NCBI RefSeq assembly: GCF_015207005.2
Contig: NZ_JADEXS020000001.1
Location: 5,665,001-5,729,000, forward strand
Reading direction: 5' to 3'
Source: Desmonostoc muscorum LEGE 12446
GTDB lineage: Bacteria; Cyanobacteriota; Cyanobacteriia; Cyanobacteriales; Nostocaceae
DNA: 64,000 nucleotides
A program made the translations under genes and the position numbers. Positions 1-64,000 of this stretch are shown in pieces (position 1 is the first letter of the stretch; each line of letters opens with the position of its first letter). The notes beneath the pieces were generated by a model that was not told where the DNA came from, searched no databases, and saw only the letters and a list, made by a program, of their open reading frames with translations.

Positions 1-2235
1 GTAGCGAGTACGGCGAATGCAATTAAGTTTGGTGAGCAAGGTTTTTTTAGCGCCACCAATCCAGAAACTTCTCTATTACTAACAGTTAATCCTTCTGCAT
101 TTTTCTTCAATCAAATTCAGCCTGGAACGATTGAAAACAGATCAACCGCACCAACCGGATTTAATATATTTGGTTTGCGGGTACCTGATAGTCGTAGTTT
201 GATACTTCTGGGAGGAGATGTAATTCTCAACGGAGGTACATTAAATGCTATGGGTGGTCGAGTAGAATTGGCAGGGGTTAGAGGTTGGGAAGTAGTAGGA
301 CTAAATTTTGATGGGGATAAACTCAATCTAAGTTTCCCTGAAAATGCTAAAAAAACGGATGTTTCGATCATCGATGGATTTATAGATGTCAGAACTGCTG
401 ATAAGAATGGTAGTATTTTTATCAATGCTCAAAACTTCAGCATGTCAGGAAACAGCTTGCTAGTGGCTGGGATTAGCGAAGGTTTGGGAACAGTTAACAG
501 TCAGGCAGGTGATATAAATATTACGTCTGAGACGGTTTCGCTATCAGGACTTAGTACTATTTTCAATACTGTAGAATCCAATGCCATTGGTAATGGTGGT
601 AATATTACGATTCAGGCTGGCTCATTTTCTTTGAGCGAAGGAGCAGAATTGATAGCGGAAACCTACGCACAGGGGAATGCGGGCAAGATCGCGCTTCAAG
701 TGCGCGATCGCATCGCCTTCGATGGTATGGATAGCGAAGGAAATCCCAGTGGCATATTCAACAATGTCAGACCAGGTGCAAAGGGTAATGCCGGGGACAT
801 CTATTTAACCGCAGGTTCCTTTTCTTTAACTAATGGCGCTCGTCTGCAAACTAATACCCGCTCACAGGGGAATGCCGGCAATGTAATCGTTCAAGTGCGC
901 GATCGCATTTACTTCGATGTAGTAAATACAAGCGATATTAACAACTTCACAGGAATTTTTACCGCAGTAGGAACTGATGGTGAAGGTCGGGGGGGAGATA
1001 TTGATATTCAAGCAGGATCGCTGGATTTGAGAAATGGCGCCCAACTGACTGCCAATACCTTTGAGAAAGGGGATGCAGGAAATATCAAGATTGAAGTCCG
1101 CGATCGCGTCTCTTTTGATGGAGTATCGATTCTTGGCGGTAGTGGAGCATCCAGTTCAGTGGGAGAAGTGAAAGAAGATACAACCATTCCAGCAATCGGT
1201 CAGGGGGGAAACATTGAGATTAGCGCAAAATCATTATCTTTAACTAATGGTGCTGGAATTGCTGCTAGTACAGTCAGTGGTAGTCAAGGAAATGCAGGAA
1301 ATATCAAGATTGTTACTAATGAGACAGTCAACCTGCAAAATAACGCTGGTATTACAGTAGATAGCCAAGGTAGTGGCAAGGCTGGAAATATTGAAATTCA
1401 GACAGATTACCTCACCCTAGATAATCAATCCAACATTTCTGCCGAAACTGCTAGTAATACTGGTGGTAACATCAGCTTCAAACTACAAGACTTATTGCTG
1501 CTGCGTCGGGAGAGCAAAATTTCTACTAATGCGGGGACTGCTGAAGCTGGGGGGGATGGTGGAAATATTACCATTAATGAACCCAAAGGTTTTATCGTCG
1601 CTGCTCCAAATGAAAACAACGATATCACGGCTAATGCTTTTAACGGGAGTGGTGGCAAAGTTAATATCAATCCTGCTGGCATATTTGGGCTAAAACCACT
1701 CAGTCGTCAAGAACTGGAGCGATCGCTGCAAACAACTGACCCCACAAAACTCGACCCCAATCAGTTACCAACAAGTGACATTACTGCGATTTCTCAAACT
1801 AACCCTTCCTTAAATGGTGAGGTAAATCTCAATACACCTAATACTGACCCCAGTCAAGGATTGCAAGAATTGCCAACAGATATTGTTGATGTTTCTGGAT
1901 TAATCAATCAAAACCTCTGTGTTGCAGCTCAAGGTAGTGAATTTATTGTGACTGGTAAAGGTGGTTTACCTCCTTCTCCCTATGAAATTATCAGCGCCAA
2001 TACAGCTTGGGAAGATTGGTTGATATCATCACAATCTCAAACTCAACCAACACCAACAACTAATAACTCATCAGACAAACAACAAACAGAATCTACAACA
2101 ATTATTGAAGCTCAAGGTTTGGTAAAAGATGCGAATGGTAATGCGATCCTCACGGCAAACCCAGTGACGGTGACACCTAAAGATACTTGGTTGCATCCCC
2201 AAGACTGTCATGCGATTTTGGATTTTGGATTTTAG
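1..2235 (+). CDS. Two-partner-secretion filamentous haemagglutinin-like adhesin, 3' part (5' end outside window)
   Basis: The frame is open from base 1, so the first ATG-like start inside the window is not the true start; 744 codons of the C-terminal part are visible. The start of the visible part still resembles the end of the haemagglutination-activity (TPS) domain (GEQGFFSATNPETSLLLTV), followed by many Gly/Asn-rich beta-helix strands of the type GNAGNI.I.VRDR..FDG. That is typical of large secreted cyanobacterial adhesins exported by a ShlB/FhaC-type outer membrane pore. The VRDR units are encoded by HIP1 octamers. The C-terminal part has a conserved Cys pair region (LINQNLC ... PQDC). 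The last residues, ILDFGF, are encoded by a GATTTTG-type heptamer repeat, so the natural C-terminus has probably been rewritten by repeat DNA. The CHAT gene downstream belongs to the same commonly associated set. Cell-surface location is inferred. Confidence 0.85.
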   Translation, partial: VASTANAIKFGEQGFFSATNPETSLLLTVNPSAFFFNQIQPGTIENRSTAPTGFNIFGLRVPDSRSLILLGGDVILNGGTLNAMGGRVELAGVRGWEVVGLNFDGDKLNLSFPENAKKTDVSIIDGFIDVRTADKNGSIFINAQNFSMSGNSLLVAGISEGLGTVNSQAGDINITSETVSLSGLSTIFNTVESNAIGNGGNITIQAGSFSLSEGAELIAETYAQGNAGKIALQVRDRIAFDGMDSEGNPSGIFNNVRPGAKGNAGDIYLTAGSFSLTNGARLQTNTRSQGNAGNVIVQVRDRIYFDVVNTSDINNFTGIFTAVGTDGEGRGGDIDIQAGSLDLRNGAQLTANTFEKGDAGNIKIEVRDRVSFDGVSILGGSGASSSVGEVKEDTTIPAIGQGGNIEISAKSLSLTNGAGIAASTVSGSQGNAGNIKIVTNETVNLQNNAGITVDSQGSGKAGNIEIQTDYLTLDNQSNISAETASNTGGNISFKLQDLLLLRRESKISTNAGTAEAGGDGGNITINEPKGFIVAAPNENNDITANAFNGSGGKVNINPAGIFGLKPLSRQELERSLQTTDPTKLDPNQLPTSDITAISQTNPSLNGEVNLNTPNTDPSQGLQELPTDIVDVSGLINQNLCVAAQGSEFIVTGKGGLPPSPYEIISANTAWEDWLISSQSQTQPTPTTNNSSDKQQTESTTIIEAQGLVKDANGNAILTANPVTVTPKDTWLHPQDCHAILDFGF

Positions 2236-2580
2236 ATTTTGGATTGGGTAATTGCTTTGTGTATTTTGGTTTGATGAATTTATCTGTCGCAATCATTTTT
2301 CAAATTGGTGTCATATCGTGTCTGCGAAATTACCCATAATAAAAGAACCCCACCCCCAACCCCTCCCCAAGAATAAGGGGAGGTTAGCTCAAGCACAGCT
2401 TTGGCTCTTTAGGGTTTCAGGTATTATATTTGATTCCCCGGACATGATATAGCAAAAGCCTTGGTGGTCAGGACATTAACAGATGATAAAACTTAGACAC
2501 AAAAAGACTTTTCATCCAGTCCCCAGTCCCCAGTCCCCAGTCCCCAGTCCCTTGCTATATCAGATGCTGAGGAGAAACTC
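2236..2580. other. Intergenic spacer with GATTTTG and CCCCAGT heptamer repeats
   Basis: No gene is supported here. The stretch begins with GATTTTG-type repeats running out of the adhesin gene (2215-2250). At 2347-2385 it holds a CCCCACCCCCAACCCCTCCCC-like repeat common in Nostoc spacers, and at about 2517-2551 a tandem CCCCAGT heptamer array of four to five units. A Met-starting open frame at 2252-2452 has no recognisable protein character. Confidence 0.7.
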
Positions 2581-5232
2581 ATGAAACGCTTGTTGGGGTT
2601 CATTCTACTTATAATTTTCGGGTTAATATTTAGCCTGAATATACCAATGCTATTTCCTGTCATTGCCCAAAATCCCCCAACCCAAATTCAACCTGCATCA
2701 GCTTTATCGCTCGTACAATCTGCTAAAAAATATTACGATGCTGGTCAATTTTCAGCAGCCGTACAACTTCTACAACAAGCAGCGCAAATTTATCAAGTTT
2801 CAGGAGACATCGATCGCCAAGCTCAAGCGTTAAGTTTAATGTCTCTAGTTCAGCAAAAACTAGGGCTTTGGCAACAAGCAAAAACAGCAATTGATACTAG
2901 TTTAAATTTATTAGATAAATTACCTTTTGATAAAGAGTTCAGCCGCCTTCGTGCCCAAGTATTGAATAATTTAGGGCATTGGCAATTGGCACAGGGACAA
3001 ACTGAAGCTGCTCTTTTAAGTTGGGAGAAAGCTGAAAAATTGTATGTTCAATCTGGCGATACGGTTACTATTATTGGCATCCAGATGAATCAAGCTTTAG
3101 CACTGCAAGCTTTAGGACTTTATCGCCGCGCCGAGAAACTTTTAACGCAAGTAGAACAACAGCTTTATTTACAACCCGACTCTCCTCTCAAAGCAACTGG
3201 GTTGCTGAATTTTGGTAATATCCGCCGATTTGATGGCGATTTAGAAAAATCTCGGGAAATTTTAAGCCAGAGTTTGACTATTGCCCAAAAATTACATTTA
3301 CCGGAAACAGAAAGTACAGCTTTGCTGAATTTAGGAAATACAGAATTAGCGATGTCTACGACGGGCTACGCCTACGCCAAAAGAACAGCAGAATTGAAAG
3401 ATACACAACGCACTGAAGAACACAGGCAAAATGCTTTAGAACTCTATCAAAAAGCTAGGGCGATCGCCACTTTACCTACAACAAAAATTCAGGCACAACT
3501 TAATTATTTTGCAGTACTAATTGAGACTAAGCAATTTACATTAGCTTCGCCTGTAATTGAACAAATCAGAGCCGACCTTAATCAATTACCAGCAAGTCGA
3601 GTATCTATTTATGCTCGTGTCAATTTTGCTAAAAGTTTACTCAAAATGGAGAGAACAAGCGATCATCCAGACATCATACAGATACTAGAAACAGCAATTG
3701 AGCAAGCTAGAAGTTTAGCAGACCAACGGGCAGAATCCTACGCCCTTGGTACTCTCGGTGCTGTATATGAAAAAGTTGGAGATTGGTCAAATGCGAAAAA
3801 AAACACTCAGTCTGCTTTAGTCATTGCCCAAGTAATTAACGCACCAGATATAAGCTATCAATGGCAATGGCAAATGGGGCGAGCGCTCCAAGCAGAAAAT
3901 GAGACGAAACAAGCTATTACATATTACACCGAAGCTTTTAAAAATATCAGTAATTTACGCAGCGATTTAGTTGCCTTAAATCCAGAAGTTCAGTTGGACT
4001 TTAGAGAAAGTGCAGAACCACTGTATCGGCAATTAGTTGATTTACTCTTGCTTTCTCCACAACCAAATCGAGATCATCTTATTCAAGCTCGTCAGGTAAT
4101 GGAAGCACTACAACTAGCAGAATTAGATAACTTTTTTGGCGATGCTTGTACCAAAGCAAAACAGGTAAATATTGACCAATTAGACCCGTATGCAGCCGTT
4201 ATTTACCCAATTATTTTACCAAACCGTTTAGAAGTAATTTTGAAATTACCAGGCTCGGATAATTTACGTCACTATGCCCATGCTAATATTTCGGAAACCC
4301 AAATCGATGCAGCAGTTCTACAACTGCAAAATTCCCTCAAGCGTCCCAGCACCAGTTTAAGTCAGATCAAAAAAGAAGCAAAACAGTTATATGACTGGTT
4401 AATTCAACCGTTTGCAGATGAACTTGAAAGCACAAAAACGCGAGAGCAAAGCCAGATTAAAACCTTAGTATTTGTCCTTGATGGTTCATTGCGGAATCTA
4501 CCAATGGCAGTTTTGCATGATGGACAAAGATATTTGGTCGAAAGGTATGCTGTGAGTGTAACCCCGACATTGCAGCTACTTGAACCTAAACCCTTACACA
4601 GAGAAGCACTCAGCGTCTTAATTGCCGGAGCAACAGACGCTCCCAGCTTTCAAAAAGAGAGGTTAGGAGCGATCGCTAATGTCGCGGTAGAATTAGAAGG
4701 AATTAAAGAAAACATTCAACGTAATCAAACGCTAGAAAATCAAGAATTTATCAAGAAAAATCTTCAAACCAAGATTAATACAACACCCTTCAATATCATT
4801 CACTTAGCAACTCATGGTAAATTTAGTTCTAACCCAGAACAAACCTATATTCTTGACTGGAATGAACGCATCAAAGTTAAAGATTTAGATAACTTACTGC
4901 GTTTGAATTACCAAAGAATTGCTAATCCTATTGAATTACTAATCTTGAGTGCTTGTGAAACAGCAACCGGAGATAAACGAGCCGCTTTGGGATTAGCGGG
5001 GGTAGCGATTCGAGCGGGTGCCCGCACTACTCTAGCTAGCTTGTGGCAGATTAATGATGCCTCTACTGCCGAATTTATGATTAGATTTTACCAAGAACTG
5101 AATCGTGGGCAAATTACAAAAGCAGAAGCTTTAAGAAATACTCAGCTTGCATTTTTGCAACAATCTACCGATAGAGATTATAATCGCCCTTATCATTGGT
5201 CTGCATTTATTTTAGTGGGCAATTGGCTGTAG
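2581..5232 (+). CDS. TPR-CHAT domain protein (caspase/separase-like peptidase fold)
   Basis: 883 residues. An N-terminal hydrophobic signal segment (about 1-29, ending ...VIAQNP) suggests export. Residues about 45-480 are tetratricopeptide repeats (e.g. YYDAGQFSAAVQLLQQAAQIY). The C-terminal 350 residues form a CHAT domain with the expected dyad: His745 in HLATHG and Cys792 in LSACETA, then the conserved GAR.TLASLWQI block. CHAT proteins are peptidase-like relatives of caspases and separase. In cyanobacteria they are often encoded beside filamentous haemagglutinins and DUF928 proteins, as here, which suggests a role in processing or secretion of the adhesin; that role is inferred. A 30-bp dispersed palindromic repeat sits in frame at 3349-3378 between the two helices of one TPR (residues about 257-266). 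An ATG follows a GAGGAGAAACTC stretch, a good ribosome-binding site. Confidence 0.9.
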   Translation: MKRLLGFILLIIFGLIFSLNIPMLFPVIAQNPPTQIQPASALSLVQSAKKYYDAGQFSAAVQLLQQAAQIYQVSGDIDRQAQALSLMSLVQQKLGLWQQAKTAIDTSLNLLDKLPFDKEFSRLRAQVLNNLGHWQLAQGQTEAALLSWEKAEKLYVQSGDTVTIIGIQMNQALALQALGLYRRAEKLLTQVEQQLYLQPDSPLKATGLLNFGNIRRFDGDLEKSREILSQSLTIAQKLHLPETESTALLNLGNTELAMSTTGYAYAKRTAELKDTQRTEEHRQNALELYQKARAIATLPTTKIQAQLNYFAVLIETKQFTLASPVIEQIRADLNQLPASRVSIYARVNFAKSLLKMERTSDHPDIIQILETAIEQARSLADQRAESYALGTLGAVYEKVGDWSNAKKNTQSALVIAQVINAPDISYQWQWQMGRALQAENETKQAITYYTEAFKNISNLRSDLVALNPEVQLDFRESAEPLYRQLVDLLLLSPQPNRDHLIQARQVMEALQLAELDNFFGDACTKAKQVNIDQLDPYAAVIYPIILPNRLEVILKLPGSDNLRHYAHANISETQIDAAVLQLQNSLKRPSTSLSQIKKEAKQLYDWLIQPFADELESTKTREQSQIKTLVFVLDGSLRNLPMAVLHDGQRYLVERYAVSVTPTLQLLEPKPLHREALSVLIAGATDAPSFQKERLGAIANVAVELEGIKENIQRNQTLENQEFIKKNLQTKINTTPFNIIHLATHGKFSSNPEQTYILDWNERIKVKDLDNLLRLNYQRIANPIELLILSACETATGDKRAALGLAGVAIRAGARTTLASLWQINDASTAEFMIRFYQELNRGQITKAEALRNTQLAFLQQSTDRDYNRPYHWSAFILVGNWL
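3349..3378. repeat. Dispersed palindromic repeat inserted in frame in the CHAT gene
   Basis: This 30-bp unit reads GCGATGTCTACGACGGGCTA then CGCCTACGCC and contains the nested inverted repeat GTCTACGACGGGCTACGCC. A near-identical inverted copy lies at 49421-49450 in an intergenic spacer (two mismatches over 29 bases). In the CHAT gene it encodes AMSTTGYAYA without disturbing the frame. Confidence 0.8.
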
Positions 5233-5274
5233 TAATTTTAGATTTTGGATTTTGGATTTTGGATTGGAATTATG

Positions 5275-6093
5275 TTACTCTGAAACAGTCAAATCACCTG
5301 AAGTTAAAATCATATTACCAATAATTGGTTCTTGAAAAATATTCGCTAAACCCAAATTTTTGGTATTTAAAATTTCAACCCAAATTTTCTGTAGTGTAGA
5401 ATTATTTGGCTCGTTTAAACGTAATTGAGCCAATTCAGTTATCGCTTCATACCAAATATCATTTTTCGCATAAACCAAAATCTTATCCAAGGGAGTTTTT
5501 GCTGTTTTTAAATCTTTTTCAAGTTCTACAGAGATTAACTTTCTCTCTACAATTCCTGTTACGGAAGCTGGTGTCGATGAATTATTGGAAGAGATATTAC
5601 GAGAACAATTAATGTCAAAATACCATCGATACTCTTTGCCAACCTTTAAAGCTGGAATTGTTGAGGGTAAAGTAATACCAACAACTCCAGATCTGCTGGG
5701 TAACTTAAAGCGAGTGTGGTACACCTCCATATCTCCATCCTGTAAAGAGAATTCTCCGCTAGTTGCTTCCTGAGCAGTGTAAGGCAGATAAACCCAAATA
5801 GTTGGATAATCTTTAACAGAAAAGTAAGATTGATTACCACCTACTATACGAGTCAGTGAAGGTTTATCCTGCTGATAAATACAATCACCTCTGCTTCCTG
5901 TTCCCTCTTTTGCTGGAGGTGTTCCCCTCTTTGGGGGGTCTTTTTCCACTGAAGTCAAATTAATTTGTGCTTGAGATGTTTGGTTATTGTTAACTTCTGT
6001 TTCTGCCCATGCGAGTAAAATGATCGAATAGCTAGCCCAACTAACTAGTACCGACATCAAGAGAAATAAACCTTTTGTGCGATTTAACAACAT
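5275..6093 (-). CDS. DUF928 domain-containing secreted protein
   Basis: 272 residues with a hydrophobic N-terminus (about 8-30) ending in an AWAETEVNN region that looks like a signal peptide. The signature RGTP...KEGTGSRGDC, followed by W/Y-rich beta strands (IWVYLPYTAQEATSGEFSL) and a C-terminal helical tail, is the DUF928 pattern. DUF928 genes are found beside CHAT proteins, CHASE2 proteins and TPS adhesins in cyanobacteria; here the gene converges on the CHAT gene with 42 bases between the stops. The molecular function is unknown; an envelope or periplasmic role with the adhesin is a guess from context. The gap to the CHAT gene is filled by GATTTTG heptamer repeats (5229-5265). Confidence 0.85.
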   Translation of the reverse strand: MLLNRTKGLFLLMSVLVSWASYSIILLAWAETEVNNNQTSQAQINLTSVEKDPPKRGTPPAKEGTGSRGDCIYQQDKPSLTRIVGGNQSYFSVKDYPTIWVYLPYTAQEATSGEFSLQDGDMEVYHTRFKLPSRSGVVGITLPSTIPALKVGKEYRWYFDINCSRNISSNNSSTPASVTGIVERKLISVELEKDLKTAKTPLDKILVYAKNDIWYEAITELAQLRLNEPNNSTLQKIWVEILNTKNLGLANIFQEPIIGNMILTSGDLTVSE

Positions 6094-6453
6094 TGGCTAA
6101 ATTTTTTATTTCTTGTCACATTAATATAACTACAATATCTAACTGTATTTTTTCAGAAAGCGAATTTGCCAATTGCTGGAAAATTGCTTAGGCAAGTTGA
6201 AGGCATGACAAAGGGGCTGAAGCAGTAATTTGTACAGATTCCTACCTCAAAATTAAAAGACCGGATTGCTCAATGGTGTGAACAATACGGTCTGGGGTTC
6301 ATACAGCAAGAATCAAGTGAGGTACACCCGTAGGGGCACGGCAGTGCCGTGCCCCTACACCTTGCTGTGAATTGCGAATTTGAAATTGCGAATTGCCTTG
6401 ACGATCCCTTTGAGGTTATCGGATGAATACCACCCCTTTTAAGAGTCGGTGCG
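6094..6453. other. Spacer between DUF928 gene and rplY, with a MITE-like palindrome
   Basis: No gene is supported. The main content is the palindromic element at 6301-6372 (separate entry) and GAATTTG-type repeats on its right side (6366-6398). The first about 100 bases are AT-rich and carry the presumed promoter of the DUF928 gene. Confidence 0.6.
6301..6372. repeat. MITE-like palindromic element (family with GGGGCACGGC core)
   Basis: The core is a perfect inverted repeat, TAGGGGCACGGCAGTGCCGT continuing GCCCCTA, flanked by ACAGCAAG on the left and CTTGCTGT on the right as short terminal inverted repeats. The same core occurs at 38427-38541 and 54190-54296 in longer elements with TATAGCG ends. 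It has no coding content and is probably non-autonomous. Confidence 0.6.
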
Positions 6454-7050
6454 TCAAGAGGCTGCTTCACTCTCTTCTTCAGCAGCAGCGTTGATTTGCG
6501 GTGGCAAAACGCTGACAAGGACTCGCTCTGATTCAGCAAGAGGTGTCACACCCTCAGGAAAAGATATATCACTGATGTGCAAGTTGTCCCCAATTTTCAG
6601 GTTAGAGACATCAATTTCGATGAACTCTGGGATGTTCTCAGGCGCACAACTCACTTGCAATTCGGTAACAGTGGTGTCTAACACGCCACCTTCTTGTTTA
6701 ACACCAACAGCTTCTCCCACGAAACGCAGGCGTACTTCTACATTTGTGTCGCCGTGACCCGCAACTGCAAAAAAGCTCAGGTGGTAAGGGGTACCCTTTG
6801 CTGGATGAATTTGAAGTTCCCGGAGTAGGGCTTTGCCCCGCCAAGGTACATCAGTAACGTTTAAGTCAATCAAAGTGTTGTTGACTGAAGCTCTTTTGAG
6901 CAAGCGCTCAACAGTTTTGGCATTGATGGTCAAAGAGATTGATTCTGTACCCTTGTGACCGTACAAATTTGCTGGGATTGCTCCAGAACGGCGCAAAGCT
7001 TTGGGCTTGCTACCTTCTGGTCGCTTTTGACATTCGACTGTAATAGCCAT
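6454..7050 (-). CDS. rplY: 50S ribosomal protein L25 (long form, general stress protein Ctc type)
   Basis: 198 residues. The N-terminal half is the L25 5S-rRNA-binding domain ([20 protein letters not shown], then VPGNLYG-like [10 protein letters not shown]), and the C-terminal half is the TL5/Ctc extension ([18 protein letters not shown] ... [15 protein letters not shown]). Length and domain order match the two-domain bacterial L25. It binds 5S rRNA in the large ribosomal subunit. The C-terminus ends in an acidic tail ([11 protein letters not shown]), as is usual for this type. It lies 112 bases downstream of purA on the same strand, separated by a heptamer repeat array. Confidence 0.95.
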
Positions 7051-7071
7051 AGAAGTTGTTGTTTTTAATTA

Positions 7072-7120
7072 GAGTTAGGAGTTAGGAGTTAGGAGTTAGG
7101 AGTTAGGAGTTAGGAGTTTT
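7072..7120. repeat. Tandem heptamer array (TTAGGAG)n
   Basis: About six to seven perfect copies of the heptamer GAGTTAG/TTAGGAG lie between rplY and purA, followed by the inverse motif CTCACTCCTCACTCTTAACT. This is a typical short tandemly repeated repetitive (STRR) sequence of heterocystous cyanobacteria. Confidence 0.9.
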
Positions 7121-7162
7121 GATTTAATTACTCACTCCTCACTCTTAACTCTTAACTTTTAA

Positions 7163-8925
<1,763 letters not shown>

Positions 8926-8958
8926 ATGGAGGTCATCTGCGGCAAAAAGGGCGATCGC

Positions 8959-10749
8959 ATGATAAAAAAATGGTCTAGAGTCCAAAAGCACAAAGCAATA
9001 TTCGTCTTGGCATTGGCAGTTGTATTTACTAATACTTTAATTTCCTATGACAATAGTATTAAGCTGATTGATAACCACGAACGTCTGATATCTTCTCATC
9101 AAGTTATTGCTCAATTAAAAAATATACAAACTCTACTCCAAGATACTGAAATTGCACAGCGTAATTACCTAATCACATCGGATGTAGATGCTCTAAAAAC
9201 TTATCTTCGGGCGTATCAAGAAAGCGATCGCAATCTCCAAATACTTACTAACTTAATTGCTGATAATCCTCAAAGACAGCAGTGGTTTTCTTTATTGAAG
9301 CCAAAAATTAGTACCAGACTCAACATTCTGCAACAAGAAATTTACCTAAGAAAAAACCAGGGATTGGTAGCAACTAAACAGCTAATTTTGTCTAAACAAG
9401 ACAAGGAAATCGGCAAAGAAATTCAACAGCTAATTGATGACTATTTAAAAAAAGAACAAAATTTATTACAGCAAAAGATACAAGAGTCGCAGGCAATTTC
9501 CCAAAAGGCTGTAATCACATTTTTTATCGCTGTTGTTGTGCATTTGTTGTTGGTGGCGTTACTGTATGATTTGTTGTGGTATTACATTAAACAACTTCAC
9601 CAAGCAGAACAGAAAATTCGGGAACAAAAGTTGCTGTTAGATGTAACAAAAGACGCAATTGTGGTGCGAAATATCCACAACCAAATCTTATTTTGGAATC
9701 AAGGTGCCCAAAGTCTTTACGGTTGGAAAGTTGAAGAAGCTGTGGGTAAGAATATTTTGCAACTTTTGTATCCAGAAAATTCACCACAGTTAGAAGATGC
9801 TTACTTAAGCGTGATGAATACTGGTGAGTGGCGGGGTGAGTTGCATCAACTGACGAAAGAAGGTAAGGAAATTATCGTTGAAAGTCGGTGGGTATTGTTA
9901 CGACATGATAACGGACAACCCAAATCTATTTTGAGTGCGAACACCGAAATTACACAGCAGAAACAATTAGAAGTTCAACTTTTGCGATCGCAACGTTTGG
10001 AGAGTATCGGCACTCTAACTAGCAGTATCGTCCACGATCTCAATAATCTACTATCGCCGATTTTAATGTCAGTTCAGTTCTTGCAGAAGAAATTCCCTGA
10101 CCCCCAAAGCCAGAAAGTACTACAAACCTTAGAAAATAATGTTAAACGTGGCGCTAATTTGCTCAAGCAAATCTTGATATTTGCACGCGGTATTGAAAGC
10201 AAGCGGATAATTGTCCAAATTGCGCCTATATTAGCAGAAATTGAGCAAATTATCGCTCAAACATTTCCTGATTCTATTATCTGCGAGATAGATATTCCCA
10301 AAAATGTTTGGCACATCCGGGGAGACGCAACTCAACTGCATCAAGTGCTGATGAATTTAGTAGTTAACGCCCGTGACGCGATGCCCGATGGTGGTATCTT
10401 CAGGATTGTGGCGGAAAATGTCGTAATTAGCGAACATTGTGCCCAGATTAATATTGATGCCAAACTGGGTTCTTATATTGCGATCGTGGTGACGGATACT
10501 GGTATGGGGATGTCATCGGAAGTCCAACAACGGATTTTTGAACCATTTTTTACCACCAAAGACATAAGCAAAGGCACTGGTTTAGGACTTTCCACGGCGC
10601 TGGATATCATTAAGAATCACGGTGGTTTTGTCAATCTTTATAGTCAGGTAGGCAGAGGTACTCAATTTACAGTCTACTTGCCAGCTTTAACATCCAGGGA
10701 AATCCCTTCATTTTCCCAAGAACTCGAATCAGTTAGGGGAGAGGGTTAA
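8959..10749 (+). CDS. CHASE3-PAS sensor histidine kinase
   Basis: 596 residues from the ATG at 8959, which is preceded at seven bases by AAAAAGGG; an upstream in-frame ATG at 8926 (607 residues) is possible but has a weaker site. Order: membrane helix (IFVLALAVVFTNTLISY), an extracytoplasmic CHASE3 domain with the typical TEIAQRNYLIT motif, a second membrane helix (ITFFIAVVVHLLLVALLYDL), a PAS domain (KDAIVVRNIHNQILFWN ... GW..EEAVGKNILQLLYPE), and a kinase core. The H-box is SIVHDLNNLLSPI, the N-box NLVVNARDAM, and the G-boxes are DTGMGM and GTGLGLST. The HDLNN form of the H-box is typical of PAS-linked bacterial kinases. No receiver or regulator is adjacent, so its partner is unknown. Its stop codon overlaps that of the convergent small gene (TTAA at 10746-10749). 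Confidence 0.9.
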   Translation: MIKKWSRVQKHKAIFVLALAVVFTNTLISYDNSIKLIDNHERLISSHQVIAQLKNIQTLLQDTEIAQRNYLITSDVDALKTYLRAYQESDRNLQILTNLIADNPQRQQWFSLLKPKISTRLNILQQEIYLRKNQGLVATKQLILSKQDKEIGKEIQQLIDDYLKKEQNLLQQKIQESQAISQKAVITFFIAVVVHLLLVALLYDLLWYYIKQLHQAEQKIREQKLLLDVTKDAIVVRNIHNQILFWNQGAQSLYGWKVEEAVGKNILQLLYPENSPQLEDAYLSVMNTGEWRGELHQLTKEGKEIIVESRWVLLRHDNGQPKSILSANTEITQQKQLEVQLLRSQRLESIGTLTSSIVHDLNNLLSPILMSVQFLQKKFPDPQSQKVLQTLENNVKRGANLLKQILIFARGIESKRIIVQIAPILAEIEQIIAQTFPDSIICEIDIPKNVWHIRGDATQLHQVLMNLVVNARDAMPDGGIFRIVAENVVISEHCAQINIDAKLGSYIAIVVTDTGMGMSSEVQQRIFEPFFTTKDISKGTGLGLSTALDIIKNHGGFVNLYSQVGRGTQFTVYLPALTSREIPSFSQELESVRGEG

Positions 10750-11066
10750 TTGGTTTTGGTGGTGAAAGTATCACAGACTACAAAAATCCTATCAACTAAA
10801 ACTTTCTGCCCACGTTGGAAATGATAAGAATCTAACTTAGTCCTCAGCCGGAAGTTCAACAAGTCATACCGAGGTGAACCATCTGGATGGCTTGCCCTTG
10901 GTGGGATATCGAGTACTTCGATTGCACAACCGCCAATTCTGGAATCTGGAGTCACCCTAAAACTCAAGTCCGGTAATTCAAGGCGCTTCACTACAATGTT
11001 CCGCAAATGACGAGAATGGTTAATAACAAGCTCCACCTCAACTTCGATAGCAGTTAGAAACTCCAT
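10746..11066 (-). CDS. Conserved-looking hypothetical protein, 106 aa
   Basis: I do not recognise this protein. It is 106 residues, mostly beta-strand-like with alternating charged and hydrophobic residues (AIEVEVELVINHSRHLRNIV; LLNFRLRTKLDSYHFQRGQK), no signal peptide and no membrane helix, and could be a small PilZ- or ferredoxin-fold-sized cytoplasmic domain. It converges on the histidine kinase gene and shares the TTAA at its stop. Codon use (GTGCTA..., frequent pairs typical of neighbours) and the absence of internal stops support it as a real gene; no function is offered. Confidence 0.6.
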   Translation of the reverse strand: MEFLTAIEVEVELVINHSRHLRNIVVKRLELPDLSFRVTPDSRIGGCAIEVLDIPPRASHPDGSPRYDLLNFRLRTKLDSYHFQRGQKVLVDRIFVVCDTFTTKTN

Positions 11067-11202
11067 AAGTTTGGGGAAGTAAGTATTGAAAAGATTGAAT
11101 AGTTCTGGATGATTCTTGAAAAAAACTAACTTTTTGAATATTAAAAACCTGCGAAGTAGCTAGAGTTTGAGAGGTTTTTTAGGTTAAAAGAAATAAAAAA
11201 TA

Positions 11203-11710
11203 TCAGTTAACATGATACGCCGTTATCACTATTTTCTTGTCTGGACTATATACGGACTCGACTCTTGGGTATTCGTTATGAATCCACCACACTTTTATTC
11301 TATTAGACTGTGCAGGTGCGCTACCTGAGATTGAATATCCCGCCTGAGTCATTAAGGTTTCAAAAGTATTTGAGTCGAGAACCGTACAATTAAAAGTTGT
11401 TAGTCCCTGTATTTGATGTCTGTTTAGGGTCATAGCTACCCTGGTAAGTCGTAAAAATTCTATATCCTGGTAATACTAAAGCAATTCCAGTTAACTCGTG
11501 AATTTTACCGGGATATTTATAGGGAATATCATCTGGTACGCTCCCACCAATGCGAAAACTAAACCCAAGTAGCCATATATACAAACCAGGTATTAGTAAA
11601 TCCATGCTATATGCAATAGCTCTCATTGCCTCATTTTCTTTGAAAGAAGCACAATTTCTGGCTATAGCGAATTTTTTGGAGATATTTTTTAGGTTTGTGG
11701 TTTCTAACAT
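11203..11710 (-). pseudogene. Unknown gene split by a single-base frameshift
   Basis: Two overlapping minus-strand frames (11710-11390 and 11433-11203) read as one protein of about 168 residues if one base is removed from the A4 run at 11392-11395 (T4 in the sense strand). The first frame ends ...NTGTNNF-stop; after a one-base shift it continues NCTVLDSNTFETLMTQ ... SPDKKIVITAYHVN. The N-terminal part has a hydrophobic stretch (AIAYSMDLLIPGLYIWLLGF), so it may be membrane-attached. A longer start at 11761 would lie inside a CRISPR-like repeat and is unlikely; the ATG at 11710 (MLETTNLKN) is preferred. The shift may be a real mutation, programmed slippage or a sequencing error. Family unknown. 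Confidence 0.55.
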
Positions 11711-11754
11711 GGTCTTAATTTCAATCCCCAACAGAGAGTTAATAAGTTTTAAGC

Positions 11755-11862
11755 GTTTCAATTTCTATGAGGGATAAGGTGTCTTGTAACCCTAGTTTCT
11801 TTATCCAGCAGTCAGATAGCAAATAGTTTCAATCCCCGATAAGGGGTAAAGTATTTTGCAAC
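11755..11862. CRISPR. Two-repeat CRISPR relic (orphan, no cas genes)
   Basis: Two diverged repeats flank a 35-bp spacer: repeat 1 at 11755-11790 (36 bp, GTTTCAATTTCTATGAGGGA ... CTTGTAAC) and repeat 2 at 11826-11862 (37 bp, GTTTCAATCCCCGATAAGGG ... TTTGCAAC). The GTTTCAATCCC...GGG...TTGCAAC form is the common 36-37 bp repeat of cyanobacterial type I/III arrays, and 35 bp is a normal spacer length there. The two copies differ at several positions, no third unit is clear, and no cas gene is in the window, so this is probably a decayed array end. Confidence 0.6.
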
Positions 11863-12336
11863 CTCTAGTTTTACGATATCGTAGAACTATGCTGTTTTCC
11901 AACCCGCTGACCTTTGAAAGTTTTGCTGTATTTGCGTTTTAAGGTTTACTTTCGCGGATGTCTAGATAATAATAGGAAAGTTTTCAAGCCTTGTAAGAGT
12001 GGAAAGTCTTGAAAACGCTTATACCGTAAGGTGCGCGACGGTGATAATCGAGTAGGGCTTTTGAGAGCATTTTTACCATCAGCTAAAAAATAGTGTTTAT
12101 TTAGTAAAAAATAATATCAGTAATTCAATATTGTTAAGTCAAAATATTACGGAATTTGCTGACATTGGTCTCAGAGAATTTTTGTCTTAAATCCTCAATA
12201 ATAAAGAGTTTTTACAGATAATCAATGCCGGATTCAGCAAGAATTAACGTAGATTTACAGAATTTTGCTTCGGGTATAGATTTTTTCCTCAATGTTTTTG
12301 TTACAATTATTGAAATTTTTCCCTAAAAATACCACT
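11863..12336. other. Spacer downstream of the CRISPR relic
   Basis: No gene is supported in these roughly 470 bases. The region is AT-rich with no clear repeats beyond a short self-complementary TACGATATCGTA at about 11872-11883. The upstream region of the adenosine-deaminase-like gene lies at its right end. Confidence 0.5.
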
Positions 12337-13386
12337 ATGGCTTTATATGCTGAATTACATAGACATCTAGGCGGTTCCGTCGTACCCCGAGTTTTGTGGC
12401 GATATTTCGAGCGACATTCTTCGGAGTTGATTTCCCGCTTTGCTGACTATTCAGAATTTGAAGATTTTTACACCCGTCCACGCAACACCCTAGATGAGTA
12501 TTTAGAATTGCACACCCTGGTAGAAAGTGTGCAAACTGCGGAGACTTTGCCTTACTTTATCTATCGCTTGCTGCGGGGTGCTTATATTTTTGAAAATTTG
12601 GCTTATCTAGAACTACGCTACACTCCGTATTTACGGACACCTGAGCATCTGAGTCAATCAGACAGAATTGACAAGATGGCAGAAATTGTGCGAGTAGTAG
12701 GAGAAGCTAGCCGCTTGCCAGAATATCCGATTGTTACTAGCCAAATCCTTTGTATGCACACGCGTTTACCTTATGAGGTGAACAAAGCGATTATTGATTT
12801 GGCGGCACAAAATAAGCAGTATGTTTGTGGAGTCGATGTAGCGGGGGGTGATAGCTATTATGCCGATCGCCTCGAAGAATGGATTAGTCTATATGATTAT
12901 GCGCGATCCCAGGGCGTTAACACCACCGGACATCTATTTGAAACTACCGCTGGTTGTTACCCCCAACTGTTACCCTACCTGATGCGAATTGGCCACGGCA
13001 TCCAAATTCCTTTGTTGTATCCAGAATTACTTAACGATGTAGCTAGACGCGGGCAGTGTTTGGAGGTTTGCCCAACAACTTACTTGAAAACTGGCACTTT
13101 ACAGGATATGCATCAACTCAAAATAGTTTTTGACCGTTGTTTTGATGCTGGGGTCGATATCGCTATTTGTACTGATAATGCTGGGTTGCATAATGTACGT
13201 TTGCCTTGGGAGTATGAAAATCTCTTGACTTATGACATTATTAGTTTTGAACAACTCCAAGCTTGTCAGGATGCAGCTTTTCGTCATGCCTTTGCTTGGC
13301 CTTACACCCAACGTCCCGCATCATTGTTAAATGGGTTGCTCAAAGTTGAACCACCTAAAGTTTTGGCAATGAACGATACTAATTAA
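12337..13386 (+). CDS. Adenosine deaminase family protein
   Basis: About 349 residues from the ATG at 12337, which puts the metal-binding HxH (ELHRHLGGS, His8 and His10) at the position expected for the family; a longer frame begins at 12292 with an extra hydrophobic 15 residues and is less likely. The amidohydrolase barrel continues with YLELRYTPYLR, GVDVAGGDSYY, GHLFETT (where true adenosine deaminases have T.HAGE), RIGHGI and the C-terminal metal site ICTDNAGLHN (usual SLNTDDP). The zinc-binding His/Asp set is therefore largely conserved but the substrate loop differs from classical Add. It could act on adenosine or a modified adenine nucleoside/nucleotide. It stands alone between the CRISPR relic and mutL. 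Confidence 0.85.
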   Translation: MALYAELHRHLGGSVVPRVLWRYFERHSSELISRFADYSEFEDFYTRPRNTLDEYLELHTLVESVQTAETLPYFIYRLLRGAYIFENLAYLELRYTPYLRTPEHLSQSDRIDKMAEIVRVVGEASRLPEYPIVTSQILCMHTRLPYEVNKAIIDLAAQNKQYVCGVDVAGGDSYYADRLEEWISLYDYARSQGVNTTGHLFETTAGCYPQLLPYLMRIGHGIQIPLLYPELLNDVARRGQCLEVCPTTYLKTGTLQDMHQLKIVFDRCFDAGVDIAICTDNAGLHNVRLPWEYENLLTYDIISFEQLQACQDAAFRHAFAWPYTQRPASLLNGLLKVEPPKVLAMNDTN

Positions 13387-13698
13387 CAGTTAACAGATTT
13401 GACATCCGAAATAGAAGCCTGATTCCAGAAGAATACAGAATTCAGAATTCAGAATTCAGCAATCTTTTTAGTGGAAGAGTTAAACCTGTTTATTCATCCA
13501 CGATTCGCTAACAAGACTTCTGGATTCTGGGGACTGACACCTTTATTCTTGCTAATTAAAACTTGAAAACTGAGAACTTTTAGACCATCTTTAATTTTTA
13601 CCAAATTCACTCCCTCATCTCCCTCATCTCCCTCTTCTCCCTCTTCTCCCTCATCTTTCCCCACTTACCTTGTCCCCAGAAGCTATAAACTATAATTT
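13387..13698. other. Spacer before mutL with GAATTCA and CTCCCTCATCT repeats
   Basis: No gene is supported. It holds a GAATTCA heptamer array (about 13436-13460) and a nonamer-like pyrimidine array (CTCCCTCAT/CTCCCTCTT, about 13610-13655). Sequence just before the mutL ATG (AAACTATAATTT) is a plausible -10 region. Confidence 0.6.
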
Positions 13699-15465
13699 AT
13701 GGCATCTACTATTCAAGCTCTACCAACAGAAGTTGTATATCTCATTACAGCGGGAGAGGTCATCGACTCTTTAGCCTCTGTGGTGCGGGAATTGGTAGAA
13801 AATTCCCTAGACGCAGGTGCAACGCGAATTGTGGTTTCATTATGGCCGCAGCAATGGCGAATTCGCGTCGCAGACAATGGTTGTGGAATGAACTTAGATG
13901 ATTTGGAACAAGCAGCCACAGCCCATAGCACCAGTAAAATTCATTCTAGTGCCGATTTGTGGAAAATCAATAGCTTGGGTTTTCGTGGCGAGGCTTTGCA
14001 CAGTTTAACGACTCTGGCAGATTTGGAAATTTTGAGTCGTCCTGTGGGTGGAAAATTAGGATGGCGAGTTGTCTATGGCGATGACGGGAAAGTTGTGCAA
14101 GTTGAAGCAACTGCGATCGCACCTGGTACAGTAGTCACAGTTGCCAATCTTTTCGGTAACTGTGCATCTCGTCGTCAGGGATTGCCTATATTAGCACAGC
14201 AAATGAAAGCCGTGCAAGCAACAATTCACCAAATCGCCCTCTGCCATCCCCGCGTCACCTGGCAGATTTGGCAAAATGACCGTCAATGGTTCACCATCTC
14301 CCCCGCCGCCACAACTGGGCAACTACTACCGCAGATTTTACTCCAAGTCCGACAAGGCGATTTGCAAGAAGTCAAACTCGAAGTACCCAACCCGGTAAAT
14401 TCAGAACTCAGAATTCAGAATTCAGAACTCAGCACTCCTAACTCCTCACTCCTAACTCCTAACTCCCCACTCCCCACTCCCCACTCCCCAGTCCCCAGCC
14501 CCCACTCAGCACTCACTTTAGTGGTAGGATTACCCGATCGCTGTCATCGTCATCGTCCAGATTGGGTACGTGTGGCGATTAACGGACGGATGGTGAAGTC
14601 AGCGGAACTAGAGCAAACAATATTATCAGCATTTCACAAAACATTACCACGCGATCGCTATCCAATTTGTTTTCTGCATCTTGCCATTTCCCCAGATCAA
14701 ATTAACTGGAATCGTAATCCAGCAAAAACAGAAATTTATCTCAATGAAATCACTTATTGGCAAGAGCAAATTATCCAAGGAATTAACCAAGCACTGCGAA
14801 TTTCTTCTGTCAATCTCAAAGAAACTGTTCACACAACACGAGTTAGTAAATTACTCAAAGCCGCAGAAGCTAAAGGCGGTTACAATTTCAATCCTAATAA
14901 CTCAAATGAACGAGATAACACTCAGCACTTTTTAAAAGCTGTGGCGCAAGTGAGTAATACTTATATTGTTGCCGAACATCCTGGTGGGATGTGGTTAGTA
15001 GAACAGCACATTGCCCATGAGCGAGTTTTGTATGAGCAATTATGCGAGAATTGGCAACTCATTTCCGTCGAACCGCCAATTATTCTTTATCAATTGTCAC
15101 CAGCACAAGTATCGCAATTACAACGCATCGGTTTAGATATAGAACCCTTTGGCGAACAACTTTGGGCTGTTCGTAACCTACCCGCAATGTTGCAGCAACG
15201 TGAAGATTGTGCTGAAGCAATTTTAGAATTGAGTTTGGGAGGTGATTTACAAACAGCCCAAGTAGCTATTGCTTGTCGCAGTGCTATTCGTAATGGTACA
15301 CCAATGAATCTACAACAAATGCAGACACTTTTAGATGATTGGCAACGCACTCGCAATCCTAGCACCTGTCCCCACGGACGCCCAATTTATTTATCACTGG
15401 AAGAGTCAGCTTTAGCTCGATTTTTCCGGCGTAATTGGGTAATTGGCAAAAGTCATGGAATATGA
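13699..15465 (+). CDS. mutL: DNA mismatch repair protein MutL (endonuclease-type)
   Basis: 588 residues. The N-terminal GHKL ATPase has its four motifs: ENSLDAGAT (with the catalytic Glu in the ELVENS box), DNGCGM, HSTSKI and GFRGEAL. The C-terminal dimerisation domain carries EQHIAHE at 435-441, the metal-binding position of the latent nicking endonuclease (DQHA..E in most), ACRSAIRNG and CPHGRP near 557-562, as in species lacking MutH. It couples MutS mismatch recognition to strand nicking. The linker, residues about 234-273, is encoded by back-to-back heptamer repeats (14399-14514) and reads as low-complexity S/T/P/N (NSELSTPNSSLLTPNSPL ...). The linker is normally variable, so function is probably kept. 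Confidence 0.96.
   Translation: MASTIQALPTEVVYLITAGEVIDSLASVVRELVENSLDAGATRIVVSLWPQQWRIRVADNGCGMNLDDLEQAATAHSTSKIHSSADLWKINSLGFRGEALHSLTTLADLEILSRPVGGKLGWRVVYGDDGKVVQVEATAIAPGTVVTVANLFGNCASRRQGLPILAQQMKAVQATIHQIALCHPRVTWQIWQNDRQWFTISPAATTGQLLPQILLQVRQGDLQEVKLEVPNPVNSELRIQNSELSTPNSSLLTPNSPLPTPHSPVPSPHSALTLVVGLPDRCHRHRPDWVRVAINGRMVKSAELEQTILSAFHKTLPRDRYPICFLHLAISPDQINWNRNPAKTEIYLNEITYWQEQIIQGINQALRISSVNLKETVHTTRVSKLLKAAEAKGGYNFNPNNSNERDNTQHFLKAVAQVSNTYIVAEHPGGMWLVEQHIAHERVLYEQLCENWQLISVEPPIILYQLSPAQVSQLQRIGLDIEPFGEQLWAVRNLPAMLQQREDCAEAILELSLGGDLQTAQVAIACRSAIRNGTPMNLQQMQTLLDDWQRTRNPSTCPHGRPIYLSLEESALARFFRRNWVIGKSHGI
14399..14514. repeat. STRR heptamer block inside the mutL coding sequence
   Basis: Several heptamer families are chained: ATTCAGA/ACTCAGA, then CTCCTAA, then CTCCCCA and CCCCAGT. 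All three are found elsewhere in spacers of this window (13436-13460, 7072-7120, 2517-2551). Here they are in frame and encode a Ser/Pro/Thr/Asn-rich linker. Confidence 0.9.
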
Positions 15466-15838
15466 ATTATTTTGCAATTTCAGAATTAAAGATATTGCCT
15501 TGAGAATTTTAGATACAACAAGAATCAATTCTTTATACATATATAGCAATCATACATCAACGTGAGTTCGACAGATTCCAAAGAACCCCGCTTCCATTCT
15601 TCTCCCCGTTGGCGTTAGCCTGCCGTTATACCAATTCTGTATGAAGATGCGCCAAACTATATGAGGAACGAACCGCAAAGGGCGCATTCGCGCAGCGTCT
15701 CGTCAGAGAAGGACACAAAGAAAGAAAGAAAGAAGAAGCCAAGAAAATTTGGCGCAGCCTCACAAAGAAACGGTATTAGGCAAGGGGAGAGAGGCTTAAA
15801 AACCCTAATTTTTCGTTCCCAACTCAGGATACTAATTA
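15466..15838. other. Spacer with dispersed palindromes after mutL
   Basis: No gene is supported. It contains dispersed Nostoc-type repeats: CCGTTGGCGTTAGCCTGCCG near 15605-15627, a TATACCAATTCTGTATGAAGA segment, a GCGCATTCGCGCAGCGTCTC block near 15681-15700, and a run of AAAGAAAGAAAGAAG at 15718-15735. A 62-codon open frame across these repeats (15661-15849) is repeat-derived. Confidence 0.55.
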
Positions 15839-17161
15839 TTACTTCTTGACTAAAAAATATGCTGTAGCATAATCAGGTAATTGGCTGATATGCTGCCCAA
15901 ATTCTTTTTGATTCTTAAAAATGCCTGCCAAAAAATCGAGTTGATAAAGGTTGGGTAAAAATGCTCCGCCTGTATCAGCCATAACCCCCATTTGCAGATG
16001 TTTGCGGCCACCCTTTGTCTGCTCAATCACAATCACTCTACCTAAACCAACATTCAGAACATCTCCAGCAAAAGTAACTCCTGGTTTGATGGAAATTTTG
16101 GCATCTATTTTGTATCCGTAACCTTTAATGGCGTCAACTTCTCTAAAGTACCAATAACGCTTTTGTGCTGTTGGTTTTAATCCACGAATATAAGACATGC
16201 CATTATTTCTGTCTACATTAAAAAATGCCTGATAACCATCTGTAAAATTAATCAGAACTGTTCCCTGCATCAGGGCTTCTTCTAAGCCAGTTCTGGTGAG
16301 ATAAGCAAGGCTTTGAACTTTGCCAAATTCTCTACCACCTGGTTCGTAAATACCCGTTAAAACATCCTGTTTTGTATATCTAGTGTAGAATTTATGGTTA
16401 TTAGAGTTGTCTTTTAGGCTATAAATTCCTGTATTGAAAGTAGAGGTTTTCTTGCGAGAGCCAGTGTGAGTAAAAACAGCGTACTTAGTAATTCTTAATT
16501 GTTTTTGTTGTTTATTTTTTGGGTTGTAGGCAGTCCATTTAATAACTCGAAAGTTGGCATTAATAAACTTAGGGTCTTGTAGCCGAGTGGCTCGACGGTT
16601 AGCAATATCTTCTTTTAAGACAACACTCATGAAGTCCAAAGTTTTGAGAACATCTTCGACGGTAACTCCTTGAGTAGCAAGCAGTCCTGTACGGAGAATA
16701 TCTGGGTCTTGTGAAGCGTAGTCTTGAAAATATTTTCTAGTATTGACCAGAACAGTTAATAAATCTGTTTGGTTAAAGTTAACTTTATTTCCTGGCAGTT
16801 TGACTGAAGAAAAAACCTGGCTGCCTTTAACGCTAAATTTATATTTTTTAAACTCATCAACAACTGGATATGGTGTAGTTCCAGGAGAATTTTGCTTGTC
16901 TATTTTTTGCTCAACAATTAAAGGATTGTGAACGCTGGAGGTGAGTGTATGAGCAGCTTGATTTGAGATGAAAGAAATATGTGGTTGAAGTGGGGCAGAA
17001 TTTTCTTGTTGGGTAAAGGTTTGTTTTTGTGGAGTTAGCTGTTTAGTTTTTGACTGAGTATATAGATAGTTACTAGCTAAACCCACAAGTAATAAAGCAG
17101 CACAACCTACTGTCAAGCGAAATTTTTGGCTCAATAGGATATTCATAAGTTTGAAAATCAA
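15839..17161 (-). CDS. Exported 3D/MltA-like domain protein
   Basis: 440 residues with a single N-terminal hydrophobic segment (LTVGCAALLLVGLASNYLY), so exported or anchored in the inner membrane. The middle has a segment reminiscent of MltA (FYTRYTKQDVLTGIYEPGG) and the C-terminus has the 3D signature (GVMADTGGAFLPNLYQLDFL), named for the conserved Asp residues found in lytic murein transglycosylases of the MltA class. This suggests a peptidoglycan-active or peptidoglycan-binding envelope protein; catalytic residues cannot be assigned with certainty. It lies just downstream of murG on the same strand (23 bases), which fits a cell-wall role. Confidence 0.65.
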   Translation of the reverse strand: MIFKLMNILLSQKFRLTVGCAALLLVGLASNYLYTQSKTKQLTPQKQTFTQQENSAPLQPHISFISNQAAHTLTSSVHNPLIVEQKIDKQNSPGTTPYPVVDEFKKYKFSVKGSQVFSSVKLPGNKVNFNQTDLLTVLVNTRKYFQDYASQDPDILRTGLLATQGVTVEDVLKTLDFMSVVLKEDIANRRATRLQDPKFINANFRVIKWTAYNPKNKQQKQLRITKYAVFTHTGSRKKTSTFNTGIYSLKDNSNNHKFYTRYTKQDVLTGIYEPGGREFGKVQSLAYLTRTGLEEALMQGTVLINFTDGYQAFFNVDRNNGMSYIRGLKPTAQKRYWYFREVDAIKGYGYKIDAKISIKPGVTFAGDVLNVGLGRVIVIEQTKGGRKHLQMGVMADTGGAFLPNLYQLDFLAGIFKNQKEFGQHISQLPDYATAYFLVKK

Positions 17162-17184
17162 TTTCTAATGCTAAATAATAAACG

Positions 17185-18261
17185 CTATGTTTCTATCACC
17201 TCACGCACTAATTGTGCCAACTTTTCAGCACTATCGGGAACTGCGATCGCCTTTGCTTTTTCCCCCATATTGGCTAACTCTTGGGGTGAGTGCAATAAAT
17301 TCAACACATTACTTTGCAATTCTTGTGCTGTTAACTGTGATTGCTTGAGGGTTAACGCCGCACCAGCTTTGGTGAATACCTCTGCATTGTAGGATTGATG
17401 GTCTTCTGCGGCAAAGGGATAAGGAATCAAAATCGCTGGTACACCACACACTGCCAATTCTGTCAAGCTACCCGCGCCAGAACGACTGATGGCAATGGAA
17501 GCTCGTTGCAACAATGCCGCCATATTGTTGTAAAAAGGTAAAGCTATGTACTGTGGATGTTTGAGACTATCCGCTTCCGTGTCGCGATCGCCAGTTAAAT
17601 GTACTACATAAGCACCAGCATCAAACCAAGCATTTGCTCCTTCGCGCACCAACTTATTAATCGCAACTGCACCTTGGCTACCACCAAAGACGACAATTAA
17701 AGGAACGCCATCGGGAATAGCTAAATCCAAGGGTGCATTCATGGCACCATCGAGGAATTGCGCTCTGACAGGAGTGCCAACGCAGACATTATGGGCACGG
17801 GGTAAATACTTAGCAGCTACTTCAAATCCCAAGGCTACCACACTACACCAAGGACCAAAAAACCGAGTTACTTTACCGGGTATTGCGTTAGATTCGTGGA
17901 AAATCACAGGTAAACCAAGGGAACGCGCCGCAATTACCGCAGGACCAGCAATATAACCCCCTGTGGTAAACACTCCTTGAAAATTTCCCTGTTTGAGAAT
18001 TCGCCTGACTTGGAAAATCGAACCCACGAGTCTAGCTAAAGTGCGAATTGAAGAAATACCAAACCCTTGCTGAAACCCTTCAACTGCAATAGTATTCAAA
18101 GGATACTCTTTAGGGACAAGTTCAGTTTCTAGCCGATTGGGTACTCCCAGCCATTCTATTTGATAATCTGGCAGTTTTTCGGCCAGTGCGATCGCTGGAA
18201 ACAAATGTCCACCAGTCCCACTGGCGGCTATTAATAATTTTATCGGTGCGTTTGCCATCAA
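17185..18261 (-). CDS. murG: UDP-N-acetylglucosamine--N-acetylmuramyl-(pentapeptide) pyrophosphoryl-undecaprenol N-acetylglucosamine transferase
   Basis: 358 residues, full length. It transfers GlcNAc from UDP-GlcNAc to lipid I, giving lipid II, at the inner face of the plasma membrane. Visible family motifs are AASGTGGHLFPAIALAE (N-terminal Gly-rich loop), TTGGYIAGP, HESNAIPGK, FGGSQGA and the C-terminal donor-site block SRSGAGSLTELAVCGVPAILIPYP. Start MMANAPIKLL; the second Met is equally likely. The gene is separated by only 23 bases from the 3D-domain gene. Confidence 0.97.
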   Translation of the reverse strand: MMANAPIKLLIAASGTGGHLFPAIALAEKLPDYQIEWLGVPNRLETELVPKEYPLNTIAVEGFQQGFGISSIRTLARLVGSIFQVRRILKQGNFQGVFTTGGYIAGPAVIAARSLGLPVIFHESNAIPGKVTRFFGPWCSVVALGFEVAAKYLPRAHNVCVGTPVRAQFLDGAMNAPLDLAIPDGVPLIVVFGGSQGAVAINKLVREGANAWFDAGAYVVHLTGDRDTEADSLKHPQYIALPFYNNMAALLQRASIAISRSGAGSLTELAVCGVPAILIPYPFAAEDHQSYNAEVFTKAGAALTLKQSQLTAQELQSNVLNLLHSPQELANMGEKAKAIAVPDSAEKLAQLVREVIET

Positions 18262-18342
18262 AACTCTACCGTTTAGCGCCTAGCTTAACTAAGATAAAAC
18301 AATTTCCTTACCTTCTCTAATCAAATCAGTAAACTCCTACCA

Positions 18343-19173
18343 ATGACTAACATTTTAGTGAAACGTCAACTGAGATTCTCAACCAGCGTCGGGCTGATTT
18401 CATTTTTGCTGACCCTTGGTTTGACAAATGCTTGGCAACCCACTCAAGCCAGCACACCGCAGCAATTAGTCCAAGCCACTACAGCCCAAAATGCACCAGC
18501 CGAATTGAAAAACCTGTTGACACAAGTTGATGCCGCAGCCAGTAAAGGTGATGTCAAAGGGGTGTTACAATTTTACAGCCCCAATTTCACTCATGGGGAT
18601 GGGTTAAATCGCCAAACCCTGGAAAAATCTTTAGTTTCACTCTGGCAAACATACCCCAAATTGCAATATAGTACCAAACTGCTGTCTGCAAAACCTGAAG
18701 GTAACGCCATCATCGCCGAAACAGAAACCCAGATCATCGGCTCACCTTCAGCTAACAGTAATAATTTGGCTCTTGATGCCACGATTAAATCGCGTCAGCG
18801 CGTCGTCGCTGGAAAGATTGTCCGCCAAGACATTTTGTCAGAACGCACGCAACTTACCTCTGGGAGCAACCCGCCAAAAATTGATGTTAAATTGCCACAG
18901 CAAGTGAAAGTCGGACAGAAGTATAATTTTGATGCGATCGTTCAAGAACCACTTGGTGAGGATTTTCTACTAGGAACAGCCCTAGAGGAACCCATCCGGC
19001 CAGAAAAATATCTCAACCCTACACCCGTGGATTTGCAATTACTCACCTCTGGTGGAGTGTTTAAAGAGGGACAAGCACCATCTATCCCTGGTAGCCAATG
19101 GGTTTCTGCTGTTATCCTGCGGGGTAATGGGATAACGATGGTAACTCAGCGGTTGCAAGTGGTGAAGAAGTAG
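18343..19173 (+). CDS. Secreted NTF2-like domain protein
   Basis: 276 residues. The N-terminus (KRQLRFSTSVGLISFLLTLGL ... QPTQAS) is a signal peptide. Residues about 50-160 (LLTQVDAAASKGDVKGVLQFYSPNFTH ... GNAIIAETETQIIGS) have the helix-plus-strand pattern of an NTF2/SnoaL-like ligand-binding fold. The second half (PPKIDVKLPQQVKVGQKYNF ...) looks like a beta-sandwich domain. It is transcribed away from murG, 81 bases apart. No catalytic motif is seen; it may bind a small molecule or act as an envelope accessory protein. Confidence 0.65.
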   Translation: MTNILVKRQLRFSTSVGLISFLLTLGLTNAWQPTQASTPQQLVQATTAQNAPAELKNLLTQVDAAASKGDVKGVLQFYSPNFTHGDGLNRQTLEKSLVSLWQTYPKLQYSTKLLSAKPEGNAIIAETETQIIGSPSANSNNLALDATIKSRQRVVAGKIVRQDILSERTQLTSGSNPPKIDVKLPQQVKVGQKYNFDAIVQEPLGEDFLLGTALEEPIRPEKYLNPTPVDLQLLTSGGVFKEGQAPSIPGSQWVSAVILRGNGITMVTQRLQVVKK

Positions 19174-19283
19174 TTAGGAGTGAGAATTTAAAAGTATTTT
19201 TGGTAACATCTGAGCCTCCCAAACCTAACCCTTGTTTCTCGTCCATTTGATTCCCGATTCGATTTTTCAAGCTAGTTTTGAAG

Positions 19284-19341
19284 GTTTGTAGTAAGTACTT
19301 TAGTGCTGAAAAAATCAAGGATTAAAGTCCTTACTACAAAC
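19284..19341. repeat. Small inverted-repeat element (GTTTGTAGTAAG ends)
   Basis: The left arm GTTTGTAGTAAGTACTTTAG and the right arm, complementary to it with a few mismatches (ending CTTACTACAAAC), enclose a short A-rich loop; total 58 bp. This is a foldback/MITE-like unit in the spacer after the NTF2-like gene. Confidence 0.65.
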
Positions 19342-19373
19342 ACATATGAGTATCAAAATTAATCGGACAGAAC

Positions 19374-19497
19374 ACTAGTGGTCTATCGCATTAGTTCTGA
19401 TGGCTGAACTCATTCTTAATTTTTCTTCCTTTGCGCTCTTTGCGTCCTTTGCGGTTCGTTTTCTTAACCCTCAAATTTAATGCGATGAACCACTAGT
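19374..19497. repeat. MITE-like element with ACTAGTGG terminal inverted repeats
   Basis: Left end ACTAGTGGTCTATCGCATTA and right end TAATGCGATGAACCACTAGT are inverted repeats matching at 18 of 20 positions. The 124-bp element contains the CTTTGCGCTCTTTGCGTCCT-type repeat. It has no coding capacity and looks like a non-autonomous element. Confidence 0.75.
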
Positions 19498-19552
19498 AAG
19501 GTTAGCAGGCAAGAGGTTTGGAGATAAGGTTTTTGATTACTGAATCGATGTT

Positions 19553-21727
19553 CTAGACGATAGTGAAATTAGCAGCAGTCAACGTTTTGGTATTAATCCC
19601 AGTCAGCGTTGCCAAAACTTCATCAGTATCAGTGACGATAATTTTGTTGCCAGTGAAACTGAGTTGACGGAAGCTGAGACCACCAGACAATCCAATCAAG
19701 TCAGTACCTTTGCAGAAGTCAGTAATCTTATCAGTACCTTGTGTTGCAGCCAAGACAAATTTATCTTTGCCATTGCCACCTGTGAGGATATCGTTACCAA
19801 AACCACCAGATAATCTGTCATCACCTTTGCCACCATCGAGGATGTCTTTGCCATTACCACCAACTAGGATGTCATTACCGTTACCACCCAAGAGAGTATC
19901 ATTACCATTGCCCCCATTGAGGGAGTCTTTGCCATTGCCACCATCTAGGTAGTCATTACCAGGAGTGCCCTTTATATTGTCGTTGCCGTTGCCACCAAAA
20001 AGGCGATCGCCGACTTCCACGGTTACTTTAGCGGTACTAGTGAGTTGACCATCACTGACGGTGTAGTTAAAGGTAGCTGCACCAGTAAACCCCTTAATTG
20101 GGGTAAATAAGATGAAGTCATCTGCCGAATTATTGGGAGTGTGATTATTTTTGAGTACCGCAGTACCATTGATTGCACCACTGACACCAGCGATCGTGAG
20201 GCTGTTGCCATCGATGTCGCGATCGTTAGCCAGCAGGGTATTTACTTGAATAAAAAAGGCAGTATTTTTGGCAGTGGTAACAGTATCATTAACGGCAACG
20301 GGTGCGTTATTGACTTGTGCTTTTGTACCAAAAATCACATAGCTCTGCCCAGCCCCCAAGGAAGCACCAGGTGCGCCAACAATCAAGTCGTCGATGTTGT
20401 CGCCGTTGATATCCCCAGCAGCACTGACTGAAATAGCTGAGAAGTCAGTACCATTAATACCGTTGATGGCAAAGCCCTTGCTAGGGTTGAGATTGGAGAG
20501 GTCGAGGGTGGCACCAAAGCCGCTACTGCTGCCAAAGACCACGTAGGTCTGTCCTGCACCGGATGAAGCAAAAGGTGCGCCGATAATTAGGTCAGCGATG
20601 TTGTCACCGTTAACATCCCCAGCAGCGCTGACTGAGTAGCCTGAGACATCGTTTTCATTAATGCCTTTGATTGCAAAGCCGTTGCTGCCGTTAAGGCTAG
20701 ATACATCTAAGCTGGCATTAAAGCCGCTAGTGCTGCCAAATACCACGTAGCTCTGTCCTGCACCCGAAGCAGCATTGTATGCACCGATAATTAGATCGTC
20801 AATGCGATCGTTGTTAATGTCTCCGGCATTGCTCACTGAAGCCCCGAAAAAGTCGCTGGCATTGCCGTTGATGGCAAAGCCGTTGCTGCCGTTAAGGCCA
20901 GATAAATCTAGGCTAGGATTAAAGCCGCTAGTACTGCCAAACACTACATAGCTCTTTCCTGTGCCCTGTGCGCCAATAATTAGGTCGGCGATGCCATCAT
21001 GGTTAACATCCCCAGCACTGCTGACTGAGTTGCCTGAGGAGTCAGTGCCATTGCCGTTAATGGCAAAACCATTGCTGCCGTTGAGGTCTGAGAGGTTCAA
21101 GCTGACATTAAAGCCGCTAGTGCTGCCAAACACCACGTAGCTCTGCCCTGCACCAGAAGCCGCATTAGATGCGCCAATAATTAAGTCGTCGATCCCATCA
21201 TGGTTGATGTCTCCGGCATTGCTGACTGAGTTACCTGAGGAGTCTGAGAGGCCATCTGAGTTCCGGCCATTGATGCCGTTAATGGCAAAGCCGTTGCTGC
21301 CGTTGAGGTTCGAGAGGTCGAAACTGGCATTAAAACCGGTAGTGCTGCCAAACAACACGTAACTTTGCCCTGCACCCAAAGCCGCACCAGGAGCGCCAAT
21401 AATGAGGTCAGCGATGCCATCATGGTTAATGTCCCCAGCGCTGCTGACTGAGGCGGCAAAAAAGTCGCTGGCATTCCCGTTGATAGCAAAGCCGTTGCTG
21501 CCGTTGAGGTTCGAGAGGTCGAGGCTGGCATTGAAGCCGCTAGTGCTGCCAAACACTACGTAGCTCTTTCCTGTTCCTGGTGCGCCAATAATGAGGTCGT
21601 CGATGTGGTCGCCGTTAACGTCCCCGCCATTGCTGACTGAGTTTCCTAAGGAGTCAAAGCCATTGCCGTTGATGGCAAAGCCGTTGTTGCCGTCTAGAGA
21701 CGAAAAGTTGGATAAGGGATTAGCCAT
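19553..21727 (-). CDS. FG-GAP repeat / RTX calcium-binding protein
   Basis: 724 residues in three parts. Residues 1-470 are seven FG-GAP (integrin-alpha beta-propeller) repeats, each with GFAI.G, a calcium-binding D.N.D.I.DLIIGA loop and SYVVFG. A cadherin-like/Big domain follows ([19 protein letters not shown] ...). The C-terminus is a block of RTX nonapeptides ([17 protein letters not shown] ...) and ends in the beta-roll/secretion-type tail ([17 protein letters not shown] ...). There is no N-terminal signal peptide, which fits type I secretion by a C-terminal signal. It is probably an extracellular calcium-dependent surface protein. The repeats are nearly identical at DNA level and form a 3-unit block duplicated once (units 1-3 and 4-6). 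Confidence 0.9.
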
Positions 21728-22101
21728 GATTTTATTGTATGTTTGTTGTTAGCAATGGAGTATATGTAAAAGTTTTAAACAAATAACATTAGCCTTAGTT
21801 AAAAGCTAGGTTAAGCCAACTAATTTTAAATATTTTGTGTTTTTATGATGTGAGTGCTGTATGGTATAACTAATACTTAAATATAATTAATCAAAGAAAA
21901 TTTTTAGGCGATCGCACTTTCAGATCCAAACAGTGATACACAGCATACTTCTATTATGTATTGGCAAATAACAACACAATCAAGCTATAGGAATCGTATT
22001 TGATTTCTGAAAAAATCTAAATATTTGTAGGGTGTTTTAGGCGTAAGCCGTAACGCAGCATCTCAAGCTTTTGGTGCCGTACCTCGGCGCTAAGGCACCT
22101 T
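21728..22101. other. Upstream region of the FG-GAP/RTX gene
   Basis: No gene is supported. The first about 200 bases are AT-rich and probably carry the promoter of the RTX gene. A repeat of the form GGTGTTTTAGGCGTAAGCCG lies near 22031-22050, and a hairpin GGTGCCGTACC ... TAAGGCACC spans about 22073-22098. Confidence 0.5.
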
Positions 22102-22201
22102 ATACCGTTTCACTTTAATTATGATACAAATACGTTGTTAGGGGCACGGCAATGTTCCCTACGCGAAATCTATATGTATCAGGGTTTTAGTGAAATGGTA
22201 T
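22102..22201. repeat. MITE-like element, family with CCATTTCAC ends
   Basis: The 100-bp unit begins ATACCGTTTCACTTTAAT and ends TTTTAGTGAAATGGTAT, terminal inverted repeats with few mismatches. The inner left part (ATGATACAAATACGTTGTT) also occurs, inverted, in the element at 26810-26887. Non-coding. Confidence 0.7.
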
Positions 22202-22375
22202 TACGTAGTATTTCAAAAATCAAATACTAGTCCTATACCTGATAATTAAACTTGGTATGTAATGACTAACTTACCAGATATATCTCCGGCAGTAATTGGT
22301 AATAACTATGGTTTGAGAATTTGGATAGAGTACGGTTTTTAACAGTGTAAAAATCAGCTAATATGAACAGATTTT

Positions 22376-22621
22376 CGCTTGACTGACTACTATCAAATTG
22401 AGCGATGTTGGGAGATTGTCGAGAGTGCCTTTTTGATGGTGAGCTTACAATTCTGCGGACTAAATCAATCAAAAAATATTGAAGATGATTCTCCAGATAA
22501 AGACTTGTTGTTCAAGTTGTGCCAACATCCTTGGTAGAATCACATTTCTGGCTGGAACAATCGACTGAATAATTTACTCCCAACCAGTCAAGGGTGTTCT
22601 GGTTGGGATACTGGAACTTAA
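22376..22621 (+). pseudogene. Transposase C-terminal relic with in-frame stop
   Basis: One frame reads RLTDYYQIERCWEIVESAFL ..., passes a TAG at 22535-22537, and continues NHISGWNNRLNNLLPTSQG to a TAA at 22619-22621. The LTD.Y.IE.CWE.V.SA..M.SLQ block and the later W.H.SGW.N.LNNL block match, as I remember them, the C-terminus of a DDE transposase family common in Nostoc (IS701-like). The N-terminal catalytic part is absent. Decayed and non-functional. Confidence 0.6.
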
Positions 22622-22630
22622 AATTTGGAG

Positions 22631-24127
22631 TTAGGCTTGAATTAGCTTTGGCTTACCTGACTCAACCGCCCATGAGGCCATGCATGTCTCAGTGTTGCTG
22701 CGACGCAATACTGTATCAACAGCCCACCATTGTGCTGTAACTCGTTCGGGAGTGACATCAATAATGTTGTAACCATGACTGTCGAAGTCACACCAGCGAA
22801 TGTGAGGGAAAGCCTTCATCACCTCTTGCTCAATGGGAATAGACTGTGTGCGGGCTGCCCAACCCATTTTGTCGTCAAGGTTTTGTGAAGTTAAGCTACC
22901 AGTGACAAACTCGACGGCGATTGGTTCTTCTTTTTGGTCAAAGGCATCTCGCTTTAACTCAATCGCTAGCCCGACGTGGACATCACCACTGAGTACAACA
23001 ACATTTTTGATTTCATTGTCTCGCAAGTGGTTTAGAAGCAAATCGCGCTCAACAGGATAGCCGTCCCATTGATCGTAATCTGGACCAATGCCGTCAACAT
23101 CGATCAGCTTCAGCTTCAGCAGTGCTTGCTTAATTGTCGGTGGGAAATCTTTACTCCACGTCGTCGCCATCACCGATGGATTTGCCAATAACTTCCATTG
23201 AGCATCCGATGTATCAAACTGTTCCAGCAACCAAGTACGTTGTTCAACACCTAAAGCAGACCGTCCTGGATCAAACATCGCTGGTGGCGGCACAGGTTCA
23301 TCACGACGAGTGCGAGTGTCAATCAATACTAAATCAGCTAAAGTCCCTAGCGAGACTTTACGGAAAACTCTTTGGGAGTCAGAGGGATCGGGCTTGCGTG
23401 CTGGTAACCATTCCCAGCGTACTTGGAAGGCTATAGCGCGACGGCTAGCCCAATCACCATCCCGTTCTTGTTGGTGTTCGCTAGCACCATCACGCCATGC
23501 ACCATCAGCAAATTCGTGATCGTCGAGGGTAGCAATTAGTGGTAGTGCTGCATGAAGACGTTGCACGTCGGGGTCGCGGCGATAGTGAGCGTAGCGGCGG
23601 CGGTAATCTTCAAGTGTCTTGCACTCATGAAGCGGTTCAAATGGACGACCGATGTCTGCACCTGGTGTTTGGCTGGCTGGCGGTTTGTTTGAAGCTTCGT
23701 AGATGTAATCGCCTAGATGCAGTACAAAGTCAAGGTCATCGCGTGCGGCAATACAACTATAGGCGTTGAAGAAACCAGCGTTGAATTTCGCGCAGGACAC
23801 TTGAGCAAAACGCAGATGCTGAGTACCGTTTTTCGGCAAGGTTTTGGTTCTGCCAACGGGTGATGTCTGAGTTAGTGCCTCAAATTGGTAAAAGTATCGG
23901 CTTGCAGGTTCTAAACCAGTGACATCAACATTAACTGTGTAGTCTGCATCGGCTTGGGCTAAGGCTGTGCCAGAAGCAATGATTTTGCTGAAGTTGGAAT
24001 CGCTGGCTATTTTCCAGTTAACTTCTACAGGTTCAGGTGTGGGTGTAGTGACTCGCGTCCAAATCACAACCCGATCTTCGAGTGGATCTCCGCTTGCTAC
24101 GCCATGCACAAAAAGGCTATCTGTCAT
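22631..24127 (-). CDS. PhoD-like alkaline phosphatase/phosphodiesterase, no signal peptide
   Basis: 498 residues. The N-terminal Fn3-like domain (FVHGVASGDPLEDRVVIWTRV) and the metallophosphatase core (HLGDYIYE, TLDDHEFADGAWRD, LIDTRTRRDEP, LLANPSVMAT, VVLSGDVHVG) are those of the PhoD family, Fe/Ca-dependent enzymes releasing phosphate from mono- and diesters. PhoD proteins usually start with a Tat signal; here translation begins directly at the mature domain (MTDSLFVHG...), so the enzyme is either cytoplasmic or exported another way. No upstream in-frame signal was seen. TTAAC-like direct repeats lie about 290-340 bases upstream (24420-24468). Confidence 0.93.
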   Translation of the reverse strand: MTDSLFVHGVASGDPLEDRVVIWTRVTTPTPEPVEVNWKIASDSNFSKIIASGTALAQADADYTVNVDVTGLEPASRYFYQFEALTQTSPVGRTKTLPKNGTQHLRFAQVSCAKFNAGFFNAYSCIAARDDLDFVLHLGDYIYEASNKPPASQTPGADIGRPFEPLHECKTLEDYRRRYAHYRRDPDVQRLHAALPLIATLDDHEFADGAWRDGASEHQQERDGDWASRRAIAFQVRWEWLPARKPDPSDSQRVFRKVSLGTLADLVLIDTRTRRDEPVPPPAMFDPGRSALGVEQRTWLLEQFDTSDAQWKLLANPSVMATTWSKDFPPTIKQALLKLKLIDVDGIGPDYDQWDGYPVERDLLLNHLRDNEIKNVVVLSGDVHVGLAIELKRDAFDQKEEPIAVEFVTGSLTSQNLDDKMGWAARTQSIPIEQEVMKAFPHIRWCDFDSHGYNIIDVTPERVTAQWWAVDTVLRRSNTETCMASWAVESGKPKLIQA

Positions 24128-24741
24128 CTTGTCCTTACATTATTAAATCAATAAACAAGTTGGATTTGAGAAATTCAAAATTTTAAATCTACTGTTAACA
24201 GGTATCTTGTCCGTTGATAGGACGCAAATAAAATCGTGAGGAGCCGATTTGGAGATCAACCTCAGCCAAAAGCTTAATAATTGGCGTGAGCCAAAATAGG
24301 CACAATACTATTCCAGTGACATACCTTGCCACTTGGTTAAAGTGTCCTATTTGGGAAACCTCAAAATTGAATTACTCAGAATCTATCAAGATAGTCTCAT
24401 CCTTAACATGAATACGCAAGGACAGTTAAGACAGTTAAGAAAATACTTAACAAATGCTTAATAACTGTACATTTGCTTATTTTGAGAGGATTTAAAGGCT
24501 GTTTTGCAAGAATAGGCTAAATCTAAGTCCCGTTTTTTAAGCAGTTTGGTTGTTTAGTTGTTGTCTCAGGCAGCCAAGGAGCGACAACAAGACCAGGGGG
24601 CAGCATAAATGAGGTCTTTTTATTACAATACAGTTCAGTTAAGCTTTTTTCTCTTCCCCTGCCCTCCCCTGCCTCCCCTGCCTCCCCTGCCTGCCTTAAC
24701 AAATAAATTTCCTTAACCCAAGCGTATTGCTTTTTATTACC
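24128..24741. other. Upstream region of phoD-like gene with TTAAC direct repeats
   Basis: No gene is supported. On the minus strand, toward the PhoD gene, 24420-24468 holds repeated CTTAACTGT units (GTTAAGACAGTTAAG on the plus strand, further TTAA motifs following) that resemble Pho boxes, although the spacing is nine bases rather than the usual eleven. At 24653-24695 there is a CCTGCCTCCC-type pyrimidine repeat. Confidence 0.5.
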
Positions 24742-24834
24742 ATGCCGTATCTACCACTGACGTTAACCTACAAAATCCGGTCTGAGGAAATTATGGCTTT
24801 GCTAGATACAGGTGCAAGGGTGACTATGAGTTAG
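24742..24834 (+). pseudogene. Truncated retropepsin-like aspartyl protease relic
   Basis: Thirty codons (MPYLPLTLTYKIRSEEIMAL, then LDTGARVTMS) end at a TAG. The LLDTGA motif is the catalytic motif of clan AA (retroviral-type) aspartyl proteases, which in cyanobacteria are small proteins of about 100-140 residues; the stop comes just after the active-site motif. No continuation in the other frames is convincing. Non-functional relic. Confidence 0.55.
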
Positions 24835-24898
24835 TAAAATTCGCATCAGTTCCAAATTATTGGACAATTGACACTGGACTGTTGACTTTTGACCAACA

Positions 24899-25678
24899 AT
24901 GACTTCCCTAGAAAATCAAATTATTTTAATTACTGGTGCTAGCAGTGGTATTGGTACTGCTTGTGCGAGAATCTTTGCTGGTGCGGGTGCAAAACTGATC
25001 TTAGCAGCACGGCGGTTAGAACGTTTGCAGCAACTCGCAGATACTCTTGCTCAAGATTTTAATACTGAAGTCCATTTGTTAGAGCTAGATGTGCGCGATC
25101 GCTCTGCTGTGGAATCTGCCATCTCTACTCTACCTCCCTCCTGGTCTGACATCGATATTCTGATTAACAATGCTGGTTTGAGTCGTGGTTTAGACAAGTT
25201 ACATGAAGGTAGTTTTGAAGACTGGGAAGAAATGATTGATACCAACATTAAGGGTTTACTTTATCTCTCCCGTTATGTCGTTCCAGGAATGGTAAGTCGG
25301 AGTCGCGGTCATGTGGTAAATTTAGGTTCAATTGCCGGACATCAAACTTATCCTGGTGGTAATGTCTACTGTGGTACGAAAGCTGCGGTGAGGGCAATTT
25401 CCGAAGGTTTAAAACAAGATTTGTTGGGTACTCCTGTACGCGTAACTTCCGTTGACCCTGGTATGGTAGAAACGGAATTTAGCCAGGTGCGGTTTCACGG
25501 GAATAGTCAACGTGCTAATCAAGTTTACCAGGGACTTACCCCCCTGACCGCAGATGATGTGGCTGATGTGATATTTTTCTGCGTCACGCGATCGCCCCAT
25601 GTCAATATTAATGAAGTTGTGCTGATGCCTGTTGACCAAGCTAGCGCTACCTTAGTTAACCGACGCACAGAAAAATAA
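24899..25678 (+). CDS. Short-chain dehydrogenase/reductase (SDR), YdfG-like
   Basis: 259 residues, classical SDR. The Rossmann cofactor loop is TGASSGIG (about 13-20) with AARR after beta-2, suggesting NADP(H). NNAG, the catalytic Ser in LGSIAG, and Tyr/Lys in YCGTK follow. The C-terminal VDPGMVETEFSQVR block places it with the serine/3-hydroxy acid dehydrogenase (YdfG) group, which oxidises 3-hydroxy acids; the substrate here is not certain. Cytoplasmic and monocistronic. Confidence 0.93.
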   Translation: MTSLENQIILITGASSGIGTACARIFAGAGAKLILAARRLERLQQLADTLAQDFNTEVHLLELDVRDRSAVESAISTLPPSWSDIDILINNAGLSRGLDKLHEGSFEDWEEMIDTNIKGLLYLSRYVVPGMVSRSRGHVVNLGSIAGHQTYPGGNVYCGTKAAVRAISEGLKQDLLGTPVRVTSVDPGMVETEFSQVRFHGNSQRANQVYQGLTPLTADDVADVIFFCVTRSPHVNINEVVLMPVDQASATLVNRRTEK

Positions 25679-25959
25679 TCCCTCCTCAAGTACGCCAAAC
25701 CTAACTCCCTAGACCCTTCCCGCCTCTCCCAATCTTCTTTTTTTAGGAGAGGGTTAGGGAAAAATTTTGTTGCTAGAAGAGGGAAAATTCCAAGCTAAGA
25801 GCAGGGAACAGGAATGGAAACGAGAATTTAAATCCAAATCTTCTCTGGTACCCAGTCCCTAGTCCCCAGTACCCAGTCCCAATTCATCGGCTGAATTTGC
25901 CCTACTCAATGCCTGAGGTACTCAGTTACCCTGAAAATATATAAAAGAGCAATTTTCAA

Positions 25960-26430
25960 ATGACCATTTACTTTTATAAGGTTTGGCAGCCTTATGGCTG
26001 TTTTTCTAACTTTTCTTGCCACGGAATTCACATCCAGGGTGCTTACTGGCCAACAGTTGAGCATTATTATCAAGCCCAAAAGTTTGTTGGCAGTAAGGAT
26101 GCAGTAATTATACCTTTAATTCATGCCGCCCCCACCCCCGAAGAAGCTGCTGCTTTGGGAAGATGTAGTACTCGCCAACTACGTCGAGACTGGGATTTGG
26201 TTAAAACTCAAGTTATGCGAGAAGCTGTACTCAAAAAGTTTCTCACTCATACTGATATTAGAGAAGTTCTTTTGAAGACAGGTGATGAGTTATTGGTTGA
26301 AAACTCGCCAACCGATTATTTTTGGGGTTGTGGCGCTAATAAAACTGGACAAAACCATCTCGGTAAAATTCTCATAAGTGTTCGTGAAGAAATCCGTAAG
26401 TTACTATCTTTAACGGTAATTCACGAATAA
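25960..26430 (+). CDS. NADAR domain protein (YbiA-like N-glycosidase)
   Basis: 156 residues covering the whole family. Signature: FYKVWQPYGCFSNFS ... WPTVEHYYQAQKF ... WDLVKTQVMREAVLKKFL ... PTDYFWGCGANKTGQNHLG. NADAR proteins cleave N-glycosidic bonds: YbiA/RibX hydrolyses early riboflavin pathway intermediates, and other members remove ADP-ribose from guanine bases or act in NAD-linked immunity. This gene is single and has no toxin partner next to it, so a housekeeping damage-control role is most likely. The spacer before it carries a CCCAGT repeat array (25851-25880). Confidence 0.9.
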   Translation: MTIYFYKVWQPYGCFSNFSCHGIHIQGAYWPTVEHYYQAQKFVGSKDAVIIPLIHAAPTPEEAAALGRCSTRQLRRDWDLVKTQVMREAVLKKFLTHTDIREVLLKTGDELLVENSPTDYFWGCGANKTGQNHLGKILISVREEIRKLLSLTVIHE

Positions 26431-26809
26431 TTTAATTAAAAAAGTTACATCTGACATAAAATCAGCAATTCAACGGGGAATAGTCAAATTCCCCCAGTTA
26501 AAAACCTTTCAATGAGTCCCCTCTAATTAGTTGTTGAGTCGGCAAAAATATTAACTAACTGGCTTAATGGGTAAAAATGGTCAAAAAATATTGTTAATTT
26601 CAAGCACTTAATCAGCTACTAAGTTGAGTGATATTACTGAAATATTTTAATGATTGAGAATATAAAATTAATAGTTGTCAATGATTAAAATTTTCTTAAG
26701 TATAAACTTGAAAGGATATTTGTAAAGTCTTTGTGATCAGGTAAAGCGGTTTTAAATCTGCCTAAGTCAATTTTAAGGCAGAACAGGGATTCTGATACTT
26801 ATAAAATCC
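26431..26809. other. AT-rich spacer upstream of the photosensor kinase
   Basis: No gene or strong repeat is seen in this stretch. It is AT-rich and ends in a MITE-like unit (26810-26887, separate entry), after which about 90 bases lead to the kinase start. Confidence 0.5.
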
Positions 26810-26887
26810 GATACCATTTTCCCAAATATTTGCAAAATGTGTATGACTTTATCAACGTATTTGTAGCATGAATTTCGTGAAATGGGA
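26810..26887. repeat. MITE-like element, inverted and diverged copy of the 22102 family
   Basis: Left end GATACCATTTTCCC and right end GTGAAATGGGAT are imperfect inverted repeats. Read on the minus strand, CCATTTCACGAAATTCATGC and the following TACAAATACGTTGAT align with the left part of the element at 22102 (27-28 of about 35 bases). Confidence 0.65.
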
Positions 26888-26976
26888 TGAAAAACAAGGA
26901 ACTGTAATTTGAAAATTCTCATCAAAGATAATTATAAAAAAACTTTTTTATACTTCAGTCATGGTGTTTATAAGCA

Positions 26977-29730
26977 ATGACATTTACCGATAAACCAAAC
27001 TGGTTGCAGCAAAGCTTAGACCAAGAAAGTTTACTACACCGGATGACAAAACAGATCAGGCGATCGCTGGATCTCCAAGAGATATTAACGACCACAGTTG
27101 CCCAAGTACGATTATTTTTGGGTACAGATCGGGTCAAGGTGTATCGGTTTGATGCTGATGGTAGTGGTGAAGTTATTGCTGAATCTATTCATGAGCAGCG
27201 TCTATCATCTTTATTGGGGTTACGCTTTCCAGTTCATGATATTCCACAAGAAGCCAGAGAGATGTTTCTGGTAGCAGGCCAACGTTCCATTGTAGATGTG
27301 ACTAATGGCAAAATTGGGCTATCACCTCTACAGTCAAAAGAAACTGGAAAACGCCTAGAAACTAATATTTACTATCGCCAAGTAGACCCTTGCCATATTG
27401 AATATTTAAAAGCAATGGGCGTGCAGTCTTCGTTAGTAGTGCCAATTTTAAATTATGACCTCAAAGAAGAATCGGCAAAACCCCAATTGTGGGGATTGTT
27501 GGTATCTCATCACGCCGAACACCGAAGGATTTTAAAGCGAGAACTGAGATTAGTGCAGCAAGTTGCCGACCAAGTAGCGATCGCCATCGCTCAAAGTCAC
27601 CTATTCACTGAAGCGATCGCCCAGCAACAACGAGAAGCTACTATTAACCGAGTCACCACACTATTACATAAACTGCCAACAATTCAATTACAGGGGGCAC
27701 TAGAAGAAGTGATTACTGCCTTCGATGGTATAGGTGGCAGGCTTTATATTGAACAGACCGAAGAATTATACACCTGGGGCGAGCAACCGAAACTACCGTT
27801 CGAGTTAGGAAATAGTATTATCGAACAGCATTCCATGTGGCAAAACTGGATGGCTGAGTCTAAACCGGGTAATATTTGGACAACTGCTGACCTTTATAAA
27901 GAACCGCGTTTGCGAGTTTTAGCTTTAGGGTTTCGTTCTACTCAAATTCGGGGATTGATGGTGATTCCCCTACACTACCGCGAAAAATTTATCGGTGTAT
28001 TAAGCATTTTTCGCTCTGAATTTGACACAGAAATTTTGTGGGCGGGACGGTGTGAAGACAATCGGCGTCAATTACTACCGCACCTTTCTTTTGAGGTTTG
28101 GCGAGAGCAAAAAAAGGGGCACGCGCGTGAGTGGAACGCAGAAGACATTTCATTAGCCCGAGCTTTGTACGATCATTTTTCAATGGCAATTCAGCAGCAG
28201 CAAATGTACAAACAGGTACAAGCCCTCAATTCCAACCTAGAACTGCGGGTGCAAGAGCAAACTGGTGAACTAGAAAAATCATTACTATTCACTAAAGTAC
28301 TCAAGCAAGTCACAGACCAAATCCGCAGTACACTAGACTTGGAGACAACCCTCCAAGCTATCGTTCGGGAAGTTCGATCGCTGCTCAATTCAGACCGGGT
28401 GTTGATTTTCCAAATCAAAAGTAAATCGGTGATTGTGGAAGAAATTAATGGCAGTTGGCAGTCTGTTTTAGGAGTGAAAGCACCGCCAGATTGTTTTCCG
28501 GATGAGTTTATTAATCTATACTTTCAGGGTAGGGTACGGGCTGTTAACAATGTATCAGCTTTTTCTTTGAGTGCTTGTCATCGAGATTTTTTGCAAAGTC
28601 TGCAAGTGCAAGCCAACTTAATTGTTCCGATTAACATAGGTATGCAAGTATGGGGATTACTGATTGCCCATCAATGCGACGCTCCCAGAAATTGGCAGGA
28701 TGCAGAAATTGATTTATTGCAACAACTAGGAGATCAGGCTGCGATCGCCATTCAACAAGCACAACTCTACGAACAAACTTCTAGTGCCGAAACTGAAGCC
28801 AGAAATCAAGCTGCACAGTTAGAACATACTCTGCATCAACTCCAAGAAACACAGACAAAATTGATTCACACTGAGAAAATGTCTGCCTTAGGACAGTTGG
28901 TGGCGGGTATCGCCCACGAAATCAATAACCCCGTTAACTTTATTTACGGTAATCTCTGCCACGCCAGTGAATATACTGAACAACTGCTGGAAATTTTACG
29001 CCTCTACCAATTACATTATCCCCGCCCCCATAGTGAAATTCGCGCTGCCATCGAAGCGATCGATTTTGATTTTTTGGTAGAAGACCTCCCGAAAATCATG
29101 GACTCAATGCAAGTAGGAAGCGATCGCATCCGTTCAATAGTGCTGTCGTTACGCAATTTTTCTCGCTTAGATGAGTCTGAAAACAAGCGCGTTGACCTCC
29201 ATGAAGGCATTGACAACACTTTATTAATTTTGCAACACCGCCTGAAAGCAAATCCTGAATTTCGAGGCATTGAAGTCATCAAAGATTATGGCAACATACC
29301 AGGAGTGGAATGCTATGCCGGCCAAATGAATCAAGTATTCATGAATATTATCAGCAATGCTATAGATGCTTTGGTAATGAGCAATGGGGAGTGGGGAGTA
29401 GGAAGATGGGGAAATGAGGAGAATAAGCAATGCCCAACACCCACTATCCACATTTCCACTAAAGTTTCAGCAGACAACTCTCGTGTGTTGATTCGTATTA
29501 GTGACAATGGACCTGGAATGACTCAAGAGGTGAAAAAGCGAATTTTTGACCCGTTTTATACTACCAAGCCTGTGGGTAAAGGCACAGGACTAGGATTGGC
29601 AATCAGCTATCAAATTATTGTAGAAAAACATGCTGGAATCATGGAGTGCATTTCAGAACCAGGCCAAGGTACAGAGTTCTGGATTGAAATTCCCGTCAAG
29701 TCTCCAACGACGATTAATAGTCAACCGTAA
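26977..29730 (+). CDS. Multi-GAF photosensor-type histidine kinase (phytochrome/cyanobacteriochrome-like)
   Basis: 917 residues without membrane segments. GAF1 (about 35-205) is phytochrome-like: it has FPVHDIP (the Asp-Ile-Pro motif) and Cys139-His in DPCHIEYLKAMGV, the usual bilin attachment pair. GAF2 (about 225-425) has no such Cys. After a coiled linker, GAF3 (about 445-600) has Cys534-His in SACHRDFLQSLQVQANL and an additional Cys506 in PDCF, 28 residues before, as in DXCF-type cyanobacteriochromes. A coiled coil leads to the kinase: His647 in GIAHEINNPVNF, N-box NAIDAL, G-boxes DNGPGM and GTGLGLAI. Heptamer repeat DNA (29377-29442) adds about 20 residues after the N-box. Bilin binding is inferred from motifs only. 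No response regulator is adjacent. Confidence 0.88.
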   Translation: MTFTDKPNWLQQSLDQESLLHRMTKQIRRSLDLQEILTTTVAQVRLFLGTDRVKVYRFDADGSGEVIAESIHEQRLSSLLGLRFPVHDIPQEAREMFLVAGQRSIVDVTNGKIGLSPLQSKETGKRLETNIYYRQVDPCHIEYLKAMGVQSSLVVPILNYDLKEESAKPQLWGLLVSHHAEHRRILKRELRLVQQVADQVAIAIAQSHLFTEAIAQQQREATINRVTTLLHKLPTIQLQGALEEVITAFDGIGGRLYIEQTEELYTWGEQPKLPFELGNSIIEQHSMWQNWMAESKPGNIWTTADLYKEPRLRVLALGFRSTQIRGLMVIPLHYREKFIGVLSIFRSEFDTEILWAGRCEDNRRQLLPHLSFEVWREQKKGHAREWNAEDISLARALYDHFSMAIQQQQMYKQVQALNSNLELRVQEQTGELEKSLLFTKVLKQVTDQIRSTLDLETTLQAIVREVRSLLNSDRVLIFQIKSKSVIVEEINGSWQSVLGVKAPPDCFPDEFINLYFQGRVRAVNNVSAFSLSACHRDFLQSLQVQANLIVPINIGMQVWGLLIAHQCDAPRNWQDAEIDLLQQLGDQAAIAIQQAQLYEQTSSAETEARNQAAQLEHTLHQLQETQTKLIHTEKMSALGQLVAGIAHEINNPVNFIYGNLCHASEYTEQLLEILRLYQLHYPRPHSEIRAAIEAIDFDFLVEDLPKIMDSMQVGSDRIRSIVLSLRNFSRLDESENKRVDLHEGIDNTLLILQHRLKANPEFRGIEVIKDYGNIPGVECYAGQMNQVFMNIISNAIDALVMSNGEWGVGRWGNEENKQCPTPTIHISTKVSADNSRVLIRISDNGPGMTQEVKKRIFDPFYTTKPVGKGTGLGLAISYQIIVEKHAGIMECISEPGQGTEFWIEIPVKSPTTINSQP

Positions 29731-30374
29731 CTAGGGAAGCAGAGGGGAGAATTCCTAACTCCTAATTCCTAACTGCCAATACCCAGTACACAATTTTTCA
29801 CATTATTACAAAATGTTAGTTTCAAAACTTAAAAATTGGCTTAGCAATTACTCAATTCTTCCAAAATCTTGATGATAAAATTTTTAACAATAGGCTAAAC
29901 AAAAAATTCAAAGCTATTTAAAGCCTGTGCTATATTGATTTGGGTAAAAAATACTTCAAAAGTAAAGTTTAGTTGCAAAAAAGTTTACTTTTATCCAGTA
30001 GTGCTAATTTAGTAATTGAAGCTACTAAAAAAGCTTCCCTGGCAGATACAACAGCTGCATGATGGAATGTAGTAAGAGGTAAAAAACGCTGTTTAATTTA
30101 AGTCTGTCTCGTCAAAACACGGCAACACCCAACGCGAAAACTTATATTTCCTCAAATGTGGAAAATTAGGGGGCGCTGTCACTGATTTTCATTACTTGTT
30201 TACAGAAGCGATGAAAGTTAGTACATCCCTGGCTAGAATAAACAAGGAGAGGGAATGTTAAAGTCAGTAGATGGTTGGGTGTTGTTGTGTTTAAAAAGAA
30301 ATTAGAATGAGGACTCCTCTGGGTGTAAGCTTGATACGAAGTTAAATAGCAAGAAACAGTTGAAATAGCGCCTT
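29731..30374. other. Long AT-rich spacer upstream of TIR-like gene
   Basis: No confident gene is present. A CTCCTAATTCCTAACTGCCA repeat stretch lies at 29755-29780. A short frame at about 30002-30050 (ANLVIEATKKASLADTT) and nearby fragments look like debris of a gene but match nothing I can name. Confidence 0.45.
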
Positions 30375-31145
30375 ATGTCAATTATTGCGCTCAGAGCATG
30401 GTATATACAGGATTATGAGCCGATTCCAGAATTGGAAAAACGCCCACCAGATATTCGCCTAAGTAAAAAAAGTCTGCTGAGATCGGCATTGCGAGCGGAC
30501 TTTTTAGAAGAAAGTGACGAAATTAAGAAATCAACTTGGTTTGGGCGCTATCTGGAAGGGGAAGATATTGAATTTTATGTTGAGGGTAGTGGTGGCTATT
30601 GCGTAGCTAACATTGACTTGATTAGTCACGAAATTTATTTTACTAAAAAGGCGCTGTTAGCTCAGTTAGAACCAACTATTTTTTTTTCCTACCAAAGTGA
30701 GTATGCCCCAGCGAGTGATGTTCTCAGAGAAGAACTGCGAAAAACTTTGGATACTTTAAACTTGCGATCGCGCCTTCCTTTAACATTAGTAGAATCCTCG
30801 CGCCCCAGCGGTGCTACTTTCCGAATTAATCGCACTATGATGCGAAAAATCCGTAAGAGTTTGTTATTTATCGCTGATACTACGCCCATTGCTAGTATTG
30901 ATGTTAAAGAAACTCCCCAACTAATTCCCAGTCCGAATGTCTGTATTGAAATTGGCTATGCCATCCAAAGTAAACGGTCTGAACAGATTCTACTAGCGCA
31001 AATGCAACGCCCAGATTTTGAAGGGCAATTTCCCTTCGATTTGCCCACACAGCAAATTTTACAATTTCAAGACATCAAAGAACTGAATAAAATTCTGACA
31101 CGAACAATTGAAAATCAACTAGCACGATTCAAGTTGTTTTTTTGA
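30375..31145 (+). CDS. TIR-like nucleotide-binding/NADase-type domain protein
   Basis: 256 residues in two parts. Residues 1-95 form a domain I do not recognise (RAWYIQDYEPIPELEKRP ..., GRYLEGEDIEFYVEGSGG). Residues about 98-256 show the TIR-like/SEFIR-related pattern of bacterial immune and signalling proteins: an opening FFSYQSEYAPAS strand, then LLFIADTTPI, then PSPNVCIEIGYAI containing the conserved Glu, then QFPFDLP. In related proteins this order (F.S.QS ... aD.T ... PNPNV..E.GYA ... LPFDL) marks a TIR-fold domain. Whether this copy degrades NAD or only binds nucleotide cannot be told. It stands alone, with a perfect palindrome (31226-31256) downstream. Confidence 0.6.
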   Translation: MSIIALRAWYIQDYEPIPELEKRPPDIRLSKKSLLRSALRADFLEESDEIKKSTWFGRYLEGEDIEFYVEGSGGYCVANIDLISHEIYFTKKALLAQLEPTIFFSYQSEYAPASDVLREELRKTLDTLNLRSRLPLTLVESSRPSGATFRINRTMMRKIRKSLLFIADTTPIASIDVKETPQLIPSPNVCIEIGYAIQSKRSEQILLAQMQRPDFEGQFPFDLPTQQILQFQDIKELNKILTRTIENQLARFKLFF

Positions 31146-31225
31146 ACAAGATAATCAGCTTCATTGTTCACAGCCAAATTTGACAGTGCAGGTACAAAAA
31201 TGAATAAAAAATAAAAACTGAAAAT

Positions 31226-31256
31226 CAGATCCCCGACTTCTTAAAGAAGTCGGGGG
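31226..31256. repeat. Perfect palindrome CCCCGACTTC...GAAGTCGGGG
   Basis: The arms CCCCGACTTCTT and AAGAAGTCGGGG pair perfectly. The unit lies 80 bases after the TIR-like gene; there is no U-run after it on the plus strand, so it is more likely a dispersed hairpin repeat than an ordinary terminator. A partial copy (AGATCCCCGG) occurs at 31322. Confidence 0.7.
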
Positions 31257-31401
31257 TCTAAAGTTTGCGATCTGAGTGAGTAGTTACTCTCTAAAAATTT
31301 ATACAGTTCTAGCCCATCTTTCAGATCCCCGGTTGTTAGAGCTAAAATAATTGTCAATTACAGTTCTAATCAAGCTAGCTTCGACTATTCAGATTTACTG
31401 T

Positions 31402-32016
31402 TTATGTAGATGCTGGCTTTTTCTTGAGAACTCTACTCAGAAAACCAACTACCAAAAGTCCAGAAATTACACCAGGTTCAGGAATCGCAGTTGCTGTCAA
31501 CTTACCCCCAAAATCCAACCTACAGTCTGGGTATGTGTCGCATACTTCCGGTGAAAGATCATCTTTTAAGAAAATCTTAGCCGTCGGCAATCCTTGTTCG
31601 GCATTTAGGTAGGTATAGAAATCTAACCCTGTCACATCTGTTGCAAAGTCAATTCCCAAATCAAAACCATTCGGCGTGTCAAAGTTGCCTGTTTGTAGAA
31701 CAGTCTTTGTAACTGTATCAAAATTGAAATTGAAACTATTATCCGCCTGGGGAAAATCGTATTGGAAATTTTGCAATAAAGTTCCTTGTGGGTCAAAGAA
31801 AGAAATGGCAAAATCAGTCAGTTGTTCTTTGGTGACGATGCTTCCCGGAAAACTATCGTCATAGCTGAATTGTCCCTTGGCTGAATAACCTTTATCTCCG
31901 AGCCAATTAAGCTCAAAAGAAGCAGCATCAGCACTATTGACATTTATGAAAGTAGCCATAGAACTGAAAGCGGCAACAGCTACTGTAGCTTTGATTTGGT
32001 TACGAATGCTTTTCAT
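31402..32016 (-). CDS. PEP-CTERM sorting-signal protein
   Basis: 204 residues. The N-terminus (ATVAVAAFSSMATFINVNS, then ADAASF) is a signal peptide. The C-terminus is a classical PEP-CTERM signal: AIPEPGVISGLLVVGFLS followed by RVLKKK, i.e. the PEP motif, a hydrophobic helix and a basic tail, recognised by exosortase. The middle is beta-rich (ASFELNWLGDKGYSAKGQF ... VCDTYPDCRLDFGG) with a Cys pair. It is probably an exported surface or exopolysaccharide-associated protein. Many cyanobacteria carry dozens of such proteins; the specific role is unknown. Confidence 0.9.
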   Translation of the reverse strand: MKSIRNQIKATVAVAAFSSMATFINVNSADAASFELNWLGDKGYSAKGQFSYDDSFPGSIVTKEQLTDFAISFFDPQGTLLQNFQYDFPQADNSFNFNFDTVTKTVLQTGNFDTPNGFDLGIDFATDVTGLDFYTYLNAEQGLPTAKIFLKDDLSPEVCDTYPDCRLDFGGKLTATAIPEPGVISGLLVVGFLSRVLKKKPAST

Positions 32017-32377
32017 TTTCTTGATAACAACAATAGATTTTGATGTTGTTGTAGCTCTTGTTCGACCTGAATAAGGTCTAAAACACTTTTGGGCAGATTG
32101 TATTATTAGATGAAATCTAATCCATATAGTTTATAGTTTTTTCTTTAGCAAAAAAACCAAAAATATGATAGTTTTTCTGAAAAAGATTATAGTGTTTAAT
32201 TTAAATTAATCTTTAACTTCTCTTAACTAAATACTGTTTTTTCTGCAAAATCATCATTTTTATAAATTAATAATGGGAGTAGTACAAGCAATAATCCCAA
32301 ATTAAATTAAGCATTACCTAAACTTAATCCAAATCGAATAATTTCTTGTCAGCATTTTAAGTAACCAAAAAATCCTC
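32017..32377. promoter_or_regulatory. Divergent regulatory region between PEP-CTERM gene and phoX-like gene, with TTAAC repeats
   Basis: The two genes are divergent, so both promoters lie here. At about 32211-32230 the plus strand reads TTTAACTTCTCTTAACTA, two TTAAC half-sites ten bases apart, similar to but not exactly the cyanobacterial Pho box (TTAAC-type repeats about eleven bases apart). The location upstream of a phosphatase gene makes a phosphate-control site plausible. Weak evidence. Confidence 0.35.
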
Positions 32378-33682
32378 ATGAAGTTATCTCGACGTAGATT
32401 CTTTACATTAGCGGGCACGAGTGCTGCTGGTACTTTGCTAGCCTCTCCTTTAGAAGGTCTTCTTGCTAGACAAGCCAATGGTCACCCTGTATTTGGTAAA
32501 GGTTACGGGCCACTTGTACCAGATCCCAATGGTTTGTTAGATTTACCAGCGGGATTTCAGTATCGAACTTTTTCTCTCACAGACGAGCTGATGAACGATG
32601 GTACTAAAGTGCCTGGTGGTCATGATGGTATGGCGGCTTTCCCTGGTCCGAAAGGCACAGTTATTTTGGTTCGTAATCACGAACTTAGTCCTACTTCTGG
32701 GACAAAAGTCGAAGGGCCACATCCTTACGACCCATTTTGCAAAGGTGGTACGACGAACTTAGTTGTTGGAGCTAATCGCCAGCTAATCAAACACTTTGCT
32801 TCTTTAAGTGGAACCTATCGTAACTGTGCAGGTGGAATAACTCCTTGGGGTTCATGGATTAGTTGTGAAGAGAACACCTCTACTCCAACTTCCTTCCCGG
32901 TAGGTAATAGAAACTATGTCTCGAAATTCCACGGCTATAACTTTGAAGTTCCAGCTAGCACCACTACTCCTGTGAAGCCGGAACCTCTCATAGCTATGGG
33001 ACGATTTAACCATGAAGCTGTTGCGGTAGACCCCAAGACAGGAATTGTCTATGAAACTGAAGATTCGGGAAATAGTCTTTTCTACCGTTTTATCCCGAAA
33101 GTACGGGGCAAGTTAAAAGAAGGAGGTACTCTTCAGGCTTTAAAATTCAAAGACATCTATCAAGCACAAACATTTGCAGATTTCCCCAAACGCAAGCCGT
33201 TTAAAGTAGAGTGGGTGACTATTACAGAGCCAAATCCGCCTCAAGATACTGTAAGACAAGAAGGTTTTGCAAAAGGAGCAGCCCAGTTTGCCCGTGGGGA
33301 AGGTATCTGGTACGGTAACGGTGAATTTTACTTTTGCTGCACGAGTGGTGGTGCTTTAGGGCTTGGTCAAGTCTGGCGCTACATTCCAGAGAAAGAAACA
33401 ATTGAATTGTTTGTTGAGTCTACATCTGCTGCCGAACTAGAAAATCCAGATAACATAGTTATCTCACCCTATGGCGATCTCATCCTTTGTGAAGATGGAG
33501 ATGATGAGCAGTTCTTAGTAGGTGTTACTCCCAAAGGTGAACTCTATCAATTCGCCCGTAATGCTTTAAATACAAACGAGTTCGCCGGTGCTTGCTTCTC
33601 ACCTGATGGTAAAACTTTGTTCGTCAACATCCAAACTCCCGGTATTACTTTTGCAATCTGGGGTCCTTGGAAGAGGTCATAG
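32378..33682 (+). CDS. DUF839 / PhoX-like phosphatase family protein with Tat signal
   Basis: 434 residues. The N-terminus MKLSRRRFFTLAGTSAAGTL carries the twin-arginine motif (SRRRFF) and a hydrophobic segment, so it is exported folded by the Tat system; tatA is also in this window. The body belongs to the DUF839 (PhoX-type) beta-propeller family: VRNHELSP, GGTTNLV, GRFNHEAVAVDPKTGIVYETEDS, PDNIVISPYGDLILCEDG, FAGACFSPDGKTLFVNIQTPG. PhoX is a calcium/iron-dependent alkaline phosphatase; other DUF839 members have no proven activity, so phosphatase function is inferred. The metal-ligand blocks (NHE, ETED, CEDG) are present. Confidence 0.85.
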   Translation: MKLSRRRFFTLAGTSAAGTLLASPLEGLLARQANGHPVFGKGYGPLVPDPNGLLDLPAGFQYRTFSLTDELMNDGTKVPGGHDGMAAFPGPKGTVILVRNHELSPTSGTKVEGPHPYDPFCKGGTTNLVVGANRQLIKHFASLSGTYRNCAGGITPWGSWISCEENTSTPTSFPVGNRNYVSKFHGYNFEVPASTTTPVKPEPLIAMGRFNHEAVAVDPKTGIVYETEDSGNSLFYRFIPKVRGKLKEGGTLQALKFKDIYQAQTFADFPKRKPFKVEWVTITEPNPPQDTVRQEGFAKGAAQFARGEGIWYGNGEFYFCCTSGGALGLGQVWRYIPEKETIELFVESTSAAELENPDNIVISPYGDLILCEDGDDEQFLVGVTPKGELYQFARNALNTNEFAGACFSPDGKTLFVNIQTPGITFAIWGPWKRS

Positions 33683-34225
33683 AGGTTAATACAGGAGAAT
33701 TCAGGAGTCAGAATTCAGAATTCAGAATTACAATAGGCTCTGTGCGTAGCTACCAGATTTAGATAGTTTACTTCACGCTTCTTGAAATCTGCTGTATTAG
33801 CGATCGCTACTACATGACTCAATTGTCGTTGATACTGTGCCAAGGGCTGTTGAGGATATTGCTCTTGATGTCAGTAAAATCATTGCCTAACAAGGCTTAC
33901 GAGCTTTTTTAGTACAAGCGCACCAATAAAGAGGGTAGCACAGCTGTGCTACCCTGCAACAATTAATTTTCAAGTATGTGTATTTTATTCAATTCAAAAC
34001 CGCTTTCTGGTGAATCTTGATTCGTTACATTAATGTTAGGGGTTAACAGTTATATTAAATTATCTTAAGACTTACAGTTATTGACCAAGCTGTAGGGGCA
34101 CACCATTGCTGTGCCCTGACAACAGATGTATGTAAGTGTGTAAGTCTAGTCCGTTCTAGACATCGCCTCTAGCTGAAAATAGTTAGAGGCGATGGCCAAA
34201 ATTAAAACTACACAGTTATTTGCAG
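33683..34225. other. Spacer with a perfect 22-bp palindrome and repeat debris
   Basis: No gene is supported. It contains GAATTCA repeats at 33706-33730, a palindrome GGGTAGCACAGCTGTGCTAC then CC at 33933-33954, and a GTAGGGGCACACCATTGCTG repeat near 34092-34117. A short frame (VVDTVPRAVEDIALDVSKII) at about 33825-33890 could be a relic of a gene I cannot identify. Confidence 0.5.
33933..33954. repeat. Perfect 22-bp palindrome
   Basis: GGGTAGCACAG and CTGTGCTACCC are perfectly complementary with no loop. It lies about 250 bases after the phoX-like gene. It may fold as a cruciform or hairpin; as a terminator it lacks a U-run. Confidence 0.75.
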
Positions 34226-34639
34226 ATGGAACAAGTAATTGAAACTCTCAAACAAGATTTACCGACGCTTTTTGAAAAAGATATTTCCTATGATATTTAT
34301 ACACAGGATATCTATTTTAAAGACCCCGTGAATACATTTAAATACAAATTTAATTATCGCATTATATTTTGGACTTTGCGATTTCACGCCCGACTATTTT
34401 TTAGCCAAATTTACTTTGATGTACATGATGTAAAACAGTCTGCTGAAGATACAATTTTAGTAAATTGGACAGTGCGGGGAGTGTTGCGTGTTCCCTGGAG
34501 GGCACCTTTGCTTTTTAATGGCTATTCAACTTATAAACTCAACAAAGATAATTTGATATACGAACATATTGACACTTGGGACAGAAAGCCAACAGAGATT
34601 TTAAACCAGTTTTGGCAAAGGGGAGAAACAGCTAGTTAG
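34226..34639 (+). CDS. DUF2358 domain-containing protein
   Basis: 137 residues from the ATG at 34226; a TTG six bases upstream (34220) is a less likely start. The pattern LKQDLPTLFEKDISYDIYTQ ... IYFKDPVNTFKYKFNYRIIFWTLRFHARLFF ... VHDVKQSAEDTILVNWTVRG ... LLFNGYSTYKLN.... IYEHIDTWDRKP is the DUF2358 family of cyanobacteria and plastids, an NTF2-like fold. Function is not established. Cytoplasmic, no partner gene beside it. Confidence 0.9.
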   Translation: MEQVIETLKQDLPTLFEKDISYDIYTQDIYFKDPVNTFKYKFNYRIIFWTLRFHARLFFSQIYFDVHDVKQSAEDTILVNWTVRGVLRVPWRAPLLFNGYSTYKLNKDNLIYEHIDTWDRKPTEILNQFWQRGETAS

Positions 34640-34671
34640 CTGCTAGGTATTGCCCTTTTGGAGATGCTGAT

Positions 34672-34848
34672 TTAAGAAACAAGTTTTTGCTTGAGGCTAT
34701 CTTCTGGAGGGCCAAGCTTTGTCATATCATAGTTATTTAATGGATAGATGCGAGAGGGGCGATCGACAAATAAACCAGAAGTTTGACGAGGTGGTAAAAA
34801 ACTCAGCACCATAGCACGCATCCGCATCACAAATTCGACCAAATATTT
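34672..34848 (-). pseudogene. C-terminal fragment of an unidentified enzyme gene
   Basis: On the minus strand a stop-bounded stretch of 58 codons reads SKYLVEFVMRMRAMVLSFLP then PRQTSGLFVDRPSRIYPLNN then YDMTKLGPPEDSLKQKLVS, ending at TAA 34672-34674. The composition is clearly protein-like (Met/Arg helix, then a Pro-rich tail) but there is no start or N-terminal part. I cannot name the family. It adjoins the IS630 relic, suggesting the rest was lost by transposition or deletion. Confidence 0.5.
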
Positions 34849-34916
34849 GGATTATTTCCGTGATGAAAATTAAATTTACTTTTTAATTGTTAGTATGTTC
34901 ACAAAAGTCATTTAGT

Positions 34917-35146
34917 TCGCCAGCAGCATCAACGTTGGTACTCTGCTTGGGTTTGTACATCTTTTTTTACCTCCCTATAGTCCCCAAATGAATCGCATTG
35001 AAGACGAATGGTTGCATCTCAAGCGCGATCAGCAAGACGGCCGAGTTTTTGAAGATGAATATGAATTAGCGATCGCTCTTATTGAGGATATAAATCATAG
35101 AGCCAAGCAAGGTCAGTATCAAGTTGAGCGTTTTATGTTTAATTAG
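34917..35146 (+). mobile_element. IS630-family transposase C-terminal relic
   Basis: The last 52 codons are intact from an internal ATG at 34988 to TAG at 35144. The frame can be read back to about 34917 (FASSINVGTLLGFVH, then LFLPPYSPQMNRIEDEWL). PPYSP.(L/M)N.IE..W is the hallmark of the DDE catalytic end of IS630/Tc1-mariner transposases. The N-terminal two thirds and both ends of the element are missing. Non-functional. Confidence 0.8.
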
Positions 35147-35160
35147 GTTGACTTACTTAT

Positions 35161-35877
35161 CTATCGTTTGCTGATGATGGCGATCGTTTCTTTTGGAGAT
35201 AAGCCGACACAAGCTGCCAATTCTTCCAATGCCAATTGTTGACGTGTGTTCGTATCTAACATAGACGTTGCAGCTGCAACATAATCAGGATTAGCAAGAT
35301 GATTAATATTTTCAGGAGAAGTGGCTTGAGAATCAAGGCTGACAATTCGGGAATATTCAGTAAATTTTTTTATTTTATAAGTAGCAATTATGGCATTATG
35401 ACGGGCTTGGACATAGGCAACATAGTATTGCACAATAGCTAATCTTTTTTGCTGTCTAGCTTCCTGCCAACGAGCTCGCAAAACAGGAAGTTGCCCAAAA
35501 GTACTGATAAATTTAATCGGGTCAACTGTGACAGTCAAGGAAAAGCTGTTTGAGTACTCAGAAGAAGAATCCGGTAATGTTGAAATCGTAGTTAGAGCTG
35601 GAGATAATTCAATAGTTACAATATCTCTAAAAGCATTCAATCCCATTGCAGCTTTTGTTTCCAGCACTTGGGCTGAGTTGCGCTCAGCAATACCTACTAA
35701 TTGCTCAATGATTTTGAGATCCTGCTGTGTAATCTCAGTCTGAAGGACATCAGGTTGATTACTGGAAATGGATTTATCTTCGGATGCAATTACAGGAAAT
35801 GCAGTACTGACAAATGTAACGGCAAGGAAAATCTTGAAGCTTTGTGCAAAAGCTTTTGAGAGCCATTGTGCGATCAT
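35161..35877 (-). CDS. Secreted protein resembling a short TolC/OMF-like helical protein
   Basis: 238 residues. The N-terminus (SFKIFLAVTFVSTAFPVIAS) is a signal peptide. The rest is mainly helical with an internal beta stretch (EYSNSFSLTVTVDPIKFI), and the helices ARWQEARQQKRLAIVQYYVA then YVQARHNAIIATYKIK are reminiscent of outer-membrane efflux (TolC-type) coiled coils. The protein is only about half the usual length of that family, so it may be a different periplasmic protein or a shortened relative. No transporter gene is adjacent. Function unassigned. Confidence 0.6.
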   Translation of the reverse strand: MIAQWLSKAFAQSFKIFLAVTFVSTAFPVIASEDKSISSNQPDVLQTEITQQDLKIIEQLVGIAERNSAQVLETKAAMGLNAFRDIVTIELSPALTTISTLPDSSSEYSNSFSLTVTVDPIKFISTFGQLPVLRARWQEARQQKRLAIVQYYVAYVQARHNAIIATYKIKKFTEYSRIVSLDSQATSPENINHLANPDYVAAATSMLDTNTRQQLALEELAACVGLSPKETIAIISKR

Positions 35878-36037
35878 CTGATTGACTTATTCTGAAGCAC
35901 TACACTTATGTTTTAATTTGCTTCCTTTTATGAGAATACAGCTAAATGACAAAGATTCTTAAAAACCTTTGTCATTTGTGATTGGGCGTTGGTTATTAAT
36001 TATTCTCCTCTGCCCCTCATCCCCCCATGCCCCACTC

Positions 36038-36955
36038 CTACTTAGATAAACGCGTCATTTCAAACAATTGCTGAGCATTACTTCCTAAAAAAGCATCAAA
36101 AAGTACCTGCTTTCCAGGTTCCACTTCTACTGGATAGCGCTGGGCAATTTCATAGTAGGCGTAAGTCCAAGGAATCTGAATTTCTGCACCACTGTTATCA
36201 TCTAACACCGTTACCATTTCCGTTATTGCTTGAGTTGCCGTTTGCCGCAAACCACTGGCAACATTTCCCTCTATCTCTGCTTTCATTGGTACACCCAACT
36301 TAGCCAAACTACTGGCAGTAGTGTCTATATCTGGATATTCTGGGGTGTTCTGGCCGTTAACATAGCCTGTGAAATGGTTGACAGCATAACCGTGCAGCAA
36401 TACCCAAGCCCCATACTGAGTAACCTGATTCACCTCTTCGACAATAGAACGCCGGGGAGGTAGCCAAGGGCGGGTAAATATTTTTTGGAGTTGTTTGGCA
36501 ATGGTTTCAATGTTTTCTTCTTTTTCGAGAAGAGAATTAACAGGTGAGGTGAGTTTATATTGAATTGAAGATACTGTTTGAGAGATTATTTGAGCAATAT
36601 TGCTAGGTAATTCATCAACAATCAACTCGCTGATAAAGAGTTTGGGTAAGTTCAATTCTTCTTCCTGAGGATGATGATAATGACGGGCATACAGATGAGT
36701 TTGAGCAAAAGTATACTCTCCAGCCGCTAAGTAACCTAAAGCTTCTGCAATTTGTCCAAGGTAGTCAATGCCCAGGTTAAGCCTACCCTGTGGGCTATCT
36801 ACAAATAGACGCAATGACCGAAAGGCGATGTGGTCGTTGGCGACATTCCCACCCGCAGCAGTAATCATTTGCTGGTAGGTACGGGCATGATTTACTCTGG
36901 TGCTGTATGCTTGCCAGAGTAATTTCCATAGATGCAGGGTTATTTCGGGTTTCAT
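36038..36955 (-). CDS. DUF1338 protein, 2-oxoadipate dioxygenase/decarboxylase (HglS)-like
   Basis: 305 residues. The N-terminal motif NDHIAFRSL, then LGYLAAGEYTFAQTHLYARHYHHP, then FISELIVDELP, and the C-terminal IPWTYAYYEIAQRYPV mark the DUF1338 family. The characterised member HglS (YdcJ) is an Fe(II) enzyme that converts 2-oxoadipate to D-2-hydroxyglutarate in lysine catabolism; the His of NDHIAF is one metal ligand. This protein is shorter than the proteobacterial enzymes (about 460). It directly follows an aminotransferase (62 bases) and an aldehyde dehydrogenase on the same strand, which supports a lysine or amino-adipate route. Confidence 0.8.
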   Translation of the reverse strand: MKPEITLHLWKLLWQAYSTRVNHARTYQQMITAAGGNVANDHIAFRSLRLFVDSPQGRLNLGIDYLGQIAEALGYLAAGEYTFAQTHLYARHYHHPQEEELNLPKLFISELIVDELPSNIAQIISQTVSSIQYKLTSPVNSLLEKEENIETIAKQLQKIFTRPWLPPRRSIVEEVNQVTQYGAWVLLHGYAVNHFTGYVNGQNTPEYPDIDTTASSLAKLGVPMKAEIEGNVASGLRQTATQAITEMVTVLDDNSGAEIQIPWTYAYYEIAQRYPVEVEPGKQVLFDAFLGSNAQQLFEMTRLSK

Positions 36956-37017
36956 AAGTTGATGGGATGATTTTTATCACGCAGAGGCGCAAAGGCGCGG
37001 AGAGTTTTTGCGTGGGA

Positions 37018-38331
37018 TTACAAGATGTCTGAGAGAATTTGGAGGGCGGTTTGAATTTGGTCGCTGTCGATAACTAGAGGTGGACAAAAACGAATTGCGG
37101 CTTTACCACAACCTAGCAATAATAAACCTCGCAAAAAAGATTCTTGGATAATGCGATCGCGCAGTTTATTATCGAGATTACCTGCTTCATCTAATAAGTC
37201 CACCGCAACCATTAAACCTTTACCTCGTGGCGGCGATACTCTGGGAAATTTATGATGTAATTCGGTAAGTCCAGTTTGTAATAATTCTCCCATCTCGGTA
37301 GCGTTGGTCATTAAACCACTTTCTAGCAGTTTCAGGGTGGCAATACCAGCTGCACAAGCTACGGGATTACCGCCGAATGTGGTAGCGTGAGAACCAGGAG
37401 GCCAAGTCATTAACTCTGGTCTAGCAAGTATCGCTCCCAAAGGCAGACCGCTGGCGATACCTTTGGCGGTAGTAATAATATCAGGCATTACTCCCCAATG
37501 CTCGATGGCAAATAAACGACCAGTCCGCCCCATCCCGGCTTGCACTTCATCCACTACCATCAAGATACCGTGGCGATCGCAAATTTCCCGAATCCGTTTT
37601 AAAAAACCATCCTCTGGTACGATATATCCACCTTCTCCTTGAATCGCTTCGACTACAATTGCCGCTACTTCTTGCGGTGGTAAAACTGTTGTAAATAGCT
37701 GTTTTTCTAAGTAATCTAAGCTTGCGTGAGTGCCGTAGGGGATATGAGTTACCCCAGGAACTAAAGGCCCAAAATTGGCTCGCTGCACTGCTTTGGAACC
37801 AGTGAGGGACATTGCGCCATAGGTGCGTCCGTGGAATGCGCCTAAGAATGCGATGATTAGCGATCGCTTGGTATAATATCGAGCTAGTTTAATCGCTCCT
37901 TCGTTGGATTCTGCCCCGGAATTAGTGAAAAAGACCTTGGCGGGAAATGCAGCGTTATTTTGTGGCTGGGGAAACGGGGCGCGAACAGCCAATTTTTCTG
38001 CTAATTCCACCATCGGTTCATAATAAAAATCTGTCCCCGACATGTGCAGCAAACGCGCCGACTGTTCTTGAATTGCCTTGACGACTTCCGGGTGGGCGTG
38101 TCCGGTGGCGGTAACGGCGATACCTCCGGTCATATCTAGAAACACATTGCCGTCTACATCTTCCACCATACAACCCTCGCCGCGAGATATAACCAAGGGA
38201 TAATCGCGGGTGTAAGAAGGAGAAGTTACAGCGCGATCGCGTTGTATAATTGCTTGAGCGCGAGTTCCAGGCAAAGAAGTTATGAGGCGCGGTGTACGAG
38301 GTAAATTTAAGTTAACAGGAATACTTAACAT
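37018..38331 (-). CDS. Class III aminotransferase (acetylornithine/4-aminobutyrate/lysine aminotransferase type)
   Basis: 437 residues, full length, PLP enzyme. Markers: LDMTGGIAVTATGHAHPEVV, FFTNSGAESNEGAIKLARYY, AFHGRTYGAMSLTGSK, VVDEVQAGMGRTG (the Asp that binds the PLP ring nitrogen), and TTAKGIASGLPLG with the Schiff-base Lys. This group covers acetylornithine, ornithine, GABA and lysine 6-aminotransferases; the substrate cannot be read from these motifs. Downstream is the HglS-like gene and upstream an aldehyde dehydrogenase, so a lysine 6-aminotransferase making 2-aminoadipate semialdehyde is the best fit. An argD-like role is the alternative. Confidence 0.9.
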   Translation of the reverse strand: MLSIPVNLNLPRTPRLITSLPGTRAQAIIQRDRAVTSPSYTRDYPLVISRGEGCMVEDVDGNVFLDMTGGIAVTATGHAHPEVVKAIQEQSARLLHMSGTDFYYEPMVELAEKLAVRAPFPQPQNNAAFPAKVFFTNSGAESNEGAIKLARYYTKRSLIIAFLGAFHGRTYGAMSLTGSKAVQRANFGPLVPGVTHIPYGTHASLDYLEKQLFTTVLPPQEVAAIVVEAIQGEGGYIVPEDGFLKRIREICDRHGILMVVDEVQAGMGRTGRLFAIEHWGVMPDIITTAKGIASGLPLGAILARPELMTWPPGSHATTFGGNPVACAAGIATLKLLESGLMTNATEMGELLQTGLTELHHKFPRVSPPRGKGLMVAVDLLDEAGNLDNKLRDRIIQESFLRGLLLLGCGKAAIRFCPPLVIDSDQIQTALQILSDIL

Positions 38332-38426
38332 AGTTTTTTAGAATTACTGCTGATTCAACTGCGAAATCCAATTATTTACGTAATTTGTAATTCGTAATCG
38401 TTACTCCACCAATTAACAGGGAAGCT

Positions 38427-38541
38427 TATAGCGTTTCCCGACAAGCGTGATGTACACCTGTAGGGGCACAGCACTGCCGTGCCCCTACACCTGGCAGTAT
38501 AATGTTGTACCGCATTTGAATGCTGAATGGGAACTGCTATA
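38427..38541. repeat. MITE-like element with TATAGC ends (115 bp)
   Basis: Ends TATAGCGTTTCCC and GGGAACTGCTATA are inverted repeats with two mismatches in thirteen. The centre is the palindrome GTAGGGGCACAGCACTGCCG followed by TGCCCCTAC. It lies between the aldehyde dehydrogenase and aminotransferase genes. The TA at each outer edge fits insertion at a TA target, as for Tc1/IS630-mobilised MITEs. A second copy is at 54190-54296. Confidence 0.8.
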
Positions 38542-38573
38542 AAACAACAAACCAATTAAATTGCTCTGTCCCT

Positions 38574-38606
38574 TAATTACGAATTACGAATTACGAATTA
38601 CGAATT
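38574..38606. repeat. Octamer tandem repeat (ATTACGAA)n
   Basis: Four copies of ATTACGAA end exactly in the terminal codons of the aldehyde dehydrogenase gene, whose C-terminal residues (RNNS) they partly encode. The same octamer repeat is found at 63460-63508. Confidence 0.85.
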
Positions 38607-40109
38607 ATTTCTGTTGTCTATTTGAGCGCGTTGTAAACTTCCAGAAAAGTCAACATAAACGCTTTTCCATTCTGTGAACACATCTAAAGCAGTGGTGCCA
38701 GCTTCGCGGTGTCCGTTACCGGTTTGTTTGACACCACCAAATGGTAAGTGTACTTCTGCACCAATTGTGGGGCCATTAATATAAGTGATACCTGCTTCGA
38801 TGTCGCGCATGGCAGTAAAAGCGCGGTTGATATCGCGGGTATAAACTGAAGAAGAAAGACCGTAATTGGTATCATTGAGAATGGCGATCGCTTCTTCAAA
38901 AGAACTAACCTCAATTAATGCCACCACTGGCCCAAATATCTCTTCACGGGCAACGCGCATATTGGGAGTTACATCATCCAAAATAGTCGGTTGAAAGAAG
39001 TAACCATTTTTTAATTCGCCAACAGATGCGATTTCCCCACCAATTAAAACTTTTGCTCCTTCCTCACGGGCAATATCTAAATACTTGCTTACCTGTTGGA
39101 GTTGCTTTTCATTGATTATCGGCCCGATATCTGTATCGGGGTCATAGCCAGCACCCAAGCGTAACTTACTGGCACGCTCATAAAGCATAGCAGTAAATTT
39201 TTCTTTGATGTCACGATGTAAAATCAGGCGACTTGTAGCGGTACACCGTTGACCGGTTGTGCCAAAAGCACCCCACACTGCACCATCCAAAGCTAGTTCC
39301 AAATCAGCATCTTCCATTACCACTTGGGCATTTTTGCCGCCCATTTCCAGACAGACGCGCTTGTGAGTGCGTCCGCAAGTCGCGCCAACAAAAGCACCAG
39401 TTTGGGAAGAACCAGTAAAGGACACCAAATCAACATCGGGATGTTCAACTAAAGCTTTCCCCGCCTCTTCTCCCACACCATGCACCAGGTTAATTACTCC
39501 TGGCGGTAAACCTGCTTGTTGGAAAATTTCAATCAATTTAGTTGCACACGCAGATGTATCTTCGGCAGGTTTGAGGATGACTGTATTACCGCACACCAGT
39601 GCTGGCATAGCTTTCCAGCAAGGAATTGCCACTGGAAAATTCCACGGGGTAATCAAAGCGCAGACACCTATGGGCATTCGCACAGTCATGGCGAATTTAT
39701 TCGGCATTTCCGAGGGTGTGGTTTGCCCAAAAAGTCGCCGTCCTTCACCAGCAGTGTAAAAGGCGCAATCAATACCTTCTTGCACATCTCCCCTGGCTTC
39801 TGTCAGGGGTTTACCCATTTCTCGACTGATTAACTGGGCAAGTTCTTCTTTGTGTTGGAGTAATATTTCCCCGACGCGAAAAATGTATTCTGCCCTAGCT
39901 GGGGCTGGGATTTTGCGCCAACTGTGGTACGCTTTGCGGGCGGCGGCTACCGCTGTATCTACATCCTTAGCTTGGGAACGGGGAAATGTCGCAACAAGTT
40001 CGGTTCTGTCAGCAGGGTTGCGGCTTTCGAGAATTCCTTCTTCTACAGCAGTCAACCATTGACCGTTTATGTAATTGCGGCAAGATAGCGGAGTTATCAT
40101 CACAAACAC
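38598..40109 (-). CDS. NAD(P)-dependent aldehyde dehydrogenase
   Basis: 503 residues; the second Met (40100, MITPLSCRNYINGQ) is probably the natural start. It is a full-length ALDH with the oxyanion block ITPWNFPVAIPCWK, the cofactor loop SFTGSSQTGAFVG, the catalytic Glu in LEMGGKNAQ and the catalytic Cys in TTGQRCTATSR, and the C-terminal EIFGPVVAL and LPFGGVKQTGNGHREAG blocks. This is the 2-aminoadipate/succinate semialdehyde or betaine-type ALDH group. With the neighbouring aminotransferase and HglS-like genes it could oxidise 2-aminoadipate-6-semialdehyde. A MITE-like element lies in the spacer before the aminotransferase. Confidence 0.93.
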   Translation of the reverse strand: MFVMITPLSCRNYINGQWLTAVEEGILESRNPADRTELVATFPRSQAKDVDTAVAAARKAYHSWRKIPAPARAEYIFRVGEILLQHKEELAQLISREMGKPLTEARGDVQEGIDCAFYTAGEGRRLFGQTTPSEMPNKFAMTVRMPIGVCALITPWNFPVAIPCWKAMPALVCGNTVILKPAEDTSACATKLIEIFQQAGLPPGVINLVHGVGEEAGKALVEHPDVDLVSFTGSSQTGAFVGATCGRTHKRVCLEMGGKNAQVVMEDADLELALDGAVWGAFGTTGQRCTATSRLILHRDIKEKFTAMLYERASKLRLGAGYDPDTDIGPIINEKQLQQVSKYLDIAREEGAKVLIGGEIASVGELKNGYFFQPTILDDVTPNMRVAREEIFGPVVALIEVSSFEEAIAILNDTNYGLSSSVYTRDINRAFTAMRDIEAGITYINGPTIGAEVHLPFGGVKQTGNGHREAGTTALDVFTEWKSVYVDFSGSLQRAQIDNRNNS

Positions 40110-40340
40110 CTCCGACTGATAATCTAGTGGAATTTGTGTACTAAGTTTGCTTGCTTTCTACCTTATCGTCAAGTCAGGAGTCAGAATTCAGAATTCAGGA
40201 GTCAGGTTTTTATCTCACGCAAAGGCGCAAAGGCGCAAAGGAAGAAATAAGATTGCGATCGCAACACATGAAAACTGCTGTAAACCAATATTCATTACTT
40301 CAATTCTGAATTCTGACTCCTGAATTCTGAATTCTTTCCC

Positions 40341-41063
40341 TTAAGGCACGAACGCCAAAACCCCCACAGGAGAACCAGAACCACCACGCAATCTGAGAAT
40401 TCCGATCGCTAGAGTACTACCTTTAGGTGGCAGTTGATCCAAATTGGTGAGATTCTCTAGCACAATGCGCGGTTGTTCTAATACCAGGTGGTTAGTAGCA
40501 AAGCTGTTATCTTGTCCTGGGTCTACACCATGAGTATCAATTCCTACCCCAGCTATTTGCCGTTGCTCAAGTAAAAATTGGGTGGCATCACTGCCAAACC
40601 CTGGAAAGTGGCTAATTCCTTCGGCATCCTGATTGAAGAATGCATTTTTATCAAACCACTTCTTTTGCCAACCAGTATTCAGTATAACTACGCAGCCAGG
40701 AGAAATTTCACCGTATTGTTTTTCCCAAGCCAGAATATCAGCGATCGCCAGGGCATAATCAAAATTCTCTTTCACGGCTTCACGGATATCTATAACTACC
40801 GCAGGTACAACTAAAGACTGGGCTGGGTATTGGTCAATTCCGATACTATGACTATAAAAACTATTAGGGGTGTTGATATGGGTGGCACTATGTTCTCCCA
40901 AGGAAAAACGCCGCAGGTAATAGCCATCGTTATTCAATTCAGCCACAGTTTCAAATTCTACTGGGGGGTCGCCAGGCCATTGGGGAATGTCCAAGTCAAT
41001 GACATGGCTTAAGTGAATAACACGTGTATAGGTGATACTCTTTTGACTTTCGGGTTGTATCAT
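40341..41063 (-). CDS. Cyclase-family (kynurenine formamidase-like) protein with altered metal motif
   Basis: 240 residues. The family pattern is visible: LSHVIDLDIPQWPGDPPVEF at the start, LGEHSATHINTPNSFY, VVPAVVIDIREAV, and GVGIDTHGVDPGQD. In kynurenine formamidase (KynB) and related hydrolases the motif is H.GTH.D.P.H; here it reads HSATHINTPNSF, so Asp is replaced by Asn and the last His is missing. It may be a divergent hydrolase or may have lost normal zinc binding. The gene is the first of a same-strand series with the ALDH, aminotransferase and HglS-like genes but is 231 bases away and separated by GAATTCA repeats. Confidence 0.85.
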   Translation of the reverse strand: MIQPESQKSITYTRVIHLSHVIDLDIPQWPGDPPVEFETVAELNNDGYYLRRFSLGEHSATHINTPNSFYSHSIGIDQYPAQSLVVPAVVIDIREAVKENFDYALAIADILAWEKQYGEISPGCVVILNTGWQKKWFDKNAFFNQDAEGISHFPGFGSDATQFLLEQRQIAGVGIDTHGVDPGQDNSFATNHLVLEQPRIVLENLTNLDQLPPKGSTLAIGILRLRGGSGSPVGVLAFVP

Positions 41064-41698
41064 CCCAGCCTTCTATTTGATTGCTAAAGTATTTCTTTCA
41101 AAAGTGCAATGTTTAGCCTGGATTTTTCACAAAGTAATAATACAGTATCGCATTCCTGAGTGCGATCGCCGCAGCTGATTTAGCGATCGCTCACGATGGG
41201 CGTTCATAAAGCTCAAAGGTTCATTCACGAAGCTCAAAGAGAGATTGGAAAAAATAAAACCTAAGCTTATAGCATTATCAATTTTCAATAAATAAATATT
41301 ATTTTGTGCTAGCCTCCACTTACCACCATTGAATACTAGAAATTAAATAAAACGGTGCGTTAGCCTTTGGGATAACGCACCCTACTAGCGTGGCAAGACT
41401 AAAGTAGTGCATTAGCTTGACTCTTGTGGGATGGGCGTCTCGCCCGTCCGGTGCGGGCTAGAAGCCCACACTACAAGAAAATTTATTACAACATTTTAGG
41501 CTTGACACGCTACTACTAAAAAACTCACAATGTCTCTCTAATGCTCAATACTTCTCTACGAGAGGCTGCGCCAACGGCAACTCTTGGAGACGCTACGCGT
41601 AGCTTGCTTCCCCGTAGGGGTACGCTCAGTACAAGTGCCCAATGCCCAATGCCCTATTTTCAAGACAAGTTTATTTGTTGGAAAATACTTGTCTGGGG
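41064..41698. other. Long spacer with dispersed repeats
   Basis: No gene is supported. It holds a CGATGGGCGTTCATAAAGCT-type repeat (41195-41240), a GGTGCGTTAGCCTTTGGGAT palindrome (41354-41386), the inverted-repeat element at 41422-41477, and a cluster of Nostoc-type palindromes at 41552-41630 (TCTCTACGAGAGGCTGCGCC ... CTACGCGTAGC ... CCCCGTAGGGGTACGC). Frames through these are repeat-derived. Confidence 0.6.
41422..41477. repeat. Inverted-repeat element TTGTGGG...CCCACA (copy 1)
   Basis: TCTTGTGGGATGGGCGTCTC faces AGAAGCCCACACTACAAGA around a GC-rich centre (CGCCCGTCCGGTGCGGGC). A related unit with the same arm sequence is at 56572-56634. Non-coding dispersed repeat. Confidence 0.7.
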
Positions 41699-42487
41699 TC
41701 AAAATTCTAAAACCGGCCAGTCTGGTTCACGATAGTAGCGCGTCATGTCGTCAAACTTCCGCAATTCAACGCGATCGACCAAAAATTCTGGCAAATTCAG
41801 CAACAATTGTTGATTCAATTCAGAAAGCATCGTGCTGAAGTTTGTGCGGTCTAGGTCAGATGGAATTTCCCCAAAATAGGCTAATGTAATATGCGCTGTA
41901 AAGTGATAATGCTGCTCAATACCCAAAGCCATTAACTTCGGGTTTTGATAAATTGTTCGGCGAAATTGAATAATTTCGTCGTAGCAGCGTTCATCCTGAG
42001 GTACTAAACAAACTGCTATAGCTCTTGGCATCAGTATTAATCCCAGCATTTGCCATTGAATAGGATGATTCCTGTTTGTCATCAATTGTTGATATTGCTG
42101 GAATATTGCGCCTAAACAAGAGTGTAACTCTTGATCGAATTTGGGATTTTTTTGGCAGGCGTCAAGGAAAGCACTGTCCCAAATTAAATCAGCCAAAGTC
42201 AGATGGAAGCTAGCAGGAGGTACGGGCACAATCAAATCACGGTTTACAGGTAACTCCAAAAGTCCCTGTTGGTAAGTCTGTAATTGTTCATAGAAAGCAG
42301 AGTTTTTCGATTCTTCTTCAGCAGGCGGCGTAATTAACGTATAGCCAGGAAAGGACGCTGCTTGTCTCACCCCAGAATTTGCCTGGAATTTAGAAGATTC
42401 CTGGATATGCTGGGCTTGGGATTTGTAGGCTTCTGGCAACGTCAGCCGTGCTAACCGATTTAAGTAAGTTTGATAGTTGTCGTCCAA
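41699..42487 (-). CDS. DUF1868 protein, 2H phosphoesterase (LigT/2'-5' ligase-like)
   Basis: 262 residues. Two catalytic H-x-T/S motifs of the 2H superfamily are visible: SFHLTLADLIW and AHITLAYFGEIP. The conserved PGYTLITPPAEEESKN and LIVPVPPASFHL lines mark the DUF1868 subfamily. 2H enzymes act on 2',3'-cyclic or 2'-5' phosphodiester bonds in RNA or small nucleotides; the substrate of DUF1868 proteins is not known. Cytoplasmic, apparently monocistronic, divergent from holA. Confidence 0.85.
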   Translation of the reverse strand: MDDNYQTYLNRLARLTLPEAYKSQAQHIQESSKFQANSGVRQAASFPGYTLITPPAEEESKNSAFYEQLQTYQQGLLELPVNRDLIVPVPPASFHLTLADLIWDSAFLDACQKNPKFDQELHSCLGAIFQQYQQLMTNRNHPIQWQMLGLILMPRAIAVCLVPQDERCYDEIIQFRRTIYQNPKLMALGIEQHYHFTAHITLAYFGEIPSDLDRTNFSTMLSELNQQLLLNLPEFLVDRVELRKFDDMTRYYREPDWPVLEF

Positions 42488-42703
42488 TCTTCATTGCCTC
42501 ACGCTCTCACTTGATAGATTTTAGGGAAAATTCTCCAGATTAAGAGAATGATTTCAAAAGTATTTAGTTTTTTGGTGTGATGATCGAGGGATGAGGGAGT
42601 GGGGGGAGAGTTGGGAGAATATAAAAAAGCTTCCTACACCCCCCACACTCCCAATGCCCCATTCCCTACTCCCCACTCCCCGTGTTTCTTCAGAGGTTAG
42701 TCT

Positions 42704-43699
42704 ATGCCAATCTACGTTTACTGGGGTGAGGATGATTTTGCTATGGAAAAAGCGATCGCTATGCTGCGCGATCGCGTCCTCGATCCCCAATGGATTAGTT
42801 TTAACTACACTTCATTCCCACCAGATCAAGCTGATGCTGCAATTGAGGCGTTAAATCAGGTGATGACGCCAACTTTTGGCGCTGGTGGCCGTTTGGTATG
42901 GCTGATTAATACTACTGTTTGCCAGCACTGTCCAGAGAATGTGTTGGCAGAATTAGGGCGATCGCTACCAGTGATTCCCGAAAACTCTTTTTTATTGCTC
43001 ACCAGCCGCAACAAACCGGATGAACGCCTCAAGTCTACGAAACTATTAAAACAATTTGCTACCGAGTTCCGAGAATTTCCACTGATTCCCCCTTGGAAAA
43101 CAGAATTGCTGGTGCAATCTGTTAACCAGGCAGCTCAAACTCTTGGCGTGAAACTGACTGCGAAAACTTCCGAGTTGCTGGCTGAATCTGTAGGAAATGA
43201 TACACGTCTTCTCTACAATGAGATGGAAAAATTGCGTCTGTATGCCCAAAATAGCAATAAACCTTTAGACGTAGATATCATTAGTAAGTTAGTAAGAAAT
43301 ACTACCCAAAATAGTTTACAATTAGCAGCAGCAATTAGAACAGGAGACACCGCAAAAGCTTTGATTACTTTAGCCGATCTCATCAATGCTTCTGAGCCGG
43401 GATTACGGATAGTGGCTACATTAATTGGACAATTTCGCACCTGGCTATGGGTAAAGATTATGATGGAAAGTGGTGAGCGAAATCAACAAGCGATCGCTAT
43501 TGCTGCTGATATCGGTAACCCCAAACGCATCTACTTCTTGCAGCAAGAAATTAGGCTCCTTTCTGTACAGCAGTTAATTTCTTGCTTACCCCTACTACTA
43601 GAGTTAGAAGTGAGCCTTAAACAAGGAGCATCAGAAATGTCAACACTCCAAACTAAAGTAATCGAGCTTTGTCAAATATGTCGAGGAAGTTCACAATAA
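42704..43699 (+). CDS. holA: DNA polymerase III subunit delta
   Basis: 331 residues. The start MPIYVYWGEDDFAMEKAIAM and the middle WLINTTVCQHCPENVLAELG, LLTSRNKPDERLKSTKLLK, GNDTRLLYNEMEKL, NTTQNSLQLAAAI follow the cyanobacterial HolA family, a degenerate AAA+ clamp-loader subunit that opens the beta clamp. Length is as expected. The spacer in front (42591-42690) contains ACTCCCCAC and GGGAGTTGGGAG-type repeats. Confidence 0.92.
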   Translation: MPIYVYWGEDDFAMEKAIAMLRDRVLDPQWISFNYTSFPPDQADAAIEALNQVMTPTFGAGGRLVWLINTTVCQHCPENVLAELGRSLPVIPENSFLLLTSRNKPDERLKSTKLLKQFATEFREFPLIPPWKTELLVQSVNQAAQTLGVKLTAKTSELLAESVGNDTRLLYNEMEKLRLYAQNSNKPLDVDIISKLVRNTTQNSLQLAAAIRTGDTAKALITLADLINASEPGLRIVATLIGQFRTWLWVKIMMESGERNQQAIAIAADIGNPKRIYFLQQEIRLLSVQQLISCLPLLLELEVSLKQGASEMSTLQTKVIELCQICRGSSQ

Positions 43700-43769
43700 A
43701 TATAAAAGCTTGATAGACGACCCTATTTGATCGCCTAAAAAAACTCGCCCTCAATTTGAAACAGCTGAT

Positions 43770-43803
43770 TCCCTACTCCCTACTCCCTACTCCCTACTCC
43801 CTA
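43770..43803. repeat. Heptamer array (CTCCCTA)n
   Basis: Four to five copies of TACTCCC lie in the spacer after holA. STRR type. Confidence 0.9.
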
Positions 43804-43917
43804 TCTACACAAATAAATTCAAAAATCAAAACCGATTACTATATATTGGGCAGTTACTGGAACTTCCTCCTCCGAAAATAATTCAAAGTCCTTATAAAAT
43901 CCCTGATGTAGTTCTGT

Positions 43918-44406
43918 ATGACACGACATATGAAGAAAATTTCTTATTTCTTTTCTCAATCGAACCGAAAGCGAATCCTTTCCCAATCATTCTTTTTCGG
44001 TGTTATAGCCACTGTAGGTTTGATTTCCAACGGCTTTTCATCAAGTTCAAAAGCTTATGGTCAAACTCCAACAGTTAACAATACTGAAATCAAAAGCTAT
44101 GCTCAAGCCGTGCTAGCAATGGAACCAGCGCGTCAAAACGCCTTTGAAGAAATTAAAAAACTTATTGGCAGTGGAGAAATTCCGAAGATTGTTTGTAATG
44201 ATTCTAACAGCATCAATGGTCTTCCCCGGAAAGCTCAAGATATCGCAGTGAATTACTGTACTCGCTCTCAAAAAATTGTCGAAGATAATGGTCTGAGTAT
44301 CGATCGCTTCAACAAAATTACTATAGAACTACAAAATAACACTAATTTAAAACGGGAGGTTTACAATACCTTATTAATCCTGCAACAAACTCCTGATATG
44401 AAGTAG
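43918..44406 (+). CDS. DUF4168 domain secreted protein
   Basis: 162 residues. A hydrophobic N-terminal segment (SFFFGVIATVGLISNGFS) followed by SSSKAYGQTP indicates a signal peptide. The remainder, with EIKSYAQAVLAMEPARQNAF, IVCNDSNSI, LPRKAQDIAVNYC and GLSIDRFNKITIELQNN, is the DUF4168 family of small helical periplasmic proteins of cyanobacteria. The start may be the second Met at 43930 (MKKISYFF), which gives a more usual signal peptide. Function unknown. Confidence 0.88.
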   Translation: MTRHMKKISYFFSQSNRKRILSQSFFFGVIATVGLISNGFSSSSKAYGQTPTVNNTEIKSYAQAVLAMEPARQNAFEEIKKLIGSGEIPKIVCNDSNSINGLPRKAQDIAVNYCTRSQKIVEDNGLSIDRFNKITIELQNNTNLKREVYNTLLILQQTPDMK

Positions 44407-44568
44407 AGACATAGCAATGCTATATCTTTACTTACATAAAAATTAGAGATTACCAGAGCAAAGCCGTAAACAGTCAACAGTTATCAGTAAACATTGGTAA
44501 CTGATAGCTGGTAATTTTTAATTTTAGTATGGGAAAATAAACCTAAAAATTAAACGCTTTCAAAAAAT

Positions 44569-44901
44569 TCATTGTTTTATCTTTAATAAAGGTAGCACCT
44601 TCTGTTTTAACAACTCAATTAAGGCTGATTCCATATACTCATATTCATCTGGTATATCTAAACATATAATTTTTTTATCTTTAAGGAACGGCTGAAAATT
44701 TTTTGATAGCTTGTTTTTATGCGATTTCTCCATGACAAAGATAATATCAGCCCAGGCAAGAGCTTCTGTTGAAACTGGTACTTCGGCATACCGATCTAAA
44801 CCTGCTGAGTCTGTTTCCAATCCTTCATACTCAGAAAACACAGCTTCGGCGGTAGGACTTCGCAATCTATTCTGGCTACAAAGAAATAAAAGCTTTTTCA
44901 T
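44569..44901 (-). CDS. Small low-molecular-weight phosphotyrosine phosphatase-like protein
   Basis: 110 residues. The P-loop Cys8-SQNRLR-Ser15 fits the CX5R motif of LMW phosphatases, here in the form typical of the shorter 'phosphotyrosine protein phosphatase' relatives (LLFLCSQNRLRSPTAEAVF). The DxAGLDRYAEVPV and ADIIFVMEKSH lines fit the family, while the DPY/DP catalytic acid near the C-terminus is replaced by CLDIPDEYEYM, which still offers Asp. Roles in arsenate or signalling phosphatases are possible; not known here. The upstream region contains protease relics. Confidence 0.8.
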   Translation of the reverse strand: MKKLLFLCSQNRLRSPTAEAVFSEYEGLETDSAGLDRYAEVPVSTEALAWADIIFVMEKSHKNKLSKNFQPFLKDKKIICLDIPDEYEYMESALIELLKQKVLPLLKIKQ

Positions 44902-45163
44902 TGATTAGTATTAATTTTGTGCAGCCATTTTTCATAACTTTCATTGAATCACCAAGTAACTGTTTATAGGTTTTCAACTTCCTCAAAGTGAGCAGATAAA
45001 CTACTTTACTTTGCGATTGCCCCACAGATAAATTAACGGATACCTGAGTGCCTCTGCAAGCGATCGCCATTAGATTCGGAATCGCAAAACCACAGATTTT
45101 ATCTGATATTTTCTAGCTAATTCTTGCAAATCTTTAAGTAGTTGCGATCGCATCTCTTCAGCT
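44902..45163. other. Spacer between LMW phosphatase and protease relic
   Basis: No confident gene. A minus frame 45070-44876 (MAIACRGTQVSVNLSVGQSQ ...) overlaps the phosphatase start by 26 bases and has no recognisable motif. A short frame at about 45058-45160, KAEEMRSQLLKDLQELARKY, looks like a helical protein remnant; it could be the tail of a decayed gene. Confidence 0.4.
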
Positions 45164-45391
45164 TTATCCACCTTGAACTAAACCTAGTTGACTAATAACG
45201 CTAGCAGGTAAACACAGCAATGTTGCACTTGTATCAACTAAAACATCATCCACCGTAGAAGAGCGCACTTCCTCCAAAGAAATGAAGCCTCGCCCAGCCA
45301 GAACTTGATCGATTCGATTTGTGAGAGTGAGGGTAACTATTACTTGTCTGATCTACTTACCCTGAAGATTTGGCAGTACTAGCTTACCCAT
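45164..45391 (-). pseudogene. Retropepsin-like aspartyl protease relic with in-frame stop
   Basis: Reading from ATG 45391: MGKLVLPNLQGK, then a TAG (45353-45355), then IRQVIVTLTLTNRIDQVLAG, RGFISLEEVRSSTVDDVLVD, TSATLLCLPASVISQLGLVQGG and a TAA at 45164-45166, all in one frame. The VLVDTSATLLCLP motif matches the VDTGA active site of small cyanobacterial clan AA proteases with Gly changed to Ser. The nonsense codon and the altered active site show decay. Confidence 0.65.
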
Positions 45392-45643
45392 TTGAGTTAA
45401 CTCTTGCTGAGGATTTTTAATTTATTGTGGTTGTTGGGCTATTACCTCAACAGACTCCATGAGTTGCAATCACTTGGAGCAATGAAAATTTTTTTTCCCT
45501 ACTCCCCACTCCCTACTCCCTATTTTCAAGGCAGTCATTCGTTGCAAAGAGCCAGTTTCAATCCTTAAGCGGCGAGGAGTGTACGAAAAAGTAGTAGAGT
45601 GAAAAATGCATCTAGTAGCGTTAGAATCTTGACTAAATTACCT
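45392..45643. other. Upstream region of tpiA with repeat array
   Basis: A short heptamer array (ACTCCCCACTCCCTACTCCC, 45498-45521) is present, and the region up to the tpiA start holds its promoter. A 15-codon N-terminal extension of tpiA starting at GTG 45599 is possible but not favoured. Confidence 0.5.
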
Positions 45644-46375
45644 GTGCGAAAAATAGTTATTGCCGGTAACTGGAAAATGTACAAAACCCAGGCAGAGTCC
45701 GAAGACTTTTTACGAGGATTTCTGCCCTACTTACAGGAAACGCCTGAAGAACGTGAAGTACTATTGTGCCCTCCTTTCACTGACCTCAGCGGTTTGTCCA
45801 GGAATTTACATGGTAGTCGTGTACAACTGGGGGCGCAAAATGTCCATTGGGAAGAATATGGAGCCTACACGGGTGAAATTTCTGCCCCCATGCTGACAGA
45901 AATTGGCGTGCGCTTTGTGATTGTCGGTCATAGCGAACGACGACAATACTTTGGTGAAACAGACGCCACGGTTAATCTGCGCCTGAGAACAGCTCAAAGG
46001 TTTGGTTTGACCCCGATTCTCTGTGTTGGCGAAACTAAAGAGCAACGAGATAAGGGAGAAACTGAATCACTGATTAGTCTCCAACTCGACAAAGGTTTGG
46101 TAGATATCGATCAGAATAATTTGGTGATAGCCTATGAACCGATTTGGGCAATTGGCACTGGTGATACTTGTGAAGCTGTGGAAGCTAATCGCATAATTGG
46201 CTTAATTCGTAGCGAATTGAGTAATCCAAATGTATCAATTCAATATGGTGGCTCAGTCAAGCCAAATAATATTGATGAAATCATGGCTCAACCAGAAATT
46301 GATGGCGTTTTAGTCGGAGGAGCAAGTCTCGAAGCTGAGAGTTTCGCTCGGATTGTGAATTATAAGTTAGTCTAA
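45644..46375 (+). CDS. tpiA: Triosephosphate isomerase
   Basis: 243 residues from the GTG at 45644, which gives the usual [14 protein letters not shown]; a longer frame from GTG 45599 would add [15 protein letters not shown] with no counterpart in the family. The active-site Lys (GNWKM), the electrophilic His in GHSERR and the base Glu in [11 protein letters not shown] are present, as is YGGSVKPNN for phosphate binding. It interconverts dihydroxyacetone phosphate and glyceraldehyde 3-phosphate in glycolysis and the Calvin cycle. folP lies downstream on the same strand. Confidence 0.97.
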
Positions 46376-46389
46376 TGTGCCTTTTTCTC

Positions 46390-46413
46390 GTTCCCATGCT
46401 CTGCATGGGAATG
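46390..46413. repeat. Dispersed palindrome GTTCCCATGC...GCATGGGAA
   Basis: CGTTCCCATGCTCTGCATGGGAATG forms a perfect hairpin with a small loop between tpiA and folP. This unit type is scattered in Nostoc genomes. Confidence 0.75.
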
Positions 46414-46522
46414 GCTAATATCACCGCAAGCCCTAGCTTCGATTTTTGACTTTATGGGTGAAGCATTCAAAATTCTGACTTCTGAATTCTGAATTCTGAA
46501 TTCTGACTTGTGACTTCTTTTT

Positions 46523-47383
46523 ATGCCAACTAACTTGAAAATCCGGGGACGCTGTTTCGAGTGGGAACAGCGGACTTATTTGATGGGCATTTTGAATGTA
46601 ACGCCTGATAGCTTTAGTGATGGAGGTGAGTTTAATACGACCTCTGCGGCTTTAGTCCAGGCGCAAGCATTGGTAGCTGCTGGTGCTGACATTATTGATG
46701 TGGGTGGTCAATCAACTCGACCAGGGGCAAAGCAAATAACTCTCCAAGAGGAACTAGACCGGGTGCTATCGGTGTTACAGGTACTCAGACCAGAAATTTC
46801 AGTACCCATTTCTGTAGATACTACCCGTGCTGCTGTAGCAAGGGCATCTGTAGAAGCTGGGGCAGATATGATTAATGATATTTCCGGCGGTAGCTTTGAC
46901 TCGGAAATGTTGCCAACGATCGCCAGTTTGGGTGTGCCGATTATTTTAATGCACATTCGGGGAACACCACAAACCATGCAACAGATGACCGATTATCAAG
47001 ATTTGATGGCAGAGATTTTTAGTTTTTTGCAAAAGCAAATCGCGGCTGCAACTGCTGCGGGCATTGATCGGGATAAAGTGATTATCGATCCTGGTATTGG
47101 CTTTGCCAAGAATTATGAGCAAAATTTAGAAATTTTTCAGCAACTGCGATCGCTGAGGGCACTCAACTGTCCTATCTTAGTAGGAGCATCTCGTAAAAGT
47201 TTCATTGGTCGGATTCTCAATCAACCAGATCCCAAAGCACGAGTTTGGGGAACCGCAGCAGCTTGTTGTGCTGCGATCGTGAATGGGGCTGATATCCTGA
47301 GAGTTCACGATGTCCAAGAAATGCGCGATGTTTCCCTGGTAGCCGATGCAATATTTCGACAAGCCGCACAGCGTAACTTTTAG
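46523..47383 (+). CDS. folP: Dihydropteroate synthase
   Basis: 286 residues. It condenses 6-hydroxymethyl-dihydropterin pyrophosphate with p-aminobenzoate in folate synthesis. Motifs: MGILNVTPDSFSDGG (first pyrophosphate loop), DVGGQSTRPGA, SVDTTRAAVARA, NDISGG, DPGIGFAKN and VGASRKSFIGR. All substrate-binding blocks are intact. The stop overlaps that of the convergent SPFH gene by the TTA/TAG arrangement at 47380-47383. Spacer before it carries ATTCTGA repeats (46471-46506). Confidence 0.97.
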   Translation: MPTNLKIRGRCFEWEQRTYLMGILNVTPDSFSDGGEFNTTSAALVQAQALVAAGADIIDVGGQSTRPGAKQITLQEELDRVLSVLQVLRPEISVPISVDTTRAAVARASVEAGADMINDISGGSFDSEMLPTIASLGVPIILMHIRGTPQTMQQMTDYQDLMAEIFSFLQKQIAAATAAGIDRDKVIIDPGIGFAKNYEQNLEIFQQLRSLRALNCPILVGASRKSFIGRILNQPDPKARVWGTAAACCAAIVNGADILRVHDVQEMRDVSLVADAIFRQAAQRNF

Positions 47384-48222
47384 GTAGTACCGTTTTCGGA
47401 CTTTTTGCTGCTATCTTCGTGAGTCACTGACTCAGCAATTAACTCCTGAAACATTTCAGTTGAATTAGCTGGGTCTACAAAGACAATTTTGGCATTATTG
47501 CTCTCGCTGAGTTGTTGGCTAGCCTTGACGTAATCTTGAGCCACGAGGTATCGCAGAATTTCCTTACTTTCTGGATTTTCACGTAAGGCTCTAGCAATGA
47601 TTTCAACTGAAGTCATAGTTCCTTCTGCTTTGCGAATAGCCGCTTCCTTCTGTCCTTCTGCTTCCTTAATCAGCGCCCGTTTTTTGATTTCAGCAGCTTG
47701 CTCATCTTCCCTAGATTTACGTACACTCTCAGGTAGAGTAATTCTTTGAAGATCTAACCGCAGAATTTGCACTCCCCAATCTGCCGTTATTTCATTCAAC
47801 TGGTCTAAGATAGCTTTGTCCATCTCCGCCCTAGAGACGTTAGTCTGCTCAAGGGTGTTTTGAGCGATGATTTCCCGCAGCGTGGTTGTGGCCAGCTGTA
47901 TCAATGCCCCTTGAAGATCTTCGATCGCGTAAAAGCTTTTTTCGATATCTACAATCCGCCAGTATACAATCGCGTCTACTTCTACATAAATATTATCTTT
48001 GGTGATCACATTCTGGGGTTTGATATCAATAAACTGCTCTCGCGTGGTATCTTCCATAACAATTTGATCCACCAAGGGAACAATAAAGTTCAGTCCTGGC
48101 TTAAGTTTCCGATGATACCGCCCCAAGCGTTCCACTAGGGCTTCATTTCCTTGATTAATCAGTTTTGCAGAACCTAAGGCATAACCTATAAGGGCTAAGA
48201 CTATAGCAATGATTGGCTCCAT
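47380..48222 (-). CDS. SPFH/band 7 (stomatin-like) membrane protein
   Basis: 280 residues. An N-terminal hydrophobic segment (IIAIVLALIGYALGS) anchors it in the membrane. The SPFH domain follows (ALVERLGRYHRKLKPGLNFI, VPLVDQIVMEDTTREQFIDI, ILDQLNEITADWGVQILRLD) and then the flotillin-type coiled coil rich in Glu/Ala (EAEGQKEAAIRKAEG). Stomatin-like proteins form rings in the membrane and are often encoded with NfeD proteases; no NfeD gene is next to this one. Role: membrane organisation or protease regulation, by analogy. Confidence 0.92.
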   Translation of the reverse strand: MEPIIAIVLALIGYALGSAKLINQGNEALVERLGRYHRKLKPGLNFIVPLVDQIVMEDTTREQFIDIKPQNVITKDNIYVEVDAIVYWRIVDIEKSFYAIEDLQGALIQLATTTLREIIAQNTLEQTNVSRAEMDKAILDQLNEITADWGVQILRLDLQRITLPESVRKSREDEQAAEIKKRALIKEAEGQKEAAIRKAEGTMTSVEIIARALRENPESKEILRYLVAQDYVKASQQLSESNNAKIVFVDPANSTEMFQELIAESVTHEDSSKKSENGTT

Positions 48223-48597
48223 ATATGCTCCTATTTAGCTGTTTGGCAGAATTTAGTGTCAAGGATATGCTACTAGCTTGTCATAGTTTCTAAAAGCATA
48301 GATAAATATCTCAACATCGGCGGTGATGTCTGATGTCGAGTCGCTGGGTGTTTTGTACGTAGGAAACTTTCGCGGAATGCGATCGCTATTAAAGCACCTC
48401 GATCGCACCCTGGCAAGGAGTACTTTCTGTAATCAGCTTTACTTACACCAACATCTCCAGACAGCCTAAATTTTTGTTCCGTATATTTACTTTAGTTAAG
48501 TAAAAATAATTTTACGTAATTTTTAGTAGTAATTTAAAAACTCCAGTATAATCCGGTTTAAATTAGATTCAGCCACTAAAAATAATATAGAAATACT
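48223..48597. other. Spacer between SPFH gene and small membrane protein
   Basis: No gene is supported. It is rich in HIP1-like GCGATCG sites in its middle and strongly AT-rich for the last 120 bases, which should hold the promoter of the following gene. Confidence 0.5.
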
Positions 48598-48942
48598 ATG
48601 GGCAGATTGTTAATCAAACTTATAGGTTTAATCTTGCTTTTTACAGGTTTATACTTTTTTGGTCAAAACATCATATTTGTTAGCGGTTATTATTCAATTT
48701 TTTCCCGTAGCTTACCTGCTACTGCCTCAGTTTTAGCAATTATGGCAGGTGCCTTGACATTGGTGTTTTTTCACCGAGAGGCTAGCAATTTGGGATGGAT
48801 TTTGTTAGGTGTTGGTATAGTACTAGTTTTCTTGAGTGGTGGAGTAATTTTTAGATCGACTAGCTTATGGAATTTATTGGTTGCTTTTACTGCTTTAACA
48901 GTCGGATATAAATTATTAAATCAGGGCAGAATCAACTTTTAA
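48598..48942 (+). CDS. Small integral membrane protein (four predicted helices)
   Basis: 114 residues, very hydrophobic. Four transmembrane segments are visible: LIKLIGLILLFTGLYFFGQNI, ATASVLAIMAGALTLVFF, LGWILLGVGIVLVFLSGGV and LWNLLVAFTALTVGYKLL. No motif of a transporter or enzyme is seen, and I do not recognise a named family. It is preceded by an AT-rich promoter-like stretch and stands alone. Confidence 0.75.
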   Translation: MGRLLIKLIGLILLFTGLYFFGQNIIFVSGYYSIFSRSLPATASVLAIMAGALTLVFFHREASNLGWILLGVGIVLVFLSGGVIFRSTSLWNLLVAFTALTVGYKLLNQGRINF

Positions 48943-49183
48943 AAATAGTAGAGTCAGAGAAATTTAACACGATCATTTTCTCCTCTTTTTGATTCAGGCT
49001 GAGGTACATTAGCGCACTTGCATTAAAATTGTAACTGAGTGCCGATTTCAACAACCGTGAAGTACACATAACCAATCTCAACCAGATCAATAGCCTCTCA
49101 ATCATGGCTTTGTTCAGGGGGGTTTTACTCAGGTTGAGGCTACTATTACAATGGAAACTATTGATTATGAGGACAAGGCGAGA

Positions 49184-49363
49184 ATGACTCAGGTTGTTCT
49201 AGGAGAAAATGAAGGAATAGACTCAGCTTTACGTCGGTTTAAACGCCAGGTTTCCAAGGCTGGCATATTGGCTGACGTGAAATATCATCGGCACTTTGAA
49301 ACACCGTTGGAAAAACGCAAACGTAAGGCAGTGGCAGCTAGACGCAAAAGACGTTTTAAATAA
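49184..49363 (+). CDS. rpsU: 30S ribosomal protein S21
   Basis: 59 residues from the ATG at 49184 ([20 protein letters not shown]), the cyanobacterial start; a longer frame starts at 49151 but adds 11 residues absent from the family. The basic tail ([17 protein letters not shown]) is typical. S21 binds the 3' end region of 16S rRNA in the small subunit. The sequence AAGGCGAGA just upstream gives a fair ribosome-binding site. Confidence 0.95.
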
Positions 49364-49729
49364 AACTATTTGCTTTGGTACTGATGTTGCTTGAGGTAAT
49401 AACCTACAACAGGCAACGACGCGTAGGCATAGCCTGTCGTAGACATCGCCATTATTCTTACAAAAATTAAGCAAGATGTGCGGCACCCCTTTTTAGGGTG
49501 TCGATGAGTGATTTTACTTTTACACAGAGTGTGTAGGAGCTTTATATTGGTTGGATGGAGCAAGCTACAATAGCTGCCCATCAACCAAGATAAGAGGCTG
49601 GGGGCTGGGGATTGGGGATTGGGGGATTGGGGGAGATGAGGGAGATGAGGGAGATGAGGGAGAATAAATCCTAACTCTTAACTTCTAACTCCTAACTCCT
49701 AACTCAGCACTCAGCATTCAGCACTCATC
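49364..49729. other. Spacer with palindromes and repeat arrays between rpsU and pth
   Basis: No gene is supported. It includes the second copy of the palindrome found in the CHAT gene (49421-49450, inverted), a GGGGATTGGGGATT array (49598-49635), a GGGAGATGA nonamer array (49632-49664), and TAACTCC/CAGCACTC heptamers (49680-49725). Confidence 0.7.
49421..49450. repeat. Dispersed palindrome, second copy (see 3349-3378)
   Basis: Read on the minus strand it is GGCGATGTCTACGACAGGCT followed by ATGCCTACGC, 27 of 29 bases identical to the copy inside the CHAT gene. Confidence 0.8.
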
Positions 49730-50371
49730 TTAAGACTCAGAATTATTAATAGTGCGGCTATTACAAATATTCATTGCCTTTTCTACTCCCTGCTTTAGGC
49801 TGAGTTCTACACAGTCAACCACGAACTGAAGTACAAGAGACATCAGCTGATTTTCGCTAGCAGAAAATCGCCCCAGCACATGGGAGATAGCATCGGAATC
49901 GTCATTATTAGGTGCATCTTTGGGTTTACCAATACCGATTCGCAAACGGGGAAAGTTTTGAGTGTTGAGATGTGCGATCGCACTTTTCATGCCATTATGT
50001 CCCCCAGCCGAACCAGACAAGCGCAGACGAGTTTTTCCCAAAGGCAAATCCATATCGTCATAAATTATTAACACTGACTCAGGCGGCAATTTATACCAAC
50101 TCGTCACTGCTTGTATGGCTTGTCCGGAACGATTCATATAAGTCAAGGGCTTAAGCAAGCGAATTTTACCTCCACCTGGTGCCATGCCCTCGCCATACTC
50201 TCCTTGAAACTTGCGATTTTCCGCTAGGTTAATGCGCCAAGAACTAGAGAGAGTTTCCACAGCAGCAAAGCCAATATTATGGCGCGTTTGGTCATATTTG
50301 CTTTCTGGATTCCCCAACCCGACAATTAGCTGGGGAATCACCAAAGCTGGTTGCGTAACAGCTTCTGTCAT
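49730..50371 (-). CDS. pth: Peptidyl-tRNA hydrolase
   Basis: 213 residues from the ATG at 50371 (MTEAVTQPALVIPQLIVGLG); the open frame extends six codons further upstream but that part lies in a repeat-rich spacer. Motifs GLGNPESKYDQTRHNIGF with the catalytic His, LLKPLTYMNRSG, YDDMDLPLGKTRLR and GSAGGHNGMKS are all present. It releases tRNA from stalled peptidyl-tRNA. Its neighbour is tatA on the same strand. Confidence 0.96.
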   Translation of the reverse strand: MTEAVTQPALVIPQLIVGLGNPESKYDQTRHNIGFAAVETLSSSWRINLAENRKFQGEYGEGMAPGGGKIRLLKPLTYMNRSGQAIQAVTSWYKLPPESVLIIYDDMDLPLGKTRLRLSGSAGGHNGMKSAIAHLNTQNFPRLRIGIGKPKDAPNNDDSDAISHVLGRFSASENQLMSLVLQFVVDCVELSLKQGVEKAMNICNSRTINNSES

Positions 50372-50389
50372 TTTGCTACAGTCAATCAA

Positions 50390-50587
50390 TTTTAGATTTT
50401 AGATTTTAGATTTTGGATTGACAAAGACCATAAGGGTAGATAGTTGAGTGATTTTAGATTGACGATAGCGCTTTGGATTGTTCTGCTGACCAGAAACTTT
50501 GCTCTCAAGCGCCAAATAATCTAAAATCCGAGTTGTAGTGTTAGCACACCAAAGGTGCGACCTAAAATCCAAAATTGGGATGTTTTC
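50390..50587. repeat. GATTTTA/GATTTTG heptamer array and relatives between pth and tatA
   Basis: Tandem TTTTAGA/TTTTGGA units at 50390-50420 and a further block (TGTGTTAGCACACC, AAAGGTGCGACCTAAAATCC) at 50536-50577. The latter set (AGGTCGCACCTTTGGTGCG) is also inside the alpha-mannosidase gene at 59255-59312. Confidence 0.7.
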
Positions 50588-50860
50588 CTAGCCAACTTGG
50601 GAAGAACTAGCAGTATCTTGCTGTGATTTAGCAGGCTCGATTTGCTTGGGTTCCAATTCAGCGGTAGTTTTCACAGCTTCTTCTAACTGTTCAGCTTCTT
50701 TTTGAAACTCGGTTTGAAACTCCTTAGAAGCTTCTTGAAAGCTGCGAATTGTTTTGCCCACACTCCGCCCAATCTCTGGTAGCTTCTTTGGCCCAAAGAT
50801 TAACAGCGCCACTACCATAATTACAGCCATTTCCGGCAGACCGATACCAAATATATTCAT
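50588..50860 (-). CDS. tatA: Twin-arginine translocase TatA/TatE subunit
   Basis: 90 residues. One N-terminal membrane helix (FGIGLPEMAVIMVVALLIFG), then the FGPKKLPE hinge, the amphipathic helix (IGRSVGKTIRSFQEASKEFQ) and an acidic, low-complexity tail. TatA oligomers form the pore for folded proteins with RR signals; the DUF839 protein in this window is a likely substrate. It is upstream of pth in the same direction. Confidence 0.95.
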   Translation of the reverse strand: MNIFGIGLPEMAVIMVVALLIFGPKKLPEIGRSVGKTIRSFQEASKEFQTEFQKEAEQLEEAVKTTAELEPKQIEPAKSQQDTASSSQVG

Positions 50861-51062
50861 TTGTTATCTCCTATAATTTCTAAAACCACTATATAGACTC
50901 ACACACATATTATTATGTAGTCTACTCAAAAATCGCCTATTATAAAAAGCGATCGCCCCACAAGCGAGTGATGTCTTATGTCACTGACCATCAAAATGCT
51001 TCCCAATACACGGGTAGGGAACATGGCTGTGCCCCTACAAAGACTTTGGAATGTGCTGTATG

Positions 51063-51604
51063 TTACTCTAATCTATTGAACCAAGTTTCTAAATCTGCGA
51101 TTGCGTGAAAATCTAACAAAGCTTCACCGAGATTTTCTAATTCTTCTATTGAGAGAGTTTCAATTCGCTCGCGCACCTCTTGGGGTAATTCTCCCACACG
51201 GCGAGTTAGTTGACGGAGAATCAGCGATCGTTCGCGTTGTTCTCCTCGTTGTTCGCCTTCAGCGAGAATCTCTTGATAAATCACCGATTCGCGCATCATA
51301 CCCTCCCGAAACAAGTTTCTAATCAAGTCTTTTTCGTATTTTAACCCCGCTAAAATTTGAGTGTAGGCGGAAATTTCTAGTCGTTCTCTTAGCTCAAGTT
51401 GATTCACTCGTTCCACCACTTGTTGCAACAAGTTTTGGGGTTGGGTGGTTGCAGTTAGTGGTGCTAATGGTAACAAAGCCTGGTTATTGAGGAATAATTC
51501 GGGATTTTCTTCCCACATACAAATCACGCGATATTCGTGACGAGTAGTTTCCACATTGAAGGATGTTTTTCGGACAGGAGTTTGCAGAGATTGTCAAAAG
51601 ACAT
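51063..51604 (-). pseudogene. Rpn/PD-(D/E)XK-family gene with the nuclease domain deleted
   Basis: The frame from ATG 51604 begins MSFDNLCKLLSEKHPSMWKL, the usual start of cyanobacterial Rpn-family (DUF4351-type) proteins, but shifts immediately into a different frame that continues as METTRHEYRVICMWEENPEL ... to 51063 (163 residues). The C-terminal part with its acidic helices and ESVIYQEILAEGEQRGEQRE belongs to the same family. The about 100 residues containing the PD-(D/E)XK nuclease motif are missing, and the joint is out of frame. So it is a deletion pseudogene; only the tail (51063-51554) could be translated. Confidence 0.7.
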
Positions 51605-51701
51605 GAATTTTACACTTTTTCCGACTTTTCAAATATCCTCTCAAGTCCAACGCCTCCGACCCTTGGATGAAAATGATTTATTCTTTGCAGATGCCTTGAG
51701 A

Positions 51702-52583
51702 TTATTTTTTTTGCCCAGTCACAATAAAACCTGGAAAACCTGCTAAAAAATGCCCTGACTCGTGCATTTTTTTTAATTGATTTACCCATTGATTTAAGTC
51801 GGATTCTGATATAACTTTTTGATTAATAGCTTGCTCTAAAATTCCATGACAAACCCACATAAAGAAATCATATGGTGCTATATTAGTGTGCGGAACAAAA
51901 GTAATGTTGCTTAAACCTAATTCTTCAAATATTTACGGAAGTTTACAACCTATTAATCCATTGGGGAAACTGTCTGATATGAAGCCAACTATTTTGCGAT
52001 TTAAAGCGGGAAAAGCCGAGTTAACAAAAGTGCCGTCTAAGTAAAAATCAAAGATAGCAAGCTTTCCGCCAGGACGCAATACACGAATCATTTCCAACAC
52101 TGCGTTCTTTGGGTTTTCTAGGAACAATAAAACACGTTCTGCCCGACACGCATCAAAGCTATTATCATTCATCTTGAGAGAGTTGGCATCAGCTACATAA
52201 TACTTGACTGACAGATTTAATTGATCTGCTCTTTTCTTCGCCTCCTCAATCATTAACTCACTTTTATCTACTCCCACAACTAAACCATTGTTACCAACAA
52301 TTTGTTTTATACGTTGTACTTCCTGACCGATTCCGCACCCGACATCTAAAACGCAATCACCTTGTTTAATGCCTAAATAATCGATGATTTTCTGCTTGCA
52401 TACACGCACAGAATCTATTTCGTCACATTTATCTAAAAAGTCAAATAAAAATTTTGGTTCGTTCATTTTTTCGGGAGATTGAAATCCAAGGGCTATATTT
52501 TGCATAACGTTTTTAGAAGATACTGGATGAATTGAGAAAAAGTTGCCTGATAAAGGAATTGTATCTGAACTGCCAAATCCCAA
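51702..52583 (-). pseudogene. SAM-dependent methyltransferase with a premature stop codon
   Basis: The frame from 52583 gives a class I methyltransferase: LDVGCGIGQE (SAM motif I), VVGVDKSELMIEEA, ADANSLKMNDNSFD and EMIRVLRPGGKLAIFDFY. At 51933-51935 a TAA stops it after CKLP, but the same frame then runs on as IFEELGLSNITFVPHTNIAP through FLAGFPGFIVTGQKK to a TAA at 51702-51704, a normal end for this family. CAA to TAA would explain it (LPQIFEELGL). The true start may be 52508 (MQNIALGF). The 216-residue form lacks the C-terminal about 77 residues, so activity is doubtful. It lies 42 bases downstream of the salicylate synthase-like gene in the same direction. Confidence 0.8.
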
Positions 52584-52625
52584 AAATCAAAAAGTTACAT
52601 CTCAGCCATGAATGGCTTGGGTTGA

Positions 52626-53948
52626 TTAATACTTTAATACCAGACAGCACAACATGGTGTTCATTTTGTTAACAGACTCCATGTACTCTTCTTCTGGGAG
52701 TGATTCTGCTACTATACCTGCTCCAGCATTTAGGTAAATCCAGTCATCATATTGATAGATGGAGCGGATGGCGATCGCTAAATCTACTAGTCCAGTGCTG
52801 TTTATCCAACCAATAGCACCTGCGTAAATACCTCGTGGCTCGTCTTCTAGGCGAGCTATCCATTCCAACGCCTCACTTTTATCAATACCGGACACAGTAA
52901 TGCCTGGAAATAAAACTGCAAGAGCATCCCATAAAGTTTTCTTTGATTTTAACTGACCGCTCACTCGTGATGATAAATGCTGTACATAGCGGTATTTCTT
53001 GACCTGCATAAAGTCGAATATTTTAACTGTCCCAGGTACAGAAAGTTTGGCAATCTCTTGTTGAGCAAGCTCGACGGAGAGCGCGTGTTCCTTAACCTCT
53101 TTAGCATTGGTAAATAATTCACTATACAGGCGAGCATCTTCTTGCGAGTTTTCACCACGTCGCCGAGTACCTGCCAACGGATTGGTAATAACAAATCCTT
53201 GATTGTCTATTTGCATCAATATTTCGGGACTAAAGCCTACAGCACGTACATCTCCTATATTCAGACAATATGAACGGGCAGAGTTATTAACTTTCGTTCC
53301 GGCTATATAGGTTTTAATAACGTCCATATCTCCTTTTATCTTTACATAACGAGAAAGTATGGCTTTTTGTAATTTACCTGCTTGAATAGCTTGAATGAGA
53401 ACATCTACTTTACTTTGATAACATTCCCGCTCGTTATCAGTAATATTAATCGATATGGGTGTTGGAACAAACTCTGTTAATTGGCTATTAACTGATAACA
53501 ATTTTTTGATTTTATCTAGCGATTTTATGCTTTTAATTTTTACTCTTTGTCTAGTAATGTGAAGTTCAGTTTCTGGCACAATAAAACATAAAAGTGGTTG
53601 CTGTATTGCTTTGGAGTAGCTTGAGTAGAAGCGAACTATATCAAAAGCAATATAGCCATAAGCCGTCCAATCTCTAATTTGCAAAGACGCTAATAAGGAT
53701 TCTACTTGTTTAAATGGATCGCTAATAGGGACTGACAGCTTTTTTTCTGCATCTTCTAATGAGACAGCCTCGCAGCTTACTGATACCTTAAATAATATAT
53801 TACCAGCAATATGCACTTCGTCCTGCTCTTGATAAAGAATATAGTCAGAAATAACACCTGACTCAAGCAAATTTTGCAACACAATAATAGGATGAATTTC
53901 CCCTGTTACAAACACTTCTTCGTACTCATATGTTTGTGTTTCGTTCAT
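52626..53948 (-). CDS. Salicylate synthase-like chorismate-utilising enzyme (MbtI/Irp9 type)
   Basis: 440 residues, the usual length of MbtI/Irp9. The C-terminal chorismate-binding domain has NPLAGTRRRGE, KEVKEHALSVELAQQEI, IFDFMQVKKYRYVQHLSS, LFPGITVSGIDKSEALEWIA and LEDEPRGIYAGAIGW, then LNAGAGIVAESLPEEEYMES with conserved Mg-binding Glu residues. Salicylate synthases convert chorismate to isochorismate and then to salicylate in one protein, often for siderophores; isochorismate synthase is the main alternative. No NRPS or siderophore gene lies near. It is followed by a methyltransferase gene (now interrupted), suggesting a small two-gene operon for a methylated product. All other conclusions are inference. 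Confidence 0.82.
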   Translation of the reverse strand: MNETQTYEYEEVFVTGEIHPIIVLQNLLESGVISDYILYQEQDEVHIAGNILFKVSVSCEAVSLEDAEKKLSVPISDPFKQVESLLASLQIRDWTAYGYIAFDIVRFYSSYSKAIQQPLLCFIVPETELHITRQRVKIKSIKSLDKIKKLLSVNSQLTEFVPTPISINITDNERECYQSKVDVLIQAIQAGKLQKAILSRYVKIKGDMDVIKTYIAGTKVNNSARSYCLNIGDVRAVGFSPEILMQIDNQGFVITNPLAGTRRRGENSQEDARLYSELFTNAKEVKEHALSVELAQQEIAKLSVPGTVKIFDFMQVKKYRYVQHLSSRVSGQLKSKKTLWDALAVLFPGITVSGIDKSEALEWIARLEDEPRGIYAGAIGWINSTGLVDLAIAIRSIYQYDDWIYLNAGAGIVAESLPEEEYMESVNKMNTMLCCLVLKY

Positions 53949-54189
53949 GAGATTTTTTGATGATTGATATATATTTTAAGAGAGGACTGCTGTTGCCACA
54001 AATTTCCTATACAAGGACTTGCTTTTCTAACTTTTCTCATGAATGAAAAATGCTTCTAAATCTTTATCTTTATGCGAAATAAACGCAGATATTTAGAATT
54101 TGAAAGTTTTATTTTCGGAATGATCGCACTTCCACTTGGTTGCGTTAAATGTAATAATTTGCTTGCTTTTGACCCAACAAAAGCATAAT
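53949..54189. other. Spacer upstream of salicylate synthase-like gene
   Basis: No gene is supported. The region is AT-rich and probably carries the promoter of the minus-strand operon. Confidence 0.5.
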
Positions 54190-54296
54190 TATAGCGGTTT
54201 TCGGTTGAGTCAAATACACTCTTGAGGGCACGGCACTGCCGTGCCCCTACCCACCACGATATAATTTTGTATTGCATCCAACTGAGAATCGCTATA
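54190..54296. repeat. MITE-like element with TATAGCG ends, copy 2 (107 bp)
   Basis: Left end TATAGCGGTTTTCGGTTG and right end CAACTGAGAATCGCTATA are inverted repeats (15 of 18 pairs). The centre holds GGGCACGGCACTGCCGTGCC, as in the element at 38427-38541. Its right edge coincides with the start of the IS4-type relic. Confidence 0.8.
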
Positions 54297-54480
54297 AAGT
54301 TGTTAGACAAGTTGGGTTCGAGTAATTTAGGTGAACAACAAGCTGTTTTTAAAAAAGCATTACCGCTTTTCAATAATTACAAAACTATAGTTTTAGGGGA
54401 TCGCGAATTTTGTTCAGTAAAACTAGCTAATTGGCTTTGCTGGAGATTATCTAACTGTGTCCAGCCCATTCTCTCTTGAC
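54297..54480 (+). mobile_element. IS4-family transposase relic
   Basis: The frame reads LLDKLGSSNLGEQQAVFKKA, LPLFNNYKTIVLGDREFCSV, KLANWLCWRLSNCVQPILS and ends at TGA. VVLGDREF.S..LA.WL, with its catalytic Asp, is the DDE core of IS4-type transposases. Only about 60 codons remain, bounded on the left by a MITE and on the right by loss of the frame. Confidence 0.7.
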
Positions 54481-54857
54481 GTAGCTTGGGATTGAGAACT
54501 TTTAGCGCAGTGCGATACATTGATGCTGCGGGAAACCCTAAAAAATCATCTTGTATCCATTTCCTCAAAACTAGGACTACTTAACAATGTGCCAGTTGCA
54601 GGCGATCGCTTTCATTATTTATAGTAATAAATATTGTCAAGTTCCAACAGATATTATTGCTCAACAGTCAAAAGTATTTACAAAGTACTAATGACCGTCT
54701 TCTACTTTCGTAGAAGCTAGGCATAGCTTACTTTTTTGTAGTTGACTTTTGACCCCTTCGGGGTTCGCCAGTCGCTCATGGGGGAAACCCCCAAGACCGC
54801 GCTGGCTCACTGTGAACAGTGTAATATTTTTTGAACTGTCAGTCGCTTCAATTAAAA
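54481..54857. other. Spacer with repeats before TerB-like gene
   Basis: A minus frame at 54568-54485 (IQDDFLGFPAASMYRTALKV) is protein-like but has no continuation and is not identified. At 54754-54810 lies the dispersed repeat CCCCTTCGGGGTTCGCCAGT, with GGGGGAAACCCCC and AAGACCGCGCTGGCTCAC, typical of Nostoc spacers. Confidence 0.5.
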
Positions 54858-55355
54858 TTATAAAGGTCCACCATCGGGATACATTACTGCCAGCCGTTTT
54901 TTACGGAGTTCGACTGTTTCTAGATAGATTTCTTCAATTTGTTGAAATACGTCTTCAGAAATACCGAGTTTCTTTGCTGCTTTGAGTACTACAACCCGTT
55001 CTTTTTCACTATATTCTCCATCAGCACAACAAGCTTGTATTGCATCATAAATTAGGAAACGCCGTGATACATCTACTGAAGAATGTCCAGTAACGACAGT
55101 CTCGATATCTTCATTAGCCTTGTAAACTTTGAGTTGTTCAATGATTGCAGGGTTGCAATTGTAGGCATAGGCATATCCAATCACCCAATCTCTTTCTTCA
55201 TCTGCTAGTGTTCCATCACCACTAGCACAAGTAAGCAGCGTTTTGTAATAAGATTCATAAGCTATGTCTACTGGAAGCTGTTTAAAACCAAATTTTTCCT
55301 TAAATAACCACAAAGTGCCTAAACTGTTCTCTTTGTCTTGAATATTGCTAGCCAT
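54858..55355 (-). CDS. TerB-like protein
   Basis: 165 residues. Two four-helix halves contain the TerB-type acidic motif: CASGDGTLADEERDWVIGY and CCADGEYSEKERVVVLKAA, each with the Asp/Glu pattern that binds metal in TerB/DjlA-type domains. No J-domain or other tellurite-resistance (ter) gene is near. The protein is soluble with no signal peptide. Function unknown; TerB domains act as stress- or membrane-associated modules. Confidence 0.8.
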   Translation of the reverse strand: MASNIQDKENSLGTLWLFKEKFGFKQLPVDIAYESYYKTLLTCASGDGTLADEERDWVIGYAYAYNCNPAIIEQLKVYKANEDIETVVTGHSSVDVSRRFLIYDAIQACCADGEYSEKERVVVLKAAKKLGISEDVFQQIEEIYLETVELRKKRLAVMYPDGGPL

Positions 55356-55549
55356 CTTTGTTTTTTATACCTATATCGTCGTAATTTATAATTGGGATTA
55401 TTGCAGATTACAGCATGATTTTTGCATATTCACGGTTTTTGAAAGCATAAGAATAACTAATGTCTTCAATAATAAACAGAAGTTGAGCATCCGTAAGAAG
55501 TTAAGATAATTGCACTTTTGTCAAGGGGGTGCGAAAAAAGGGGCTAGAT
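55356..55549. other. Spacer upstream of TerB-like gene
   Basis: No gene is supported. It is AT-rich and likely holds the promoter of the TerB-like gene. Confidence 0.45.
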
Positions 55550-55753
55550 TCAGCTTAGTGACTGTTTTCGCAGAGCTTTGACTATACCTAAATCTTGATT
55601 CTCTTTTGCAGCAAAGTATTTAATCGGGTCATCGGCATTAGCTTTGTCATGGGCAACACTAAAAGAGTATTTTAGCTGATTGACAAAGTACGCTTTTTCT
55701 TAACCTCTCACTGGTGTATCTGGAGAGATTGTAACGGGTTGTTTGGCGATCGC
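55550..55753 (-). pseudogene. Unidentified gene relic with in-frame stop
   Basis: The minus strand reads AIAKQPVTISPDTPVRG, then TAA (55700-55702), then EKAYFVNQLKYSFSVAHDKA, NADDPIKYFAAKENQDLGIV, KALRKQSLS and TGA at 55550-55552 in one frame. It is protein-like, and VTISPDTPVR recalls the start of a CBS-type domain, but I cannot assign it. No start codon region is evident. Degenerate. Confidence 0.4.
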
Positions 55754-56002
55754 TTATAAACCCTCTGACACCGTATTTCAGTAATGAAGTGGAGGCACAG
55801 CCATGTTCCCTACTCTGCACTTAAGTAAGTCGGCGTAAATAATTATCGTTGGGATAAGGCAGGGGGCAGGGGGCAGGGAGCAGGGGGAGAAAGAGTTTGA
55901 GCCTTATTTACTTTTCTTTACACAGTTTGGTTTTATTGCACCGACTTACTTACACCCATATTCCTTCTGAATTCTGACTCCTGAATTCTGAATTCTGAAT
56001 CA
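55754..56002. repeat. Repeat-rich spacer downstream of psbH
   Basis: Contains a GGCACAGCCATGTTCCCTAC palindrome relative (55795-55814), a GGGGGCAGGGGGCAGGGAGC purine array (55860-55887) and ATTCTGA/GAATTCT heptamers (55968-56000). No gene is supported. Confidence 0.7.
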
Positions 56003-56028
56003 CAAAAAAACCCGGACTAGCCGGGTGT
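56003..56028 (-). terminator. Rho-independent terminator of psbH
   Basis: On the minus strand the sequence is CACCCGGCTAGTCCGGGTTT followed by more T: a GC-rich CCCGG/CCGGG stem with a five-base loop and a run of seven T residues. It lies 40 bases after the psbH stop. Confidence 0.9.
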
Positions 56029-56067
56029 GAGTTCACTTGTTATCTAAACTAGATAACCCTGTATCCA

Positions 56068-56271
56068 TTAGCGTCCTAAACTGCGCCAATCGACAAGTAC
56101 ATCCTGAACCAAGATTGTTTTATTGTAAAGTTGCAGAATAATCAGCAGAAACACAAAAAACAGCAACATAAAAACAGCCATCACAGGGGTAGTACCCCAA
56201 CCTGGTGCCACTTTCCCATACTCAGAGTTCAGTGGTCTCAGGATATCTCCCAACCTAGTCCTTTGTGCCAT
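56068..56271 (-). CDS. psbH: Photosystem II reaction-centre protein H
   Basis: 67 residues, normal for cyanobacterial PsbH. The sequence [40 protein letters not shown] and the tail with [11 protein letters not shown] are diagnostic. One thylakoid membrane helix ([20 protein letters not shown]). It stabilises the QB site region of photosystem II. psbN is divergent 85 bases upstream. A strong terminator follows. Confidence 0.98.
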
Positions 56272-56356
56272 AGTTCACCTAAGATTACTTGCCAAAGCTT
56301 TTTTTAATCTTCTGTAATATTCTATAAGAATAGCACTCATAATCAATCTTAAAATT
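56272..56356. promoter_or_regulatory. psbH-psbN divergent promoter region
   Basis: 85 bases between the divergent starts of psbH (minus) and psbN (plus), the classic arrangement. TATAAGAATAG at about 56322-56331 could serve as a -10 element for psbN; no experimental site is implied. Confidence 0.5.
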
Positions 56357-56488
56357 ATGGAACCCGCAATAGTTCTTAGCATTTCTGTGGCCGCTGTCTT
56401 GGTTGCCATTACAGCTTTTGGAATTTATACCTCCTTTGGTCCTCCCAGCAAGGAATTGAGCGATCCTTTTGAAGACCATGAAGACTAG
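56357..56488 (+). CDS. psbN: PsbN, photosystem II assembly factor
   Basis: 43 codons, too short for a standard gene caller. The product begins MEPAIVLSISVAAVLVAITA and continues FGIYTSFGPPSKELSDPFED, HED, which is PsbN exactly: one membrane helix and the conserved FGPPS..L.DPFE.HED tail. It is needed for assembly or repair of photosystem II. It is transcribed opposite to psbH. Confidence 0.98.
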   Translation: MEPAIVLSISVAAVLVAITAFGIYTSFGPPSKELSDPFEDHED

Positions 56489-56571
56489 GATAGTCGTTTG
56501 TCAGTGGTCGTTTGTGAATGGAAAATCACGACTAACCACCGAAAAGTGACTTCCAAATACAAAAGTATTTT

Positions 56572-56634
56572 TTGTAGGGTGGGCATCTCGCCCCGCCCGT
56601 AACAAAGGGCGGACAAGATGTCCACCCCACAAGA
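56572..56634. repeat. Inverted-repeat element TTGTAGGG...CCCCACAA (copy 2)
   Basis: TTGTAGGGTGGGCATCTCGC faces AGATGTCCACCCCACAAGA around CCCGCCCGTAACAAAGGGCG. It shares arms with the unit at 41422-41477. It lies between psbN and the alpha-mannosidase gene (convergent). Confidence 0.7.
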
Positions 56635-56662
56635 TTAGATAATTTGGCAATAATTTTGTGGC

Positions 56663-59600
56663 TTACCCAAGCTTGGGATTAGTCGCTGGTGTCACCTTGA
56701 AGGTGGCGATTTTCCAAGGCTGTATCGTCAAGATTTGTTGCTCAGATGAGAATTCAGGAGCAGTATCAGCAGAACGCTCTAACAAATCTACCGTACTTTT
56801 GAGACGAAATCCTAGATCGCTTTGCAAAGATAACTCGGCTGTTTCTCCGTGACATTCATAACACCGCAGAATTAATTGCTCTGGGTCATCTTCTGCTGGC
56901 TTTAAAGCCATCAAAATCAGATTTTCAGATGATAAATTTAAAAAACTTGCTCCGTCGGGGGTCGGGAGTGGGGAGTGGGGAGTGGGGATTGGGGACTGGG
57001 GATTGGGGAGTGGGGACTGGGGAGTGGGGAGTGGGTTTAGTATCACTTGTAGGGGTGTATTCAATTCATAGCCATGCCGTACTGTGTGGGCTGATTCCCA
57101 GCTGTTTGTGTGGGGATACAAGGCATACGTAAATTCATGCAAACCTCGGTCAGCTTCTGGGTCTGGCCAATTGGGACTGCGTAGGAGTGTGAGACGTAAT
57201 TGATTTTGTTTGGCATCGTACCCATATTTACAATCATTTAGTAAACTAATTCCGTATAAACCCTCGTTTATCTCGCCTGTTAAATCAGCCCAACGCAAGG
57301 CCGGGACTTCCCATTTTGCTTGTTCTGCGGGGGTTTGTGGTTTAGTTGGACGGCGAATTGCGCTACAGGGAATTTCGTAGGTGGCGAAGTCTGCTTCAAT
57401 ATTCAGAGGGAAAGCAGCTTTCACTAATACTTGATTTTCTTGCCAGTTAACTTGAGAGTAAATTTTCAGCAGAGGTGAACCGGCTTGCAGAATATAATCT
57501 TGGCAAAATTCTGATTCGCCCAACTGACGCACTACGCGCACACGATTTTGTACCGCGCCTTGTTCTACCCACTCAATAGATAGAAGATTTGTTGGGGGTA
57601 AGGGATGTTGGGCATAATTGGGGTCTATATTCCAAGCATCCCAATATTGACCGCTGTCTTTAAAAGCTTGCAGTTGATTCCCCGCACCACTCAAAACTTC
57701 CCGTTGATAAGTTTTATCAAAAACACTTGATAAATCTCCGGTGTCAGGATTGACGATAACTCGGAGGAATTCATTTTCTAAAATCCATTCTGGAGGTGGG
57801 GGGGATGAGGGAGATGAGGGGGATGAGGGGGATGAGGGGGAAAGCCAGAAGAGGCGGTAGCCTACGGGTGGGATGTCGGGGGCGAGAAATAGTAGGGTTG
57901 ATGGTTGAGATAATTGGGAGACAAGCAATTTACCAGAAGCATCGTAAATCTGCCATTGCTGGGTAGTTGTTGCGGGTGTGGGTAAGGTGATAGAAACTAC
58001 CTCAGAACGCTGCCAATTGAGAGAATTGAAGATGAAAATAGGTAAACTATTGGGTTTTGGTGGTTGTGGTAAGGTAATGTGAGATGCGATCGCCAGCAAT
58101 GATTCTTGTAATATCTTCGTTCCCACTTCTTCGACTTGCTGCCATTCCGGCAAGGCATCCAGATAAACTTGGGTAATGGAAGAACCAGGCAAAATATCAT
58201 GAAACTGTTGAAATAACACCTGTTTCCAAGCTGCTTCAATTTCGGCTTTGGGATATGTCACACCACAGCTAATATTTGCCAAAGTTGCAAATAGTTCAGC
58301 TTCATACAACAAACCTTCACAGCGTCGATTCCAACGTTTTTGATCTGCGTGGGTAGTGTAGCAGCCACGATGAAATTCTAAGTATAGTTCGTCATTCCAA
58401 GTGGGGAGATGAGGGGATGAGGGGGATGAGGGGGATGAGGGAGATGAGGGAGAATAATTAGTGCTGACTCCTGAATTCTGACTCCTGAATTCTGAATTCT
58501 GAATTCTGAATTCTGATTGGATTTGCTGTAAATACTTTTCGGCGGTGGTAAATTCTAAGTCTGGGAAGAAGGGGGATTTTTGCCAGCGTTGGGCGGTTTC
58601 TAACATATCACGGGTGGGACCGCCGCCGTGGTCGCCGACGCCGGGAAGCCAGAGAGATTCTGGTAAATCAGTTTGGCTTTGCCACTCTAGGGCGTATGAT
58701 GCCATTTTAATTGGGTCGATCGCTTCACCGATGGATGCAGACATGAAACTAAAGACTTCGCTGCCATCAGGCGATCGCCACCAAAAAGCACCATAATCAA
58801 ATTTAGTAGTATCATTCCACCGCAACTTTTGGGTGACAAAATACTCAATTCCAGCATTGGCGAAAAACTGCGGTAAAGTTGCACAAAAACCGAAAGAATC
58901 CGGAACCCACACCACAGTGGAAAGCTTGCCAAATTTTTGTTGTATGTATCGCTGACCATACAATAGCTGACGCACAATCGATTCACCAGCAATCAAGTTC
59001 AATTCTGGTTCTACCCACATTCCGCCGACAACTTCCCACCTTCCGGCTGCTACTTGTGCTTGAATTGCGCTAAATAAATCCGGGCGATGTTCCTCAACCC
59101 AAGCATAAAGCGCCGGAGTCGAATGACAGAAAATTAATTCCGGAAAATCTGCTTGCAACTTCAAAACCGATTCAAAAGTGTTTTGGGCTGCATTCCAAGT
59201 TTCACTCACAGGCCACAACCATGCTAAATCTAGATGAGCATGACCCAGCAGGAAAATTTTAGATTTTAGGTCGCACCTTTGGTGCGCTGAAAGCCCAACT
59301 TGGATTTTGGATTGAATTAGATTTTGCCTTAACGACTTAACCAACTCTCCCCACTCTGCGTCCTTGGCGTCTTGGCGGTTCGTTACCTCCCCCACCGCCT
59401 CCACCAAAACATCCAACTTTTCTGGTGCAAACTTTTGCAAATAAAGTTGTAAAATAGCCAACTCATCAGCCACAAAACCCGGATCGGGATTATTATCATC
59501 ATTAGACTCATAGATAAGGAGCGATCGCACTAAAGCACCATCACAATGTCCCGGACTCACTAACCGCAAAGCAACAATAAATTCTTCCCCTGGCGTCACT

Positions 59601-59992
59601 CCCCGACTCAAAAGCACTCTCGGCGAAGAATCAAATAAATCACCCTCCAGCGCTAACTTCCCATTCACATAAATTTCAGCAGCATCAGCCCACCAAACTA
59701 ACGCCAGTCGCAAAGATAACCCCGCTAACGGATAACCCTGTAAATCTTGGGGAAGCACCAACTTTTGTACTAGCCACAGCACTTTTTTCCCGCCTGTCCA
59801 AGCAATATGTTCTTTAGCATTCAACTCGACAGGTTGCCAATCAGACAAATCAGAAGGTGGAACATCAGTAATTCTTTCCTCAGATTCCCGGTATAACCAG
59901 GTAGACTGGAGATTAACTTGAGAAAAAGAGCGCAGTTGCTCAATTGCTTGTGAGATTAAATTGGTCTGAGATTGAGGGATAATTGGGGTCAT
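56663..59992 (-). CDS. GH38 alpha-mannosidase, with at least five repeat-encoded insertions
   Basis: 1109 residues. The catalytic GH38 core has GHAHLDLAWLWPVSETW (metal His/Asp) and VVWVPDSFGFCATLPQ with the nucleophile Asp; GVGDHGGGPTRDML is a further conserved block, followed by the C-terminal beta domains (DRGLHEFTYALYPHTNSWES). Cyanobacterial relatives remove alpha-mannose from glycans in the cytoplasm or periplasm; no signal peptide is seen. The frame is interrupted at no point, yet repeat DNA has been inserted at least at residues about 205, 236, 495-525, 715-735 and 985-1010 (peptides such as NRQDAKDAE, SPSSPSSPSSP, TPQSPLPNPQSPI). Core motifs are untouched, so activity may be kept. 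It is a few hundred residues from psbN in convergent orientation. Confidence 0.9.
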   Translation of the reverse strand: MTPIIPQSQTNLISQAIEQLRSFSQVNLQSTWLYRESEERITDVPPSDLSDWQPVELNAKEHIAWTGGKKVLWLVQKLVLPQDLQGYPLAGLSLRLALVWWADAAEIYVNGKLALEGDLFDSSPRVLLSRGVTPGEEFIVALRLVSPGHCDGALVRSLLIYESNDDNNPDPGFVADELAILQLYLQKFAPEKLDVLVEAVGEVTNRQDAKDAEWGELVKSLRQNLIQSKIQVGLSAHQRCDLKSKIFLLGHAHLDLAWLWPVSETWNAAQNTFESVLKLQADFPELIFCHSTPALYAWVEEHRPDLFSAIQAQVAAGRWEVVGGMWVEPELNLIAGESIVRQLLYGQRYIQQKFGKLSTVVWVPDSFGFCATLPQFFANAGIEYFVTQKLRWNDTTKFDYGAFWWRSPDGSEVFSFMSASIGEAIDPIKMASYALEWQSQTDLPESLWLPGVGDHGGGPTRDMLETAQRWQKSPFFPDLEFTTAEKYLQQIQSEFRIQNSEFRSQNSGVSTNYSPSSPSSPSSPSSPHLPTWNDELYLEFHRGCYTTHADQKRWNRRCEGLLYEAELFATLANISCGVTYPKAEIEAAWKQVLFQQFHDILPGSSITQVYLDALPEWQQVEEVGTKILQESLLAIASHITLPQPPKPNSLPIFIFNSLNWQRSEVVSITLPTPATTTQQWQIYDASGKLLVSQLSQPSTLLFLAPDIPPVGYRLFWLSPSSPSSPSSPSSPPPPEWILENEFLRVIVNPDTGDLSSVFDKTYQREVLSGAGNQLQAFKDSGQYWDAWNIDPNYAQHPLPPTNLLSIEWVEQGAVQNRVRVVRQLGESEFCQDYILQAGSPLLKIYSQVNWQENQVLVKAAFPLNIEADFATYEIPCSAIRRPTKPQTPAEQAKWEVPALRWADLTGEINEGLYGISLLNDCKYGYDAKQNQLRLTLLRSPNWPDPEADRGLHEFTYALYPHTNSWESAHTVRHGYELNTPLQVILNPLPTPQSPLPNPQSPIPTPHSPLPTPDGASFLNLSSENLILMALKPAEDDPEQLILRCYECHGETAELSLQSDLGFRLKSTVDLLERSADTAPEFSSEQQILTIQPWKIATFKVTPATNPKLG
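56956..57032. repeat. GGGGAGT heptamer array inside the mannosidase gene
   Basis: About ten heptamer units (GGGGAGT, GGGGATT, GGGGACT) in the gene, encoding Pro/Ser/Thr repeats near the C-terminus. Confidence 0.9.
57796..57842. repeat. GATGAGGGG nonamer array inside the mannosidase gene
   Basis: Four to five GGGGATGAG units encode the SPSSPSSPSSPSSP stretch. Confidence 0.9.
58403..58517. repeat. GATGAGGGG and GAATTCT arrays inside the mannosidase gene
   Basis: A nonamer array (58403-58456) is followed by GAATTCT/ACTCCT heptamers (58462-58517), giving a low-complexity stretch rich in Ser, Pro, Asn and Phe. Confidence 0.9.
59255..59387. repeat. Two dispersed repeats inside the mannosidase gene
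   Basis: 59255-59312 contains GATTTTAGGTCGCACCTTTG and GTGCGCTGAAAGCCC, as in the spacer at 50536-50577. 59352-59387 contains the CTCTGCGTCCTTGGCGTCTT repeat, translated NRQDAKDAE. Confidence 0.8.
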
Positions 59993-59999
59993 ATTTTCG

Positions 60000-60237
60000 C
60001 TAAAATGAGGTCACACAATCATTAACAGTTTGTGGTTTTTATCAAGGAGAATTCAGAACTCAGGAGTCAGAATTCAGTATAAATTGTAGTCATCTTCCTT
60101 ATTAAAACTCTATTCCTTTATAGTTAGAATATTCACCAATTCTGAATTCTGAATTCTGACTACTGACTGCTGACTCCTGTTTATTGTTTGGCGGGAGTCT
60201 CAGAACTAAACAAGACTCGAACTAAAAAATTACTATT
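60000..60237. repeat. GAATTCA/CTGACTC heptamer arrays between mannosidase and next gene
   Basis: Two blocks, 60049-60077 and 60140-60177, in opposite orientation (GAATTCAGAACTCAGGAGTC and TTCTGAATTCTGAATTCTGA), could pair with each other. Upstream region of the following gene. Confidence 0.75.
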
Positions 60238-61887
60238 ATGTCTTCTGGTTCCTCTGGTCGTTATCAAAGCAGACTATTTAATTTTGTCCACCAGCAATCT
60301 CGGCGGTTGACACAACAGTGGGAATACACCTTCCGGCATTTACAAGTTGCCACTAAGTGGGGTGTGGAATTACTACTTTACCCAGTGTATCTACTGCTTC
60401 AGTCATCTGAATCAGATGCTAAAACGTTACACACCAAAGAACCACAATCCCGGCTCAACTTACCATCAAATGATACCGATTTTCAGCCAGAAATTGATCT
60501 AAGTGTTGATACTCCTATTGAAAATGTATTAGAGACAGTTTATTATCTGTCATCCCAAGAGGCGATTGCTACTCCTGAAAAAACCTCTCAACCTTTCAAT
60601 TCTTTGGGTTTTTTGGGATTTTTCTGGCAAAAATCTATACCTAAAAACTCGACAAATAACACTAACATTATTCATTCCTCAACTATTACAGACAATTCAG
60701 CCGCAAGTATCGAATCTTCACAGCCAGAAAATGCTCTCAAGCGGCATCTTGCAGTTGTGCGGGGAATTGCCACAAATTTGCTGAATCTGAATTTGGTACT
60801 TGTTACCACTGAAAATGAAATTCTCGATATTTTGACACCCCAGCAGCAGGCAAAATTAGAAGACAGAATTATTAGTGAAGTTGCTAATTACTGGCAATGT
60901 TGGCGATTGGCTGAAGCTAAAAAAGAAAAAGAATTATTACCTAAAATTGACAGTTTATTAGCAAAACTTACTGGGAAAGATACAGTCAAGATTCCAATAT
61001 TAGCCCAGGGAATATCGAACAATTTAGTTGATTCAAGTAAAATATTCACATTTTTAGATTTAGCCATTGCCAAAGTAGAATCAAATGCTTTAATCCCCGT
61101 TCAACAACGTAGCCAAGAAATTGTCCAGACTGCCCAAACTCAGTTAAATATATTTATTTATGGCAAAGAACAGTTAACTGCTAAGGGAGAAATTGCAGTC
61201 AATCCTGACAATTTGGAAACTCATACATTGAATTTTCAGGCTTTAATTGAAGCAGCGCTTAATTACTTTTTTGGCGTTGGTACTAGAAAAACACTTGAGT
61301 CAACAACTGCTGATGAGCAATCAAGTAGAGTATTATTTCATCGCCCAAAAAAAGCTTTATCTGAAAGCCGTGAGTTGCAAAACCAAGATTTAACTGATGA
61401 TCCTTGGTTAGCGTGGGGTGATTTGTTTGGTGACACCGAGACACTTGCAGACAAGCCAATTACGCTTTCTGAAAACACAACTCCTGCTTTAGCTTCAAGT
61501 TTATCAACAGGACTTTCTTGGCCAAAGAATTGGACTCCACAACAGCCGAAAGCCAAATCTGATTTAGTACAAAGGAAAAAAACAACCCGTCATCTCGCCT
61601 CAATTCCTAAAACGTCTGCAAAAGTTACCTCTGTCAAACAAACTGAAGGGATTATTTCCCAATATAATAGCGAAAATCATAAAGGGGAAATTTTTCAACA
61701 GCAGTTTTATCAAAGCACTGAAGTTGAAGCACAGCCAGACTGGATAGAAACCAAAGTAACTGCAACAGGTTATGAAAAGCACCCCCTAGAGAAAGTTTTG
61801 GAATGGCTTGATTTTGTTATGCTTTGGTTAGAAGAGATATTTGTTAAAACTTTTCAGTCGTTACAACGAGTGTGGCAAGGTAAATAA
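60238..61887 (+). CDS. Conserved-looking cyanobacterial hypothetical protein
   Basis: 549 residues. I do not recognise the family. The N-terminal 60 residues contain FNFVHQQSRRLTQQWEYTFR and a hydrophobic patch (GVELLLYPVYLLLQSS). A middle region of helices, with AKLEDRIISEVANYWQCWRL, ILAQGISNNLVDSSKIFTFL and LAIAKVESNALIPVQQRSQE, looks structured, and the C-terminal EKVLEWLDFVMLWLEEIFVK ends in an amphipathic helix. The stretch at about 380-430 is low-complexity and Thr/Ser-rich. Codon use is like that of neighbours. No partner gene suggests a role. Confidence 0.75.
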   Translation: MSSGSSGRYQSRLFNFVHQQSRRLTQQWEYTFRHLQVATKWGVELLLYPVYLLLQSSESDAKTLHTKEPQSRLNLPSNDTDFQPEIDLSVDTPIENVLETVYYLSSQEAIATPEKTSQPFNSLGFLGFFWQKSIPKNSTNNTNIIHSSTITDNSAASIESSQPENALKRHLAVVRGIATNLLNLNLVLVTTENEILDILTPQQQAKLEDRIISEVANYWQCWRLAEAKKEKELLPKIDSLLAKLTGKDTVKIPILAQGISNNLVDSSKIFTFLDLAIAKVESNALIPVQQRSQEIVQTAQTQLNIFIYGKEQLTAKGEIAVNPDNLETHTLNFQALIEAALNYFFGVGTRKTLESTTADEQSSRVLFHRPKKALSESRELQNQDLTDDPWLAWGDLFGDTETLADKPITLSENTTPALASSLSTGLSWPKNWTPQQPKAKSDLVQRKKTTRHLASIPKTSAKVTSVKQTEGIISQYNSENHKGEIFQQQFYQSTEVEAQPDWIETKVTATGYEKHPLEKVLEWLDFVMLWLEEIFVKTFQSLQRVWQGK

Positions 61888-61892
61888 TAGGT

Positions 61893-61942
61893 AAGAATTC
61901 AGGAGTCAGAATTCAGAACTCAGAATTCAGGAGTCAGAATAG
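61893..61942. repeat. GAATTCAGGAGTCAG heptamer pair array
   Basis: Alternating GAATTCA and GGAGTCA units follow the previous gene; the spacer to the next gene holds more (61995-62025). STRR type. Confidence 0.85.
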
Positions 61943-62051
61943 TTCAAGAATCAGAACTTGATTTTTTTAAGCTTATTAAGCTTGGGTATCAAAGTATTCT
62001 GAATTCAGAATTGTGTATTCTGAATCCTTATGTTGTTAGTGGTTTAATGAA

Positions 62052-62348
62052 GTGAAAATTATTGTTTATTGTAAATATTTCAATTTCCAAAATCCACTAG
62101 AGAAACCAAAAATTGAAACGTTTCTAGTTGATGTATCTCAAATTCCTCAAGTAGGTGAAACAATTGTTGTTGAGAGAATTTCAGCCCAAAAACAGTTTGT
62201 GATTATTTTTGAATACATTGTGACAGCAGTTCAGTTTAACGCTTCTAAAGAATCGGCTGATTCAGCAGATGCTCAAGTAAGCGCATTTTTAAACCACTGT
62301 TGGGAAGGAACGTCAAATTTCAAAATTACGAACTTTTTAGAGAAGTAA
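62052..62348 (+). CDS. Small hypothetical protein, 98 aa
   Basis: 98 residues starting at a GTG (62052). The sequence begins MKIIVYCKYFNFQNPLEKPK and continues QIPQVGETIVVERISAQKQF, VIIFEYIVTAVQFNASKESA, with no motif I know. It looks like a compact beta-rich domain without a signal peptide. It faces the convergent acyltransferase gene with four bases between the stops. Real gene likely; function unassigned. Confidence 0.6.
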   Translation: MKIIVYCKYFNFQNPLEKPKIETFLVDVSQIPQVGETIVVERISAQKQFVIIFEYIVTAVQFNASKESADSADAQVSAFLNHCWEGTSNFKITNFLEK

Positions 62349-62352
62349 TTTT

Positions 62353-63297
62353 TCACCACAACATGTGATTGAGAAAATAATGTAACAGTTTTAATCCTGT
62401 TGGTTCCTGATAATTAGTTGGTAACAGAGAAAGCATTGCTTTCTCTAGAGTTTCCAAAGCTACATCTACTTCCTGTCGCTTTGGCCTGGTTGTTGAGGGA
62501 AAGTGTAACGGTTCACCCACCCGTATAGTTAACTTTTTTCTCAAATAAAGGTCATGAGTTCCAATCAGTGCAACTGGAATAATCGGTACGCCACCACGCA
62601 AGGCATAAATTATAGTCCCACGCTTTAACGGCAGATGCAACTGAGCTTCAGCAGTTCCCAATCGTCCTTCGGGAAACAGAATCATCCCATCGCCACGAGC
62701 CAAAATTGATAAAATAATTCGGTCTATCTGTCGCAATGTCTGTATATCTTCGCCTGTGGGTACTGTTTGTTCAATTGCTGCGGCTAGCTCAACTAAATCT
62801 TCTCTTCCTGCTTTAGCCGCTCTCATCACAGCTACTTCTTCTTTCCACACCCGTTTTAAAGGAATTACACCTCCTGCAAAACCCAGGATGAAGCGCTTCC
62901 ACCACTTATTATAAAGAGTACGAGCATCCCCCAGAATATAGTAATAAGGTTGGGTGGGAAGTTCCGCTAACAAAAGTAATGGATCGATATGGTGGAGATG
63001 GTTAACTGCTAAAATTGCTGGTTGCTGAGGTATTCTTTCACCGTTTTCGACCTGGACTTGGAAAAGAGTATGCATGAGCGATCGCATTATAAACCGACGC
63101 AGCCCAGGATTAGCTCTAGGTTCAGAATTCTCTTGATTAATGGCGTCAAGATGATTCAGAGTTTCCTCAATGATTTGGCGAACAGCGCGATCGCCAGCCG
63201 CGGCTACACCCTCTTTTACCCGCTCAATGGTAGCATCAGTCAGGGGTGGTAAAGTTTCTGATTGGGTATTATTTTCTTGCTGATGACTCGATGTCAA
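62353..63297 (-). CDS. Acyltransferase of the PlsC (1-acyl-sn-glycerol-3-phosphate acyltransferase) family
   Basis: 314 residues. The acyltransferase signature H(X)4D is in AVNHLHHIDPLLLL, and the second block ILFPEGRLGT corresponds to the acyl-acceptor phosphate site. The PIIPVALIGTHDLYLRK block follows. An N-terminal extension of about 70 mostly charged helical residues is not part of the standard PlsC domain. Probably membrane-associated, in glycerolipid synthesis or remodelling; the acyl acceptor cannot be deduced. Confidence 0.88.
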   Translation of the reverse strand: MTSSHQQENNTQSETLPPLTDATIERVKEGVAAAGDRAVRQIIEETLNHLDAINQENSEPRANPGLRRFIMRSLMHTLFQVQVENGERIPQQPAILAVNHLHHIDPLLLLAELPTQPYYYILGDARTLYNKWWKRFILGFAGGVIPLKRVWKEEVAVMRAAKAGREDLVELAAAIEQTVPTGEDIQTLRQIDRIILSILARGDGMILFPEGRLGTAEAQLHLPLKRGTIIYALRGGVPIIPVALIGTHDLYLRKKLTIRVGEPLHFPSTTRPKRQEVDVALETLEKAMLSLLPTNYQEPTGLKLLHYFLNHMLW

Positions 63298-63647
63298 AAG
63301 ATTTTGGATTTTAAATTTTGGATTTTGGATTCACCGCATCGATAAACGGATGGCGGTTTTGTCTGTTTTCATCCTAGCAGAATCTCTAAAAAATCAAGCT
63401 ACTACAGCACGACGTAAATAAACCAACCATTTGAAATGTCTCAAACCCTTATCAACAGGTAATTACGAATTACGAATTACGAATTACGAATTACGAATTA
63501 CGAATTACACCTTGCGGTACTAGTGTCATCTTGTTCAGTAAGTCCCGTTGAAGATAGTAATTCTTCCGAAAGCTGGAAGCGATTTTCTTTACAATATACC
63601 TTGATAAACTATTACTTAATTGGGAAAAAGCGTAACAAATTAATCTG
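63298..63647. other. Spacer with GATTTTG and ATTACGAA repeats
   Basis: Heptamers GATTTTG at 63299-63332, and an octamer array ATTACGAA with six units at 63460-63508, the same repeat as at 38574-38606. No gene is supported. Confidence 0.7.
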
Positions 63648-64000
63648 ATGAGCCACCATAAAGAAGGTACATTTCAAGGTGTTGGGAAACTAGAACTGTA
63701 TTACCAAAGTTGGTATCCAGAGGGGAAGGTGAAGGCGATATTAGCGATCGTACATGGATTGGGGGCGCATAGCGATCGCTACGATAACGTAACTCAGCAT
63801 TTAATACCCAAGGAATACGCTGTCTACAGTTTTGATTTGCGCGGTCATGGACGTTCACCAGGTCAGCAAGGTCACATTAATAGTTGGAGTGAGTTTCGTG
63901 AAGACCTGCGAGCTTTTTTAGAGTTCATTAAAACCCAACAGCCAGGAAGCCCAATTTTTCTTTTAGGTCATAGCTTAGGCTCAGTAATTGTCTTAGATTA
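63648..64000 (+). CDS. Alpha/beta hydrolase (monoacylglycerol-lipase-like), 5' part
   Basis: 117 codons from the ATG at 63648 to the window edge. The sequence ILAIVHGLGAHSDRYDNVTQ (oxyanion region), VYSFDLRGHGRSPGQQGHIN and LLGHSLGSVIVLD with the GHSLG nucleophile elbow mark an alpha/beta hydrolase of the monoacylglycerol lipase/lysophospholipase group. The remaining catalytic residues lie beyond the window. It follows the PlsC-type acyltransferase gene divergently, so a lipid-turnover role is plausible. Confidence 0.85.
   Translation, partial: MSHHKEGTFQGVGKLELYYQSWYPEGKVKAILAIVHGLGAHSDRYDNVTQHLIPKEYAVYSFDLRGHGRSPGQQGHINSWSEFREDLRAFLEFIKTQQPGSPIFLLGHSLGSVIVLD

Follow-up and report, generated by a model that had tools for sequence, protein, structure and literature searches.

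According to the sections of Delihas (2007, PMC2229807, which cites Ogata, 2000 and Abergel, 2006) considered here, Rickettsia palindromic elements (RPEs) are dispersed short repeats, palindromes of 105-146 bp, that lie in frame in genes able to stay functional. The predicted alpha-mannosidase gene analysed in this study resembles that system, as those sections describe it, in that its repeats also occur elsewhere in the genome and the gene is open and under purifying selection. Most of its inserts, however, are heptamers or nonamers in tandem; they belong to several families and differ within one species. Intragenic REPs, which are GTAG/CGTC palindromes, occur inside the open reading frames of several species, at times two per gene; they are known in Anabaena and N. 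punctiforme, and one REP site was re-used in recB of two Xanthomonas (Di Nocera, 2013, PMC3733652, in the passages at hand). Compared with the REPs of those passages, the mannosidase presents many families that swap at several loops of one enzyme.

The Nostoc heptamer (STRR/G4) repeats, GGGGA(C/T)T, were 68% intergenic among 89 in PCC 7120, with a minority genic (Rehm, 2015, PMC4692102, in the part considered). The mannosidase heptamers are likewise tandem seven-base units dispersed in spacers, and to that part of the account this gene adds the reading frame, the loops and the turnover among orthologs. In the Nostoc tRNA-Leu(UAA) intron, the length of the P6b loop depends on heptanucleotide copies and additional inserts, and its repeats fall into two classes (PMC3488679, in the portion considered). 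Both are loops that vary by repeat copies, but the one described in that portion is an RNA loop without a reading-frame filter. The small dispersed repeats (SDR) of Nostoc, reportedly described by Elhai in 2008, are said to be very small elements often embedded in heptamer arrays, and the S1b hairpin of the mannosidase gene, which sits within a heptamer array, resembles them in this respect. An SDR5 site is mentioned in PMC4390886. In-frame repeats are already known elsewhere, and it is the multi-family turnover at fixed loops that appears to be new. To our knowledge, in-frame repeat insertions have mostly been described as single inserts.

The gene lies in the window, by which we mean the whole 64-kb stretch of DNA analysed, and contains six in-frame repeat units of five kinds in four loops (S1-S4), because S1 and S2 contain two units each. 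The features, in window coordinates, are as follows.

56663-59992, minus strand: gene for a predicted GH38 alpha-mannosidase, MAN2C1/Ams1-like, 1109 aa, from Pfam and PDB matches
59354-59380, minus strand: S1a, unit AACCGCCAAGACGCCAAGGACGCAGAG, read NRQDAKDAE, upstream of the catalytic domain
59255-59314, minus strand: S1b, AATCCAA/AAAATCT heptamers around a GCGCACC-AAA-GGTGCG hairpin, read QSKIQVGLSAHQRCDLKSKI
59269-59290, minus strand: S1b hairpin, TCAGCGCACC-AAA-GGTGCGACC
58464-58516, minus strand: S2a, GAATTCT heptamers, read SEFRIQNSEFRSQNSG, between the catalytic and middle domains (TRF)
58402-58454, minus strand: S2b, CCCTCATCC nonamers, read SPSSPSSPSSP, adjoining S2a (TRF)
57800-57841, minus strand: S3, CCCTCATCC nonamers, read SPSSPSSPSSPSSP, ahead of GH38C (TRF)
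56964-57035, minus strand: S4, about ten heptamers of the ACTCCCC type (GGGGAGT type), read PLPTPQSPLPNPQSPIPTPHSPLP, between GH38C and GH38C2 (TRF)

TRF independently recovered the tandem repeats at S2, S3 and S4. The S1b hairpin, which has a second copy in the window near 50544, is the only palindromic insert of the gene, and the remaining arrays consist of tandem units. These exact coordinates confirm the sequence-only reading in that all five repeat families it named are present, in frame and close to where it had placed them; it was right about several in-frame sites, but the five sites that it counted are six units in four loops. The AATCCAA heptamers of S1 were missing from its list.

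Four GH38 families match the protein above the Pfam cut-off (GH38N at residues 245-495, the middle domain at 539-633, GH38C at 738-946 and GH38C2 at 1024-1098), and the PDB matches are Ams1 and alpha-mannosidases; the predicted activity is that of a MAN2C1/Ams1-like GH38 enzyme. In an alignment of 49 sequences, H253, D255, D365 and D454 are invariant and H455 is conserved in at least 90%. We take these five residues to be the metal and nucleophile catalytic motifs, which are spared by the repeats, as had been claimed. The dN/dS of the core is 0.12-0.27 (six pairs) and the frame is open, which indicates an intact gene under purifying selection that is not killed by a frameshift. Ten segments of the AlphaFold model have a pLDDT below 50, and the longest three are S2 (499-526), S4 (990-1011) and S3 (724-732). 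The four repeat-bearing loops lie between Pfam domains or before the catalytic domain.

The repeats of the heptamer and nonamer arrays are abundant in the same genome. In 800 kb with the mannosidase gene excluded, the commonest 11-mer of each array occurs 69-131 times, and longer words of four repeat families occur 37-54 times, whereas the reversed words score 0. The remaining two units are dispersed but rare: a search of 796.7 kb gave 0 further exact copies of CTCTGCGTCC and 3 of AGGTCGCACC, compared with 1 for the reversed control of the latter. Their longer forms, with mismatches allowed and the mannosidase copy included, do recur through this genome (G000): the S1a unit has 17 copies (at most 1 mismatch) and the S1b hairpin has 7 (at most 2 mismatches), with 0 for either reversed control; the former is found in 34/34 genomes and the latter in 30/34. 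The earlier description of the units as spacer repeats of the genome holds for the heptamers and nonamers, but two of the five units are rare. In an 800-kb census, for which genes were predicted with a simple hexamer gene finder and intervals crossing a gene border were left uncounted, the pooled families gave 299 intergenic and 38 genic intervals, or 1.50 per kb between genes compared with 0.063 per kb within them. If the 38 intervals were scattered randomly over the 577 predicted genes, the chance of any gene holding at least four would be P = 0.0034.

The comparison with a strain of the same species (G059), in which the gene is also in frame, indicates that the nonamer arrays of S2 and S3 change by whole units. 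The two genes differ by gaps only in three arrays, of 27, 9 and 15 nt: S2b of G059 is three nonamers shorter (27 nt), S3 is one nonamer shorter (9 nt), and at S4 nonamers occupy part of the place that heptamers occupy in this genome, for a net +15 nt. Insert boundaries therefore match the repeat units, a check that the sequence-only reading had proposed. Among syntenic genes, internal indels of at least 3 aa are concentrated in the mannosidase gene, which holds 3/3 in G059 (17 genes aligned), 3/4 in G005 (32 genes) and 2/2 in G008 (10 genes); the hotspot is weaker against G031 (3/7; 18 genes). A modulo-3 test that contrasted indels in genes with those in spacers for the pair G000 and G059 was dropped because the alignment crosses a non-homologous stretch at about 51.2-55.7 kb of the window. 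In the raw tally of repeat-bearing indels from that alignment, 7 in spacers were not multiples of 3 and 4 were; in predicted genes, 2 were not and 3 were, the three being those of the mannosidase. One of the two non-divisible genic indels in this alignment is of 98 nt at 47380, in another predicted gene.

Orthologs from the genus are open through all domains in 33/33 cases, one of which ends at a contig edge; this set leaves out G010, in which the gene is divided between two contigs, and G034, which has no match, and a 62% paralog in G019 (L034) was held separate. Single internal stops were first listed in L014, L019 and L021; those of L014 and L021 fall in the final three codons of the match, and L019 is open to the match end. 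Together with the dN/dS and the low pLDDT, this bears out the proposal that in-frame repeats are tolerated in loops. Length varies mainly in the loops, which measure 21-71 aa (S1), 3-37 aa (S2), 4-14 aa (S3) and 13-35 aa (S4) over gapped columns. Three further internal sites of minor length variation lie around residues 673, 884 and 909, and 881-889 aa outside the seven variable regions are retained in 32 sequences. In protein searches, for which about 8000 candidates with the largest number of shared words were scored, the loops of the best 120 listed proteins span 31-82, 15-57, 15-29 and 22-45 aa (S1 to S4), compared with exactly 41 residues in each of four windows within GH38N and GH38C, 40-41 in a middle-domain window and 39-41 in a C2 window. 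Loop lengths are variable, too, among the best 120 listed proteins from other cyanobacteria (9-85 aa at S2), so the permissive sites are not specific to Nostoc.

The identity of the repeats varies as well. On a core gene tree of the 33 orthologs, S2 has five repeat-family states and 17 changes, S1b four states and 11 changes, and S3 six states (one of them 'other') and 10 changes, with labels from our own motif lists, some of which stem from flanking sequence (GGAGTTA in r909). These counts may be inflated because the tree is only partly resolved (15/30 inner branches starred, 8 open). At S4, no motif of our list occurs in 27/33 orthologs. S1a occurs in the majority of the genus and is possibly old. 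Outside S2, L031 and L001 are 92-100% identical per 50-column DNA block, whereas their identity falls to 77% and 33% in the two blocks that cover S2. Relatives with the same peptide on unrelated DNA were not seen among these orthologs, many of which carry other dispersed repeats and other peptides. Changes in unit number do occur, but the term 'repeat expansion' used by the sequence-only reading is too narrow because whole families differ among relatives at one site. The different repeats at the same loops, in relatives and in the sister strain, indicate that repeats keep rewriting the loops while the gene stays unbroken. Distances in the S2 flanks do not consistently point to an exchange of tracts (of 2000 permutations, 105 upstream, 1747 downstream and 632 for both were no higher than the observed value), and long recombination tracts bringing in loops are unsupported by them.

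We consider it probable that permissive loops have been repeatedly overwritten by dispersed repeats while selection purged frame breaks. The four loops would tolerate almost any soluble in-frame peptide, and spacer repeats (heptamers, nonamers and small hairpin elements) would therefore be copied into them again and again. Loop arrays would grow or shrink through slippage, nest in each other and give way to other families, and purifying selection on the folded core would eliminate frame-breaking events. Ectopic recombination may account for the copying step, or else template switching, in either case between arrays with common C-rich or AATTC words; hairpins possibly have true mobility, and the inserts would be close to neutral for the enzyme. 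The process can be watched here, with different repeats in one loop within one species and the gene still intact, and natural loop alleles make the entry of insertions and linkers into proteins directly testable. Moreover, the length or identity of loops in such Nostoc proteins can mirror the repeat content of the genome and not enzyme function.

In-situ slippage alone, by which low-complexity linker seeds expanded locally and nothing invaded from elsewhere in the genome, would explain the whole-unit nonamer differences at S2 and S3 between strains, and the constant nonamer frame in the 33 orthologs (49/49 units) is as expected of descent from one seed. However, we regard it as improbable given the five families at S2, the nonamer run inside a heptamer array of one strain, and the match of loop units to repeats elsewhere in the genome. 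The identical hairpin also sits in two loops, where its reading frame differs, and the S1b hairpin turns up at S2 in L023. It is likewise unlikely that the loops are adaptive linkers, that is, Ser-Pro or Asp-Glu-Gly rich peptides favoured for spacing, solubility or regulation, because sister species whose cores are almost identical have strongly different peptides. The mannosidase loops do lie between domains, and C-rich nonamer arrays within predicted genes use the Ser-Pro frame in 5/5 arrays (four genes); but this frame bias comes from five arrays, two frames occur among the three G-rich nonamer arrays, and avoidance of hydrophobic frames predicts the same outcome without benefit. A strand rule by which mRNA carries C-rich repeats only is unsupported by the 19 C-rich, 12 G-rich and 7 neutral genic intervals.

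The CobN gene has loops of the same kind with repeats. A 7-nt difference in an array splits it in this genome, and at that place it is open in the same-species strain, which suggests that a gene can be split when an array changes by seven bases. With about ten heptamers at S4, the mannosidase could in principle be a contingency locus, in which seven-base arrays toggle the gene on and off through one-unit slippage. We find this very improbable: CobN is open in 11/11 other fetched genus copies, its split might stem from an error in sequencing a C-rich run, and phase variation of GH38 is unsupported, with 0/33 orthologs out of frame and G059 open, although few genomes per species are available. 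Repeats do assemble poorly, and the CobN split lies at an array of this sort, but a dead gene or assembly artefact is extremely improbable, since the mannosidase has an intact frame, the dN/dS given above, the same architecture in independent genomes and a core conserved in 33 genomes.

A broader proposal is that Nostoc proteins hold permanent landing loops into which recombination between arrays continually copies spacer repeats from many families, with only frame and peptide solubility selected, so that the repeat pool would be a standing supply of linkers and the loops would change faster than the remainder of the protein, down to strain level. We offer this tentatively and regard it as doubtful, slightly more so than before, because domain avoidance fails when the mannosidase gene and chain ends are removed. 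In a test with the main Pfam stretches of 20/27 repeat-bearing genes (29/38 intervals; one gene had no Pfam match and six were left out), 8/29 intervals fall inside Pfam domains compared with 19.3 expected, and 0 of 20,000 were as low. Without that gene and chain ends, the figure is 8/15, approximately what a domain coverage of 0.591 gives, and genome-wide avoidance is not established beyond them. The suggestion that repeats might be a route to new working linkers stays speculative: the segments of the mannosidase do lie between domains, but an inter-domain preference in other repeat-bearing genes is not established. Some of these genes are presumably MenD, AcrB and RecJ, names that come partly from domain make-up.

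The GH38 alpha-mannosidase gene of Desmonostoc muscorum LEGE 12446 (G000; genome size 9.6 Mb; the window is G000:C1:5665001-5729000) encodes a protein whose best relatives of solved structure are Ams1 and other alpha-mannosidases and whose closest named proteins, among the matches listed, are those of Desmonostoc geniculatum and Nostoc. Six repeat units are spread over four loops of this protein (S1 and S2 hold two units each, a and b). The sequence-only reading described the gene as invaded in frame by at least five repeats of several families; these in-frame repeats are real, and their extent is larger than it saw.

56663-59992, minus strand: GH38 gene, 1109 aa, four GH38 domains above the Pfam cut-off
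Residues 205-246 of the GH38 protein: loop S1
Residues 493-531 of the GH38 protein: loop S2
Residues 718-731 of the GH38 protein: loop S3
Residues 986-1010 of the GH38 protein: loop S4

A GH38 match is present in 57 of the 59 genomes searched, and our comparison set comprised 33 orthologs from the genus and 17 others. All 33 genus orthologs are open across the domains; in two (L014 and L021) a stop falls in the final three codons of the match, and in a third (L029) a contig end truncates the gene. The dN/dS of the core is 0.12-0.27 (six pairs, 882 codons). Orthologs differ in length chiefly in the four loops; minor sites lie near residues 673, 884 and 909, and those near 884 and 909 carry repeats too in some species. 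Moreover, the same loops hold different DNA repeats from species to species. S2 contains GAATTCT, GGAGGCA or AATCCAA heptamers, the hairpin GAGACGCGATTCATCGCGTCT, or the GACGCGGAG unit; S3 contains nonamers, the same hairpin in another frame than at S2, or other units; and S1 contains GGGGGGTTGGGGGGATC, AATCCAA, GCGCACC or GTTCGACTGAGCG elements. At S4, no motif from our own list was found in 27 of the 33 orthologs. When mapped on a tree built from the 2646-nt core, S2 (five states) requires 17 changes, S1b (four states) 11 and S3 (six states) 10, although these may be overcounts because the tree is only partly resolved (15 of 30 inner branches starred, 8 open). Several repeat families appear to rotate through one set of inter-domain loops in a living enzyme gene. 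Among 120 listed proteins, obtained with the enzyme of another cyanobacterium as the query, loop lengths vary as well; therefore, the sites are permissive more widely. In loop S1 of three orthologs (L033, L020 and L008), nested or composite elements, estimated by eye at about 35 to 100 nt, lie in frame within an existing loop repeat.

In-frame repeats within living genes, as in the GH38 gene, are known from Rickettsia RPEs (PMC2229807) and from REPs, which occur within ORFs (PMC3733652). Nostoc heptamers are known to lie mainly between genes, with a smaller share inside them (PMC4692102), and one loop of the Nostoc tRNA-Leu intron varies by heptamers (PMC3488679). We found no report of multi-family turnover in protein loops among titles and abstract openings, a scope that mostly excludes subscription literature. 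Relative to the known in-frame repeats, multi-family rotation in fixed loops looks new.

The copy in the same-species strain G059 encodes 1102 aa, and its alignment with the G000 gene has gaps only in the loops: G059 lacks 27 nt of S2 and 9 nt of S3 and has 15 nt more in S4, where it carries nonamers in place of the G000 heptamers. Slippage alone does not readily account for nonamers within a heptamer array, and copying from another array would be the simplest explanation. Among the genus orthologs, L031 is 92-100% identical to L001 in each DNA block outside S2 but unrelated to it at S2, where its repeat block is that of a more distant relative, L005. Flank distances around S2 show no consistent sign of exchanged tracts; therefore, the exchange, if any, was short. 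In syntenic genes, the GH38 gene accounts for 3/3 internal indels of at least 3 aa against G059 (17 genes aligned), 3/4 against G005 (32), 2/2 against G008 (10) and 3/7 against G031 (18). A stretch at about 51250-55700 of the window fails to align with the corresponding place in G059 and may be a strain-specific replacement flanked by conserved sequence.

The GH38 loops all lie between Pfam domains, with S2a just reaching the final residues of the GH38N match. In an AlphaFold2 model (49 sequences, mean pLDDT 80.8, pTM 0.82), ten segments have a pLDDT under 50, and the longest three, 499-526, 990-1011 and 724-732, are S2, S4 and S3 as modelled. The model does not show S1 as disordered; helices are predicted at 211-227 and 229-236, with pLDDT block averages of 59-79 over region 201-240. 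For 29 repeat intervals in 20 Pfam-bearing G000 proteins, eight lie mainly inside a domain vs 19.3 expected, and none of 20,000 random placements was as low. With the GH38 gene and arrays near chain ends left out, 8 of 15 intervals lie inside a domain, five of these in CobN; this share is near the domain coverage overall (0.591). The deficit depends on these two groups; therefore, a general rule of domain avoidance is not established.

Among the 11-mers of the heptamer and nonamer arrays of the GH38 gene are the commonest in 800 kb of G000. Of the units named in the sequence-only reading, the heptamers and nonamers are indeed abundant in the genome, but the two other units are rare: as exact decamers they recur 0 and 3 times elsewhere in 796.7 kb of G000, and their longer forms have 17 and 7 copies genome-wide including the GH38 gene (reversed controls, 0). 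We counted 38 repeat intervals in 600 kb of predicted genes vs 299 in 200 kb between genes, making them approximately 24 times rarer per kb inside genes. With four intervals, the GH38 gene ranks second among 577 predicted genes; the first, which has five, is part of a CobN gene. Single arrays also occur between Pfam domains in a RecJ-like gene (L069:12487-14610) and a PMT-like gene (L097:15740-17323), and within a single long Pfam match in an AcrB-like gene (L063:2870-6019). In a thiamine-pyrophosphate enzyme, which we take to be MenD-like, heptamer and nonamer arrays flank the middle domain on both sides.

L054:11408-13231, plus strand: thiamine-pyrophosphate enzyme, arrays at aa 214-226 and 357-386, middle domain 228-354
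L109:11757-15939 (G000:C1 about 8.013 Mb), minus strand: CobN-like gene, present as two separate open frames

Across the genus, CobN has four hypervariable loops with repeat kinds as in the GH38 gene. Its frame is open in all 11 other genus loci examined; six of these run past the examined stretch, and for these six a whole-genome search gave open frames of 1342-1455 aa. The G000 split lies at a nonamer-heptamer array with a 7-nt difference from its counterpart in G059, which keeps an open frame. The split could stem from a sequencing error; if real, it would be the type of event normally purged by selection.

Heptamers are necessarily read in all three frames, and the hairpin is read in two. 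The nonamer CCCTCATCC is always read as Ser-Pro-Ser (49/49 units in the orthologs and 9/9 in G059). In addition, C-rich nonamer arrays in G000 predicted genes encode Ser-Pro in 5/5 cases from four genes. This bias, in few cases, hints at selection against hydrophobic frames. The three G-rich nonamer arrays in G000 predicted genes use two frames.
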